A stretch of DNA of 64,000 nt, taken from Oidiodendron maius Zn (lineage: Eukaryota > Ascomycota > Leotiomycetes > Myxotrichaceae). Position numbers and translations under genes: made by a program. Position 1 is the stretch's first letter. Each line of letters starts with the position of its first letter. The stretch is from assembly GCA_000827325.1 (NCBI GenBank), contig KN832874.1, positions 2,216,721-2,280,720 on the forward strand, given 5' to 3'. Positions 1 to 64,000 of this stretch are shown here, piece after piece. Below the pieces are notes generated by a model. That model had not been told where the DNA came from, ran no database searches, and was given only the letters and a program-made list of their open reading frames with translations.

Positions 1-124
1 GCTTCCCTGGCGCGAGTTTGCTAGGCGAGCGAACATAGACTACGACGGTGTGGCCGTGCTTGATCAGGGCAGGCAGTGCACGGCTGCCGACATTGCCAGT
101 GGCACCAAGCAAGAGCACCTTCAT
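1..124 (-). CDS. NmrA-like / SDR-type NAD(P)-binding protein, 5' end only
   Basis: The reading frame starts at the ATG at 124 and runs off the left edge, so only about 41 residues are seen. It begins MKVLLLGATGNVGSRALPAL, the beta-alpha-beta Rossmann start with the GATGNVG nucleotide-binding loop of the NmrA/atypical SDR family. Such proteins are cytosolic NAD(P)H-binding reductases or redox sensors. The substrate cannot be inferred from this fragment. It lies upstream of a Zn2Cys6 regulator on the same strand. Confidence 0.8.
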   Translation of the reverse strand, partial: MKVLLLGATGNVGSRALPALIKHGHTVVVYVRSPSKLAPGK

Positions 125-838
125 GGTCGTTTCGTTCAGCTGTAGTTTGAAGAAATGGGTAGTACTAGATCGTAAGATTGTGTCCAGAAGCTAGGTTACA
201 AATAGCTGAGGGCATGATTTATAATTTTGTTTTAACCAAGGGTACATAAGGTAAGAATTATTACTCGGCCCGCGAAGTCCCCGTGGAATTTACGGAAAAC
301 AGCCCGCGACAGCGATGCGCCCCCCTGAGAAAGGTACCGAATTCCTGCCAAATCCTCAGCGAGCGAGTGCCAAGGTGCGTATGTGGCTTGGACTTGACAG
401 CCGTGCCGCCTTGCCTGAAGGATGCGCTAATACACACTTTCAGGGCTGTACTTAATATTTGCAGTTATACGGAGGCAGTGGGCTTGGAATCGGCCGTTTT
501 CTCAGCACACCCACCCTGGCCAAGAGGGTAGAGCTAGGGGAATCTTTCCACGGGTGTATTGTAGTTTTTACTTGCACATGCACAATTCCGGGCGTCAGGC
601 GTTGACCGAAGCACTGAGACCAGCAACTTGGCCACCCTGAAGCGCCATGGAATTGGCCATCTCACATTAAGCACAGAGCCAACATGACTCATTTTCATCC
701 ACGTGCGTAGATGTGTAGTCGTCGTCTTTGGCTGGTCTTAGGGCTTAACCCGGTGCCAGAACATACGGGTGAGTTGCCGGGGCCCTTGTTGCACCTCAAA
801 TTTAACCGTTAAACTTCTATGTTTGGTCCGCTCACAAA
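125..838. other. Intergenic, no gene recognised
   Basis: This stretch separates the start of the NmrA-like gene from the 3' end of the Zn2Cys6 regulator. Short open frames exist, but none resembles a known protein. It should contain the NmrA-like promoter (minus strand) and the regulator's 3' UTR. Confidence 0.5.
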
Positions 839-3506
839 TCACAAATCGACCAGCATGTCTGTGTTCCAATCGATGGACTTGAAGACAGCTCCGGTATGAA
901 TGTCCCGCACGATCTCATCAAACATAGTACTCTCCCACTGCATGTTGTCCCAGTCATAGCCTGATGTTACCCATTCGAAACTGTCGACGCTCCGCCCTGC
1001 CAATATATTTATGGCCTCTCTGCTCCCTTCGTAAACGCTGTCATGGGCATCGGTCAGCGGGCTCCTCCCCTCGCCTGCCGCCATGGTGACCATCTCACAC
1101 CATTTCTCCACCCTAGCCTTCTTCATCTTCAAATGTTCTGCTGCAAAGTCCCATGTATCATTTTCCCAATCCACCCCCTGCGCCGCGGCCATCTCCTTCT
1201 TTGCGGCCTCAAAACGAGCTGCCATGGTGTCTAAGATGCTGAGGATATCAACCTGAAGATTGGGCTGCGCTGTGACCTTGGCCCTGAGCGTGTTGAGTAT
1301 CTGGGCGGACACGACTTGGGTGGGTACTGAGGCTGGAGGCCTCGGCAAGCTCAGATCTGGACATGAGGGGACGCCGCTGAGAGCAGGCGTTGGTTGCCAG
1401 GGAACCGTGAATTCTTTCTGCGACACGGCCGTGCCGGCACTGGAAAGCTTGACCGCGCTGGGCCCGGCTACTCTTACCCATCGAGAGAGCATCATGGCAC
1501 CATGGACCAACTGAACGTAGGCGGGTTGAGGCATGTAGAAGTAGGAGCAGACCGGGATAGCAAGCCAATTCTCGAGCCAGGCCTTGAGCGCAGCTGTGAA
1601 ATGTGAGAAGACATCGGATATCGGCACGCCTGAAAGCGAGAGCGAGGCGAAGGATTGAGATTCGGCATCTGGTAGGTGTGAACCTGCCAGTAGAGGCTCA
1701 AAGATCCGGAGGTAAGCACTATTGTAATAGCAAGATAGAAGGTCTGGGCTCTCAGACTGCGTTAGCGAAGCACTGGGGGCGACATTTTCAAACATTTGGG
1801 GAATCATACAATCGGATTTAAGATTCGGGGGTAGTGCGTTCCGGAGGCTGTCTAGCTCAACTCGGAATGCCTCTAGACGCGCCATCGTTGAAAGTTCGGG
1901 CGAACCTAGCTGTTCGTCCACCGGTGAATCACTACTGTGGAAGTGGAAGATTTTCTCGGTGAGTTGCTGGATGTGGACCAACTGTATGGCAAGTTGGTCT
2001 GTCTTGTATTCTCTAGCATCGTCAAGATCTTTGAGGCATTGGTCCAGATATTTGGTATATCTTGTGAATGCTAACTGTTTCACCACGAGGCCAGCGCTGC
2101 TATCGAGTTAGTTTTGTCCTTTATTAAGCTCCATTCAGACGTTGCGAGACTCACTTTGAGCTCATATACCAGACGCCAAGTAGCGCCCTCTTCTCTTCAT
2201 TCGTTCTGGACACAGGCTCCTCGGCACGCACCAAAGGCAGCTGACTCCTCCTCTGTTGAGACTTGGGGCATGTACTCAAATCCATATCTTCTACCAAGCT
2301 GACTGCTAGGCGGATCAGATTGTTGAATTGCGCATGAGCCATGCAATGGTAGTGGTAGGATCCTAGGAAAACCAGAATGCCTTGGAGGAGATCCAACGAG
2401 CGCTCAGATCTCATGAGTATGGCATTAGAGATATGTTCCATGACGGCGCGGCTTTGTCCCCTCACCAATCGAAGATGGCGAACGGAAGCTACCATTCTGA
2501 TTACCTTCATGAGAAATGGGCGAGTTGCCTGCAGTTGTCTCGGCGTTGTGCCAGCTGGAATGATGACAAAAGGCAGCGGACTAGACAACTGATTCCTGTA
2601 GATGGACAACAAAGTCTCGTCAGACTCCACGGGGACAAGATCTTCCATGTATACTGTTGCCATGCAGGTGCATGTTAGACGCGTGGGTGCGCTAGAGGTG
2701 AAGTCATGCGCTGGGGTGTTCAGAGCAGTTTCGTCCTGGCTTAGAGTGACTTGAGCTTGGGGTTCGGTGCTAACCGATGATGCCGAATGGTTGTTTGTGA
2801 GGTAATCCGGACTACCATTGGATGAACTGCCATGTACAGTTGAGCTTTCCCCTCCCGGCGTCTTCGATGAGTAAATCAAATTATTATTGAGTCCCTCTTC
2901 CGGCAGAGCCATTCTCGTGTCAAAATTGGCACTGGTCAGGCAGAGTCAACAGTGGGTCCAACGTGGATGAGTTTAAAGCAGTTTAGCGATTGAATATCGG
3001 TTGAACCCTGACGAAGATAATCGGGTAGTAATAAGGACAGTGGTACGGGCAGTGAACTGCCTAGGGGCAGAGCGTATGCCCACCCCACGATATCGCAAGG
3101 AGTTGATGCGCAAAGAGTATAACAGGGCATGAACATGGACTTACGAGGGCTTGGCCTGTCTCTTCTTCCGTGGACCAGGAGTTTGACCCACGCAGTCTTT
3201 CTCCAAACTTCGGCATCGATCACATTGTTTTGGCCCCGAAGACTGGGTGCGAATGCAGCGTGTCTTTGCTGCCGCACACGAGGCGCAGGCCGCGCCCCAT
3301 CTGGCGCTGCGACCCGTCTTTGGTCTGTCCATCTTAACTCGACTTGGCAAACATTCGTCTTGGCCTTTACCGCGAAATCGTGGCGGCTTCTGGGAGCATA
3401 CCGGTTTCGTACGATGCGCACGCCGCGGAAAGTAAAGACCACGTTGGTTTCGGGAGTCCTCGAAGCTGGCGGCAAGTTTACCGGAGTTTTTCTCGGGATC
3501 TTCCAC
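839..3506 (-). CDS. Zn2Cys6 fungal transcription factor with fungal-specific TF domain
   Basis: This is a three-exon regulator: complement of 839-2096, 2155-2931 and 3145-3506. The first exon holds a canonical binuclear zinc cluster (CASCAAAKTRC, then CDRCRSLEKDC). The 58-nt intron at 2154-2097 has a GTGAGT donor and a CTAAC branch point. The 213-nt intron (3144-2932, GTAAGT...CAG) joins the DNA-binding exon to the body in frame. The body shows the fungal-specific TF signature (VRHLRLVRGQSRAVMEH, LIRLAVSLVEDMDL, then GVWYMSS leading to YTKYLDQCLKDL). An internal Met at 3332 (MDRPKTGRSARWG) is the more usual kind of start for this family, and Met 3506 is the longest option. The target genes are unknown; the neighbouring NmrA-like and SnoaL genes are candidates. 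Confidence 0.85.
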
Positions 3507-3571
3507 AGCGCACGGACCAGAATAAGCCGACTCATACGGCGTACCGTAAGGGTACCTTATACTTGGTACTC

Positions 3572-3679
3572 TCCCCCCCTAAATAAATGTAACAGTAGAT
3601 TTATAAAACACAAACATTCTACCATACAAAACTCCCCGGCCAAGAGGGCCCACTATTACATTTATTTAGGGGGGGGGGA
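3572..3679. repeat. MITE-like element with about 25-bp terminal inverted repeats
   Basis: A C-rich arm followed by CTAAATAAATGTAACAGT (3572-3596) is matched in inverted orientation by ACTATTACATTTATTTAG followed by a G-run (3651-3679). The interior is only about 55 bp and non-coding. Two long inverted arms around a short core describe a miniature inverted-repeat element or its hairpin remnant. I see no clear target-site duplication. Confidence 0.6.
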
Positions 3680-3911
3680 TAGTCGTACTGGTGCCGCTGT
3701 CCCCGCAGTCCGCAATAATATAGTATATGTGGGGTATGACACAGATAAACCCCGAGAATTCCGCGGGAAGATTTGCACACGCCGTGCTGACATGAAATCC
3801 CATACTTAACTTCCATGATCCGCCACTTATTAGCAATTAAATAGATAGACTGAGCATGACTATAATCAACAAAGTACATTTCTATTCTTCTATCGAACAT
3901 AATCCGCGAAA

Positions 3912-4397
3912 ATGTCGCAGTCGTTCCCGCAAACCCTCCCCTCTCTCAGCCAGCGTGAGGCTATTGCCGACGCCCTGTACCGAGCCGCCATTGCCAGTGA
4001 TCATCATGACACCGCACTCTTCAGCTCGGCATGGGCTGGAGAAGACGTTTCCATGGAAATTCATGATGACAACAAAAGAGTCTTCCAGGGCCTCTCCCTG
4101 ATTCGTACACATGTTCTCGATAAAGTTGGTCCTATGGATACCACGCACAATATCAGCATGGTCCGTGTGAATTACCAGGATGGAGCCGATACTGCTTCTC
4201 TTACTGCTACTTCAATGGCACAGCATGCGTCTTCCGGCACGGGCAGGGATCCAAACGGAACCAAGTACACTGTGGGCGGGGAGTATTCCGTTGACCTGAT
4301 CAAGGACGAAGCGGGTGTGTGGAAGATTAAGAAGTTGGTGTTGAATGTTATCTGGACCTCAGGCGATGCTTCATTGATGCGGCCCCCCCAGAAGTAG
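3912..4397 (+). CDS. SnoaL-like / NTF2-fold protein
   Basis: This intronless 161-residue protein has the layout of the SnoaL-like NTF2 fold. An N-terminal helix (QREAIADALYRAAIASDHHD) leads into FSSAWAGEDVSMEIHD, and a C-terminal sheet contains GGEYSVDLIKDEAGVWKIKK with the typical W-K-I-K strand. Family members are small cone-shaped enzymes or ligand-binding proteins (cyclases, isomerases, dehydratases), often found in secondary-metabolite or detoxification clusters. The catalytic residues cannot be assigned. No signal peptide is visible, so it is probably cytosolic. It is transcribed divergently from the Zn2Cys6 regulator, across the MITE. Confidence 0.8.
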   Translation: MSQSFPQTLPSLSQREAIADALYRAAIASDHHDTALFSSAWAGEDVSMEIHDDNKRVFQGLSLIRTHVLDKVGPMDTTHNISMVRVNYQDGADTASLTATSMAQHASSGTGRDPNGTKYTVGGEYSVDLIKDEAGVWKIKKLVLNVIWTSGDASLMRPPQK

Positions 4398-4938
4398 ACA
4401 CGGCTGCATAGGAGGTAGAGGGCGAGTGTTTCGGGAAGCAAGCATGGTCTTTTTACCTGTCTTTCTGAGCTATTGTCAACAGATCCCTGCTACTTATCTA
4501 TAGCCTAACAATATCGCGGCGTATTGAAACATCGATTCTACAAACATGAAACTATCCTGTGGAGCTATTGCTACAGTTAAGCGCGATCAACGAACGACGC
4601 TGAGAAGAAGATGAGATTCTGAGACTTAGTTATTTTAATTGGGAAGCTGTATTCAACGACTGATAATTAGACTGATCGCTAGCCCCTTAAAAGAATGGCT
4701 CCGTCAAGCATATATATGCATGATCAATTAGCCGTCCCGAGCATGAGTCGTGCCACGTAGCCAGGAGCTACCCTCCAGCGTCCCTCCGGATTGCACCTGA
4801 CATTATCTTAACAGGCACCTCTATACTACATCGGATATCAGACATGCTATCAATACTAGGAGAATGTTAGCAAAAGCCTCGACGTCTAATGAATATAATT
4901 ACTATTACATTGTCTTATAATATGTTTGGTCCATAGTT
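4398..4938. other. Intergenic between convergent genes, nothing recognised
   Basis: This 540-bp moderately AT-rich stretch lies between the 3' end of the SnoaL-like gene and the 3' end of the beta-glucuronidase gene. I see no coding potential or repeat in it beyond the two 3' UTRs. Confidence 0.5.
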
Positions 4939-6768
4939 TTATAACTTCTTCTCATATGTCTTTTGCTCAGTCCAACGTCTTCTTAATGTTTGTGCCGCGC
5001 TTTTTGGCCGCCGATCTCGAGTGAATATCCCCTTTTTGTTTCCATCTATGCGGAAAATAGTAGTAGGACATTGGAAATCGGCAAAATTCCAAACGTGTTC
5101 CCCTACAACACTATCAACCCGATCAAAGACTCGGTGATACATATCCAATAGGCGGCTTTGGTATTCCTCACTCCAAGGAACATCAAGAGTTGCATGCAAA
5201 CCCACCTGGGTATCTGCACCATATTCCGACATGATGATGGGGTTGCCATACTTTTTCTGCCAGCCTAAGAGGTCTTCTTCTAAGGCTTGCTCTGCCGTAT
5301 CGAGATCCGCGTTGTAAGCATACCAGCCATAATATCGATTCAGGCATAGAACATCGAACAAATCCGTAATTGTATCCTTTTCGACAGGAGCATGTATCAT
5401 GTTTGCGAAGCACACAGGGCGCGTAGGGTCTAGCTGGCGGTTCAAAGTCACAAGTGGTTCCATGTACTCTCGCACTCCGGGCTCAGCAGACGCAGGCTCG
5501 TTAGCAACAGCCCACATGACAACACATGGGTGATTCTTATCGCGAGCTATTAACTCTCGAATTGCCTGTGCATGTGCTGACTGCGTTTTATCGTTAATTG
5601 TATCTGGGGAGAATGTCAACGGGGACGATTTCGGGCTTGGTTTGACACCAAACACGCCCCCAACTATACCCAGATTGAGTCCCACTGCAGGGGTCTCATC
5701 AATCACAACGATACCATGTCGATCTGCGTACTCAAGGACCTCCTCGGCATATGGGTAGTGCGAGCATCTGAATGAGTTGGCCCCTGTCCAGCCCATCAAG
5801 TGGAAGTCGTGTATCATGTATGCATTGTCATGACCCTTGCCGCGCACTGGCGCATCTTCGTGCCTGCCAAATCCGGTGAAATAGAATGGCTTGTCATTAA
5901 TGAGGAATCGATTTCCAATCACTTTGACTGAACGCACTCCAACAGCCAACTGGTAAGAATCTAACACAATTCCGCTCCCTGGCGCAGCCATAATTTCTAC
6001 ACGGAGTTGATAGAGGTAGGCTGCACCGGGCTCCCAAAGATGGGCTGACTTGACCACTGCCCGATTCTTATGCCCTACGGTTTGGTAGATGAGACTGCCA
6101 ACCTCGTCAATCAAGGAAACCTGAACGCGATCCTCATCAATAGACTGACTCGTTTTGATTTCGAAATCAACGAACCCTGTGGTGCCATCAACATCAGTTT
6201 TAACTGTGATGTCATCCACAGCAACGGTGGGCACACTATAGAGCCATACTGAGCGGGCCAACCCAGAGTAATTGAAGAAGTCGTGCTGATAATATTGCTT
6301 CCTCTCACCATTTTGCCCTACCTCAACTCGTCCAGGGGGGATGGTGTGCCAAGTAAGTTCATTATTTACCAACACCGTGAGGCGAAATGGCTGTCCTGGT
6401 GCGACGAGATTGGTGATCTCTGCCTCGAACGGAGTATAGCCTCCAATATGCTCAACGACGAAATGTTCATCGACGTAGACACGACCTTGGTGAGTGGCTG
6501 CGTCTAGTCGTAGAAAGTATCGCTCTTGGGACCATCCGTGAGGTACAAACACTTGCCGTTGATAATAAACCCACCCAACATGACCGCGGATACTTTCCTG
6601 TACGAAAATATCATTGTAGCTGGCGGGAACAGGTGCTTGCAGTTTAGGTGGTATTACACCAGTCCAGATTCTCTCTTCATCGACGTCGGTTGTAGTTACT
6701 ACCGCAAAACTCCAAATGCCATCTAAAGACACAAGCTCCCTAGTGGAAGTTGCTTGAGGTTTAAGCAT
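4939..6768 (-). CDS. Beta-glucuronidase, glycoside hydrolase family 2 (bacterial UidA type)
   Basis: This intronless 609-residue protein has the three GH2 modules: a sugar-binding jelly roll (about 1-185), an immunoglobulin-like sandwich (about 186-280) and a TIM barrel (about 281-600). The acid/base Glu is in AVANEP (E424) and the nucleophile in IIMSEYGAD (E515). The NKK motif at 577-579 corresponds to the N-x-K pair that recognises the glucuronate carboxylate in E. coli GUS. This supports true beta-glucuronidase rather than beta-galactosidase activity. Length and C-terminal sequence (VVGEHVWNFADF, KKGIFTRDRRPKSAA) are very close to UidA. No signal peptide is seen, so it is probably intracellular. 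Fungal GH2 glucuronidases are known; the close bacterial likeness and absence of introns suggest transfer. Confidence 0.93.
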   Translation of the reverse strand: MLKPQATSTRELVSLDGIWSFAVVTTTDVDEERIWTGVIPPKLQAPVPASYNDIFVQESIRGHVGWVYYQRQVFVPHGWSQERYFLRLDAATHQGRVYVDEHFVVEHIGGYTPFEAEITNLVAPGQPFRLTVLVNNELTWHTIPPGRVEVGQNGERKQYYQHDFFNYSGLARSVWLYSVPTVAVDDITVKTDVDGTTGFVDFEIKTSQSIDEDRVQVSLIDEVGSLIYQTVGHKNRAVVKSAHLWEPGAAYLYQLRVEIMAAPGSGIVLDSYQLAVGVRSVKVIGNRFLINDKPFYFTGFGRHEDAPVRGKGHDNAYMIHDFHLMGWTGANSFRCSHYPYAEEVLEYADRHGIVVIDETPAVGLNLGIVGGVFGVKPSPKSSPLTFSPDTINDKTQSAHAQAIRELIARDKNHPCVVMWAVANEPASAEPGVREYMEPLVTLNRQLDPTRPVCFANMIHAPVEKDTITDLFDVLCLNRYYGWYAYNADLDTAEQALEEDLLGWQKKYGNPIIMSEYGADTQVGLHATLDVPWSEEYQSRLLDMYHRVFDRVDSVVGEHVWNFADFQCPTTIFRIDGNKKGIFTRDRRPKSAAQTLRRRWTEQKTYEKKL

Positions 6769-8772
6769 GGTCTGCTGATGCTTGTTCAGAAGAGGGTGCT
6801 GAGCGAAAATCAGTAAGTTATAGTGCTCGGGTCGGTTTATGGGACTATTGAGGCCTCATTTCGAAATGTGAAAGACAAATACTCCCTTCAGCGGTGATGG
6901 CAACATCTGTCGCTACAATGGGAATCCAATTTGTATCTCGGAAACTATACTAAATATGGTAAAATGTGCGCTGTCAGGGTTGGTGTCTGGTGTTGGCCGT
7001 ACACACACCAGAGGTGTGCGGACCAGCGTCTACTAGTACTACGGCAAGGCACAGGTAAAGAATGACATATCTCTGGATGAGTCTTGGCCGAGAACCCTTA
7101 GCTAGATTTTGTGGGTGTTTGGTAGCACATCAATCGGCAAAATGTGACCCGATTTATTTCTACCGTAGTGTGGAGGACTTGTACCAAGATTGGGTTAGTT
7201 AGGGTTATGTCTTGATGCTATCCTATATGCTCAACTCTTTGTATCCAGTAATGACTTGGCCCCAGGCAGCAGCATCCAAAGCAGCGTCCGTTAACCTGAG
7301 TCCAGCCTCACCCACCGTCTCTAGGTGTTATGCCGGGCTAGCGTCCTCCTCCAGGTGTAATTGCGCAGAAGCCATAAGAGATATTTACGACCGACGTATC
7401 TTAACAGAGGTTTGAAAGGGGCTTAGGGTAGAACCCTAAAACTTTTTAAGCTCCGAAGGGGCTCGGGAAGATGAAAGAGCATTTTAAGTTCAGCTATCTC
7501 GCTATCTAATAGCACGAGAATACGCCTCCCTGACTTGATCACCAACTTCCAAGTTAAAAGCCAGAACTGGATTCAGGATAAATCTCCCCGCGCTTTGACA
7601 GTAGGCCCCGAAATGTATGTCAATAAATCGACTAAAACGCGGGGTGACTTACCCCATGCGGGGAATTCCCGCTCTGCTTTCCGTTGAGGGCGGCAACTGA
7701 CGGCGTGTGTACGCTGTTTCACAGCGCACTTTCCAACTAGCGATTACTTGTAGCCCGCCGGTAGCCCTCTCGGAAACTATACTGTAAGTGGTAAGAAAGA
7801 CGAACAGGAGCTAAAAGGAACACCATTCAAGTGGCCACGCTCTGGCCCACTTGGCACCGAACATCGCGGAGGATCAAATTCGTGGCGGAGAGATCTCCGG
7901 AGTTTGTTGTCAGCCATATATTTATAGCCTCTCACTCTTAGTTTAAGCCTATCAGAAATCTCAGGTCTATTTAGCTTCAATTGACTTTATATATGTGTTC
8001 TAGAGGTTGATTTATAGCTATCAGTAAAAGGGCTCAAGAGTCAAATAAACTTTTAGGTGAAAACAATTATAGCTTCAACCCGAACGAATAGCGATTTTTT
8101 TATTCTATATCTTAACTGCAAAACCTAAGATAACAAAATTGCCAATCCCTTTATAGACTAGTAACCTATCGTTCTATTCATGGCTCTGCGTTCGTTGAAA
8201 GTTTTCCGTAAATAGTATGCTGAAATTCCTTGGCGTTCGTACTAAGGTGCTCTAATCTGCATGTGTGATCCTGAATCGCGGGCCATATCTTACAGACTAT
8301 GTTATAGAATACAGAGATTAGAAAATCAAAAGGTGAGAGAAATTACTCAACTCTGGAAGCTATTGTACGCACCAAAATTGTCCGTCAAGCTCCGGACGTC
8401 ATAGCCTTCAACCATCACAGTGTCTTTATAGATAGCACGAGAAATAGCGTCAAGTTATAGGCCAATGTATCGTGATCCGAATTTATCATCTATTGCCAGC
8501 TCTAGGTTCATTTGACTCTCTCTAGGGCATGGGCATCCCTTCTTTGTGACATTGATTGAGAGGCGGTACCGATCCGACGCCCAGTAAGCAACTTTCGGAG
8601 TCAACTCAGTGCCACTCAAAACAGGACATACCAGACACTGGACCGACTTCTTTTCCCTCGTTGTTGACAGGAGTCTCTTCGATATTTACTCTGTGGCCGT
8701 CCTCCGCAGGTGCATCTCGGAGGGCAAGAGCATATTTTGTAGAGTACGGTGCCTAGACTGAACAAGAAACCC
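6769..8772. other. 2-kb intergenic, no gene recognised
   Basis: The interval contains the promoter of the beta-glucuronidase gene and the 3' flank of the NRPS-like gene. Open frames shorter than 70 codons occur but have no recognisable motif. A more AT-rich part lies at about 7980-8520. I found no inverted repeats or transposase-like sequence. Confidence 0.45.
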
Positions 8773-11700
8773 TTAAGCCCACTTAGAGCATATTACCAGC
8801 CTGCTTCCTTGGTATATATCAGCTGGCCAGCCTTGATAAGTAACTCCATCATCTGCAGAATCCCCAGCCATAATGAGCGTATGCTCTAACAGCGTCACAT
8901 CTTCACCCATTGAAGCTCCCGAAAGGAGTCGTGAGCCTGACCTCAGCACACTTCTATTCCCAACCTGCAAGTTATTTAGTGAGAACCTCCCTCTTGAGTT
9001 AACATGGCAGACAAGACTCGAGTCATCTGTAGTCACACGGTCTCCCAATGTCAAAAGATCTGGCTCGGTGAAAATTAAGCTTGGTCTTCCACCAGCAAAT
9101 AGTGCACAGTCTTTGCCAATGTTAGCCCCTAATGCCCGAAAATAGAGTACACAGAAGTGTGTTCCGGTGAGCATGCCTAAGACTCCGTTGCCGCCGAAGC
9201 ATTTCCTTCGTACTGCTTCTATTGTTAAAAAGAGCTGCCATCGCTGACAATAACTTGACTTATCCCAGTCATATCTCCCAGGCTTCCGCCGACCAAGAAG
9301 CACCCATTTAGCAACAACAACAATGCCAAGTGCAAGAGCGGATAGTGTAGTGTACATTGCTGATAGCATTGCGACTTCCAGGGCGTATATCTTCAGAGGT
9401 CGATACCAGTGAGGACGTAATTGATCGGTGCCGCTCACAAATTTCGATAGCACGATCGTGGTGATGGTGGTGGCGTTCCAATATAACGACGTAAAGATAG
9501 TGATGAATGTTGCATATAAAAATATGGAAATCTGACCAAAGACATAATATGGTGCTTTGCCTTCATAAAAGGCACGGCCAAATGGCGTGGTCGTACTGTC
9601 GATGTCGAAAATCTTCGCTGTCGAGTCAAATTTGGAAGAACTTGGTTCTGTGAGAGGAGGTATCGTATCAGAATATTCATTGTCTTCAGAAGACCGAATT
9701 GTCGGAGCCTGGCTAGAGAAATTCGATCTTGTAAGACAAACCGCACCCCCCCTTTTATTTCCAATCCATACACTTTCGGCAGCACAGTATTGGTTTCGTT
9801 TGATAAGGGCGCCGCTTCCTATGACTGAGCGCTCCCCCACCGTTGCTCCTGGGCCCACGACAACACGGTCAGCTATCATAGCGCCATTTTCGATGCGCAC
9901 TGGCTCAGTCCCAAAAGCATCAGTGGTGATGATGTGAGACCGAGACCCAAAAACAACATCGTCACCAATATCGATGAGGTCAAAATCCTGAATAGATGGC
10001 CCAGTCCCTGGCCAGTACACATGCTTACCTACCTTGCCTCCCAAAGCTCTCACTGCAATTGAAGTGAATTCATAGTGGGTACCAAACAGTTCTGTGATAC
10101 TCTTCAGACTACCATTAGGCAGCAATGCTGAGAGAAGATGCATCCTCAAGTTGTCTTTCTGGGCCATGTATTTCACTGCCAGTGGTCTCGCTGGTCCACA
10201 GAAAATATTAACCACTTTTTTGATGAGGACGATAACCCCAAACCACACAAAGGGCCGTACTGATGTATTGAGTGATAGAGCAAGATAGTGAAAAGCAATC
10301 CTACGAGGTGTTGCCCACCACGTAATGGCCGTTGCTACGCTATCATTGTCGAACTGTGTTTCCCCTATAACCATGCCTAAAAGTCCTCCCATCCACGGTA
10401 AAGACGATAGAAAAGCCACAAGTATCTGAATTGGGAAGATGCAAAAAAGGCGTAATAACATATGCGGTTTTAAAGGACAGCCGACTAGGTTAGAGTTATC
10501 CTCATCATCCATCTCATAGGAAGAGCTATTTGCCCCAATAAATGTATAGTCAGGCAAGATAGAGCCGGCCGCAACTTGGGATTTCAATCCGATGCTGGAG
10601 TTCTTTCCGACAATAATTTTGCCGAGGTACATCGAGGTATTTTGCTCCGCTGCAAATGGACGGCAAACACATCTATTGAGATGAACATTGTCTCCAATGT
10701 CGAGGAGATCGTACTCTCCCAAGGTTGTCCCTTTCTCGATGGTGACTCCCGTTCCAATTTTGGCACCAAGTAGCCGATAGTATAGTATTCTAGTGTAGTC
10801 GAAGTAGCCAAAGACGCCCTGGTGATCCAAGTTAGCCAAATTATAAGGCACTGCTCAAAAAGGAGAATGGTAACCACCTTGCCGCAAACAAGCAGAACCT
10901 TTTCAACAATCCACCATCTACTGTGGTACGGACCCCACATTGGATATATGCCTTCTCTATACCTTCCTATAACTATCCACTTAAACAGAATCCCAAAAAT
11001 AGGAGACACTATCTCCGTACCGGAACGGGCAATAAACATTGCACCGACAACAGCAACAAATTTCGCCGCAAGGTTCGGATCATGCCAGAGTTTTAAGATG
11101 GTGCCTAGAGCGTATAAAAGCGTAGTCCACTTAAACGCCATTTTCATTGGATAGACTAACATAATTGGTAGAATATTTATGAAGAGGACAAATGGATTGG
11201 TTGAACTGTACGTCTGCATGCACCCTAGGAGTGACTTTTTCCCATTAATGGCGTGTTTAGCATTTGCGTGAAGCATGCGATCGACTTGCTCACAGAGGTC
11301 GCAAACCCTACTAGTTCCAAAGAGCTGGTCCACGGGAATTCGAACTTGCATGTCGCGTCGTAGAATCGAGAGGAGCTGACCAGCGCTTAAGCTGTCACCT
11401 CCCATAGCAAAAAAATCAGAATCAGATGATATCTCCTCCAGTGGAATGCCGAGGACCTTAGAAAAGGCCAGACGAATGCACCGATCTGTGTCGGAGACCG
11501 GGGGAGACGAGTTCAAATTTTGGGAAGCTTTAAGTATTTCTTTCAGCGCTAGCTGGTCGATGATCCCAGATGGGTTTCGAGGGAAGATTTCGTCAATGTA
11601 TGTGATTTTGGAGGGAAGAAGGTACCCATCAAGTTCTCCTTTGAGACTCCTGGACAAACTCTCTATTACCTCTTGAAAGGAAAACTCTTCAGGTACCCTG

Positions 11701-14126
11701 CCTCGGGGCGCTACAATAACCTCTGGAGTACCATCGTGACGACCTGGCCCCACGTAAGCTTCTAGTGCGTCATCTAAGTTCTTCTCAACTGCTCTCAACA
11801 CCAAACTAAGGTCTGAAACACAAGGTCTCTTCGAAATTTTGATGCTCAACGCGCTGTTTTGAGGAGGACAGATCGCTTCGAAATGCCTTTGGGCGAGATT
11901 TTCTCTACCAGTAATAGGCCGTAAATCTAGACGCTCTGCGAACTTGATTCGGATGATTTTGTTGTTGCTTGTAGGGAGAGCCTCCATGTAGACAATAGTT
12001 AACGGCAATTTTGAGGCGTGGAGAACTGGCGTAAGAGCAGCGTTCAGCTCCCGAATATCAGGGCGAGGCTTTGTGCTTGAAGTTACAAGTGCAACACCTA
12101 CAGCTTCTTGCAATAATTCGTGTGGCACCGAAAATGCCATCACCTGTCTCACTCGCTGGAAGAGTGATGATTTGACGTCCTGGGAGGCAATAGTTATTGC
12201 TTCCTCAACTTCGAATGGCGAAATAATTTCTCCCCCACGGTTGATAATCTCTTTCCCTCTCCCTGTAAGATAGAGATATCCATCTTCGTCTAGTGATCCC
12301 AAATCACCAGTATCAAACCAACCATTGTGAGTAAAGCATGATCTGTCAATTTTTCCTCCTTTCAAATAGCCTGAAAACGTAGGGCCCCCTCTCACGCTGA
12401 TGCGGCCCACATGCCCAGCTGGTAGAGGATTGTCCGCATCATCCAGAATAGATATCTCTGGTCCACATCCTATGCCCGAAGTTCCAGGTCTATCAAGAGC
12501 GTAATCCAGTAGCGGGGTGGAAATTGGCATGCACTCTGTCATGCCGTAGCTTGGGAGGACATTGCATCTAAAAGTGTCTCGCAAGCGAACGGCTAGAGCA
12601 GGTAAAAGTCCGCCAGCCGCATTGCAGACCAATCGCAGATGACAACGAGACAACGAATCTGGACGGGTATTGCCTTCGGCTAGAATGCTCATGTGCATTG
12701 ATGGTGAGGCATAGTACCAGGTTCCACAACCACCATCTAAAATGTCCCAGAATACATTAGGGTCAAACCCCGCACAAAGAATTGTGGAGCCTCCAGAGAG
12801 AACTGGGGCAAAAAGATTCCTGACGAGGCCACCAATGTGATAGAAAGGCATCATATTCAGGCAAGTATCATCAGGTCCGAGGCCCCAGGACGTGATGACA
12901 CACTGCACTCCGGTGAGCAAACTGAAACAATCAATAGGGACAACTTTTTTGGTGCCGCTGGTGCCGCTGGTAAAGAGAAGGATGGAAATGTCATCTGCAG
13001 TGTTTGGTGTTGTCCTATAATTTGGTGGACATCGTGACATATCGTGGTCTTGGACTCGGAAAGTCATACCGCCTTGCTGTTTTTCAGCCACTAGTACGCG
13101 AATTCCAGATTCCGCAACCCATTGTTGTCTAAGTCCAAGACTCTCGATATCTGATTCCAAGGCCACTATGGCGTGGGGATTTGCAAACTCGACATCAGAT
13201 CGGAATTGCCGTGCCCCACCCGCTATATTCATAGGCGCGGCTGTATAATACGACGCAGTTGCAAGACACGCAAGACCAAGCAATGGCCCATTTGGGAGGG
13301 CCAGTACGATGACCGGCTTTCCACTTGTTGTATCACAGTGTACCGGAAGTGTGAAGTCTTTTATGAAAGAGGATAACTGTCGGTGACTCAGGGACCTCTG
13401 GGAAGTAGGATCTACTATGGCAGGGTGGTCGCTGTCGGGCAGAAATAGAGACGGCAGATTCCCAATACACCTTTTCACTTGACTGAGTGCATCTTGTACA
13501 AATGGCCTAGCATTCTCATCATGACCTGCTTTTATTGTTTCTGGCAAGGCAATCCATAACTGAGTATACCGCTGGAGGACCTTGAATGTAGATCGGGTGC
13601 TGTGGTATCGGGAGAGAACAAAAGCCAACGCCGTAAGTGATAGATACCCCGCATCGTCGGAAACTGGGATAGAGGTGAGAAGTTTTGAAAAAGCAGACTT
13701 GGACAGAGGTGGAGCTGCTAGTTTATATTGAGAGTTGGTGGCCCACGATGAGAAGGCGGTTCTTGTTTCTAAGGACGTCTGAAAGTTCTGAACAACTTCA
13801 AGAAAAGGCTGGCTACATGGCGGAGACATTGACAAAATTACCGAAGATCGGTAATAGGTTCTTATTAGACTTTGGTAGAGCCTACTTTGAGATAAAAGAG
13901 AGTAGTAGGCTAGTAGAAGAGAGGAGAGTAACATCTGAAGAACAGGAGCTGTAAAATTCACAAGTAAAAGTAATGATATAAATATGTTTGATCCTAAAAT
14001 TGGAGCCCCTAGTGACTGGCCTGACCCTGGTGAGGCATTGAGGCAGTGAGGCAGTGCGTGGCAGTGTATTTCGCTCGTATGTTTTATAGGCATAAAACCA
14101 CGGCGCGCCTCTAAGATTGAGAACAT
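8773..14126 (-). CDS. NRPS-like enzyme: adenylation - carrier protein - poly-lysine-synthetase-type membrane/beta-helix region
   Basis: Two exons, complement of 8773-10818 and 10878-14126, are joined by a 59-nt intron (AAG|GTGGTT...GCTAAC...CACCAG|GGC) and give about 1764 residues. Met 13829 (MSPPCSQPFLEVVQNFQ) is a plausible shorter start, giving 1665. The adenylation domain spans about 230-735: TSGTSGTKK (386-394), YGMTE (527-531), WFDTGDL (603-609), GRGKEIINRGGE (622-633). A carrier domain at about 880-950 has GGDSL, with Ser912 as the phosphopantetheine site. Membrane segments then alternate with three hexapeptide-repeat (left-handed beta-helix) domains, beginning GAKIGTGVTIEKGT, GGKVGKHVYWPGTG and GANIGKDCALFAGG. 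This matches the C-terminal 'NRPS terminal domain' of epsilon-poly-L-lysine synthetases. There is no condensation or thioesterase domain. The product is unknown. A homopolymer or amide made without condensation domains is an inference. Confidence 0.88.
10819..10877 (-). other. Intron in the NRPS-like gene that hides an apparent frameshift
   Basis: Read straight through, the gene seems broken here because the two long frames overlap. A 59-nt intron with donor GTGGTT, branch point GCTAAC and acceptor CACCAG restores one frame and gives VCGK followed by GVFGYFDYTRILYYRLLGAK, as expected between the transmembrane pair and the first beta-helix domain. Confidence 0.8.
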
Positions 14127-14293
14127 TGTACACTAGTAAATGTAAACAAAGACATGAGCAATTTTATTGATACAAGCAATTAGTGCTTGTCTTTTGTTTA
14201 ATATGTAACTTAACTTATATTGTAATGATAATGATGATGATGATGAACGAAGGCATATACAATTGAAAATCGTCCAATTTTAATGAGGAATAC

Positions 14294-14570
14294 TGTCAGG
14301 TGACTAGATGGAGGATCACAAGGGAGATGACGGAATCGCACGTGGCTCAAACCAAGGACTGCATTACTAGGTTATTTTGTATATAAAGGGGCAGGCCCCC
14401 TTTATTAGAGAGGGTAGCGTTCAGTCTTCTTCCGATTTTCCGGGTAAAATCTACTTTGTTACTTCAAGCTTCTAGCAACCCACTAGCGAGGCTCCTTCAA
14501 CCCGCCATCATCTTGCTGTATAACCCATCTGCTAGTCGTCTGTCTCACTCTATACGAAAGGATCCTGACA
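14294..14570. mobile_element. Solo LTR (277 bp)
   Basis: The segment starts TGTCAGG and ends CCTGACA, a perfect 7-bp terminal inverted repeat with the TG...CA ends of LTRs. A TATA box (GTATATAAAGGGGC) sits about 97 bp inside. No internal gag/pol follows, and the flanking 5-mers do not match as a target duplication. It is probably an old solo LTR. Confidence 0.65.
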
Positions 14571-15574
14571 GTTCTCTCTAGAGGGATATATTATTAGAAA
14601 CACTATAGGTACACTATTGCTTCAGAAGACAATATATCAGAAGATGATATATCTCCTGAAGAATGCGACACGGCGTCTTTAGTCACGTGCTGTATCCAAC
14701 AATGGCTGCACCGAAATATTCTCAACAGCTAGGTTATTTACTAACTAATCTTGTAAGAATGAAAAGTGAACTATATATAACAAATCAGGACATCGAAATA
14801 ACCCAATAATAAGCATACAGTAGCGTGTATATAAACGAGCTTACTAGCAGAGCTTACTAGGGTTCCAGCAAGGCTTGGCGACCAAATTTAGCTCTAATAC
14901 AAGGATGGTCAGCCACTAGTGTCGGGTGAGCGGCCGATGCTGCCGCCACCAGTCACCGAACGCCAGGGTGACACAGGGTCGTGACACGCCATTGATAGCT
15001 CGCTCAGGGATTTTGACACACTTGAAACCGCACTACTGCCTACTTTTGCCCCAAATCTACTTCATAACTTATTCACTTCGAATGGTTACTAAGTTAGAGT
15101 GAATTATGTCGGTCCCGGCCGGCGAGCTAATCTAGGGGCTTGGCTTCTTAGCGTCGGCCGACTGCCCGGCACTAACGTAAGGGGTCGTGATACATCCACA
15201 TACCAGCTGTCAGAGAGTAGGAGTCTCAGGCACCTACTTTTGGGCCGTAATTTCGGTCCAACAGAGACAGAGTTCAAGAGAACAACAGCTTCGAAGATAC
15301 AGACTCAGATCAATCAACCAGTTCAATCAGTTGCTTTATAGCTTCAATACAATCAATTCAAACCCCTTTTGACATCGTGCGCTAGATACACGTGATATCT
15401 GACAGTTCTTGCGTAAGTGGACTGGCTGGCCGCTAGTGAGATTTAGCGTTGGGGAATCGGCCAGCACCGCTTACAATTCCCCGCTGGAAGGAAGATGAGA
15501 TAAATACTGTATAGTGCAGTAGAGAAACCAGAATCTTGAGATGCTCATATTATTAATCCTTTTATTGTTCTGTA

Positions 15575-16222
15575 TCAGTCGAAGACTATGTAGAACATTG
15601 GGGTCCTTTCTGCCCCGGAAATGCCAAGTATGAGATGCAAGATGTGCGGTTGCCGGAAGCCAATCTCGAGTGTCTGCATCTCCCAGGAGGACTGGCCTGT
15701 TAAGACGAAGTAGAGGTGCAGCAATTCCATATCCGCATACGTCAGGGCCTCCAGTGGTTGCATCGGTGTAAGTTGTTGGATGGTCTTCTCTAGCGTCTCT
15801 ATCCGGTCAGAAATAGTCTGCATATTCTGCTCGCTTAGGACCCCAGAAAAGTCGCGGGGCATCTGATTGCTCTCGAGGTTCATACATGCCGGCTCGGCCT
15901 TCAAGCTATAAGTCGATGAAACGAAGCGCATATTGCGTCGGTGCCTTCCTCTACTTTGTGCTGGGGCGGTTTCCGTGTCGAGTATGTGGTTAGCAGAGCC
16001 GCTCTCGAATGCGAACCACTCTTCTCCCTCGCCCTCGCCCGATCCTAGGTCTTCTCTTGGTCTACGGGAGAGAAACTTGCACTCGATATCCCTGCGCATG
16101 CAATTAGTGCAGACTGGTTTGCTTTCGTCGCATTTGATTTTGTGCTGCTTGCATGGCTGGCATCCAAGACGCGATTTCCGATGCGTTCGCCGGCCCCGTT
16201 TGGCTTGATCGGGAAAGACCAT
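15575..16222 (-). pseudogene. Truncated Zn2Cys6 transcription factor (UPC2/sterol-regulator-like)
   Basis: From Met 16222 (MVFPDQAKRGRRTHRKSRLG) the frame encodes a binuclear zinc cluster, CQPCKQHKIKC then CTNCMRRDIEC. A linker with a short coiled coil (ISDRIETLEKTIQQL) follows, then the start of the UPC2-like regulatory domain (YADMELLHLYFVLTG ... ILHLILGISGAE). It stops at 215 residues after RTPMFYIVFD, where family members continue for another 200 or so residues. The DNA-binding part is intact and the regulatory domain is lost. It could still act as a dominant DNA-binding fragment. Its position beside the NRPS-like gene and the FAD oxidase suggests a former cluster regulator. Confidence 0.7.
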
Positions 16223-17149
16223 GCTAAACGAATGATTCTGCAGGGCAGAAAAGGATGAGTACGACAATCCGCAAATGTGTAATGTGAGGTGCAGTTTCGG
16301 GTTCAAGGCTTTCCTTACGAGTGGATGTGAAGATACCTAGCGATGGAAAGGAAAGGATGTACGCGGCTCGCTGCTTGCTTAGCGCATGGACTTGGCACCT
16401 CCGTATTTGCGGCTCAACTATTGCCGTTTTGGGAGCGTATTTCGGATCGCTTTTCGGCTTGGTAAATGCGGAAGTCGCATAGCGGCTTAACATGGACAAG
16501 CATTTCAACGCGTGTTTCGCTACCACACAATGTTACAGATGAACAGATCACTAGTGATTCCATGAGTCTTTCTCTTGCCCTAGGTTAGCTATTTGTGTAT
16601 GCCTACAGCAACCAATTTAATGTCACCCCGGCAGCCATTGCAATAAATTGGATCCACACGAACGGCTAGAGATTGACCAAAATGGATTTGATTGGTGGGA
16701 AATTCATTCCAAAACTGTCACCTTATTATATCTTGTGTTAGACAGCTGAGGGCTATTCTAGAGTATTTTGCGTATTCCCGTGGCTAGAAAAGGAAATGTT
16801 GCTCGGATTCGTATAACGCACCGGTTTCAGCCCCGCTAATCGCTTTGCCGTTCAGCGGGCCCCCTGTATCGTCGTTTGCATTCTATGGCGCAGCGGGAAC
16901 GAATGACCTCGGAGAATATCGAATACCGATGATTGGCAATATGCTTGCCTTTGTGCCTAGTTGGATACTAGTATGCTGTGCATCATTGGGAAAGATATTC
17001 TTCATCATATCGAGCTTTTTATATCCGAATACGCGAGAAGCTCTCCACACTTACAGTTTCATCGAGCACTAGCAAAATGACCAGAAGCCACATAATGCTC
17101 AATATTCCTGCCTGGTTTACTGCTTTTCAAACACCTAGTGTCAATAACC
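16223..17149. other. Divergent promoter region
   Basis: This 0.9-kb stretch separates the divergently transcribed truncated regulator and FAD oxidase genes. I found no repeat and no credible coding frame, so it should contain both promoters. Confidence 0.5.
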
Positions 17150-19299
17150 ATGACTTTTCTTATTAAAATAGGGCTTCCCTACGTTCTTGGTGGAGTTGCC
17201 CTAATGACGAATTTGGTTGCTGCACAGGACTGCAAATGCGTGAGTACCGATCCATGCCCGCCCTAATCTGTAGACTATACAAACACTGACCTAGCAAAAC
17301 ACAGTCGCCCTCTGAAACATGCTGGCCCTCAACATCCGAGTGGGATTCCCTCAATGATACAATTTCTGGACGTCTTATCCGCTCCGTACCTCCAGGATCC
17401 GTCTGCTACCCCGTTCAGCCCAACTACAATGCAGAGGCTTGCAGCCTTGTCTTGGCAAGCTGGAACTCCTCTGCCTTCCATTCATCTGATCCCATCAGTA
17501 TCGACTCACCAGTCTGGGCGAACAGCAGCTGTAATCCAGTCTACCCGAATGGGACCAGCGTGGCGGGCGATCCCAGTGCGGGAGAGACAGGCTGCTCTAT
17601 TGGGGCGTATCCTGTTTATGTTGTCAATATCACCAAAGCGAACGATGTGCAAGCAGCGTTGAAGTTTGCTAAGAAGTGGAATGTGCGATTGAACATCAAG
17701 AACATGGGCCATAACGGATCTGGAAGGTAAGGTCAGTCACATCACGAGTTTCTGAAACATGGCTGATACCAAGCGAATAGGAATACTGCCTATGGAAGTT
17801 TGTCGTACGTAACTCTAAGCTGAGTTGAGAGAAGAACATAGGTCTAAAACGTGCGACAGACTCTGGACTCACAATTTGAAGAATTTCCAATTTCACGAGA
17901 ACTATAAGTCGTGCAATACCACAGGGAAACAGCTGGCAGCCACTATCGGTGCCGGCATGCAGGACGGCGAACTTTTCGAGGCAATGGCAGCCCACAACGC
18001 AATCGGTGTTGGTGGAACAAACAAGGCATGCTCAACCATCCGACCTAGAATTACTTGCCCAATGCTGATCATCTTGAATAGGATGTTGGCGTCGTTGGAT
18101 GGGCCACAGGAGGTGGCCACGGCTTCATGACCGGAGTTTATGGCATGGGTGCTGACAATATTCTCGAGGCCACTATCATCACGCCCGATGGAACACTTCT
18201 CATTGCGAATGCTTGCAAAACGCGGACATCTTCTGGGCCATTCGAGGTGGTGGAGGTGGCACCTTTGGCATCATTCTCAGTCTCACTGTTAAGGCATACC
18301 CGATGCCGAACGTCACTCTTTGGGGACTTAACATTGCTGCTAAGAATAGCACCTCAGCTAGCACCTGGTATAATCTGATAGCACGAGTTCACACACTGCT
18401 GCCGCAGCTACAGGATCAAGGTTTTCATGGGTATTACAGCCTTATCGGGCCTCCAGCCTCAGATACCTTGACTCTTGGAGGCTCATTCTTCTTGTGGAAT
18501 GCGACGAATGGGACAGCTGAACGTATAGCTGCCCCTGTGCAAGCATTGCTTGCCGCGACGAATGATACAATGACTTTCTCGACCTTTTCTCTTTACATAC
18601 CTACATTTGATAGTCTCGTGCAAGCTCTACCATCGCCAGAGCACGTCGGTACAGTGACTAACATTGCGTCGTCACGGCTCATATCGCGAAGGGTATTGAT
18701 GAGGGATAACCAGACTTTGTTTGCGCAGACACTTGAGAAGATTGGCCCGGCTGCGGTGGCACCATCTGTGAGCACCCTTCTTCCATGAAAATAATTTGAG
18801 CGACTTCCTTACACTCATACTTTTAGGACGGAATACCAAACCCATCGCTATCTGGCACCATGACAATCAGCAAGAAGCCCGTAGACAACGCCTTGAACCT
18901 AGCCTGGCGCGACGCCGCCATCCATCTCATCACAACCCAAACCTGGGACGATTCCTTGGCCAAGGCACAAGTCAAGCAGATTTTAGATGGCATGACATAC
19001 AGCAAACTGAATGCTCTAAGGGAGCTGGAACCAGGCTCTGGAGCCTACCTCAACGAGGTATGTCGCCACAATGTGTCTTTGATGTTTGGTTGCTGGATCG
19101 ATTTTGCTAATGACAGTAGGCAAATCCCTTCGAGCCCGGTTGGCAATGGTCCTTTTTTGGGCCAAACTACGCCAGACTCCGACAGATCAAGGATAAATAT
19201 GATCCGGATGGCACGCTCTGGTGTCCCCAGTGCGTCGGCAGCGAGGACTGGGCGCAACAAGAGGATGGAGCGCTCTGCCGCGTGTATCAACCATTCTGA
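17150..19299 (+). CDS. Secreted FAD-linked oxidase (FAD_binding_4 + BBE), with one frameshift
   Basis: Seven exons: 17150-17239, 17305-17726, 17781-17804, 17860-18025, 18082-18767, 18827-19057 and 19120-19299. The N-terminus MTFLIKIGLPYVLGGVAL is a signal peptide. The FAD-binding domain shows NMGHNGSGR, whose His is the likely flavin-linking residue, then SLWTHNLKNF, GWATGGGHGFMTG and IFWAIRGGGGGTFG. The C-terminal BBE module has NPFEPGWQWSFFGPNYARL. No Cys is present at the second flavinylation position, so single covalent linkage is likely. The frame breaks at about 18216 (GCTTGC|AAAACG): one missing base after TGC restores AC-QNADIFWA, and the repaired CDS is exactly 600 codons. Intron 4 uses a GC-AG donor. 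The oxidised substrate is unknown. Linkage to the NRPS-like gene suggests secondary metabolism. Confidence 0.88.
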
Positions 19300-19399
19300 G
19301 TTGGGCTATCGGAATCGTGCTGAGATATGATGGTACGCTGAGTAGTGATACTGGTATACTAACACGAGTGGATGATTGATTTTCTTCTTTATATAAATA

Positions 19400-20400
19400 C
19401 TTTTTGCAGCCTAGCTTCTATTAGAGTATCAACTCTAGACAATATAGTAAGATATAGTCAGGGCTGACTGCGATTTTCTATACTACCTATAGCTTAACCC
19501 TTATAGGTAGTATTACAATTCTACTACTATCCTATTAAAAAATATATACAGTATAAATATCTTACTAGTTTTATTTATTGATATATAAGACCTATTTAAA
19601 GTAAAAAAAGCAAAAAGAGTAATCTCTCTTTATAAATAGATATATTTTAAGTTAGATATTATATATAATATAGTTTATAAGCGAACTAATAACCTAAGTA
19701 TAAAGTTAATTATAAAGTATAAATTAAAATTATAATTTGTTTTTATATTACTTTAACTTAAATAAGATTTTTAATCTTAATATACTTCTTTTTATTTTAT
19801 ATCTTTAACTATTTATATAGCTTTAAAATACTAGCTAGTCTTTATAGATAAGTTTTAGCTATAGACTATCTATTAGTAAATATTGATCAGGGCCTCAAGC
19901 ACGCATGATACATCCCTTAGGATTCAGGATATCCTTCTGGATCTAGGATTCAGAGGATTCATGTGAGTTAATAAGAGGATGAATAGGTCTATATAAAGGG
20001 GCCTTTACTCCAGCTGTGCTTAATTAGTTGTCTCTGCATCACTCTTTTTACCTACTGCTTTCGGCATAGCTGAATGCTGAAAGCCTATAGTCAATATAAC
20101 TGAGTTTCACCCTGATATCCAACTACAACCTGCGCATTAACCTGAACCTCTGCTCAAGAGTAAATATAGATACTATTAGCTTAGTATTTATATTATTCTA
20201 ATGTAATAGTAAGACCTTGATACTTTAGATATAAGAGAAATATATAATTGCAATATAGAGAACTTGTATTTATAAAGAATGTAATAAATAGAGAATGAAA
20301 AGGAGGGCTATACTCGCTACAGAGTTTAGACTACATTTCCTGTCTAGAGCAGATTGGCATTTCAATATATGCTACCCTCCGCGATCCAGTATACGTATTC
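19400..20400. repeat. AT-rich desert with RIP-like composition
   Basis: Very low GC and dense TpA steps (runs such as AAATATATACAGTATAAATA) mark this kilobase. No frame encodes a recognisable protein. The composition matches the result of repeat-induced point mutation on old transposon DNA. It contains a second LTR-like segment. Confidence 0.5.
19884..20120. mobile_element. Probable degenerate solo LTR
   Basis: TGATCAGGG at the left and CCCTGATA at the right form an imperfect terminal inverted repeat. CTATATAAAGGGGCC lies about 105 bp inside, the same TATA context as the LTR at 14294-14570. The right boundary is approximate. Confidence 0.4.
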
Positions 20401-20401
20401 C

Positions 20402-22289
20402 TTAGAGATCGTGGAGCTCAATTGCATCGATAATTGCGTTGAATCCTGGTAGTTGACAATTATAATCAGTTAAACGCATGCCATTTAGCCGGCAGATGGC
20501 TGTTAAGAAAATAAGAGAAGGACATACCGTGCGACCCCGAGGCTCCGAATCGAACAGTGTTCACGTCGCCAGGTCTGAGGACTAGGTATACAGGAACAGC
20601 GTTGTGGTAACCTGCGCGAGAGTTGAGGTCTGACATGTTAATCGCAGTCGGGCTGTCGTTGATGAAGATGTAAGCGTCGCCAGCTGAAGCATGAGATGTT
20701 AGTTGGTTCATTATAGAGTGTGTAGTTACTTCAATCTGACCGACCTTCTGGACTGCTGACGGTATAGTGGAATGTGAGCCATTGACGACGGCCAGTGCCA
20801 GTGATATTGTAGAATGTGACCTCGCTATCGGCATGGACTGCCAGAAATATAGAGTTAATTTTATAACATGGACTCAAGAAAGCGAAAGCTAGTGCTGGTT
20901 TAATCACCTTCATGGACAGCCCGTTTACTGGCACAGCGGGTACACACGGAGACAATTGAATTTGACGTTGTCAGCTTACTATTTAGTATCTTGTCAGGAC
21001 AGGGAAATGTTTACCAGCGCGACCAGAAATGTCAGCGTGCTCGGCTTCATACCGCTTCGAAGAAGTCGCAGTCGAAACCTCGCCAGTGTTGATATCAACT
21101 CTCCACATAGAGTGGTATTGGAGAGTGACGGTTTTGGCGCTATTTACCAGAATCAATGAGCGTTAATAACGAGTTTTCCTTCTTCTAAAATGGGGGAATA
21201 TTGTTTCCTTACTTTGCATCGACGGCCATAGGCAGCCAAACGTAGTTGGAGCCAGGTCCCCCTTTTGAATCCCAAGCATCCCCCATGTAGATATAAGTAG
21301 TCTGCTTCGAGCCCGTGATGGTAAGCTCAAGTGAATTTTGTGAGCCATACGTATTTGTCGACGCGGGAGCAATATCTGTTCCGCCATTCCAAGGGCCAGA
21401 TAACGAAGCTGCCCAGAACTTCTTGTTTGGGTTAGCCCTCCAACCGGTCTTAGCTGAGGCAATTAGGAAGTAAACGTTGCCAGCTTTAAAGAGCCCCGGT
21501 GCTTCTTAAGATCCCTGCTCTAATGGAACGATATATTAGAGTCCGATATCAACTTCCAAGGAGGATATGACTTACTGAATGCGTCAACACGATTTCCAAC
21601 GGACCCGTCCGAGTTAATTTCATTGATGTGGATCACGTTATTGTCGGCGCTAGTTAGGATATACCATGTGGCTGCCATCTCTGATTAGTGTATTGCCAGT
21701 GACGGCGAAGGCTACGAGAAAGGCATGAACGAGAGATAATGCGCACAAGTGCTCGGATCATTCAACATGCCCGTGTCGGAGTATGAGTAACTGCTCGGCG
21801 GTAAATGTACCAAGGCTTTCTCTTATAACCGTCTACCATCTTCGTCGATTCAAGGGATAAGACGTAACGGTTCTGCTGACCGTAAAGCTGTGGCAATAAT
21901 AATGAACAGTAGCTCGCAACGTGTTGCTAAAGATAAAGCCTTACCCAGTAATCCCCATTCGGCTTTGCAATCTTCGGCCGCCACATGCCTGTCACGGAGG
22001 GGTCCTGAGAGCCAAAGTTTTTCCAATTGAGCAAGTCAGTTGACAAATACATCATGGGTGACTGATCTACCAAGTCTTGTTAATCGACCAGTCCATAGCA
22101 ATCCCATGGCTCAAAACACTCACTTTCAGCACTGTGACCGGACCAGTAGAAGTTACTGCCCATTTTAACGATTCCTCCCCCATGGGCGTCAATCTTCTTA
22201 CCATCTGTGTCGTACCAGATAGCTCCAGGTGCAATCCATGCTGTGCTGGCGGCGGCGACGCTGCAGAGAAGTGGGAAAAGGATTCTCAT
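20402..22289 (-). CDS. GH43 exo-beta-1,3-galactanase-like enzyme with C-terminal CBM35, two frameshifts
   Basis: Ten exons can be traced: complement of 20402-20445, 20528-20683, 20745-20837, 20908-20974, 21015-21139, 21213-21504, 21576-21671, 21747-21887, 21945-22066 and 22124-22289. The protein starts with a signal peptide (MRILFPLLCSVAAASTA). The GH43 galactanase signatures follow: WYDTDGKKIDAHGGGIV, GMWRPKIAKPNGDYW, TWYILTSADNNVI, APGLFKAGNVYFLIAS and TYIYMGDAWDSKGG. The end is a CBM35-like module (VTFYNITGTGRRQWLTFHYT ... NAIIDAIELHDL). The role is removal of galactose from beta-1,3-galactan backbones of arabinogalactan. Two one-base discrepancies remain: within exon 3 near 21820 (needed to read LPPSSYSYSDTG) and at the exon 6/7 junction near 21015-20974. 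Either the gene is freshly dead or the consensus is wrong. Confidence 0.78.
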
Positions 22290-23683
22290 TTTGCCTGTGG
22301 GGCAGGAGACATTGACGGTGACCAAGGTAGCAACCTTGGGGCGATACTGGATGTTCGGCGCTTATCTACCTGGATCGACCGCTAGTTTGATGAGGACTTG
22401 ATGATCGACAGCTGGTCAACACGGTAGATCTCGGTGTAACAGTTTACCGAAGGCGCGCGGCATCACTGGCGATTCACAACCCTGTCCCGGGCGGAGAACA
22501 AGGAGCCGTCTTATAACCTTGCAAAAGCACAAAGTGTAAATCGTGCATGCGGGGAAAAAGAGAGAAGCCCAATCTATTTAATCTAGCAGAAACCAGGCCT
22601 AGCTTAACAAATTATTCCTCCAATCGCTCTGTGATCATCATAGTTTATGAGGTTAGGAGTCTAACTTGGAATAGGGCAGGAAAATGGTGTCAGCACCAAA
22701 CCCTCCTAGAGTTTTCGAATGGCGCATGTGGCCAGGTGATTAAAACAAGGGGTTGTAAGATGTCAAAATTAGAGGAGAAAGTCTTAAGATTAAGACTCGG
22801 TGTACTGAAAAGGCTTTGATTAATACAAAAATTATAACAGCCCTGTTTTATATGCTTCTGTCCAATGTAGAAGGGCGACATAGACGACATTTGACTTTGT
22901 TTACGAACATACAATCTCACGGCCCAAAAATACTCCCCCTTTCCCATACTGCGACGTCTGAACCGAGAGCAGATTCAACAGGGTATATTATGGCGGAGCA
23001 GGTTCGCTAGAGAACTCGGGCTTTTGGTCGAAACGCACAGTGTTTTTGCTATTTTCTAATGCCAACGAGCGTCTCTGAAGACTTATGCCAGAAATACATT
23101 AACGCAGATCATCCTTTTCTAAAAATAATCACATGGCAAGTTAGCGGCACGAACGCCGCTTAAGCTTCCGTATAATCGTTTGGTTAGCCAACTCCCATCC
23201 ACCTTACATACGTAAGGTGGGTTGGTTACATAACCGAACGATCAGGTGCATGAAAGAACTGTTTGAACCTTTGGGCTTTTGGGGGACACAACCTAGATTG
23301 CCAAGCAGGATGACGCAAAACTGCGTATGGACATATATACCCTTGCATTTTGGACCACCCTGCCCAGATCTTCCTCGCATCTGTAATCTTCGAATGGGGC
23401 AGGGCAGCATATTAAGGAGGGTCGGCCACAATAGGGAGAGGCTGGGATATCCTTTTTCCTTTGGTCCGATCCTGCTCTCTCGCTTTTTAATGGCCCGAAT
23501 CTTTATTTCCATTGTATATGCACCACTACATGAAGATCACTCGTTAATTCATGTTCAGGAAAAATGACATATTTTTTACACCACTAATATTGCACTGACC
23601 AGTATATAAACACTCTTACACTCAGTTTTACATGTCCAGACTATATAAATATATTATATTCTACGATATTCTAAGTCCGGCAA
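22290..23683. other. Intergenic with a foldback hairpin
   Basis: This 1.4-kb stretch lies between the divergent GH43 and SGNH-hydrolase genes. Apart from the inverted repeat at 23177-23240 I see only weak open frames with no motifs. Confidence 0.45.
23177..23240. repeat. Imperfect inverted repeat (foldback), about 30-bp arms
   Basis: The core CCACCTTAC-ATAC-GTAAGGTGG (23199-23220) is a perfect 9-bp stem with a 4-base loop. The arms extend imperfectly outward to CGTTTGGTTA on the left and TAACCGAACG on the right. It may be a MITE remnant or a foldback left by element excision. Confidence 0.55.
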
Positions 23684-24655
23684 ATTAAGCACTACTTCGT
23701 CGTGCTACTCACAAGGACAAGGTTGTTGGTTGCCGCTTTGACCTTTACGGATTACGTCTACGGCGTAGTTATCACTACTCGAGCCACTCATCCACCGGCC
23801 TTTCTCCTGGCAGGAGACTCTAAAACACATGAGCCGGCCGGTGAGATGCTACTCTAATAGCAATAGCCTTGAAAAAAGAAGTACTGATTGTTCGTTGCAA
23901 TTAGGCTGGGGTGACGGATTTCTTAACTTCACGCTCGAATCTCCAGCATTCGGCTTCAACTATGGAGTCAGTGGAGCATCTCTGACACCCTACCTGGCCA
24001 GCTCTACATTTCAAACAATCCTGGCGCAAGTTTCCAAATACAAATCCACTAAAACTGTCTTTGTCACCGCCCAATTTGGTCACAATGACCAGAAAAACCC
24101 TACTTATGAGGCAGAATTCTCGACCAGTCTCCACAAGTTCGTTTCCGAAATTAATGCTGCAGGGGGGGTACCCGTAAGTCTCCGTACAGCAGAATGGAGA
24201 GCAATGAATTCAAACCAGACTTCAGATCATTATCACCCCTCTTACTCGCCGCACATTCTCCGGAGGCTCAGTTGTTCAGAATCTCGCCAACGAAACCGCC
24301 AAAGCCTTAGCCGTGGCAAAGGACACAGGTTCGCGGTATATTGACCTAAACAAGGCTTCTACCGACTACGTTAATGCTATTGGCAATCAGGTAATTTTGC
24401 CCTCCCCGCACTTTCAATGTTCTCTCCGTTCTTAGCCTCTTGGAATCTTCTGCTCACACTAATTCTATTTCGATGCAGGCAGCACAAGCATACGACTACC
24501 ATGGCACGGATCACACTCATTTGAACCCATGGGGAGAGATTGTTTTCGGACGAATGGTCAGTGATCTCTTGGTCGCCAAGTACCATGATATTGCCGCATA
24601 TACCAAGCCCAATGCTACACTTTCCAATGAATTAGCGAAGGGGATTCCCGCTTAA
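23684..24655 (+). CDS. SGNH/GDSL hydrolase, rhamnogalacturonan acetylesterase-like; start codon apparently ATT
   Basis: Four exons (23684-23840, 23905-24173, 24226-24390, 24479-24655) give 255 residues, about the usual length of RG acetylesterase. Block I is FLLAGDS (catalytic Ser), block III is FGHNDQK, and block V is GTDHTHLNPWGE (catalytic Asp and His). Introns fit cleanly: G|GTGAGA...AATTAG, CCC|GTAAGT...TTCAG and CAG|GTAATT...GCAG. The first exon reads KHYFVVLL... into a signal-like segment, but its expected first codon is ATT at 23684 and no upstream in-frame ATG exists. The enzyme would remove acetyl groups from pectin rhamnogalacturonan outside the cell. Loss of the ATG would silence it unless a near-cognate start is used. 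Confidence 0.82.
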
Positions 24656-25216
24656 GCCTTGATGCTTCCAAATCACGAAATGATCTCCTTTAACTCTGGA
24701 CTACCTGTTATTCGTGGGTTTTGAGATTGGTTTTGAAGAGAGGATCAGATGCGTTAGCTGTAAGGAAAGTTCATATGGAGCATAGTAAAGCAAAATAAAT
24801 TCAGGACAACCATGTATCTTGGAGTGCGACTGTTGTTATCAGATTTATTTCTACAATACTTAACACTAGCTAGGTTATAGCTAGTTGACCTGATTTTATA
24901 CAAATTCAAAACCTAAAATAGTTAACCCTATCCTAAAGTTTGCATGAACGATATTGATTGCAATACCACCACCGTTATAACGGCCTAGAATACTCAGGGG
25001 AAGTTATATCTGCCATTCAAGGTACCTCGTACCAATGTGAAGATATTGGGAAATAAGGGCCTATTAGCTTAGTGCCTCTAGCGAGCGCAGCATGATCTCT
25101 CCTTCACTTTGATCGACACTCTGGCCGATGCAGAAGAGCCACATGCAGGCAGTTAGCGCGACGGACAATTGTCTCTTTTTCTTTTCGGCATATTTTTCCG
25201 AGGTGTTTCTCCTGGG

Positions 25217-25301
25217 TTTTCCCGGCTTGCCTTCCCGGTTTGCTTTTCCGGCTCGCTTTTCCGGCTTGCTTTTCCGGCTTGCTGTTCCAACTGGCTTTTC
25301 T
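25217..25301. repeat. Minisatellite, 13-bp unit, about six copies
   Basis: Successive variants of TTTCCGGCTTGCT follow each other with a 13-bp period, for example TTTCCGGCTCGCT, then TTTCCGGCTTGCT twice, then GTTCCAACTGGCT. The unit length is not a multiple of three, so all three frames of one strand stay open. This explains the two overlapping Lys/Gly/Ala-rich frames on the minus strand, which I do not consider genes. Confidence 0.75.
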
Positions 25302-26510
25302 GAGAGGACAGTAGAGCCAAAATCGTAGTTCCTCTGGTAGATTGGACGCATAAAGAATTTTCTTAGAGCCTAAGGCCTCTGCGGCCATCATTGAAGAGGT
25401 CGTACAGAGTTATGTTGCTTAGAAAACTATATTCCCGCTTCAACTTCTTTGACATGTATTGACCCCTTCTTTCCTCTCTGGACTATTTCTGCCCGTTACT
25501 ATTGGATCAATGGTTAGTCATGCCGCATTTAGTTGACCCCTCACCCTACTAACTTTTTGCGTTGACTTCATACAATGTGGGCAGCTTAATGTGTTGGCTT
25601 ATATCCATAGGAGATCGATTCCGAAAGGAGTTAGCCCGTCCCGACCTGGATAAGGAATCCCAAACACCGAGATATCCGAAGGACATGTCAGTCAGGTCAA
25701 TTCTTCTAGCAATGTGCGGACTTTTCCTGGACCGAGTCCAAGCGGGATGCCTAGCGTATATACCATATCATATGCATGCTAAATCCAGGCCAACCTTCTG
25801 CTTTAGGATTAATGACACAGACAGCACGTACCTGCCCAAATATTCTCTTCTGGCTCTATTAAATCCCGCGAGCACGGCTAATACGTTCGTATACCACGCC
25901 AGGTAAGGGCGGAGGATGTTGCGTTGCCGCAGGGATGGTTGGCTTATCATGACGAAATTGGGGAATATTTTAAGGTTTGGATTGACCGATAAATAGTCTA
26001 TTTTAAGTCGTTTTCAACTCACATAGGTCGCCGCTGCATATTGCCTAAATACCTCAAGCTGCGACTCGTCTCGACAATACAGGAAAGGCCTTGTCGCGCT
26101 GTGGATCATTGGCCGTGTGATAACTTTGAAATGTGGATTTGGTTATGTTGCGAAGTAGGGGTGGTTAAAAGAGTTAGTTATTGAACTGCAGGCAGCAACA
26201 CGTTTAATTAATGGTGATTCTATTTGATACATGTTGTTATAGTACATGTTAATTCCACCCGTCTTCCTATATCGTTTACTAGCCTGTCGAATGCTCTCCG
26301 AGCAGTATGATTGGTTTCCCTCCCATCTCCCCTCCCCCGGATATTTCTTTTAGATTCCCTAAGTAGGTAAGTTGTGGGGAATACCTAGGAAAAATGGTGG
26401 CCAAGCCCCAAATGCCACCAATGAATACATTACCATAGACCGGACCCACGGGGAAATATTTAGCATCCAATTAATACACTTGTAACTTGGCCTAGAGGGA
26501 CAGGACTCTT
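25302..26510. other. Intergenic, nothing recognised
   Basis: About 1.2 kb upstream of the polygalacturonase promoter. It has short open frames only, no motif and no repeat. Confidence 0.4.
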
Positions 26511-26520
26511 CTATATAAAG
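26511..26520 (+). promoter_or_regulatory. TATA box of the polygalacturonase gene
   Basis: CTATATAAAG lies about 115-120 bp before the ATG at 26634, a normal distance for highly expressed secreted hydrolase genes of moulds. Confidence 0.5.
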
Positions 26521-26633
26521 TCCATATTCATTTCTTTGGATAGGAGCTTTGTGCTTTATCTGACATAAATCTTTTACGTTCTTCTCTTGACCAGTAACAG
26601 CGACGTCTGCCCTACCCACAGAACCTAGTCAAG

Positions 26634-27904
26634 ATGAAATTTCTTACAGCTTGCGCCCTTTTGCTGCCCTTAGTTAATGGCAGTCCCATTGAGACGCCTA
26701 GTAGAACAGTTCATGCCATTGAAGATCGAGCTGCCGCTACTTGCACCGTAACGGCGTATGCCTCAATTTCTGCTGCCGTTAAGACCTGCTCGAATATCGT
26801 ACTATCCAATATCTCAGCTCCACCTTCCAGCACTATCGATCTGCAGAATCTTCAGACCGGGGCCGTTGTCAGTTTTGCTGGAACAACTGTACGTCTGTGC
26901 AAGAGCGTCTTAGCAAGTCCCTACTGACGAGAAACGCCTCCAGACATTTGGCACAACCATCGACAGCAGTTTTAATCCGATTGTAATCTCTGGTACAGGC
27001 ATCACTGTGACAGGTGTTACTGGCCATGTCATCGACGGCAATGGTCCAGCCTACTGGGATGGGTTGGGTTCAAATGCTGGGTCTAAAGCGCCAAAGTATG
27101 TTGCAGTCCTTTCCATCCGCCCAGCGGAGTACTGACTTGCAAATCTAACCACTTCTAAGGCCCGATCATTTCATTGTTGTCAAGAAGACCACCAATGCCA
27201 AGATTTTAAACCTTAACATCAAGAATTGGCCTGTTCACTGCTTCGACATCTCCAATAATGAGCATCTGACTATTTCTGGTTTGACATTGGACAACTCTGC
27301 CGGCGATAAGCCCAACTCTAAGTCCGGTGGCAAGCCCGCCGCCCACAACAGCGATGGCTTTGACATCTCGAGCAGCGATTACGTCACGCTAGACAATATT
27401 CACGTCCAAAACCAGGATGATTGTGTCGCTGTTACCTCCGGCACGCAGATTACCGTCAACAACATGTATTGTTCCGGCGGGCATGGTTTGTCCATCGGGT
27501 CAGTGGGTGGCAAGAGCAACAACACGGTCGACACGGTGACGTTCTCTAACAGTCATATTGTTAATAGCGAGAACGGTTGTCGTATCAAAACCAACAGTGG
27601 AACGACAGGAAGTATCAAGAACGTCACCTACCAAAACATCACCCTCAACGGAATCACTAAGTACGGGATTGATGTCCAACAAGATTATCTCAATGGCGGG
27701 CCAACTGGGAAGCCCACGAACGGCGTCAAGATTGCCGGCGTGCATTTCAACGGTGTTACGGGAACAGTGGCAAGTTCTGCGTATAATTACTACATCCTTT
27801 GCGGAAGTGGAAGCTGTTCAGACTTCACATTCCCCGGTACTCAAATTACAGGAGGTGGTTCGGGCGGCAGTTGTAACTACCCTGCGTCTGGATGTCCCCA
27901 TTAA
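26634..27904 (+). CDS. Endopolygalacturonase, glycoside hydrolase family 28
   Basis: Three exons (26634-26888, 26944-27095, 27160-27904) encode 383 residues, the normal length for fungal endo-PG. A signal peptide (MKFLTACALLLPLVNG) and short propeptide precede the mature enzyme, which starts near ATCTVTAYASI. The right-handed beta-helix carries all GH28 catalytic and binding motifs: HNSDGFDI (Asp201), NQDDC (Asp222 and Asp223), GGHGLS (His244) and RIKT (277-280). The end GSGGSCNYPASGCPH has the usual C-terminal disulfide. It cleaves alpha-1,4-galacturonan in homogalacturonan and is secreted. The gene looks fully functional. It sits downstream of the RG-acetylesterase-like gene on the same strand. 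Confidence 0.96.
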
Positions 27905-28302
27905 GAGGTGTCCAGTCAGCAGTCCAAGGCAGTATCAAATCGGCTGGGAACGGTTCAGAAATGGATTTTCAAGCCTGCAGACCCTCGTACCACTCTCAAA
28001 TTTCTGCGAATCTTCAAACCTGAATGCAACTATTCTAAAGTGAAGGCTCCTGGAGCAAGGGGTTGCCAGCAACTGCTTTATAAAATATAGGGAAGTTGGA
28101 TTGAGGAGTAGAGATAGCCAACAGAGGGTAGTAGGTTCTTTCGAAGGCACGACTAACTCGAGAGGTGACCCGTACCCATACAAGAGTAGTATCACGAGGT
28201 GTAAAGTCACCAGGTGCGAGTCTTGGTAGCACGCGACGTAGAATCTCGGTCTTTTTTTCATGGGGCAGAATCAGTACAGAGTTGGACTAGAACCCTCACA
28301 AG

Positions 28303-28398
28303 CAATAAAAGTTACGAGCATTACAAGAAATAAAATTACGACCAGTAAAATTACTGAGGGTAAAATTACGAGAAGTAAAAATCACCAGTGGAAAAATT
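28303..28398. repeat. Degenerate short tandem repeat, TAAAATTACGAG-like
   Basis: Five or six imperfect copies of a 15-18-bp unit related to GTAAAATTACGAGAA occur in a row. No coding role is apparent. Confidence 0.5.
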
Positions 28399-28425
28399 AT
28401 CCTTAATAATTCACGAGACTGAGAG

Positions 28426-28830
28426 ATGCCCGCTCCCCGTCGCAAGGCGAACACCTACCCCGCGACCGCTGCTGGCGCAACCCCCTCGTACGGACGTCTA
28501 CCAGTCCTCTGCGCGTGCCGCCTCGTTCGTCCAGCGCCAGTCCCAGCAGCAGCCCCGCCACTACCCACGCCGGCAACAGCGGCTTTCCCAGTTAATGACT
28601 CCACCGCCTAGTGCGTCGTCCTTGCCTCCGTGCCATCGCTCTCCTCTTTAGAACGAGTTCTGACCTCTTCCTGTCTAGATCCTTCCATCGCCTCCTCCAG
28701 CCCATCCTACCCCGCTCAGAGCGCTCAATACACGCCCTACCTGCCGCAGCACGACCTCCGCACCAAGGCGTGCAGACCCAACGCAACAACTCCCACCAGT
28801 GTGCACCCTAGCCAAGTAAGTTATCCTGTT
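28426..28830 (+). pseudogene. Degenerate Pro/Gln-rich gene fragment, family unknown
   Basis: An ATG at 28426 opens MPAPRRKANTYPATAAG, and neighbouring frames continue with Gln/Pro/Ser-rich text (QSSARAASFVQRQSQQQPRH, SSPSYPAQSAQYTPYLPQ). This reads like one low-complexity protein interrupted by several indels and stops. I cannot name the family. The GC content is higher than in the flanks. Confidence 0.3.
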
Positions 28831-28910
28831 GCTCATCACCCAAGTCACCCACATCAGGCATATTTCCTACGCGCTCCGAATTCCGCACGCGCATAAGACC
28901 TTGATCCACA

Positions 28911-28952
28911 ACAGAGACAGAGAGAGAGTAGGGGAGAGAGAGAGAGACAGAC
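28911..28952. repeat. GA microsatellite
   Basis: An impure (GA)n tract, AGAGAGAGAGTAGGGGAGAG and onward. It is of no evident function. Confidence 0.7.
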
Positions 28953-29039
28953 ACCAAATAAGTCTCTGCCTCTACCACGTAAATGCTTGCCTTGACTGGG
29001 ATTCCCCAATGATGAACTGTCCAATCGCCACATGGGCAG

Positions 29040-30061
29040 GGGCGAATGAGCGTTGACTCCGGCCAGTAGACAGACTCCGTATATGGATCTTCTCAACCCG
29101 ACCCTACCGGAACCGGTGATCAGAATCTCCGTAGAATAATCCAGGAAACGCCACATCAACCAGAACCCAACATTAGTCCGTCTTGGCATATGTGATCGGC
29201 AGTCGTAGCTAAGCTAGGTCTACCATCCATTCGTTGAGTAGAGAGGAGATGTGAACGATGCTTGACCATCATGAAATCGGTTGCTTACCTTTTTCAAGTA
29301 ATCAGGCTAGCCCGGATCAGCTCCGGAAAGGGGTCTGCGCGGGGTACCCCAGAAACCCTACGCCTCTCAGACGTCGAACAAGGCACTTCAAGCTTGTAGA
29401 ACTGCCCTTCCCGAACGACGGCGCTTTCTGCGAGCTTCGCGCTTCAGTTCATGTCGGTCCAAATGATCGAGCTGTCACTTCTCACAGAAGAGTGGCTGGA
29501 ACACTCTTATGGGCTGCGTAGTCTTTCTGCAAAAGCCCGATTCCTCTCGACTCTAACGCTAAATCGACCCCACTACAGCAAGCAGAAATTCTGTCTTATT
29601 TCGCGTCGAAGTAACCTTGCGGCGATCTCCTTTTGGTCCTCTCTTTCGTCCTATTTTGCAGGCACCGCTTTTGCAGGTAGGATCGGACAGCATGCTGACT
29701 CCCGGAGCGAGCCAAGGAAGCACGTAATGACCACGCTTGGCGCAGTTCATGTCATTGTGGTGGACAGCCCCCGCTGGCTGTCGATTCACCATGCAACCCT
29801 GGTGCAAACCTGGCGGAGATGTGTAGATCTGTTGCTAGAGAGGAGACGTCCGTGTGATGGCCGTTTGATAAGGACGACGGATATTCCTTTCTTCGTTAGA
29901 GTTTTCACTCACTCCATCCTACACCTTACAGGGGTCCGAAAACACTCGACACTAGCGAGTAGTGTGGTAAAAACAAATGACACATTGCGGAGATTCGATT
30001 TACCCAATATTGTCAGCATTTATCTGTCTGAAGTATTATGAGCAGATGTCCACATAATCCC
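29040..30061. other. Intergenic; one unconvincing open frame
   Basis: A plus-strand frame of 196 codons (29451-30041) has no signal peptide, membrane segment or family motif. It overlaps the 3' flank of the MFS gene. I treat it as fortuitous. Confidence 0.4.
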
Positions 30062-31746
30062 TCAGAGGATGTTACGGAATCCAAAACCCTCATTCTCAAC
30101 TGCAATGTTCCCAGTTTTCTCGTCAGCTGCGGCGGCAGCAACCTCGGCCTCCCGCGCGTCAGCTTGCTTATTCTGCCAGGACAAATAGGTTCTCAGGATA
30201 AATGCTAGAAGAGCATTGAAAAACATGAAAGCGCCACAAATATACAGACCCTTGTGGTAGTAAGGTCCCTGTGAGGCCGGAAAGACTCTTGTGCCAAGGA
30301 CAGGCCCAACCTGGCCAATCATCTGCAGCATGGCGATGCCCACCCCACGTTTCGTAGCCGTGCCTTGGTTGTTTAGGACCCAAGGTAGAATATTAGCAAT
30401 CGAAGGGAAGACGCCAATAGCTGCGAGGAACAGGGCAAAGTACCGGACCCCAACGCCCTTACAGCTTGCAAGGACAATATACCCTATACCGGCGATGACA
30501 CTGAGGACGATGATAACAGCCCCACGCTGCTTCGTCCGGTCTGCTATCCAGGTGGTGATGATGCACATCAGGAAGCTTACAAAGTAAGGTGGTGCGGTAA
30601 GACCCTGGGCATGAATGCTTGTGAAGCCCATCCCAGTAAGGATAGCCGGCATAAAGACTGGCAAGGAGGCAAACGAGACGTTGCAAGAGAAGTACATGAG
30701 CTAGGAGATATTTAGCATGCTGAACCGATACATTAGAGATGGACTTACTGAAATCAACCAGTTCTTGACATCTAAGAGTGCCTGGCCGGCCTCTTTAAAG
30801 TTGACGCTGCCGAGACGAGTAGCACTCTCCTCACCCACCTGGCGGATAGCGCGAGCCCGTGCCACCTTCTTCTCATCACTATTGAGAAATCTAGCTTTTT
30901 CTGGCGAATCTGGGAGGCAGAACCACGCTACAAAGGCAAGGCAGATAGTCGGGATTCCCTCGACTAGGAAGAGCACCTTCCAGTTGGCAAGCGCAGGGTG
31001 ACCAGAGGTGATACCATAGGCCAAGGCGCCCGAGAAGCAAGTCGCGAACGGTGCGGCGGAGAGGAAGATGCCGCATCGAAGGCCGATCTCGCCACACATG
31101 TAGAAGAAAGAGAGCAGGTATGGAAGACCGGGGCCGTAGCCGGCCTCTGCCATGGCCATGAAGAATCTGCAGACCATCATGCCTTGCCAGTTAAATGCCG
31201 TGGCCTGGAGAGTCGCCGCAACGCCCCCTAGGAGTTTTCAGCATTAGGTTTTTGTTCAGGAGGGTTAAGTGGCACAAGAGTACGAACCAGGTGAGGACTG
31301 TAGCAAAGGCCCACATGTGCGGCGGAACAACCTTCCACATCAACGCCATCCACTCGAAGAGAATATATGGAATATAGAATAGCGTGAGGAGCCACTGGTA
31401 CTGAGCATCGGTCTCGTGGATCGAGTTTGCACCTTTGCTCAGGCCGGCGGTCTGCGCGTTGCCAATGTTGGAACGATCGAGGACGGAGAAGAGGTCTGCA
31501 TCAACCAAACCACATTAGTCTCGGAAAGTTTTTTTCTTTTCTTTCTGTTCTTTTTGTAGAAGGGAGTTAACTGGTGGGGTGAATAGAGCTTACACAATGC
31601 CATGACGAGAGGCATGAGATTCCAGTCCAGCTTGCGGACGATGCGACGCTGGATGGCGGGGTCGATATGGACATACTGATAGCCCTGCGAGGGCTCAGGC
31701 GTCTCAACGTGGGCGCGACCTCGTCTGTCTTTCCCTCGTTGGCCAT
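30062..31746 (-). CDS. MFS permease, Dal5/anion:cation symporter (allantoate permease) type, two homopolymer indels
   Basis: Four exons: complement of 30062-30700, 30749-31227, 31288-31495 and 31594-31746. The start MANEGKTDEVAP is typical of the family. Signatures are RKLDWNLMPLVMAL into YLFSVLDRSNIGNA, then MMVCRFFMAMAEAGYGPG, YFSCNVSFASLPVFMP and TWIADRTKQRG. About twelve membrane segments fit the ACS family of organic-anion, vitamin or amide uptake permeases. Two one-base problems occur: a missing C in a C-run near 31716 (to read APHVETPEPSQGYQ) and an extra G in the G-run at 31224-31228 at the intron 2 acceptor (to read TWGVAAT). They compensate in total length (1479 nt, 492 residues), so sequencing error is a real option. 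Confidence 0.85.
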
Positions 31747-32770
31747 GATGAAAGCTGGGTGGATGATGGATGATGGGGAGGAGAATAGAAGACAACGGGT
31801 TGCTAAGTGTTGGACATCGAACAGGAGGATGGCACGGATGTGGGGAGTACCTATGATCGAGGGGAGTCAACTGTCAAGTGCCGCGCCCTGCCAAACTGCC
31901 CAGAGCGGGTTGGGCAGGCTCTAGAAGCAAGCATAGAAGGGCATGGCAAAAATTATGTTGGAACCTTACCCTGACTGTCCCCCCTACCCCCCTGAATTGT
32001 GCAACCCTGTCTTTCGTGGAGCGAATAAGAAACGCAACTTGAGGCTAGTCGCTCATCATTATCGGCTAGACGAAAGAGGGGATTGCAAGGATGCAGAACT
32101 ACGAGGCAGCGGACGTAGGATATTCTTCGGGATACTTGACGATGCACAATGCGGGGAAAGAAAGGGGGACCAATCTGGGACGCTCCGGAATCTCCGTTGC
32201 CCCGGAATCCCCGGCATCTGGTCGGCCCGTTGATGTCCTGGGTAACCCGCCCCGCAGGCCAAGTGCTCTCCACAACGCGCTGAACGGTACTAAAGGGCAA
32301 GGGATGATAGCATGCGCCGCTAAACTTTCGCCCAATCTTGCCAAATATGTCACCCTTTGTCTTGTATTGGAGATCTGCATCATCGCGTCAAAGAGCTTCC
32401 TGGGAGTAACGCCTTGGAGACAGCGCCACGAAAATAATCCGGACGGAGCCTCTCGTGTTGTCGTTTTCGGGGAGATGCCTCCGAGTTTCTGGGAACCTAG
32501 TGAGGCTCTGATCTTCGCCTGGTCATTCCCGACGTGAATTCCGCAGAGCGACGGACGTGCCTCCTCAAAGCTAGGTTGGCTCAAAGCTGGTAAGCAGTAG
32601 CCAAGTCCATTTGATTGCTCCCTGCGATAGGATGTCGCTGGTGCAGGTCTATGTTTATCGGCCTCGAAGTATAAAGGCGTGATGACCGTTGCGTACCGAG
32701 AGTGGCTCTGGAGTCTCCACGGCCCAAAACCCATAAGCTCGCCAACCTTCTCACCCTTTACGATTTCAAA
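31747..32770. promoter_or_regulatory. Divergent promoter region
   Basis: This 1-kb region separates the MFS gene (minus) from the beta-propeller gene (plus). It is fairly GC-rich, with clustered CGGAA/CCGG words near 32185-32215 (TCCGGAATCTCCG, CCCCGGAATCCCCGG) of the kind bound by Zn2Cys6 factors. Opposed open frames here have no protein motifs. Confidence 0.35.
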
Positions 32771-33946
32771 ATGAAGTCCCCATCATCTTTGCTTCTCTTT
32801 CTAGCTGCGTCTACCCTGGTAGTCAATGCCCAGACCTACAGCGTTGCCAGTACCATCCCGTGGAGCCCCAAGACTCCGGGTTCCGTTGACCAGAGCACCA
32901 TCTACAATGGGACCTACTACCTCTCTGATCGTACCAACGCAGGTGTTCACGTTGTCAACCTCACTACCAAGACCCAGACGGCTTTAGTCGGGGGCTTTGT
33001 GACCAACTTCGTAAACGGGAGCCTAAGCTCGTCCGTATCTGGTCCCAACGGCCTAATCGTCCTCCCGGACCGCAACGAGCTATATGTGGGCGATGGCGAC
33101 GGCACGGTCAAGGTAATAGACCTCTTTACCCACAACATTGTCGCAAACATAAGCACAGGGAGCAAGAAGCGTGCGGACGAGTTTGGATATGACATGGCCT
33201 CAGGCATAGTCGTAGTTACAAACCCAAATGAGGCAACGCCCTATGTTTCCATTATCAATGTCATCTCCCGGACCATAATAGGCAAGATCATGTTTCCAAA
33301 TGCTACGGAGCTCGAGCAACCCACGTTTAACAATGCCACCAAGGAGTTTTATGTCTCCGTACCATCTAACCCGACGAATCCGGGTGGAGAGATGGCCGTC
33401 TTGGATCTAGACACTAATACCATCTCCAAGGCGATACCCGTCCCCCAGTGCGTGCCAGCCGGGATCATCTTCGGTTCCGTAGACTCACTCTTCATCTCCT
33501 GTTCCGAGACTCAGATTGCCGAGTATGGCTTCGCCGCTAGCTATATCATGAATATCTCCACCGGGGCCATTACTTCCAACATCTCGGGCGTGGCGGGAGT
33601 CGACCAGGTAGCGTATGGCCCTTCGACGGGCTACTTCTACGCATCGGCGTACCAAGACTCGCCCGCTCCCATCCTCGCCGTAATCTCCTCCAACGGAACT
33701 CTGGTCCAGAAGATCCCGACCGACAACGTAACTGCTCACTCGGTCGCCGTGGACCCGTCAAGCGGCCTCATGGCCGTGCCGATTCAGGCCAAGGGAATCG
33801 TGCTGTATGATCTCGGCACTGGAGCGCCTGCGGCAACAAGCTCGGGGCCGTCGGCCACGCCCACCGTCAGCGCAGCCAGCCCCAAGGGCGTGAATAGGTT
33901 GGTCTTGGTAGGGTTCTTGGTTGCGGCTTGGGTTGCGTGTCTCTAA
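32771..33946 (+). CDS. Secreted, probably GPI-anchored beta-propeller protein (NHL/SMP-30-like)
   Basis: This intronless 391-residue protein starts at ATG 32771, just after AAA. The start MKSPSSLLLFLAASTLVVNA is a signal peptide. The body is made of repeated blades with the pattern G-hydrophobic-D-hydrophobic (VSGPNGLIVLPDRNELYVGD, VKVIDLFTHNIV, MASGIVVVTN, MAVLDLDTNTI, VAYGPSTGYFYAS, VAVDPSSGLMAVP). It has many N-glycosylation sequons. The C-terminus is Ser/Thr/Pro-rich and then ends in a hydrophobic tail (LVLVGFLVAAWVACL), a GPI-attachment signal. Such proteins sit at the plasma membrane or wall; enzymatic function (lactonase-like or ligand-binding) is not established. The upstream in-frame Met at 32702 would bury the signal peptide, so I reject it. 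Confidence 0.85.
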   Translation: MKSPSSLLLFLAASTLVVNAQTYSVASTIPWSPKTPGSVDQSTIYNGTYYLSDRTNAGVHVVNLTTKTQTALVGGFVTNFVNGSLSSSVSGPNGLIVLPDRNELYVGDGDGTVKVIDLFTHNIVANISTGSKKRADEFGYDMASGIVVVTNPNEATPYVSIINVISRTIIGKIMFPNATELEQPTFNNATKEFYVSVPSNPTNPGGEMAVLDLDTNTISKAIPVPQCVPAGIIFGSVDSLFISCSETQIAEYGFAASYIMNISTGAITSNISGVAGVDQVAYGPSTGYFYASAYQDSPAPILAVISSNGTLVQKIPTDNVTAHSVAVDPSSGLMAVPIQAKGIVLYDLGTGAPAATSSGPSATPTVSAASPKGVNRLVLVGFLVAAWVACL

Positions 33947-36637
33947 GGAAAATAAATGCTGAGGCGTAGCGCTTTGTTTCATGCGATGGAAATTACATGT
34001 TACCGATAAACTTACTTGTTTCGCCAGGGTCAAAATCGAACGAGTAGAGTGAAGCATAAGATACTCTCTTGGTGTGGATAGGTGAACAAGACAGCCAGAA
34101 GCTTTGAGCTCCCTGCAGCTCCGATCCTTTCTCCCAGATCTATAGCCTGGTTCCAAGATGTTTGATTCGTGTCGGGCCTTTCTTGAGGATGATCTTCATT
34201 TGCTCGTAAAGAGCCTAGTGTAATGTGTTTTCCGTAACGCCCAAGAAACTTGCGCCTAATCCGCAATAAAGTCCTTTGATCCCTTCCCGTCGAACAACCT
34301 GCACCATGCAATCGAATGCATCTTTATACCTGCGGCCTGTTTATAACCTTTAGTTAATATAGTATTAACTTATTACTAGAAGCTTTATATAAATCTTGAA
34401 CTATATCTCTAGAAATATCTAGCTATATCTTAGAGGATTTAGAAAGCTAATAAGTATAGTTTAATTGCTTCCTCTTTAAAGGTTATTTAAAGTTAATGCT
34501 TAACTTCTATTCTTTAAAGCATTAAACTTTTAAGTTCAGGATTATTTATTAAATAATTAACGATTTCCTAGCTAAGATATTATACTATAGGTAATACCTT
34601 TATATATAAATCCTATATAAGTATTAAGAACTATAATTAATAATTAGCTTAATTAAGTAAGTAGTAAAATAGCCTTCTACTTACCTTTAACTAAGGCTAG
34701 ATATCCTTTAAAGAGTCCGAAGATATAGTAGAGACAAATTGTCTTAATAGACATATAGGGCCTTTAACTACCTTGCTAGAGTTAACAGTCTTGTCTTGCT
34801 AAGAGTGACTTGATATGTCTGGCTGGACGTCTATTGTGTGAGCGATGTCTAACCAAAATTCAGCAGACGAGTCGTGCATGTCTATATTTCATGTTCTGCA
34901 CAAGTGAAGGTTGTGCTTGAACTGATAAGAATGGTTGAGGGATGGCCACTGGGGACCGCCTGACCTTATGTATTCAAGCTCCTTGGTCGGTGGGGTTGGA
35001 TGCCGCATCAATTTGCCTTTAGCTGCATCCTGGACGGGTGTTGTAGCCCAGCCTCTCAAGGCATCCCGGACATGATGCATTCCGTTGGGTGGACGCGACG
35101 GGGCTGTCCAATGCCCAAACCCCCCTGAAGACAATGCTCTGTTTGATGCAAGGATGCATGATGCTGGGCATCTGCTGCGCCTTGAAGGAGATTGTATGCT
35201 GTCATTCGTTCTTTCCTGTCATGATCAGAAGGCAGAAGTGTGGGTTCTGGTCCGTGATCATGCTGGTCGAATCAGCTGAGGCTACCAGACACCCCTGTCG
35301 TTGTCAGATAACCATAGATGGCGTTGGATATGCGGGGCTGAGAGACGTGGGTTCCGTTGGGGTGATGGCCGCGAGACCCTACGACAAAAAAGGTACTGAA
35401 TGCAAGGACCATTTCGATCCTCTAGGCGGCTGAAATGCACAGCGAAGACCTGTCTGTTCCGTTTCTCACTGCTGACCCCAAAACCACGCAGGTTTATAGC
35501 CTGGGGATTCCAATAATGTTTGTTTCTGGGTCTCCTAGAAGTCTCGTCTTGTGTGTGAACGAAGGACTAGAAAGAATAGTGTACCTTTCGATCGTCCAGC
35601 CTCTTCCCAATCGGCCAACTCTTGGATGAGCTTGGGTATCGTGCAAAAGCATGCGCCTGGGCTCGATTGCTACCATGCGCAGTCCTGATATAACCGCCCA
35701 GACCTCTCTCACAGCTCTTCGTCGCGACCACCAAACTCCTTTTCTTGGCCATCGCCGTCTCATGCAGGTGGTATCAGCTGAGATTCCGCCAACCTGTGGT
35801 CATTTGCCCGAGGTCTAAACCACTCCTAGTGACCACTTCCTGAATTGACAGGCGCCTTCCATTCCGTAATGTCCGCAAGTTGGCCCTGCGGAAACACAAA
35901 TTCGCCCCAAAGTTTGCCGTCCCTGCTTAGGATTCGTGCTCACACCACCCACCAGCTTCATACACGTTGGCATTCTACCAATGATGGGAGAGAAGGTTGA
36001 CAGCCACCATGCCCTCTCTTACCAACAGAGTTATCAGATTCAAACCCAGGCACTTGACAAGTATTGGTCCTCCTAGTGCTGTAAAGGCCACGCCCGTATC
36101 TCTTGGGTATCCCTCCCCTCTCCTTTCAGAAAGCATGCCTGAGCCACCGGAACCCACCATAATATGCTGTCACCCTTGCGTACGCATACTAGTGTGCCAT
36201 CAGCATTCGTGGCAGTAGGCGCTCGCAATCTATTCAGCTGAGCTTCCCAGCATGCCCTGTTGGTATGCTTCTCGATCTGCTGAACTTTTATCGTGCCCAT
36301 CGTCCGTCGATCGCGTCGAGATAATCATAGTCGCGACCTGATTATAGAGATTAGTCGTGACCTCAGAATATCGTCGATCATGAGCTCCGAAATATCCTTT
36401 TTTCCAGCTTGGCAAGAGGTTTTGTGACGATGATGAACAAGCGTCACGGGATATTTGATCGGCGTGTGACCAAGGCATCAGTTCGCTTCGCTCCAGGGTA
36501 CCCTACGGAGGTACATTCGACCTTTCAAACCTTCACCTCCCTCTGTCCCCACTCAGTCACTCTGGCTCCGGCTCCTCACCTGCCCGCGTCTGTATACCGA
36601 CAGTGCCCTCCTCTCTCTCCAATCAACCAGCCGCTCT
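33947..36637. other. Long gene-poor stretch with an AT-rich block
   Basis: At 34340-34780 the DNA is strongly AT- and TpA-rich (TTAATATAGTATTAACTTATTACTAG) and looks like mutated repeat DNA. The remaining 34.8-36.6 kb has many short opposed open frames but no recognisable domain, tRNA or repeat. The 3' flank of the MerB gene lies at its right end. Confidence 0.45.
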
Positions 36638-37489
36638 TCAATTGGCCGCAAGGAGCCTTGACCATATCTCCACGGCGACAGGTCTGAGATTTCCAACTGA
36701 TACGCAAGAGCCAGTAACCCCACTTGCCTCACGCCATGCTTCGGCTGATTGTGTAGAAGTGAAGAAATTAACGTTAGGACACCAGTCTTCACAAATGGCA
36801 TTATGGCTTTGTACGTCACATAGAAAGACAAAGTGCTTATCGTCCTCAGAAATGCCATCAACGAATTCCAAGAGAATATTTTCGCCGCTATAGGGATCCT
36901 TGGAGTGGGATGCTCCGGACGCCCGTAAGAATCCAAAGATCCCAATCACATCAAGTGCGCACCAGGCCCAGAGTTTTGAGCCGTCGATGGATAACCCGTG
37001 CATCGTCGGACGCAAGCTCAATCCAAGAGCGCCCACAATACAGCCATCGGGATCCAGTTGAATGTGACCACACCTCTGCAAATCCTCGATACTGCTCGTG
37101 ATCCCGGCATCCACCCCTGCGGCGAGATGATCTACGGGAACCGGCCTGGCTGTTTGCAAAAGAATGCGGAAAGCGGATGCTTGAAGCTGTCTGGTGAGCA
37201 AGGACCCACAGTTGAGCACCGACAGACCTCGAAGAGCAGCTAGAATCTGCTCTTCGGTGGGCAGGTCAAATCGACACGACACTTGGTTGCTTAGCTCTGA
37301 CGAGCGTCCCGTAACATCGAACCCGTCAATGAGGATGGTTGGAGAGCCATAGTCGCCAACGGTATCCTCGACGATATAATTAATATGGGTTTTGGCGAGA
37401 CTATTCTTCAGTACGCTGCGTGCCGATTCAACTAGCGGACAATCAGGGATCGAGAGGAGCCGGATTCGAAGGGGCTTGCTTTGAGCCAT
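36638..37489 (-). CDS. merB: Organomercurial (alkylmercury) lyase with thioredoxin-like N-terminal domain
   Basis: This intronless 283-residue protein has a C-terminal half (about 105-283) that is unmistakably MerB. LWAWCALDVIG corresponds to the catalytic Cys96/Asp99 segment of E. coli R831 MerB (here C177 and D180). WCPNVNFFTSTQSAEAW corresponds to the Cys159 segment (here C237). All three catalytic residues are present. Residues 1-88 form a thioredoxin-like domain (IPDCPLVESARSVL, GSPTILIDGFDVTG, SCRFDLPTEEQILAAL) of the kind fused to MerB in actinobacteria; it has one Cys and no CxxC. The enzyme splits the carbon-mercury bond, releasing Hg(II) and a hydrocarbon, in the cytosol. No mercuric reductase is seen in this window. 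The absence of introns and bacterial architecture point to horizontal acquisition. Confidence 0.93.
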   Translation of the reverse strand: MAQSKPLRIRLLSIPDCPLVESARSVLKNSLAKTHINYIVEDTVGDYGSPTILIDGFDVTGRSSELSNQVSCRFDLPTEEQILAALRGLSVLNCGSLLTRQLQASAFRILLQTARPVPVDHLAAGVDAGITSSIEDLQRCGHIQLDPDGCIVGALGLSLRPTMHGLSIDGSKLWAWCALDVIGIFGFLRASGASHSKDPYSGENILLEFVDGISEDDKHFVFLCDVQSHNAICEDWCPNVNFFTSTQSAEAWREASGVTGSCVSVGNLRPVAVEIWSRLLAAN

Positions 37490-37833
37490 CGTTAATCTAG
37501 ATGAATGAGGTTTGACGGGCTGATTGTCTTAGGTGGCCTTGCACGTGATCGCTGCCTTAATTTCACCTAGCAGTTCCCAGCCCGGCTTTATTTTCCCGAT
37601 CGTAGCTACAGGTCCCATTGTCCCGTTCCCTCACTTACCCACTTCCCATCTATTATTCCCTCCATTATCACCATGGTCTCCCCCAACGGCCCATAGTAGG
37701 GAATCAATATGTGTCGCGGCCTAGCACACTCCCGCTGTCGAGCAGGCGGTGTCTCGCCTTCATCTCGACGACTCCTGTATTGCTTGCGTTACATCTAATC
37801 GAACTCCCTCACTGTTGTCATGGAGCCGGCGAC

Positions 37834-38335
37834 ATGAGCGATGACCTCGCGATCACTGCCAGCATTCAATCGGGGAACGTACCTCCTTCCATCAGTGCCA
37901 ATATCTGGCGGAGAGTCGCGACCGTCCAGCCAGGATAGCCATCATCTTTGTCGGAGCGCTCACAATCGTCACAGTCTTGCTGCGGGTTTATCTCACGATG
38001 GAGCGTGAGCCGTCTGGGCGTCGATGATGCATTTGCGGGCTTCTCTATGGTACGCAGCCCGAACTCCCCTGCATACTTAGGATACGGCTAATGTGGACCT
38101 AGCTCCTTCAAGTCGCCTTCATTGCTCTCGCCGGATTCCTCATCGACCTTGGAACGGGAAGACATCTCCAGTACATCGAATATGTGCTCACGCCAAGCCA
38201 AACCGAGAAGAGCGAAGTGTTGAACTTCTCCGCACACCTCATCTATACGACCGCTTTGTTCGTCTGCCGACTGTCCGGCCTCGCCTTTTATCGTCGGCTG
38301 TGCGAGCTCCATGAGACTCTCGAACTAGACGATAT
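37834..38335 (+). pseudogene. SAT4/rhodopsin-domain integral membrane protein, relic
   Basis: The frame begins MSDDLAITASIQSGNVPPSI and continues after a one-base shift with ARIAIIFVGALTIVTVLLRV. After further shifts it reads LGVDDAFAGFSM and LQVAFIALAGFLIDLGTGRH, then LTPSQTEKSEVLNFSAHLIY and LFVCRLSGLAFYRRLCEL. This is the fungal rhodopsin/SAT4 domain through its third or fourth helix. Several frameshifts and stops break it, and the rest of the domain is replaced at about 38336 by pogo-transposase sequence. Confidence 0.6.
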
Positions 38336-38402
38336 CCCTACCTCCCGACGACTTAACAACGCACACGCCGAGTGGTTAGACACGGGGAATAGAGAGGGGT
38401 GC

Positions 38403-38625
38403 GCTAATTGGCTAGGGAGCCTGGGATTGGGAAGTCAAGCCTGCAAGACAGGATTAAAGGGGCAAAACCGAAGGCAGTTGAGGCTCTGGCACGGCAAAAG
38501 CTTACAGTTTTGGAAGAGCTTGCCTTGAAGGATTGGTGTAACAATTGGAAGCTTGGGGGTTTCCTGCGAGGATCGAGGCATTACGTCGAATGGCTACAGA
38601 TATGCTTGCATCAGTAGATTGATTC
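38403..38625 (+). pseudogene. Pogo/Fot1-type transposase, N-terminal HTH fragment
   Basis: SSLQDRIKGAKPKAVEALAR, then QKLTVLEELALKDWCNNWKL and, in the next frame, RIEALRRMATDMLAS, match the CENP-B/psq-like DNA-binding domain of fungal pogo (Fot1) transposases. The DDE catalytic domain is absent here. I could not define the terminal inverted repeats. Confidence 0.65.
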
Positions 38626-40872
38626 CTACACAGCCAAAGGTGGAAGTTCCATTTGGTTTCTACTCGGCTGGCATCCTCAAAGACGTCATGTGACCATGTC
38701 CATGTGACTAATTCTAAGCCTATCACACCTGACTTGGCATTGTCCACAGCAATGCCATTCACGTCTTGCCCAATCCAACAAGCACCAACAGCGCGATGTT
38801 CATTACTGCAATGATCAGCCATATTAGCACTGCAGAAATAGCGGTAATCCAATGATTTCTCATCTTCACACTGCTACCATCCAATGTGCCGACGGTTTAT
38901 GTATTTGTCGCGGCAAGTGATGTAAATCAACGGCGCAGACAAAAACGGCAGGATGACACTCAATGCAGTCTAAGTGCCATTAAGCGCGGTACTCAAGCCA
39001 TCCCGACCCACTGCAGCAGCAATGATGATGTCGGCAATGTTCAGGGGTGTTTGAGCAACCAGCAATGGAATAGGGAGTCCGGAGGTTGTAGGATGAGGTG
39101 TAGACTGAGTGGCTATCTCAGATAATTGGACGAGAGGAGGAAAGGCTGGGAGCTTCTCAATAACGCAGAAATGCCGAAATTTGTGCGCATTTTTGGAGCT
39201 GCAGAGGAAACCACGCAGACCGCTTACCAAATAGTCTCACCCACTTGGTGAGCTCGACGGCCGTGGTGCAGTCCCATGCATGCTCCAGGAAGACAGGTCA
39301 GGTAGGCGATGTTTTTGGCAGATACGTTTTTGGCAGATAGGATTCTGGCAGGTACGATTTCGGCAGGCACGTTTTCGGCAGTTACGCCATCGCGTCAAGG
39401 TCCAGTGACAAATTCGCCGGGGTCTGCTCAGTTGGCGCACTCACAAGCATTTTCATATGCTCTGGCGGGTGCTCGGGGTTTCAGGGCTCAGAACTCACTA
39501 TCTTAAGTCATCAAGTGACGTGGCATCACTGCCTCAAATCAGGTACGGGTGTGGTTGTAAAATGAGCTTTCACCAGGCGCTAAGTAAAGCCGAGCCCAAT
39601 TTTGTGGAGTTTCACGATTACCGGTTTCCACCCGTGAAATTTTATACGCCTTAGCCGTATAATATATAAAGTTCTCTTTATGCTACAATTAAATAATTGT
39701 TATATATCCTGCTAAAATTTTGGGTTGTACAAAGGTTATTGAGGAAGAAAATAGAAATATTTAGATCCGTAAGAGTTTCGGTATGCAGCGCTTATTGCTC
39801 AATTAATTAGCTAATTAACAAGATCTAAAGGAGAGAACGTACAGTAAAGGCAGGGAGCACACTACGTTAGGTACGAAGCTGAATAGCCATAAATGTGTCC
39901 TCACTTTGTTCGTAGGGATTTTTATGACTTTCGCTTCGCAGGGATGGGGGTTAGCCCGCAGAACCGCTTCGGGTAAGACGAAAACGAGCGACCTGATTTT
40001 GGACCACAGAAACCCCTATCCAGTCCACGTTGAGTTTAACTTTTTTGTTGCACATCGTGGTCGCGTCACTAAATTAGCCACCCCCGGCCATCGCGTCGTT
40101 CGCGCTGATGCACACGATTAGTCTGCATGCGGTAAAGGACCACACCGAGTCAAATTTTACAGTGCTTTGGTTCCGGCTCCTCATTAGCCTGCATCCGGAT
40201 ACCGACTGTGTCCTCCTGCGGCAGAGGTCTCTGCACGCTCGTATCTCTTTGGCGCCTCCTCGGTCAGCGTCCGTACGTGGACACATCGTCATGAGTCCTG
40301 GCTCTATCAGCTTACCGGTACTGATTGTTAAGTTATGATTCCCGAGTTTGGAACCCCGGCACTGGGTAGATGGCCTACTACTTGCTGCATTTTCTTTGCG
40401 CTCCAAAGATAATTAGAAGAGAAATAGGTTTACTCCACACCCCTTCCAGACTTGCAACTAGTAAAAATCACCTAAAGCTGTCCTTCCAATTGTATTAGTT
40501 GGTCTAAAGAACTAAGACAAGTCCTTCTGCAGTAAATCCCGTAGATACACAGAAGTTGTTATATCTCGCGTTTTCGAAACTTTTCGGACTCATTTCTGGC
40601 TTTACGAAAATCGTCGGAACTTTTGCAGTTCATGATCACTGCAGGCGAATTTTAATGGCTGGACCTTGAAGCCCTTAGGCGTGCGGCCAATATTAATGCC
40701 ATACTGTATTTAAGGATGGCCTTGGCCATTGGGCTTTATATCGGGGTGGTGTTGCGTGTTGAAAATTGGGGTGATGGTTCGTACAGTGGTGGGCAGCGCT
40801 GCACTACAGGGTGGTGAATTCCTTACGGGCACAGCTGCCGTTGCGCTTCTATTCTTGCCTCGACTCAGGCGG
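38626..40872. other. Gene-poor stretch; one short tandem repeat
   Basis: Besides the 15-bp repeat at 39311-39386 I find no credible gene. A minus-strand frame at 38502-38852 and others up to 110 codons have no recognisable motifs. The right end is the 3' flank of the fusion transporter gene. Confidence 0.4.
39311..39386. repeat. 15-bp tandem repeat, five units
   Basis: Five units related to TTTTTGGCAGATACG follow one another without gaps. The unit is five codons long; the plus strand reads FLADT, FLADR, ILAGT, ISAGT, FSAVT, resembling a pentapeptide-repeat pattern. No start, domain or length supports a gene, so it may be a relic of a pentapeptide-repeat gene or a simple minisatellite. Confidence 0.7.
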
Positions 40873-43422
40873 CTAATGGTCCAGATATTCATTCGTTACA
40901 GGATCCACTTGCTTTCGTGCCGCAGGAACCAGATTAAGATAGACCGGAAATATAGCACCTAATGAGAAGAGCGCCACGACCACCGAAAAGGCATACCTGC
41001 TTCCATGATGCTCGGAAACAATCGCTTGGATGATGGAAAATGACCCACCGGCCATTGCCATTGTCATTATTGAGGCGGCAGTCTTTATGTGCTCGCCTAT
41101 ACCTCGAAGGGAGATCGTAAACGTAATAGAGAAGACCCCGCCGTTAAATAAGAAGAGTAAGAGACCCATAGTGATCCCTGTATAGCCAGTGGTCGTTAAG
41201 GTAAGGATGGAGAACAAAATCATGCCTAAATATAATCCAAAAAGGACATATCGAGGTTTGAAGAATATCTGGGCAGATGCGGCGAGGAAGCTGCCAATGG
41301 CGAAAAGAGCGTGTCCTATATCGAGGAAGACAAAGGCTTGAGGATCAGGACTAATAGTAGAAAGCATATGAATTAGTAAAATAGTTAATAGGAAACGCAT
41401 TGATTTATCTTCCGGATGGACTTACGTAGCCTCGTTATATGCAACCAGAGAACGAAACTGGGTTTGAAGGCCTTCTTGGCCACCAATATTGCAAAACTGA
41501 GATAGGACACCAAGTATCAGGGTAACCCACACCACACGGATACCATAAATAGTGTTACAATAGCCTTCTTGACGGTGGTTTGCAAACTCATTATTATTGA
41601 CCTCCGGGAGGGGCAAGAAGTTGTAGGCGACTGCTACAAGAATTGCAACAATCGTCATTACTAGGTAAGTCCATTGGGCCCTTATTAGACCAGGAGCGTC
41701 ATTGACATATTTGTTTACGACTTGCTGAGCAACAATTGGGGAGATAACTCCACCAATAGCCTGGACACCCTTAGCGATATTAAGTCGTACTTCAGAATAA
41801 TTTGGCGGCCCACACAGCGTAATGAACAGGTCCAAGGACGTCTCCGCCACGGATAGGCCCAGCCCGACAATGAAATTAGCGACCAGAAACGCCGGTAAGG
41901 AGACCAGAATAGACGCCGGCCAGAACACTAGTGTCCCACATGAATAGATAGAGAGTCCAGTGACGAGCGTTGCCTTAAAACCCCATCGCTTCAAAACTGG
42001 CCTTGCCACCAAGATAGGCCCAAACGCATAAGCACCAAAATATGACGCGTGGAGTCCTGAGCATACTATTTGCGTTAAGCCAGCGGTCCGCCGAAATTGC
42101 TCATTGAGGACATTGATAAAGCCATAAGCAAAGCCCGAGAGGAAGAAGACAACACACATAACTATCACCGGAGCTAAGCATTCTTTGCCGCTCATCTGTA
42201 GCATGCTTTTTGGATGTATGAGTGCAACGAAGTCAAAGAGAGGTGCTTGACTAGTAGTCCTTCTAGGCCCGCGTTGAGGAGCGCCCGAATGTTGGTCTTC
42301 TGATATTGCGGACGATAGTGTTACATCTGTTTCCGGTGTAAATAAGCCCCGGGTATCACGATTGATGTCTCGAGTCTCTATATCCGCCTGGGCAGTAGTA
42401 CAAGCGGGCGACGCGAATTGCGGCGGACAGGTGGAGCCACTAGTAGTCGGGTCTTTATTTCTCAATCCACTTGTCACTTTTGGCAGGACTAGAGATGGGA
42501 GTACTTTGGCCACAAGCGGTTTTATGAATGGAACGCAGCCGACCATAATACCCAAATTAAGCTCAACCGCAGACCATAGAAAGACGTAGGCATCGTAATC
42601 TATAGTCTATTAATAGTAAAAACAAACAATGGATTTGGAAGCATACATGACAGATCATGGACGCCAGGAGGATTAAGTTGGGTGACCCTAGCGATGGCCA
42701 CGTGTAATATACTCACTGTACGGATGACACTAATAATAGTAACAAAGAGACCTGTCCCAAAGGTGATGAGTAAAATAATTTTCTGCCGTACAGGAAGTCG
42801 CACGCGCCATAGGGACGGTAGTGGCAGGAAGAAGATTGCAAAGTCAGTGATGATATTAACCGGAGTGGTCGAGATAAAGAAGGCGACAATATCAATGCAG
42901 TTCGCGCCTGGTGGAGCGGAAACTCGGAAGGCAGCAGAGATAGGAACGCATTGGGCGATGCTAACTACAGTCAAGACTAGTCCGACTATATTGACAAATC
43001 CGAGCGTGAGGCAGGTTCCTATCCTAAATAGGTATTGACCTGAACTTAGAGTGAGGTAAAAGACAAGGATAGACGATTTTATGGCCGTTAATGCGGGAAA
43101 CTCGAATTCAATCAGATATCTAAGAGTTAAAGATTGCAGGGTGATGTACATAGAGCACGGTGAAAACATATTCAGTCTTAGCAAGAGGCACTTTCCACTC
43201 CGGAAGGACTCCTTCTCGTAGGCCAATTCCCTTGGTAGTGGCAAACATAATGACCGCTGAGAGACTGCACGTAAGCGCCCACCCGACGAGCATCAGGTAG
43301 TCAGATAGCGTGATTCTATGTGCCACCAAAAGCCGAGATATCAAGCGGAGAGCCACGAAGATAGTCGCGACCGCAAGGAAGACAATCGGAGTCACGAGAG
43401 TGGCCAGAACGAACTGGTCCAT
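40873..43422 (-). CDS. Fusion protein: SAT4/rhodopsin-like 7-TM domain + fucose-permease-like MFS transporter
   Basis: Four exons, complement of 40873-41350, 41426-42599, 42647-43100 and 43150-43422, give 792 residues in frame. Residues 1 to about 285 are the fungal rhodopsin/SAT4 (Pth11-related) domain: ITLSDYLMLVGWAL, KTEYVFTVLY|FPALTAIKSS, IVAFFISTTPVNIITDFAIF, LLITFGTGLFVTIISVIRTV and YYDAYVFLWSAVELNLGIM, seven helices in all. A Ser/Thr/Pro-rich linker (about 290-380) leads to an MFS domain of about twelve helices (VMCVVFFLSGFAYGFINVLN, LTQIVCSGLHASYFGAYAFG, PLPEVNNNEFAN, GGQEGLQTQFRSLVAYNEAT) of the fucose:H+ symporter type. Exon 3 crosses the junction without an intron or stop, so this is one gene. 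A sensor fused to a sugar transporter is an inference. Confidence 0.85.
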
Positions 43423-43754
43423 CTTGCCCAGTCAATGCATGGCATCCCAGGTGGCAAAATCAGTGTTGAAAAGGCCAATAAATGCATGAGAAGGCCTTTC
43501 TGAGGTGGTTCTATGGGGATTAAGAACACTTGGCGTATGCCTTTGAGCGGCGCGAACTCCTGAAACTGGGGAAAGAATTTCAAGGCGCTAAGCCCGTACT
43601 AGCCCGACACACTGACAGCGCGGTAAGATGTCAGCCCCTAAACTTATTTGCTTATTGGGAGGGACTCAGCTAAACCGCTGCCGCCTTTCTGCTTAAAAAT
43701 CATGGACTAAGCGCACCTGCGCCACAGAACTGTTTTCCGTGTGATGGCAGACGG

Positions 43755-44230
43755 ACTCAACTGGCCATTACGACACCCAGTACGAAGATAAAAAGGTCCC
43801 CGAAGGCAGAGGTATCGTCAAGAGCGACAAGAATGGTGTATTTTGGTTCAAAGCCGTCCCGTATCCTATCCCCATGACAGACCCGTTGGGAGACTGCTGC
43901 TCAAGCTGCATCGATACCCATATAGGCCGAGTCATATGCACTTCATGTTTGAGAAGGAAGGCAATGACAAGTTGATCAGGTAAGGGCTTGATTTCCTATT
44001 GTTACAGTGAGCAAGTGCTAATAAAGGCGCTTTTCAGAGCTTTATACCTTCGTGGCGATCCATTCGAATCATCCGATGCCGTCTTTGGAGTCAAGAAGTC
44101 ACTTTTAGTAGATCTTCATGAAGTCGATGATGAGATGACGCGGGCATATAGTGTGAAGGCCGGAACTAAACTTTTGAAGCATGATTTCGTGCTCGCGAGC
44201 GTCGAAGAGTCGAGAATATTGAGAGATTAG
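43755..44230 (+). pseudogene. Intradiol (hydroxyquinol/catechol) dioxygenase, 3' relic
   Basis: GHYDTQYEDKKVPEGRGIVK and NGVFWFKA, then after shifts RPSHMHFMFEKEGNDKLI, an intron, and LYLRGDPFESSDAVFGVKKS and VDLHEVDDE, are the C-terminal half of a hydroxyquinol 1,2-dioxygenase. The HMH iron-binding histidines are recognisable. The N-terminal half is missing and at least two frameshifts break the rest. In moulds this non-haem iron(III) enzyme opens hydroxyquinol in resorcinol and aromatic-acid catabolism. Confidence 0.8.
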
Positions 44231-45005
44231 AATATAATATAAGGCACGTGGAGCTTCAGGGATCAAGTACAAACTGTGGATTGATTGTGTTGCTAAGGCT
44301 AGAAGTTGAGTAATATGGTTAAACACTTTCTAGATATTGGATTATCCCTTCTTTGCGGAAGAATATAGTCTCATTACGTTTAGGTAGCAAAGGTCCTGAA
44401 AAATGGGGAATGGGTCTGAGATAATTTAGTTTCAGCGTCTCTCCATAGTTGCTATGATCTCTGTCACTTATGAAGTAACACATGCTCTAATATATATCAT
44501 GCTCCATCACTCCAATGGAAATTGACATGTCCACAGACGCAAAGCTTGTAACTTTAGCTCATAGTATTGAAGAGAAATTGAATTTCGTGTCGACACCCAA
44601 TGATAGCTTCTCCGTCTATATATTTCTTTTTGTCTAGCTTTAGCAGTTAGATCGTGTATATAATCACATTTGAGAGCTAGAAGGGCCAGACGAGAGATAT
44701 ATCTCACATTAACCAGATACGGTCACCATATTTCAAACGAAGGCGAATTAGGATGGGGGAGGTTAAGAAACGGGATAGCCGTAACAACACATCAACGACG
44801 TCAATATAAGTGCTGGCCGGTGATCAAAAGGTAGTGATGCTGCTCATGATAAGGAAGCTAACACAGCTCTAGAGGGATGACCACAGAGTTTAATGATATC
44901 ACTCGCTAGAATTCTTTGAGAGTTACTATACGTTGGAAAGAAATCTCCGGTTTGGAAATTGGGGATATCTGGCCAGACGCCATAGATACCTATCGCACCT
45001 GAGCA
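44231..45005. other. Intergenic between two relics
   Basis: This is an AT-rich stretch between the dioxygenase and dienelactone-hydrolase relics. No gene or repeat is recognised. Confidence 0.45.
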
Positions 45006-45939
45006 CTACTCTTCCCGAAGATGCTCCTCAAGCCATTGAAGGGCTTCGAATAGAGCAGACTCCTTTGCATATCTCTGCACTCTTACTTTCAAGTCGGCCC
45101 TAACCACAAATCCATGAGTAACACCCTAATAAAGATTAATTTGATAAGGAATTCCGAGTTTCTTGAGTGTCTCTTCAGAGTCGTGTCATAGATTGCTGGG
45201 AAATATATTATCGATTTCTGCGGCGGCCATAGCCAAAGAACCCTTGATCCCTTCCAGTTCCTGTTTGTCAATCATTGCCGGGTGCGCAATGAAGCCGGCA
45301 TTGACTCGCTCAGAGGTCAGGAACCGAACAACATATATGATGCCAAAACATTATCCCACCAACGCCACTTTCTGTGAAGCTCATCAGTATCACTCACTGT
45401 GCACCGTCCTTGCTAAGGCATTACCTTGCAGTCATACTTCTGCTGAAGGGTATTGATACAAGCATCCACGATGGGATCCACTGTTTGGGGTATATGAGAG
45501 TTTTCTTCACGCCATAGGCCCCCTTGCATCCATGTTGGAATGCTGAAAGTAGCCATGTCGGCATTGAGAGGCACTGGGTCGTCGTGGAAAAGGTCGGGCA
45601 TAAGCACGACATATCTGTGATGGACAATTCAGCCAAAAGTCCAGTTCAGACTAGCAGTGACTGTACCCATTTTCAGCGTATGCGTCGGCGAGAAGTTGAG
45701 CGTTAACGAATTGATGTCCGATAATATCAGTCAGACTAGATTTTGTCAACCATAAATGATGATAAATTTGGTATGGGTCATGTTTTTTACTATAAGATCC
45801 CATAGCCATTTGACGCCACCGCCGATGTTGGCTCACTGACATAGGCTTCGGTCTCACCCACGCTTTCAATGCATCCGCGTGGCTGACCCTCATGCTTGAC
45901 GCCTTTAAAGCAGCAGGTTCCTGGAGCATTCAAAGTCAT
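45006..45939 (-). pseudogene. Dienelactone hydrolase, decayed
   Basis: Starting at ATG 45939, MTLNAPGTCCFKGVKHEG and GCIESVGETEAYVSE match the N-terminus of fungal dienelactone hydrolases. Fragments in other frames follow: LTDIIGHQFVNAQLLADAYA, MPDLFHDDPVPLNA, VVRFLTSERVNAGFIAHPAM, KGSLAMAAAEIDNIFP and SALFEALQWLEEHLREE. Frameshifts and an in-frame stop after IFPSNL destroy it, and the nucleophile region around the usual YCFGG is scrambled. DLH and intradiol dioxygenase work in the same beta-ketoadipate-type pathway, so the pair is probably a lost catabolic cluster. Confidence 0.8.
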
Positions 45940-46678
45940 GTTCAATATATCGATAGATAAGACCGCGGTTTGATTAGTTTATAAGCGGATAGGGGAAGTT
46001 GCAAATAAGAGCACGAGGGTGGAAGCAAGATTTTATGTAGCCGGCAATAGGTGGTATGCTTAGTTTGATTGAGGCTCCTGCATTTAAGTGACCTGGTATC
46101 GGTATGACCCAAGGCGAACGCGGACGGCTTAGGATGACCGGCAATTAAAAGGGTCCAATGTCCTCCGGTATTAGGCACCTGTGCCATCTTCTCGGGCGTG
46201 CTCGGTGTTGATGAATTAGATATCATACAGTATACTCCATCCTGTGTGGCCTGGTGGTCATTAACCTTGCTCTGCCAGCTCCATCTACCACCCTACGGCT
46301 ATTGGTGGGGAGCAATCATCGTAGTTATTACTCCTTGTCATGGGGTTGTAGTGTGCTATTACCATCTGACTGCAAGTCTATTAAGAGGGCTAAAGAAGCC
46401 GCGAAGGAAGTGTGGTGGGGAAAGGGGCTACATAGTTTGCGGCGCCCGGAGCAGTTCTTCCCCGCAGAGAAATATGGCGTGGGGACATTGGTCACCAACC
46501 CCATTTGTGTTTCTAGGGCTTGTTGCCATCGGTCTATTCCAAGCAATTTAGATGCGGTGGTTCACTACCCCACCCACACGCATTCTTCCATTCTGCACTC
46601 AAACAAATATTCATCCTGCGTTTAATGCCGTCCTTGAATTCTGCACTTCGTCCCACGAAATTCAACTACTAGTGAATC
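45940..46678. other. Intergenic, nothing recognised
   Basis: This region lies between the DLH relic and the P450 relic (divergent). Overlapping plus-strand frames of 117 and 123 codons have no domain motifs. Confidence 0.4.
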
Positions 46679-47731
46679 ATGTGGCTATCTGACGTCCTAC
46701 GCCAAACCGACATTGTCTCTGCTCTGGAGTTGCTGGCAGCTTCGTTTGTCATCTACTTGGTCAGCGTTGTAATCTACAACCGCTACTTCCACCCTTTGAG
46801 ACATTTCCCAGGGCCGTTCTGGGCCTCAATCACATCTTTATGGTATTATCGAGCAATCATCAACAGCAAGCATAAGAACTATCAACTTGAAATCCACAGA
46901 AAATATGGTCCAATAGTCAGACTTAGACCTGGCTATATTCAAATTACAGATCCTAATGCCATAGAAACTATATATAGTCCCAAGCAAAATTTCCTCAAGT
47001 CTGACTTTTACTTGCCATTCAACGCTAAAATCTCACCAAGGCCAGGCAACTTTGTTGTTAGTGATGACAAAATTCATATGGAACGTCGAAGAACGGTGGC
47101 GCATCTATACACTCAAGCGGCCGTGCTGGAGTGCGAACCGGGTGATCGATCTCTTTAAGAAACGAAAGGAACAATTTGCCGATTCAGGGGAGGTCACTGA
47201 TATGGCTGCCTGGTTTCGAAAATACACGTTTGATATCATAGGTGAAATGTTCTACGGTCGGGAGGTGTATTTGGGTTCATTCGCGATAATATCGACTATA
47301 ACAACTGGGGCAATTTATTGGAGGCCCTGACTAAACCGATTTCGGCGATTGCCTATATCCCCTATGGCGTCCAAAATATCGTCCGTTCAAGCTTGCTCCT
47401 CTTTCCGGAAACTCGAACTGGGGTCATGGGCTTCTTCACGATCATCCAACAATCGCATTCCACACTAAACCAGAGATTGGATGACATGGCTGCCAAACGG
47501 CCTATCAACCAGAACGATGTTCTTAGTGGACTGATCGATATCGCCAACACCAGATACAAAAAGTCCGAGTTTAATATGCAGGACGTAACGGCGGAAACAT
47601 TCGCCATTATCTTCGCCGGATCCGATACAACTGCTACCGCTTTAACAGCAATCTTCTATTTCCTCCACAAACATCCACAGACGCTAGCTAAACTTCGAGA
47701 GGAGATTGACCTCGCCTTTGCTGAAGGGAGA
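46679..47731 (+). pseudogene. Cytochrome P450 (pisatin-demethylase-like), frameshifted and 3'-truncated
   Basis: The N-terminus is well kept: an anchor helix (VSALELLAASFVIYLVSVVI), the Pro-rich hinge HPLRHFPGPFWASI, HRKYGPIVRLRPGYIQI and the I-helix FAIIFAGSDTTATALTAIF. Two one-base shifts occur, near 47135 (ECE to RVIDLFKKRKEQF) and near 47270 (FYGRE to FGFIRDNIDYNNWG). The sequence stops being P450 after LREEIDLAFAEG. The ExxR motif and the haem-binding Cys region are gone, so no active enzyme is possible. The break point abuts the 3' end of the SDR gene on the other strand. Confidence 0.85.
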
Positions 47732-47735
47732 GTGC

Positions 47736-48561
47736 TCAAGCATTCGACCCTCCATCTACAGTCCAACTTGCGCCCGTAACATAACTAGAATCGTCGCTCA
47801 AGAGAAATACCACGACGTTAGCAATTTCTTGTGCAGTTCCAAGTCGAGAAAGCGGTGGGGGAGGAACTGTAGACTCTCCTCCATTTGCCTGATTTGCGCG
47901 AAGCATAGGAGTATCAATAGGACCACTAAATCGGAGCTAAGTTAGTTCACGCCGCTTTGATCCAAGGAATTAGTTAGACTCACGGCATAATGCTGTTAAC
48001 CCGAATCTTTCGCCCAGCCGCCTCCATCGCAGCACTCTTCACCAAACCAATGCCCGCATGCTTGCTGGTACTGTAGATTGCGCCCTTTCTGAATCCTCGT
48101 TCACCGAACATGCTTGTAATATGGACGATGCTTCCCGGCTCTTCCATAAGTCCAGGCTTCAGTGCTTCGCTGATAACAATGAACGGGCCTTTAACGTTAA
48201 CGTTCATGATAAAGTCATATTCCTGATCCTCAACATCCCATATTTCAAAATGTCCCATCTTGTGGCCTGCTGTCCCTGCCAAATTAGCAACGCCATCTAT
48301 CTTGCCGAACTTTTCCTTTGTTGTCCGGAGGAATTCTCTAACTGCGGCGCGCTCGGTGATGTTGACTTGACAGGTGAGTACCTTGCTCTTGTGATCTTCA
48401 TCAAGTTCATTAACCATCTTCGATAGGCCATCCGCGTTCGTGTCGCATAGTCCCAGCAATGCACCCCGAGCGATCAATGTGGTCGCGGCTGCATAGCCCA
48501 TTCCGGATGCGCTTCCAGTGATAACAAACACTTTGCCCACAAGCGAAGCAGCCATATTCAC
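47736..48561 (-). CDS. Short-chain dehydrogenase/reductase (classical SDR)
   Basis: Two exons, complement of 47736-47925 and 47984-48561, joined by a 58-nt intron (CC|GTGAGT...TTTAG|T), encode 255 residues. The cofactor motif is TGSASGMG (15-22), NLAG follows (93-96), and the catalytic residues are S150, Y163 and K167 in YSTSKHAG. The C-terminus is the classical [13 protein letters not shown]. It is cytosolic and NAD(P)-dependent; the substrate is unknown. Met3 (MAASLVGKV) is an alternative start. It is the only intact gene among the aromatic-catabolism relics, and its stop codon lies four bases from the P450 break point. Confidence 0.92.
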
Positions 48562-50249
48562 GAGGTTGAATTTGTAAAAAAAAGTTAAATATTGAAGATC
48601 CTATAAACTGTTGCACAATCTCATTTGAGTTGAGAATCGTGAGGAAACAGGAGATAGAGATTGAGAGGATTGTGAGCTAGGCGTGTCATTCAAGAGTGGG
48701 AACAACAGATCTAATAACTGGTTACGTGATTCTGCATTTTGCGAAGCCGTCGTACATGTACTAAGTCAGAATTTTGTCCCAGAAAAAAGTGCGACAAGTA
48801 TTCCCGAACGAAGGTGTCTAGCACCACGATTGTAGTTCCTACTTGCCACCTGTGCTGTACTGTACCTCTCAGAGCCATGCCACAGTAGGGACTAGTACTG
48901 CTCACCATAAGCAGGCTGCATTAGCTTTACCACGATATTTGGTAGTGGAGGGCCTCAAACGCGCAGGGATTGCAAATAATTCTCGCCATGCGAGTGGGGC
49001 AGATATTGGCTGTGCTTATCACCTTTGTCCAGGAGCATCCTGCTTCGTGGTGATACTTGTACAAGTAATTCAGGTCAAGTGGAGAGTCCGCAAGCAGGTT
49101 GCATTAGTGTGAAATCCGCCTGCAGGGACTATTGGCTGAATCGAAGGAAGCGAATGATGTAACTGGACTAGTGCCTTTTAAGGCTTTTAGCCGGGCGCAA
49201 TAGACTTCGTTCGTATGTGAGCGGCGCACTGCTTTTTTACCGCAAAAATCATCAAAAACGAGCCCTAAGTGAAAATACAACCGTGCCGTATACAATTAAG
49301 AAGAGAATAACTTCTCTCTCTTTCGGCCCTTACTATTGACTCTAGGCATCACATTAAGTCCCGGTATTATAGGGCGTTGGGGATAACGAAGAAGATGTCC
49401 CTTTCCTAGTCATCCTGGATATGCATAATATTCCGGTCCCCTTTCTCGGGGCTGTCGGGGCCGACTGAAAATTCCTCTACTCAAGGATCCGGGATTCGGA
49501 TATTTAGACCAATCGGGGATGGTGCCGGAGCACAGGAAGCGGTGCAGGGTGGCGGAGATGCTCTAGGAACGATATAAATCCATCACAGGCTGCTAGAGTA
49601 ATCACACCAGCGGCAGGTGGTTTAATATTCCGATATTGGGGGTGGCCGGTAAAAGGCATATTGGATTCCGCTTCCAGCACGGAATATGAGAAAATAGAAT
49701 CGTCTAAGCCCCGCCCGCTCAATAAGCTACGTGGTCCGGTCAATCCAATTGTTTTTTACCTCGTTATATATGGAATTTTATTCGCTTGGCTTAGAAAATG
49801 TAAGATATCAGTTCGTCGCACAACAACAGGCCTCCTTTATATCTGTAGCCATACTCCGTCGGTATCATTTGTATTTCTAAGCCTCTGAACATGATATTGA
49901 GGAGAGAAGAAGCGGATAAACTATACCTGGTAATAAGGGGCCTCTCCACCCCCTCAAGAGTCTACACTCGAATTTTACAAAAGTGTTCGGATCATTACCC
50001 TTTTGCTCCACAAATCATCTTCTTACTACATCAACCCATGTTACCGGCCGCCAGGCAAAGTCTCGGAGTCTCGCCTGACAGGGCTGCACTATATCGAAAT
50101 AATGTAACCCGCACTGATCCCTGAAATCTCAGACGGTCTCTCCACATGGAGGCGGGATCCCCAGAGTGGAGAATGGGTCCTAGTGTATGAGACATAGAAC
50201 ACAGTCCGGATATCTCTTGTGAGTTTAATAACGACCGGAGCTCACAAAG
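48562..50249. other. Intergenic, nothing recognised
   Basis: This 1.7-kb stretch follows the SDR promoter. Only short open frames without motifs occur. Confidence 0.4.
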
Positions 50250-50990
50250 AGGTAGGTTAGAGGAATTTGGGCAACTTCATGCACACAGTTCTCCTCCAGT
50301 GTAAAATATAGACTTCAAAATCATGGGTGAAGCCCGTACCAGACAAAAGCCCAGCGGCTATGATTACAATGGGATTGTGTTGCAACATTCGAATGGAGTT
50401 GGCGACTTGATTTGCCACAATTCCATGGGGGGAGTTAGCGGGATTGTGAGAAAAACTTTGCATGCTTCGTAGCAAAAAATACTAGCATTTAATATACCTT
50501 TGATAGCCTTTATTGGAATATTATTATCAAGTGAGCCGTCTATCTTTTCTCAACAGGTCTACCCTAATACTTAAGCTGTACTAATATCCATGATATATGA
50601 TCAACTACGATTTTGCCAAAACCAGAGAGAGACAAGTTTTATAGCTAAATCAGTTCCGGGAGCTAACTATAAGATGCCGGTAAATGCTCCGCGGCCCAAG
50701 GCTGGGTATAAAACCACCTGAGGAGGCCAGACACCGAGAAAATAACATCCAGAGAGTCAAAACGATTCTTATATTGTGAATAGTTAATATCCAGTCCAAG
50801 TCCCGAGGCTATCGTTGTACGTAAAAGTGTGAAATACGCGTACATTTTCATCACTTGCCTTTCTCTTCGGGAGGCTACGGTGGTTTGCAATTGAGGGTAA
50901 GCTTCGACAGTCAGAGACGTGATAACACCAATGATACTGCCTCCGCCACCTTGCAGTATCTAGAAGATATACTCCGAAGATTTCTTCATC
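50250..50990 (-). pseudogene. Probable relic of an FAD-binding oxidoreductase
   Basis: On the minus strand, QGGGGSIIGVITSLTVEAYPQL resembles the GGGGGTFGIVTSLTVKAYP segment of FAD_binding_4/BBE oxidases. It is followed, across several frames, by FHTFTYNDSLGTW and NPIVIIAAGLLSGTGF. Stops and frameshifts are frequent and both ends are missing. The assignment rests mainly on the first motif. Confidence 0.4.
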
Positions 50991-51226
50991 AGATTAGTTT
51001 TGCGATAATCTCGCTTCTGGTGAATTAACTTCCTGATTAGCTCAAAAGTAGCAAAATGATATTGTGCAACGTATCCCTAAGATGGTTCATAATCGTAACA
51101 TCAATTTAAGAAGTGTGCTGTAGGGAAATAATGTTATGTTTACTCTTGGGGGCTCAAAACCAGTCCATCCCTTGCTCCTTTCCAACCTTTTCACAATATT
51201 TCACACGCACACCTCCACATAAGCGC

Positions 51227-52432
51227 CTATAAGTTTGGCAACTTCATAACACTATCTGTCACGTAATTATTAGTACCCAAATATCCAGCACTCACGATAA
51301 GCAAATAATCCGGATCATCCATGACTCTCAGCTCCCTCGAATAAGAACCCCATTGAGGCGTATTGTACATGACCCAAGAATTTGGTTCACCTAATTCCGT
51401 GTTTACAAAGATCTCAGGACTACTGTTTGCGCTCACGGCGATAGTTCCATTTGCACCGCCTGAAGGACTCCAGACGACGTAGGGGGAGGAAGTTGGGACG
51501 GTCCCGCCAGCGTTGAGGATTTGTCCTGGTGCGGAGTTGAATAAAAGGGGACTAGAGCTGATGCGGTAGTAGACAGGGTAGCCGGCGTTTTTTGGGTTCG
51601 GGCCACCGCCATATTCATAGGTCATGATCCATTGACCATTAGGGAGAGGTGCGATGGTCGTCATACCAGGGCGTTGGCTATAGGTGGGGTATGCGACGTC
51701 ATCGATTACGACTCCCCAATTGATAGCATCTGAGGATACTTGGTGGACGAGCTTTTGACCATGTGCTGGGTCGCGCTGGTCAGAATAGTAAGCGACGAGT
51801 TGGTTGTTGTAGACCATAAGAAATGGCTCCCAGACTGGGGTGTAGCCGTTGGTGGAAATGGCCTCTCCTCCTTCTGCAATGCTGGAGACGAATGACCAGG
51901 TTGCCCCATTGTCCTTAGATGCGTAGAGATCGATCTTGGTGTGGCTGAGATTAGCAGGAACAGAGTTGCCGGCACAGAGAATTGTTCCTTTTGGAAGATT
52001 GCCGATCGCCTGTGGAAGGACATAGAGGAACGGTTCCCAGCGCAATCCCCAACCATTCACTTGATCCGTGACATTGGAAAAAGAAGTCCAGGTCTGGCCC
52101 TTATCGGAGCTTTTGTAAATGGGGAAATAGACCAAGGGTGGTTCGGGGGAGTAGTTTTCCCTTGATATGATCTGTTAGCCGAGCTGGTAGAGAATTATTA
52201 ATATCTATTACCATGTTGCTAGGACAGTTCCATCTGCCAGTTGAGCTGTACGGCCATAGAGGGTTCTTGGAGTACTGTAGCTCGTTGGCGGATAGAATAT
52301 TGTCTCTTTTGTAACTACGTGGTCCGCAACAGCACGCTGTTCGATAGCTACTCCTGCTGTGGGTGCGGCATAGCCAAAGGAGACGGACAAGGCCAATGCG
52401 AAGCATGCGGCAAAGGGGTTGCGGCCGAACAT
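51227..52432 (-). CDS. Exo-alpha-1,5-L-arabinanase-like enzyme, glycoside hydrolase family 93
   Basis: Two exons, complement of 51227-52160 and 52212-52432, with a 51-nt intron (TG|GTAATA...ATCAAG|G), encode 384 residues. The start at 52432 (MFGRNPFAACFALALSVSFG) gives a signal peptide; an upstream in-frame Met would bury it. The body is a six-bladed sialidase-like propeller with repeated SSDKGQTWTSFSNV- and SKDNGATWSF-type Asp-box strands, and has WGLRWEPFLYVLP, GYTPVWEPFLMVY, YYSDQRDPAHGQKLVHQ and QRPGMTTIAPLPNGQWI. GH93 enzymes release arabinobiose from the end of linear arabinan. The gene appears intact. It is transcribed divergently from the sugar porter. Confidence 0.88.
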
Positions 52433-53579
52433 GACGAGATAAAACCGTGCGGCAGAGCAATATGTAAAATTTAGGCTAGTTGATGGTGCTGAGAGGATAT
52501 CTCTAGGTGTGATTCTTTGACTATGGGCATTGGCAGTCTTATATACTTTTCTCGGGCCATGCCTGCCCACAATTGAGACAGTCCCTTGCGCAGTGGAAGA
52601 GGTGTGACTTGCATCAAAGCTAACATGGTCGATGGCTTCGATATTATCGGCCACACACTCTCTGAGAACCCCAAAAACCTTCAGATTAGCTTTCCACAGT
52701 AGTGTTGTTCCTTCCCCGAGTTCCCCGCGATTTTCCGCCCCGCAATTTCCTCCGCAATTTCCTCCGCGATTTTGCTCTGTATCTTCTTTGTTCAAGCGAT
52801 CTCATGCATTGATTGGCGCGCTTACGATAGTATGTTTGGCCAAACCTGAGAGATTTCAGGATTTTACCCCGGGTCAGGCGCCCCCTATTGATTCATGAAA
52901 GTAGGCTCGACCGCGAGTCCAACAAGGGTTGGTTCATTGGTTTAGTGCGTGGGGAAACCTAAATGCTCAATGCGGGAATCACAGCCAATCACCATCAGCT
53001 AATCCCGGCCTGCGCCTAACGGGCACCTTCATGCAAGACGGCGATCGTTTGTATCAAGTATCAACTCCATACCCTCTCACTTTACTTAGCGACCCACTTC
53101 CATTGGCGCGCCTGGCTTGGTTAAGATCTCACCCGCGGGGCAGACGCGGGTACTTTGCAATTGACTATACGTAATCCACAATGCAGATTCAATTTCTCCA
53201 ACCCAGGTTTTCGCCTCCAGCGACTGGTGTTATTAACCGGAATCCAAAATGATGACCAAGCACGATCTTGTTACATTGGGCCCAAGCACATCAACGGACA
53301 ACAGCTGACGGAATAGCGGGATTGAAGCCATTCAATTGGCTGCCCATTCCGCCATGGACTCGGCACCCCTAATTGATTGTAGACAGTGTTCTCAGATAAA
53401 GGGTGGGGGTGGGTTTGGCCGATCAACTTATCAGGAAAGGGATCGTGAAATATTGAGGTACTAAATCTTTATATAGTGGCAGATCTCCCTCTTGTCCTCA
53501 ACTATGTCGATGCAGACCACTGGTTTATATCATATTCCTTGTCGTCCTTTTCCGTTCACGTTATATCCGATAACAACTC
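52433..53579. promoter_or_regulatory. Shared divergent promoter of the GH93 gene and the sugar porter
   Basis: TATA-like boxes lie about 110 bp before each ATG: TATATAAG read on the minus strand near 52540-52547, and TTTATATAG near 53468-53476. A GTGGGG word at 53403-53408 fits the CreA carbon-repressor consensus SYGGRG, and CCCCGG lies near 52868. Shared control by sugar availability is an inference from this layout. Confidence 0.4.
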
Positions 53580-55319
53580 ATGGCTGATCACGGAACTGGA
53601 GAGAAAGCCCAAGTTGCTCATAATGAGGGCACCGAAGGGATCATGTTAGATGACGCCGTGCAAATCGCCGACGAGGTGCTGTATGGCAAATCCAGTCCTT
53701 GGACTTGGCCGCTAATTCGCTTGTACTGTGTTTTGTTTATTGGATATCTTTGTGGTTGCTTGAATGGGTATGATGGTTCGCTTATGGGCGGGCTGAATGT
53801 AATGAAGGCCTATCAAGAATTCTTTGGGATGTGAGTGCTGTCCGCAGGCCGTCGGCTTAAAGCCGTGGAGAAAACGCGCTGAATGGCTGACGATTTGTAG
53901 GAGATCCGCCGATTCCGGCACTGGTCTGGTGTTCGCCATGTATAGCCTGGGCTCCATTCCAGCAGTCGTCCTGTCTGGCCCCGTGAACGACTATCTGGGC
54001 CGCCGCATGGGAATGTTCACTGGAGCGGTTCTAATCATCATTGGAACATGTATTCAAGCACCAGCGATCAGCCACAGCATGTTCCTAGCAGGCCGATTTA
54101 TCTTAGGCTTTGGAGTGACCTTTTGCAATGTCAGCTCCCCCTGCTATGTCAGCGAAATGGCACATCCCCGTTGGCGTGGAACCTTAACCGGTCTGTATAA
54201 TTGTATGTGGTCAGTACATATGCATGGCCCTATTTACGCTTGCTCGTGCTCACTCGGTCGATTCGCAGGTGGATCGGATCTATTATTGCAGGCTGGGTCG
54301 TCTATGGATGCTCACACATCACGACGTCTATGGGATTTCGCATTCCGATCTGGTGCCAACTGCTCTCATCCGTTGTCGTGGGGGCTGCAGCCTGGTTTCT
54401 CCCCGAGTCCCCGCGCTGGTTGATGGCCCAGGACCGCTTGGAGGATGCAATTAGTGTCCTTGCCAAGTATCATGGAGAGGGTGATCGTAATCACCCCATT
54501 GTCATCCTCCAGGTGGAAGAGATGCAGCATCAAATCCTCATTGGGGCGTCTGATAAAAGGTGGTGGGATTACCGCGAGTTATATAACACCCGCTCAGCGC
54601 GAAATCGTCTTATCTGTGCATTGGGAATGGGCTGTTTTGGTCAGGTCTCAGGTAACAGTGTGACGAGTTACTATTTGCCGGTAATGCTGCAAAATGCAGG
54701 AATTGCCTCGCAAAGCACTGAGTTGATGCTAAATGGTATTTTCCCCATGATCTGTTTTCTTGCCTCTATTGCTGGTGCTCGATTCACCGATACGATTGGT
54801 CGTCGACCATTATTGATCTACTCAATCTTCTTCTGCTCCTGTTGCTTTGCTATTATAACTGGTCGTTCGAAGATGGCCGTGGAAAACCCAGATAGTCGGT
54901 TGGCAGCTAACGCCACAATCGCCTTTATCTACATCTTCGGTATTGTCTTCTCTTTTGGTTGGACACCGCTACAGAGCATGTATATCGTCGAGTGCCTGAC
55001 CACTAATACTCGTGCAAAAGGCACCTCCGTTGCCTATCTTGTCACTGCTATCAGTAGTGCAGTCATACAGTACAGTGCTGGACCTGGAATGGATAACATC
55101 CACTATTATTTCTACTTAGTCTTTGTGTTCTGGGACCTGTTTGAACTGGTGATCATCTACTTCTTCTGGCCTGAGACCAAGAATCGGACACTGGAGGAGT
55201 TGGAAGAAGTTTTCTCGGCCCCGAATCCGGTGAAGCGCAGTCTGATCCACCGGGATGCCAACACTGTTCTCAGTACTCTGCAGTTCGAGGATCAGGATGC
55301 GAAGGGTGGACGGGCGTGA
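53580..55319 (+). CDS. MFS sugar porter (hexose/disaccharide H+ symporter type)
   Basis: Three exons (53580-53830, 53901-54206, 54269-55319) encode 535 residues. Sugar-porter signatures are present: [20 protein letters not shown] in helix 1, [48 protein letters not shown] and the terminal [16 protein letters not shown]. Introns are GTGAGT...TTGTAG (70 nt) and GTGGTC...TCGCAG (62 nt), the latter joining YNCMW to [12 protein letters not shown]. It has twelve predicted helices and sits in the plasma membrane. Its closest functional group is the fungal lactose/pentose-type porters. Pairing with GH93 suggests uptake of arabinose or arabino-oligosaccharides, which is inference. Confidence 0.92.
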
Positions 55320-55683
55320 GCTCAATATGACAAACTGAATGGCGACAGGGAGTGGCGAATAGTAGCCTCAACTATCGACAGAAATTGTTGAACGGAAGAG
55401 ACAAGACAATGTACAACTTTTGAAATCTTGCCCAGCCACTTTGTCCTATTGAACACGATTTGTCACTATCACGACTACTAACACTTATTTCATAACATTG
55501 GACATGGCCACATACTCTACGTAGTAATTTAAACCGTTGAGTTTTATGAAGCATATTCCGTAACTTAGAATGCCAGCAGAAATGGCTTCTTCGACCCTCT
55601 TACCGGCACCGTGAACGGTGACCCATGCATGTTTCATATGGAATTCAAAGTATGTGTAGAGAGGCATTTACGAATCCCAAGTC

Positions 55684-55765
55684 ATCACAAATCTAACGGA
55701 TCTCGCTTCCCCGTTAAAACCTGTGGACGTGAGGGTGTTGGTTCGAATCCAGCTCTAGGCACCTT
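55684..55765 (+). repeat. tRNA-derived fragment (B box and 3' acceptor only)
   Basis: GTTGGTTCGAATCCAGC forms a perfect T-arm stem-loop with the B-box word GGTTCGAATCC, followed by TCTAGGCACC like a 3' acceptor strand. No matching 5' acceptor (GCCTAGA) or D-arm is found upstream. It is therefore not a functional tRNA but may be a tRNA relic or the head of a SINE. Confidence 0.35.
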
Positions 55766-56720
55766 CTGTCCCCTCCTCAGAAGATGACCAGCTGGTTTAC
55801 CTAGGACTACTCCCCCTAGGCCCAGCTTGAACCCGGATTCTGCTTCCGGATACCACAGCAGCGGTCGCCCAACCGAGAACCTAGGCAAACCCTACCCTTC
55901 TAAAGGGGTGAGCCTTTAGGAGCGATCAGACCAATTCAATGATACGCGAACAGAAGGGCTAGAGACTAGGGTGATAAGGCCCTGCAACCGCCACCAGTCA
56001 TGTAGCGAAGTGACCAGTCTCGATGGCCACTTAGGAGTAGAACTGAGTGAGAGACACGGCTGAGCAATAGGAGCAGGACAGTGGTCTGATCCTAGGGAGA
56101 AGAAGGAAGTTTGGTTTAGAGTTGCCACTAGACGAGTTTACCTAGCCCTCCCGATTGTTGCCTGTATTTCAAGGGGGTGCGCATATCGGTGAGGATTTGC
56201 CCGAGAGGTTGCGTTAGCTTTTGTATGGAGGTACCGCGTCCTTAAGCCATTGCGGAGTATAAATAATAATAGTAATTTGCGAATCCCGCTATCAATATTT
56301 GTTCATTACCTCTGAGCTACAAGATTGATCTTCTGAAACGTTTCTGTCTTCAAAATATTGCTGTTTAAAAAATTAAGCACGATTTTCAACAGGTGGAAGG
56401 ACCGTGGGATATGATATAGTTGAGCGACATAGACTAGTTCGCAGTCCGCAAGCTCCGAGGAAATGAGAACTGTTAAAAATGCACCCAGGAACTAACGTAG
56501 TTAGACCTGTTCTGGTAGCATCGAGTCCTGGGCAGCCAATTAGAGCGCAGCTTCCTGATGTAGTTAAGCATAGGAGAAGCCTGCGTTTCTTCAGAAGCTC
56601 GCCCACTGAGTCGAGGAACTATCACAGGCGCCCAGACTTGTGAGTCGTCTGCCACATATTTGATCCGAGAATCGAGCAGTGTGCAATGGCGGCTTGTCCA
56701 AAAACCATCATGCGTTAATG
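55766..56720. other. Intergenic, possible repeat remnants
   Basis: About 1 kb lies between the tRNA-like fragment and the regulator's stop codon. Short minus-strand frames (for example at 56373-56655) show no domain. Confidence 0.35.
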
Positions 56721-58551
56721 CTAGCTTGAAAGCTCGCCGAATGGAAAATTTGTAAAGCGACCCTGTTCTGCGGATCTCTGGATTTGAGCTGACAGTGTTT
56801 CAAGTTCCACTGAAGCTAGGAGATTGGAGTCTTGACCCTCTAGAGGCAGGGAATGCTCAATCAAAAATCGCAGCATCCATTTATCAACTCGATACGTAGG
56901 CAGATGTGCCGCAATAAGGCACATATGTTGGAATTTGTCAAGTCGGTTGACCTACAGCAAGTCAGACAGGTTGCATAGTCCGCGCGTATACGGCTTATAT
57001 TCATACCATCGATTTCAGACATGGGTAATATCGGGTCAGTTCGATGAGAGCTTCAAAGTTTGAATTCAAACTACTACGTACTTCAGAAAGCTGCTCATCC
57101 CCAAAGAGAAGGGTGTGCAACAATACAGAGGACGAGACAATCAGGCAATGACCGACGGTCGGCCAAACCGCCTCGGAATCCTCTTGTTGCCCGGCGCGTT
57201 TGAGCAATAAGCTCACGGAAGATGCGTGGTGCTTACAGCGATTTGTATAGTCATTGGTCGTAGCTTTCTCGGGGCGCCCAGTATCTAGATATTGAAAATA
57301 TAATAATGTCGAGTAGTGGTGAAATCCGAGATGCAATGCAACAAAGGAGCCTCCTGTGCCTCTCCGCAGATGATAGAGAAAGTTGTCCTCATTGAGCTTG
57401 GTGTCCTCTGGTATTCCATTGAGCCACAGGTCGAGCTGCCTCGAAAGATGTTGTACTTGCTGTTCAATTTCATCTTCATTGTAACCCCCTCGCACCAACT
57501 TCCGATTGAGATCCTGAATAGGACCGAATAATTCGACTAAGGTGATCATGTAAGCCCACAAGCCTGGCTTCCACGGAGTGGGAATGATCTGCTGAAAACG
57601 GGTAAGAGAATGAAACAGCTGCTCGTCCATGGGTAGTTCAGTTTCTCTCTCAAAATCCTTCATTTGGCGAGAGAGACCGAGGCCAGAGGAGTACCAGCGG
57701 TCTGCCATAAACAGAGTCCACCAGATTCTCCTCTTGACCTCCCGCGTTATAAGGTCGTCTATGCTATCGAATCTCGTCAACCACAGAATGTTGGCCATAC
57801 CGTTTGCGATCCCTGGCGGTAGTTAGCGGCGAAAGGCTCAAAGGCCAAGGGAAAATATGGGACTATGGTGCTCTTGCTCACGAAAAAAGAGGGCTTCAGT
57901 TGAAGTGTCGGAGTGCGCTGCACACAGGTTTGCTACCAACACACAGGTTTGTATGTTTTCTAGACAGATATTTTCTAAATCCGCCTTTAGGAGCCGTTTG
58001 GACTCGAATATTAGCTGTGATTCGAGAAGGCGGATCTGTGGATCACGGGAAAATCGGGAACCCATGGCACATATAGCGAACAGTAGAGCCTGGCTAACGT
58101 GTCCGTTGTGGATGTTCTCTCTCAGAGTTGATGGATGAAACAAACTATGTGGTCTGTCATGAATTTTACTCAAGTAGTGGCTGACGAGCTCTTGGATGAC
58201 TTGCTCCGGGAGGTCAATCGTCGACAAAAGTACAGGTGTGGCATCTGGCCCCAGGCGAGGAGATGGCACCATGAACGAACATTTCGTCTGTCGTTTCGCA
58301 CATTGTAGACAGCGGTCTTGACTCTCGGCGCGAATACATCTGCGTTTGGTCTGACGACATTGTTGACACGCTGTCGCTCCCTTCATTTTATGAGGCTTCT
58401 TTCTAGACCTATGATCGGAAGCTGTGGATGGTTCTGGCGCTACCGTCTCCCCGGCTTCATCTTCATCACAAGCAGGCACGACTGAATAAGATTTTGAATA
58501 CGAATAATGACTAGCCTGCAAGGAGTGTCGCAATACTAATCTCCAGACCAA
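56721..58551 (-). CDS. Zn2Cys6 transcription factor with fungal-specific TF domain
   Basis: Three exons, complement of 56721-56951, 57007-57812 and 57882-58551, give 568 residues. The zinc cluster is CQQCRQTKRRC followed by CLQCAKRQTKC. The regulatory domain shows FAICAMGSRFS, FFR|IANGMANILWLTRFDSID, TREVKRRIWWTLFMADRWYS and, near the end, YYPCLKSM|VNRLDKFQHMCL. Introns are GTGAGC...CGCCAG (69 nt) and GTATGA...CTGTAG (55 nt), both in phase. Met 58389 (MKGATACQQCRQ), directly before the zinc cluster, is a shorter alternative start. It lies next to the sugar porter, GH93 and GH78 relic, so it may regulate pectin side-chain use; no direct evidence shows this. Confidence 0.85.
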
Positions 58552-58782
58552 AAAGACGCTAACTTAACTCCAATTTGTCCTAGGAAGTGGGGAACATGTC
58601 TTGGATAAGCGATACTAATCAAGCCTAGAAAGAGATAATTTATGAAGTAATAGAATAGGTTGAATATTGACTGGTTCTTGAAGCTCTGTTGAACAAATTA
58701 CGCTTATATTTGGGGCTTCTAGATCTAATACTTGGCACCTTATGATTGGTTGATAAAGGGACCAGCTAAATTGTAGCCTCCT

Positions 58783-59303
58783 TTCCTCTTCAGGTTAAAT
58801 GACCATGTCGTTCTACGCGCGCTCCGAGCGCTCTCGGCCGTCGGTGACGTCCTGTACGACGACCTGTTCCATGCCTTCTTGGCGCCCTGGAGGTCCCAGA
58901 ACCTGGTGCGAGGACGATGTGACCCAGCGGTCGGACTGCCACGCTTGGTCATGTGCCCCGCTGTACGAGTTCATGGCCGAGGTTGCCGGTGTTCGTTCCA
59001 GCGAGCCGGGATGGGGCGCGATCCTCTGGAAGCCGCAGGTCGCGTTGTTCCCTGACTTTGACGGTCGCGTACCTCTCGGGGGCCGCCTCGCGCCTGGGTT
59101 GGCCACGTCTCCTGGAGACAAGAGGAGGCGGAGGCGAGGGCCAACCTCAGTGCATCTCGCTGACACTAGAACTGCAGCAAGTGAAAGATGAGACAATTCT
59201 CATTCGCATCGAGCTTCCCGATGGGCGGGTGCAAGAGCTCAGGGGACACAGGGTCCCTCTAAAACCCTACATAGAGCGAGCTAGCTCAGTGACCAGAGTA
59301 GAG
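58783..59303 (+). pseudogene. Alpha-L-rhamnosidase (GH78), GC-rich 3' relic
   Basis: NDHVVLRALRALSAVGDVLY and FHAFLAPWRSQ, then RSDCHAWSCAPLYEFMAEVA and GVRSSEPGWG, PDFDGRVPLGG and, after a shift, IRIELPDGRVQELRG match the C-terminal catalytic-barrel end and terminal beta domain of GH78. SDCHAWS is the family's hallmark. At least two frameshifts and loss of the N-terminal two-thirds make it non-functional. It is far richer in GC than its surroundings, which argues for a recent, unmutated insertion of a gene end or a different origin. Confidence 0.75.
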
Positions 59304-61276
59304 TGACACAATTTTATCTCTCTCTGCCTGCCTTTCTGTCTCTCCTCGTCCGTGGCGTCCCCCACACTTTGTAATAAGTTGAATTTACCTGCTCACCAGC
59401 TGAATTGTTAGAACTAAGAAACTGGCCAGTGGAGATGTCCTATCACCGCCCTCTTACGGTATCGCAATCTAATGTCTAGCCATATTGTATAACGATAGTC
59501 TACTACAATAATCGTGACCGACAAGGCTGATAAGAAAGTAACCAGGGATGTTTCGAGTTCCTTTATATATGTTAGATATAGCTACCTAAGACCCTTATAG
59601 GTATTAGCTAGCTGCCTATAGTCATATGGTATTGCAACTTAATTATATGACTCTTAGGGATATTAGTTATTCGGTCGCTTTAATTCTCTTATATTATATT
59701 ACTGTCTGACCTTTACAACAATATGAAATGTAAATAATTATATAGGCGGAGCTAACTGCTACTAACGCGGGGCGGCAATGCTTATGCACCCCCGGAGTGG
59801 CAGCTATATGTCGGCACCGTGGTGGTTGTATGAAAGGGCCTAAAGCTGTTGCTGCTGTATTATCTTGAGGGCGTGTGGATGTACTGTGACCGTATTCTAG
59901 ACCTCTTCAGAGAGGGAGGAGCGCGTCGAGAAGTCTATACAACAGATATGCTTTCGAAGAGTAGTGGAAAGATTATTATAAGTAATATAAGGAGTTCCAG
60001 CCGGGGAAGGGAGGTAAGAAGGATCCGGATGATTGGCAGGCGGTGAGGCCGCTGTATAAGATCTAAGGCTCCTGATATAGAGCTCGTTATACATTTAAAT
60101 ACCAAAACACCTACATCTGGTTGTTACTTGATGCCTTTAAGTGGTGTTGCAAATGCGCCAGGTTAGAGCTTTAAGTTATAGGCCTAGCATGGGCAAGGAG
60201 GGCCGGTTCTTGATACTATAAGGTTGGTGGCGTTGGAGTGATTTTAGACTTCAGGATAAGGTAAAGAGTTAACCTATCTTCAGATTCATCTTGTATGCTT
60301 CTAGGTATCGCGGCACGGACCCTTATATCTCTATCGAGTTTCTATAGCTAGGTTCCCGAGTCTTTACAGGCTATCAACTATAGCCTAATCCAATTTGTTG
60401 CTGATGGAACCCTGGTATCGTACGGGACTAAGAAGCTTGATACCTTGAAGAGCTATATACCTAGACAACTATATGTAGAGACTAGTAGAATCGCATTTGG
60501 AAGGTTCTTTATTAACTATCCAATGCCCTCACAGCTCTAAGAGCACTTCCACAAACGTTTTAACCTGGGCACTATAGTCAGCAAGGACAAATGCAGAACA
60601 GAGGGTAATCCGCGATGACCGTATTTTAGCTTATAACAAATTGAAGCGCAGGTTGGCCGGATCAAGTGTCCATGAGATCGGCCAGATGAGTACTATTCCC
60701 ACTCGGAGGGTCGGGGCGGCCAAACGTTCTTTGTCTCTCAACCACAAGAGTATGTTGAGTGGACACCGAAGTACACAGAAATGTTATCCGCAAGATGGTA
60801 TCCTGGGTATTTATTATCAGGAACGATATCTGCGGTGGTAAACTCTGCTCTATTTATAATATTCAAACCTATGTTGACTAAGCTAATTGGGATATTGATA
60901 TACCTGCATTCTACCTATTAGTTTGCTGCAGAGCCCCTGAGCTGGGCTGAAGTGCCAAGAATGAGGCGCTGAGGTATGCAAGATGCCGGAACGGCCCGCC
61001 CTCCCGGCGCCAGGGACCATCGTCCCACTCGTCTCTTGGATCTTGCAGTGGTAATTGTTTGTATCACTCCGGTGATACTGCATATGCAATATAGGGTCAA
61101 AAAGGTTGGTCGAATTAGTTGTTATTGTTCTAAAGGTAAGGCTCCCTTAATCCCTAATATATATTCATTGCCCGGTCCGATATTCTTCCTCCTGAATCGT
61201 CGTGTATATGTTGATCCGGTTACCTTGGTTATACAGTAATTGAAAGGGCCACGGCGCTCTTTTTGTGGCTAAATAT
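59304..61276. repeat. AT-rich desert, likely RIP-degraded repeat DNA
   Basis: The block at about 59500-60600 is AT- and TpA-rich with no intact frame. Stretches such as LIQFVADGTLVSYGTKKLDT near 60390 hint at a former coding element that I cannot identify. No LTR or terminal repeat could be defined. Confidence 0.4.
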
Positions 61277-61291
61277 ACTGCTCTCGACTGC

Positions 61292-62170
61292 TTACACTCC
61301 GGTCCAGTATATATCCTTCTCTAGCTCAAACTCCCTCTCCAGAACTTCGTCCCTCGGGTCTGCACTCCGTGAGATGATCACCTTCAAAGACCCTCTTTCA
61401 GCGTGCCACTTCTCCGCCTCCTTGTCCCAGTATGATAAGGTATACTTGTCTAGGCTAAACTTGGCCGTGGCAGTCTGGCCCTTCGCCACTCACACCTCGG
61501 CGAACCCCTTTAGCTCCTTGTGAGGCTGCAGGGCGGTATACTCCACATCCGAGATATATACCTTGACGATCTCGTGACTATCCCGGTTACCGGTGTTGGC
61601 GACGTCAACCGACACCTCGAACGATTGCTCCCCTTGGCCACCCAGCTCGATCCTCTCTAGGACCCTTAGGTTCGAGTACTTGAATGTTGTGTATGATAGT
61701 CCGTAGCTGAAGTAGAAGAGCGGATTGTTCTGGAGCTTCTTGTAGTACCTGTAGCCGACGAAGACGCCCTCGCTATAGTACATCTCCCGGACCCCCTTGC
61801 TATAGCTAATGAAGGCTGGGGTGTCCTCCAAACGACGGGGGAATGTGACTGACAGGCGGCCAGTAGGGTTGTGACGGCCAAAGAGTATATCGGCAATGCT
61901 ACTGCCTGTTTCCTGACTGCCAAACCAAGCATGGACAAGGGTCGGCATATCTTTCGCCTAGGGTATCGTTACCGGGCAGCCAGACTGGGTGACGATAATC
62001 TGCAAGAGCGTTAGTAAGAGACAGCCCTCAAGATAAGATAGCTCCATCCACTCACGGTTCGTGGGTTCGCTTCCATAACCTTCTCGATCAGCTCGTTAAC
62101 CCCAGGAGGCAGCTCCAGGTCCTTTCTATCCGCCGCCTCGCTCTCGTAGCTTCGGTACATAAAGTTTAAA
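61292..62170 (-). pseudogene. GH3 beta-glucosidase, C-terminal relic with two nonsense codons
   Basis: Fragments in order are SEAADRKDLELPPGVNELIE, EANPRT|IIVTQSGCPVTIP, LVHAWFGSQETGSSIADILF, PTGRLSVTFPRRLEDTPAF, FYFSYGLSYTTFKYSNLRV and the fibronectin-III-like tail TATAKFSLDKYTLSYWD. They match the (alpha/beta)6 sandwich and FnIII domains of fungal GH3 enzymes. An intron at 62055-62000 is preserved. TAG at 61960-61958 (where CPVTIPW is expected) and TGA at 61492-61490 interrupt it. Both fit TGG to stop transitions. The whole N-terminal barrel is missing. Confidence 0.85.
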
Positions 62171-62821
62171 TCGACATTACGATTCCAAAATATGACAGAG
62201 GCCAACAATTAGCAAGCAGACGGCACGGAGAATATCTTAAGCTCTAGAAAACAGTGTCGTTGGAAAGCCGATTTTGCAATCGGCCGCTCTCTGGATGAAA
62301 GTTTAGGTTTGTGATATGCCCTGCCCTTGCCCCATATGTAGTAAAGATTGCATTGCATACCTATTGCCATGTGTTTTGCGCATGAGCTTGCCGATCGTAG
62401 AGAGTAACATAACTCCCGCCTGCTCTGTCCTATGTTCAACCAAATACTGCTTCTAGAGGCCTACAGAGCCCGGACCATCTTATGATAAGAAACGTTCCCC
62501 TTATTTCTTCTAGCTATTCTATGTACACATAATAGCCTTCGATAAGTGAATTTTTTTGCCAGAAGTCTTAGATAGCAATTTAAGGTGAAGTAATGCACAA
62601 TTGTCAATGGAACGTTAACTAAAACTCAGTGTATTGACTATTGAGTATGGCCGAAATAACTACAGTCATAAGGAGGATACAGGAGACCAAGACCCTTTAT
62701 ACAAAATACTGCGCTTGAGTCGCTGAATAGGCTCCTACTGAGTTGCCTTATAGGCAGCAGTAGGTAGCCTACTAGGCGCCAGTATCTCATATGCAGTATG
62801 TGCTTGAAGCTCTTATTACTG
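62171..62821. other. Intergenic, nothing recognised
   Basis: This is a short AT-rich stretch between the GH3 relic and the transposase relic. Its frames have no motifs. Confidence 0.4.
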
Positions 62822-63142
62822 TCAACATATTCTAGTGGCAAAAATTACACCACACTGGATACAATGGTCACGATTACCCCGTCGCTGGCTGCCAATCTTC
62901 CCAGTATACTCTTCAGGAAAGTCTTTGATATATATCTCATGATCTTGGCTACCATAAATAGGCAGTCCTAACCCAACCTGCCTAAAAACTTGACGAATCA
63001 TATCGCCATCTTCAGTATGCATATCATCCCATGCCTGACCTACCCAGTTTGTTAAAAGAACCTGTCGTTGGACAACAGAGTATTTGCCTTCAATCCATTC
63101 AACTTCATGCTGATCAATATACTGATCTGCCAAGCTCTTCAA
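62822..63142 (-). pseudogene. Pogo/Fot1-type DDE transposase, C-terminal fragment
   Basis: EWIEGKYSVVQRQVLLTNWV, then GQAWDDMHTEDGDMIRQVFR and QVGLGLPIYGSQDHEIYIKD have the pattern of the C-terminal end of pogo-family DDE transposases (WV-x2-AW near the end of the catalytic core, then IR-x-F-x3-G, then a terminal Asp). No catalytic core or terminal repeats are seen. It is not contiguous with the HTH fragment at 38.4 kb. Confidence 0.5.
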
Positions 63143-64000
63143 CTAGTGCTTTCATGGACTTGTTAATTGCTGTGTCACGGACTTGCACAAAGCCTGTAGT
63201 ACCGCTTGGAATAAATGATATAATACGTCATAGAGATTTAAAACCATTAATGACTTCTGTCGTATTTTGGCTGGAGAATACGTCGAGAGAGAGGAATCTA
63301 GGGGGTTGTTGTGTTGAATTTCGTGCGAAGCACGGATAGTTTAAGGAGTACTGTGACAACCGGACTGTAGATAGGCTCAGCAATAAAATCGGAGATAAGA
63401 ACTATTTTATTCCTACGAGAATAGTAAGCTAAAGAGGCAAAGAAATTGAAGGAAGAAAGAGCTCAAATATAAATACAGGTGTACCTCCACCCCACACTAC
63501 ACGCCTCTATCGCACTTGTCCAATGCTTCTGTTCCCTGTCTATCTTCAAGCGAGTCTATCCCACCTGCTGAATGCTTGACTATCTCTCTAAGCCACGTTG
63601 TTCGCACAATCGCTGCAGTATATGCCTTTATAGCTTTCGTCTTGTACTGCTTACGCTTAATGGCAACACCCTTATTGCTGTCGTCTTCATGGCTATTGTT
63701 CTTGCAGAGCACTGAATTATGATTGTCTGCTATATTATGTCCTTGGTTGTGCACATAAGTATTGAGTCGTATAGCGAGCCTGTCCGATTGTCTGCAAGGT
63801 CTAACAACACGGCACGACCGACAAGGAGATGGCAACAGTACTCAGACCTCACGATGGCGGTATTATTGTTCGTCGGGGAGGAATCTTCGTCTTCCTGCTA
63901 GGTGGCCAGGGTCAATGACCAGGGGTCAGGGATTGCTTCAGCGGATAGTAGAAGCCAGTGGTGGCGATCTGCTGGCGCTGCTTCTGGGTGGAGGATGCGA
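63143..64000. other. Right-hand end, no gene recognised
   Basis: This stretch holds short opposed open frames only. A segment at 63352-63809 starts TGTGACAAC and ends CTAACAACA with an internal ATATAAATA, which could be an LTR, but no good inverted ends or target duplication support it. Confidence 0.35.

Follow-up and report, generated by a model that had tools for sequence, protein, structure and literature searches.

What does a MerB-type organomercurial lyase with an additional thioredoxin-like domain do in a fungus, and where would the released mercury go? This question is raised by a gene in the 64,000-nucleotide stretch of the Oidiodendron maius Zn genome analysed here (the window), which ends ~35 kb short of the end of its contig (C5). 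The gene is a single open reading frame of 283 amino acids on the minus strand (36638-37489) with an ATG start, and the corresponding methionine also opens the relative P0014 (87% identity over 75%). Because the frame is uninterrupted, the absence of introns noted in the first-pass annotation was confirmed. We propose that the protein is a 117alt variant of the MerB-type organomercurial lyases, likely of bacterial ancestry, in which a thiol domain in front of the lyase would take over Hg(II) through C17 and C72. We give this reading as a whole a probability of about 0.55.

The features used below are listed by position in the window. "Fungal-type" proteins are those that have a recognisable lyase together with the N-domain or a part of it; this definition excludes P0087-P0090 and the truncated P0063. 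The set of 60 consists mostly of metagenome proteins, whose fungal origin was inferred from similarity.

36638..37489, minus strand: intronless coding sequence, 283 amino acids, complete MerB-type lyase with a thioredoxin-like domain fused to its N-terminus
37217..37480, minus strand: thioredoxin-fold domain, residues 4-91, which matches the DF (seleno)protein family weakly
36641..37252, minus strand: complete MerB-type lyase, residues 80-283 (N-terminal helical part and core)
37439..37441, minus strand: codon of Cys17 (PDCP), present in 21/21 fungal-type and 4/4 bacterial-type two-domain proteins
37274..37276, minus strand: codon of Cys72 (SCRFDLP), present in 21/21 fungal-type and 4/4 bacterial-type two-domain proteins
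36959..36961, minus strand: codon of Cys177, equivalent to MerB C96; Cys in 58/60 fungal-type proteins
36950..36952, minus strand: codon of Asp180, equivalent to MerB D99; Asp in 60/60 fungal-type proteins
36896..36898, minus strand: codon of Asp198, at the MerB C117 position by alignment (117alt signature); D 53, E 5, G 1 and V 1 of 60
36779..36781, minus strand: codon of Cys237, equivalent to MerB C159; Cys in 58/60 fungal-type proteins
34370..36513, no strand: downstream of the gene, degenerate and present in several copies, which lie on contigs C30, C44 and C31 at 73-79% identity (92% for a 34-base piece)
36530-36612: degenerate multi-copy stretch
37695..38312, no strand: upstream of the gene, a multi-copy stretch that is 69-88% identical to pieces from several contigs
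39200..39923, no strand: further multi-copy stretches, 66-90% identity

A MerB-type lyase with an acidic residue at position 117

The lyase part scored 62.9 bits against the Pfam MerB model (PF03243; gathering score 27). When the sequences of solved structures were searched at E values up to 1, only MerB and MerB2 chains were obtained (5/5 distinct sequences). The catalytic residues C96, D99 and C159 of MerB align with C177, D180 and C237, and the predicted fold is that of MerB over the whole lyase chain. Thus, the catalytic triad that the first-pass annotation had reported is present. Judging from this alignment, the protein probably cleaves the Hg-C bond as MerB does: C177 and C237 would bind the organomercurial, and D180 would, by homology, protonate the leaving carbon.

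At one position, the protein departs from canonical MerB. The sequence is S-K-D-P-Y-S-G-E here versus S-R-C-P-T-T-G-E in Acinetobacter MerB, and Asp198 takes the place of C117. Position 117 is acidic in 58 of the 60 fungal-type proteins. Furthermore, the cut-offs of both NCBIfam MerB models were missed (83.4 of 193 bits for NF009710 and 78.4 of 200 bits for NF033555). According to the available text of a survey of prokaryotes (Christakis et al. 2021; PMC8261052), the MerB signature also demands C117, and proteins which possess the triad and a residue other than Cys at 117 are MerB-like 117alt variants; there, the authors state that they know of no activity test of such variants. Because C117 is missing and the NCBIfam cut-offs were not reached, we file the protein, which has the triad and a non-Cys residue at 117, as a 117alt MerB-like protein and not as a canonical MerB. 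Therefore, the description "complete MerB" holds for the triad, the fold and the Pfam family but does not extend to C117 or to the NCBIfam models. This classing does not argue against a MerB-like working of the protein. Separately, we observed a protein of 422 amino acids (P0093) with two MerB lyase domains in tandem, which as a whole passes the NF009710 cut-off (194.6 of 193 bits); neither of its lyase domains has Cys at position 117.

The lack of C117 and the low NCBIfam scores might also mean that the substrate is something else, namely an organoarsenical or another organometal, or that the protein only binds metal and is no mercury enzyme in vivo. Weak matches to the model of the organometallic lyase SaoL point in the same direction, at 13.5 of 140 bits for the window protein (NF040728; below cut-off). 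However, the full triad is kept in 57/60 fungal-type proteins, and a fungal methylmercury demethylase has been published, as described in the available text of the review PMC13161390. The remaining evidence on this alternative comes from bacterial gene clusters and is given below.

Relatives, ancestry and surroundings of the gene

Named relatives were found in seven genera: Tricladium, Talaromyces, Beauveria, Zarea, Lipomyces, Glutinoglossum and Ophidiomyces (the Tricladium and Zarea entries are without the start of the N-domain). The exceptions to the complete triad are P0025, P0026 and P0046. These proteins have lost one or both catalytic cysteines and have kept the N-domain; P0046 has Ser at both sites. 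A phage search found no relative, and 1 of 25 matches in a pattern scan of genome contigs encoded one.

We constructed a lyase tree from 68 of 132 lyase domains, in which the midpoint root serves for drawing only. In this tree, 26 fungal-type rows split off as one side of a branch (support 100/99), and the Beauveria protein P0045 falls inside this fungal clade. The neighbours are six single-domain proteins taken as bacterial (support 98/92), and further MerB-like proteins, of which many come from bacterial records, make up the wider tree. The phylogeny proposed as a check thus places the fungal-type lyases among MerB-like proteins. The tree fits an acquisition from bacteria, which is the likely origin and has been published for the demethylase Mmd of Metarhizium (available text of PMC13161390), the fungal precedent named in the first-pass annotation.

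Four bacterial-type proteins (P0087-P0090; P0088 and P0089 come from MAGs named as Actinobacteria) have the same two domains, and their N-domains share a mean identity of 49% with the fungal ones. A single clade of these four and the fungal-type proteins was rejected in the lyase tree (p-AU 0.0138), for a group that was defined by the trait but tested after the tree had been seen. In the N-domain tree, the fungal-type, bacterial-type two-domain and actinobacterial stand-alone domains come together, apart from a type found in Streptomyces and Gordonia; this tree has only 100 columns, the Streptomyces/Gordonia type was set as its outgroup, and it carries a warning of long branches meeting. Because P0087-P0090 stand apart in the lyase tree although their N-domains are alike, the fusion may be ancestral and have been lost in the sister group, or it may have been made repeatedly.

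Could the gene be a horizontally acquired remnant, which is decaying and has no present function? It is a single-copy island between degenerate multi-copy stretches with 66-92% identity to other contigs, and no named transposon was recognised in the flanking stretches (34370-36513, 36530-36612, 37695-38312 and 39200-39923). In addition, P0014, the relative closest in sequence, is a truncated protein with Tyr where D180 would be, which suggests that the gene is decaying in a related organism or that the record is partial. Against this, the frame is open, the triad and the N-domain are intact and the family is conserved. Moreover, the GC3 value of 0.525 lies within the range of eleven other open reading frames in the window (0.45-0.59), so nothing in the base composition points to a recent arrival. 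We regard decay as very improbable.

The wider neighbours with Pfam matches encode GH2, GH28 and GH3 enzymes, MFS transporters, a P450, an SDR and Zn-cluster regulators, and weak matches are of the BNR and GDSL types. For a neighbouring GH2 gene, the best hit with a name is from Cylindrodendrum (72%). Elsewhere in the window (8776-14132, minus strand), an open reading frame with adenylation and carrier domains overlaps a hexapeptide-repeat frame, which scored 149.9 of 423.1 bits against the Pls/PosA model for an NRPS terminal domain (TIGR02353).

The N-terminal thiol domain and the fate of Hg(II)

According to the first-pass annotation, the two-domain layout was retained from bacterial MerB. 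This claim has to be abandoned, because the layout is not general to bacterial MerB: MerB structures align to residues ~80-283 only, and a thioredoxin-like domain as standard MerB architecture was rejected. The N-domain is nevertheless the most conserved region among 21 fungal-type proteins (mean pairwise identity 60%, versus 52% in the MerB core and 33% in the region between them). While C17 and C72 are invariant in the two-domain proteins, C177 and C237 are found in 20/21 fungal-type and 4/4 bacterial-type ones, and any other cysteine occurs in at most 16/21 fungal-type proteins. The domain shows the pattern Cys-Pro...S-P-T...C-R (C17-P18, S49-P50-T51 and C72-R73), which was set in this analysis without a published definition and also struck one unrelated frame (in L051). 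The match to the DF family model NF049942 is below cut-off (21.1 of 70 bits, E 2.3e-4). Because this model also gives sub-cut-off matches in 2/14 control genomes, the weak match may signify nothing beyond a thioredoxin-like protein.

The predicted fold of the domain is indeed thioredoxin-like, with a Cys directly preceding the first helix and the proline in SPT, and its distant relatives are named (seleno)proteins. These features would suit a redox partner of the same lyase, which keeps the active-site cysteines reduced or strips thiols such as glutathione off the organomercurial. A reductant or exchanger of substrate thiols is the main rival to a mercury relay. In contrast to a CxxC motif, however, the CPxx motif has a single Cys. 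Furthermore, MerB itself works with free thiols, and stand-alone copies of the N-domain occur in metal(loid) gene clusters. We therefore consider a redox role rather unlikely.

In the relay that we favour, Hg(II) on C177 and C237 would pass to the N-domain pair C17/C72, which would hand it on to glutathione, cellular reductases or cellular stores. Direct dithiol-to-dithiol hand-over would need two cysteine pairs, one per domain, and the conserved pairs C17/C72 and C177/C237 would match this arrangement. In other words, the N-domain would substitute for MerA in pulling Hg(II) off the lyase and thereby spare the need for MerA. Taken by itself, we rate this relay at slightly less than an even chance.

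No MerA gene lies beside the lyase gene, as had been noted. Across the draft assembly (45.9 Mb, 58 contigs), an exon-wise search gave nine matches to the MerA model TIGR02053, none of them above cut-off among the best 8 of 36 candidates scored (best, 304 of 454 bits). The top match (L003) scored higher against the FAD-oxidoreductase, RclA and lipoamide-dehydrogenase models, all below cut-off. A terminal Cys pair is a mark of MerA, and the L003 frame ends without one. Two other matches (L004 and L005) pass a glutathione reductase cut-off. For MerB, two matches were obtained in the assembly, the window gene and, on contig C1, a divergent fragment. This fragment (L001; G000:C1:1109714-1109995, minus strand) is apparently split by an intron and has the motif CAWCAFG; the equivalent of D99 is missing, a Cys is kept in the C159 region and neither of the two pieces matched an NCBIfam model at 1e-3. 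The function could also be carried by this second MerB-like locus or by a general reductase.

We surveyed 396 genomes from the phylum of an Actinomycetes MAG for the DF family and MerB. NF049942 matches were found in 105 genomes (at least one above cut-off in 54), and MerB in 48, at 64 merged places. A DF match lay within 1 kb of 9/64 MerB places, in 7/48 MerB genomes, where random placement expects 0.04; the count was made over 27 listed DF places, in the 22 genomes that have both. The other 55 MerB places are without a DF match within 1 kb. Eight of the nine neighbours are on the same strand and six are above the DF cut-off. The three weaker ones could be other thioredoxin-like proteins, given the sub-cut-off matches in control genomes; one of them (L091) is fused in frame with a lyase bearing the C/D/C triad. 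In genome G151, the fungal type of N-domain is encoded by a stand-alone gene directly upstream of a MerB-like frame, and this locus is outside the count because NF049942 missed it. Some DF matches read through one in-frame TGA, as selenoprotein genes would (for example, L071, L074 and L077).

Plasmids of Mycobacterium intracellulare and Mycolicibacterium vanbaalenii also carry stand-alone N-domains, next to the gene for a heavy-metal P-type ATPase and in clusters which include ArsC and a phosphatase-family gene. These two N-domain genes (L054 and L055, about 6000-6290) are absent from the incomplete gene table of PLSDB, and another genome encodes the same protein (L046). In two genomes, stand-alone N-domains are clustered with arsenic genes that were named by eye from translations. 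From these pairings and clusters, the N-domain keeps company with MerB and metal(loid) resistance genes. The annotated arsenic genes, together with the by-eye cases, are a further point for a substrate other than organomercurials. On the other side, an annotated merA lies ~1.7 kb from a relative encoded on a Nocardioides plasmid, but that relative keeps C117 and is not among the domains used for the lyase tree. Together with the triad and the fungal precedent, this makes a different substrate quite unlikely in our view. Two hypothetical genes upstream of the Nocardioides merB were considered as stand-alone N-domains and rejected, as they gave no match.

Because DF associates with MerB in bacteria, we suggest that Hg(II) is first handled within the protein. 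The route elsewhere in the genome that had been proposed earlier would then not be the only one, and it may still apply to later steps. As a tentative and rather doubtful generalisation, thiol/selenol domains of the DF type could be a general MerA-independent partner of MerB, a dedicated acceptor which takes Hg(II) directly off the lyase. Such a partner would adjoin MerB or have been fused to it several times in actinobacteria, and the single polypeptide of ascomycetes would be a eukaryotic single-chain enzyme for organomercurial cleavage and capture.

Comparison with known systems

In the available text of PMC8261052, MerA is absent from 906/1795 MerB-encoding genomes, and continued MerB catalysis in them is posed as a question. 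A conserved fused thiol domain, which recurs beside MerB in bacteria, is a testable candidate for MerB turnover without MerA: it may take the freed mercury and could explain function without the usual bacterial partner. As the family spans seven named genera, the ability to cleave organomercurials may extend to ascomycetes other than Metarhizium, which is relevant to mercury cycling and to bioremediation with fungi.

A fungal MerB-type demethylase is already known. It is Mmd of Metarhizium robertsii (Wu et al. 2022, via the available text of PMC13161390), for which a bacterial origin has been published. What appears to be new is the group of ascomycete 117alt lyases with an acidic residue at 117 and a fused thioredoxin-fold domain that has two invariant cysteines and has changed less than the lyase, together with the recurrent DF-MerB pairing in bacteria. 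A literature search, mostly without subscription papers, returned nothing relevant by title on a thioredoxin domain with MerB.

Compared with MerB (PDB 3f0o/3f2g; MerB2, 5c17), the window protein shares the complete fold, the equivalents of C96, D99 and C159 and PF03243. It differs in Asp198 and in the extra N-terminal domain, and its gene has no surrounding mer operon and no MerA match above cut-off in the genome. The fused proteins on Streptomyces and Gordonia plasmids (L012, L013 and L015; alkylmercury lyase family), which lie beside MerR-type regulators, likewise carry a DF/thioredoxin-like domain before a MerB-type lyase. However, their identity to the window protein is 24-26% and they form a separate branch in both trees. 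They have an N-domain of the D-P-F or D-L-F type and the lyase motif MCAIDA or MCAVDA; L013 scored 43 of 70 bits against NF049942, and L012 and L015 were compared with an N-domain profile built in this analysis.

The DF-MerB pairing recalls, by analogy, the SAO system (Haft and Gwadz 2023, via the available text of PMC13188914), in which the MerB-like lyase SaoL is encoded in one operon with the thioredoxin-like selenoprotein SaoT. In SAO, however, the selenoproteins are separate and parts of an ABC transporter are encoded alongside. The class in which we file the protein is that of the 117alt variants, which, in the available text of PMC8261052, share the triad and the non-Cys residue at 117 and include many genomes without MerA. 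That survey covers prokaryotes, and its available text names no fused N-domain such as that of the window protein.
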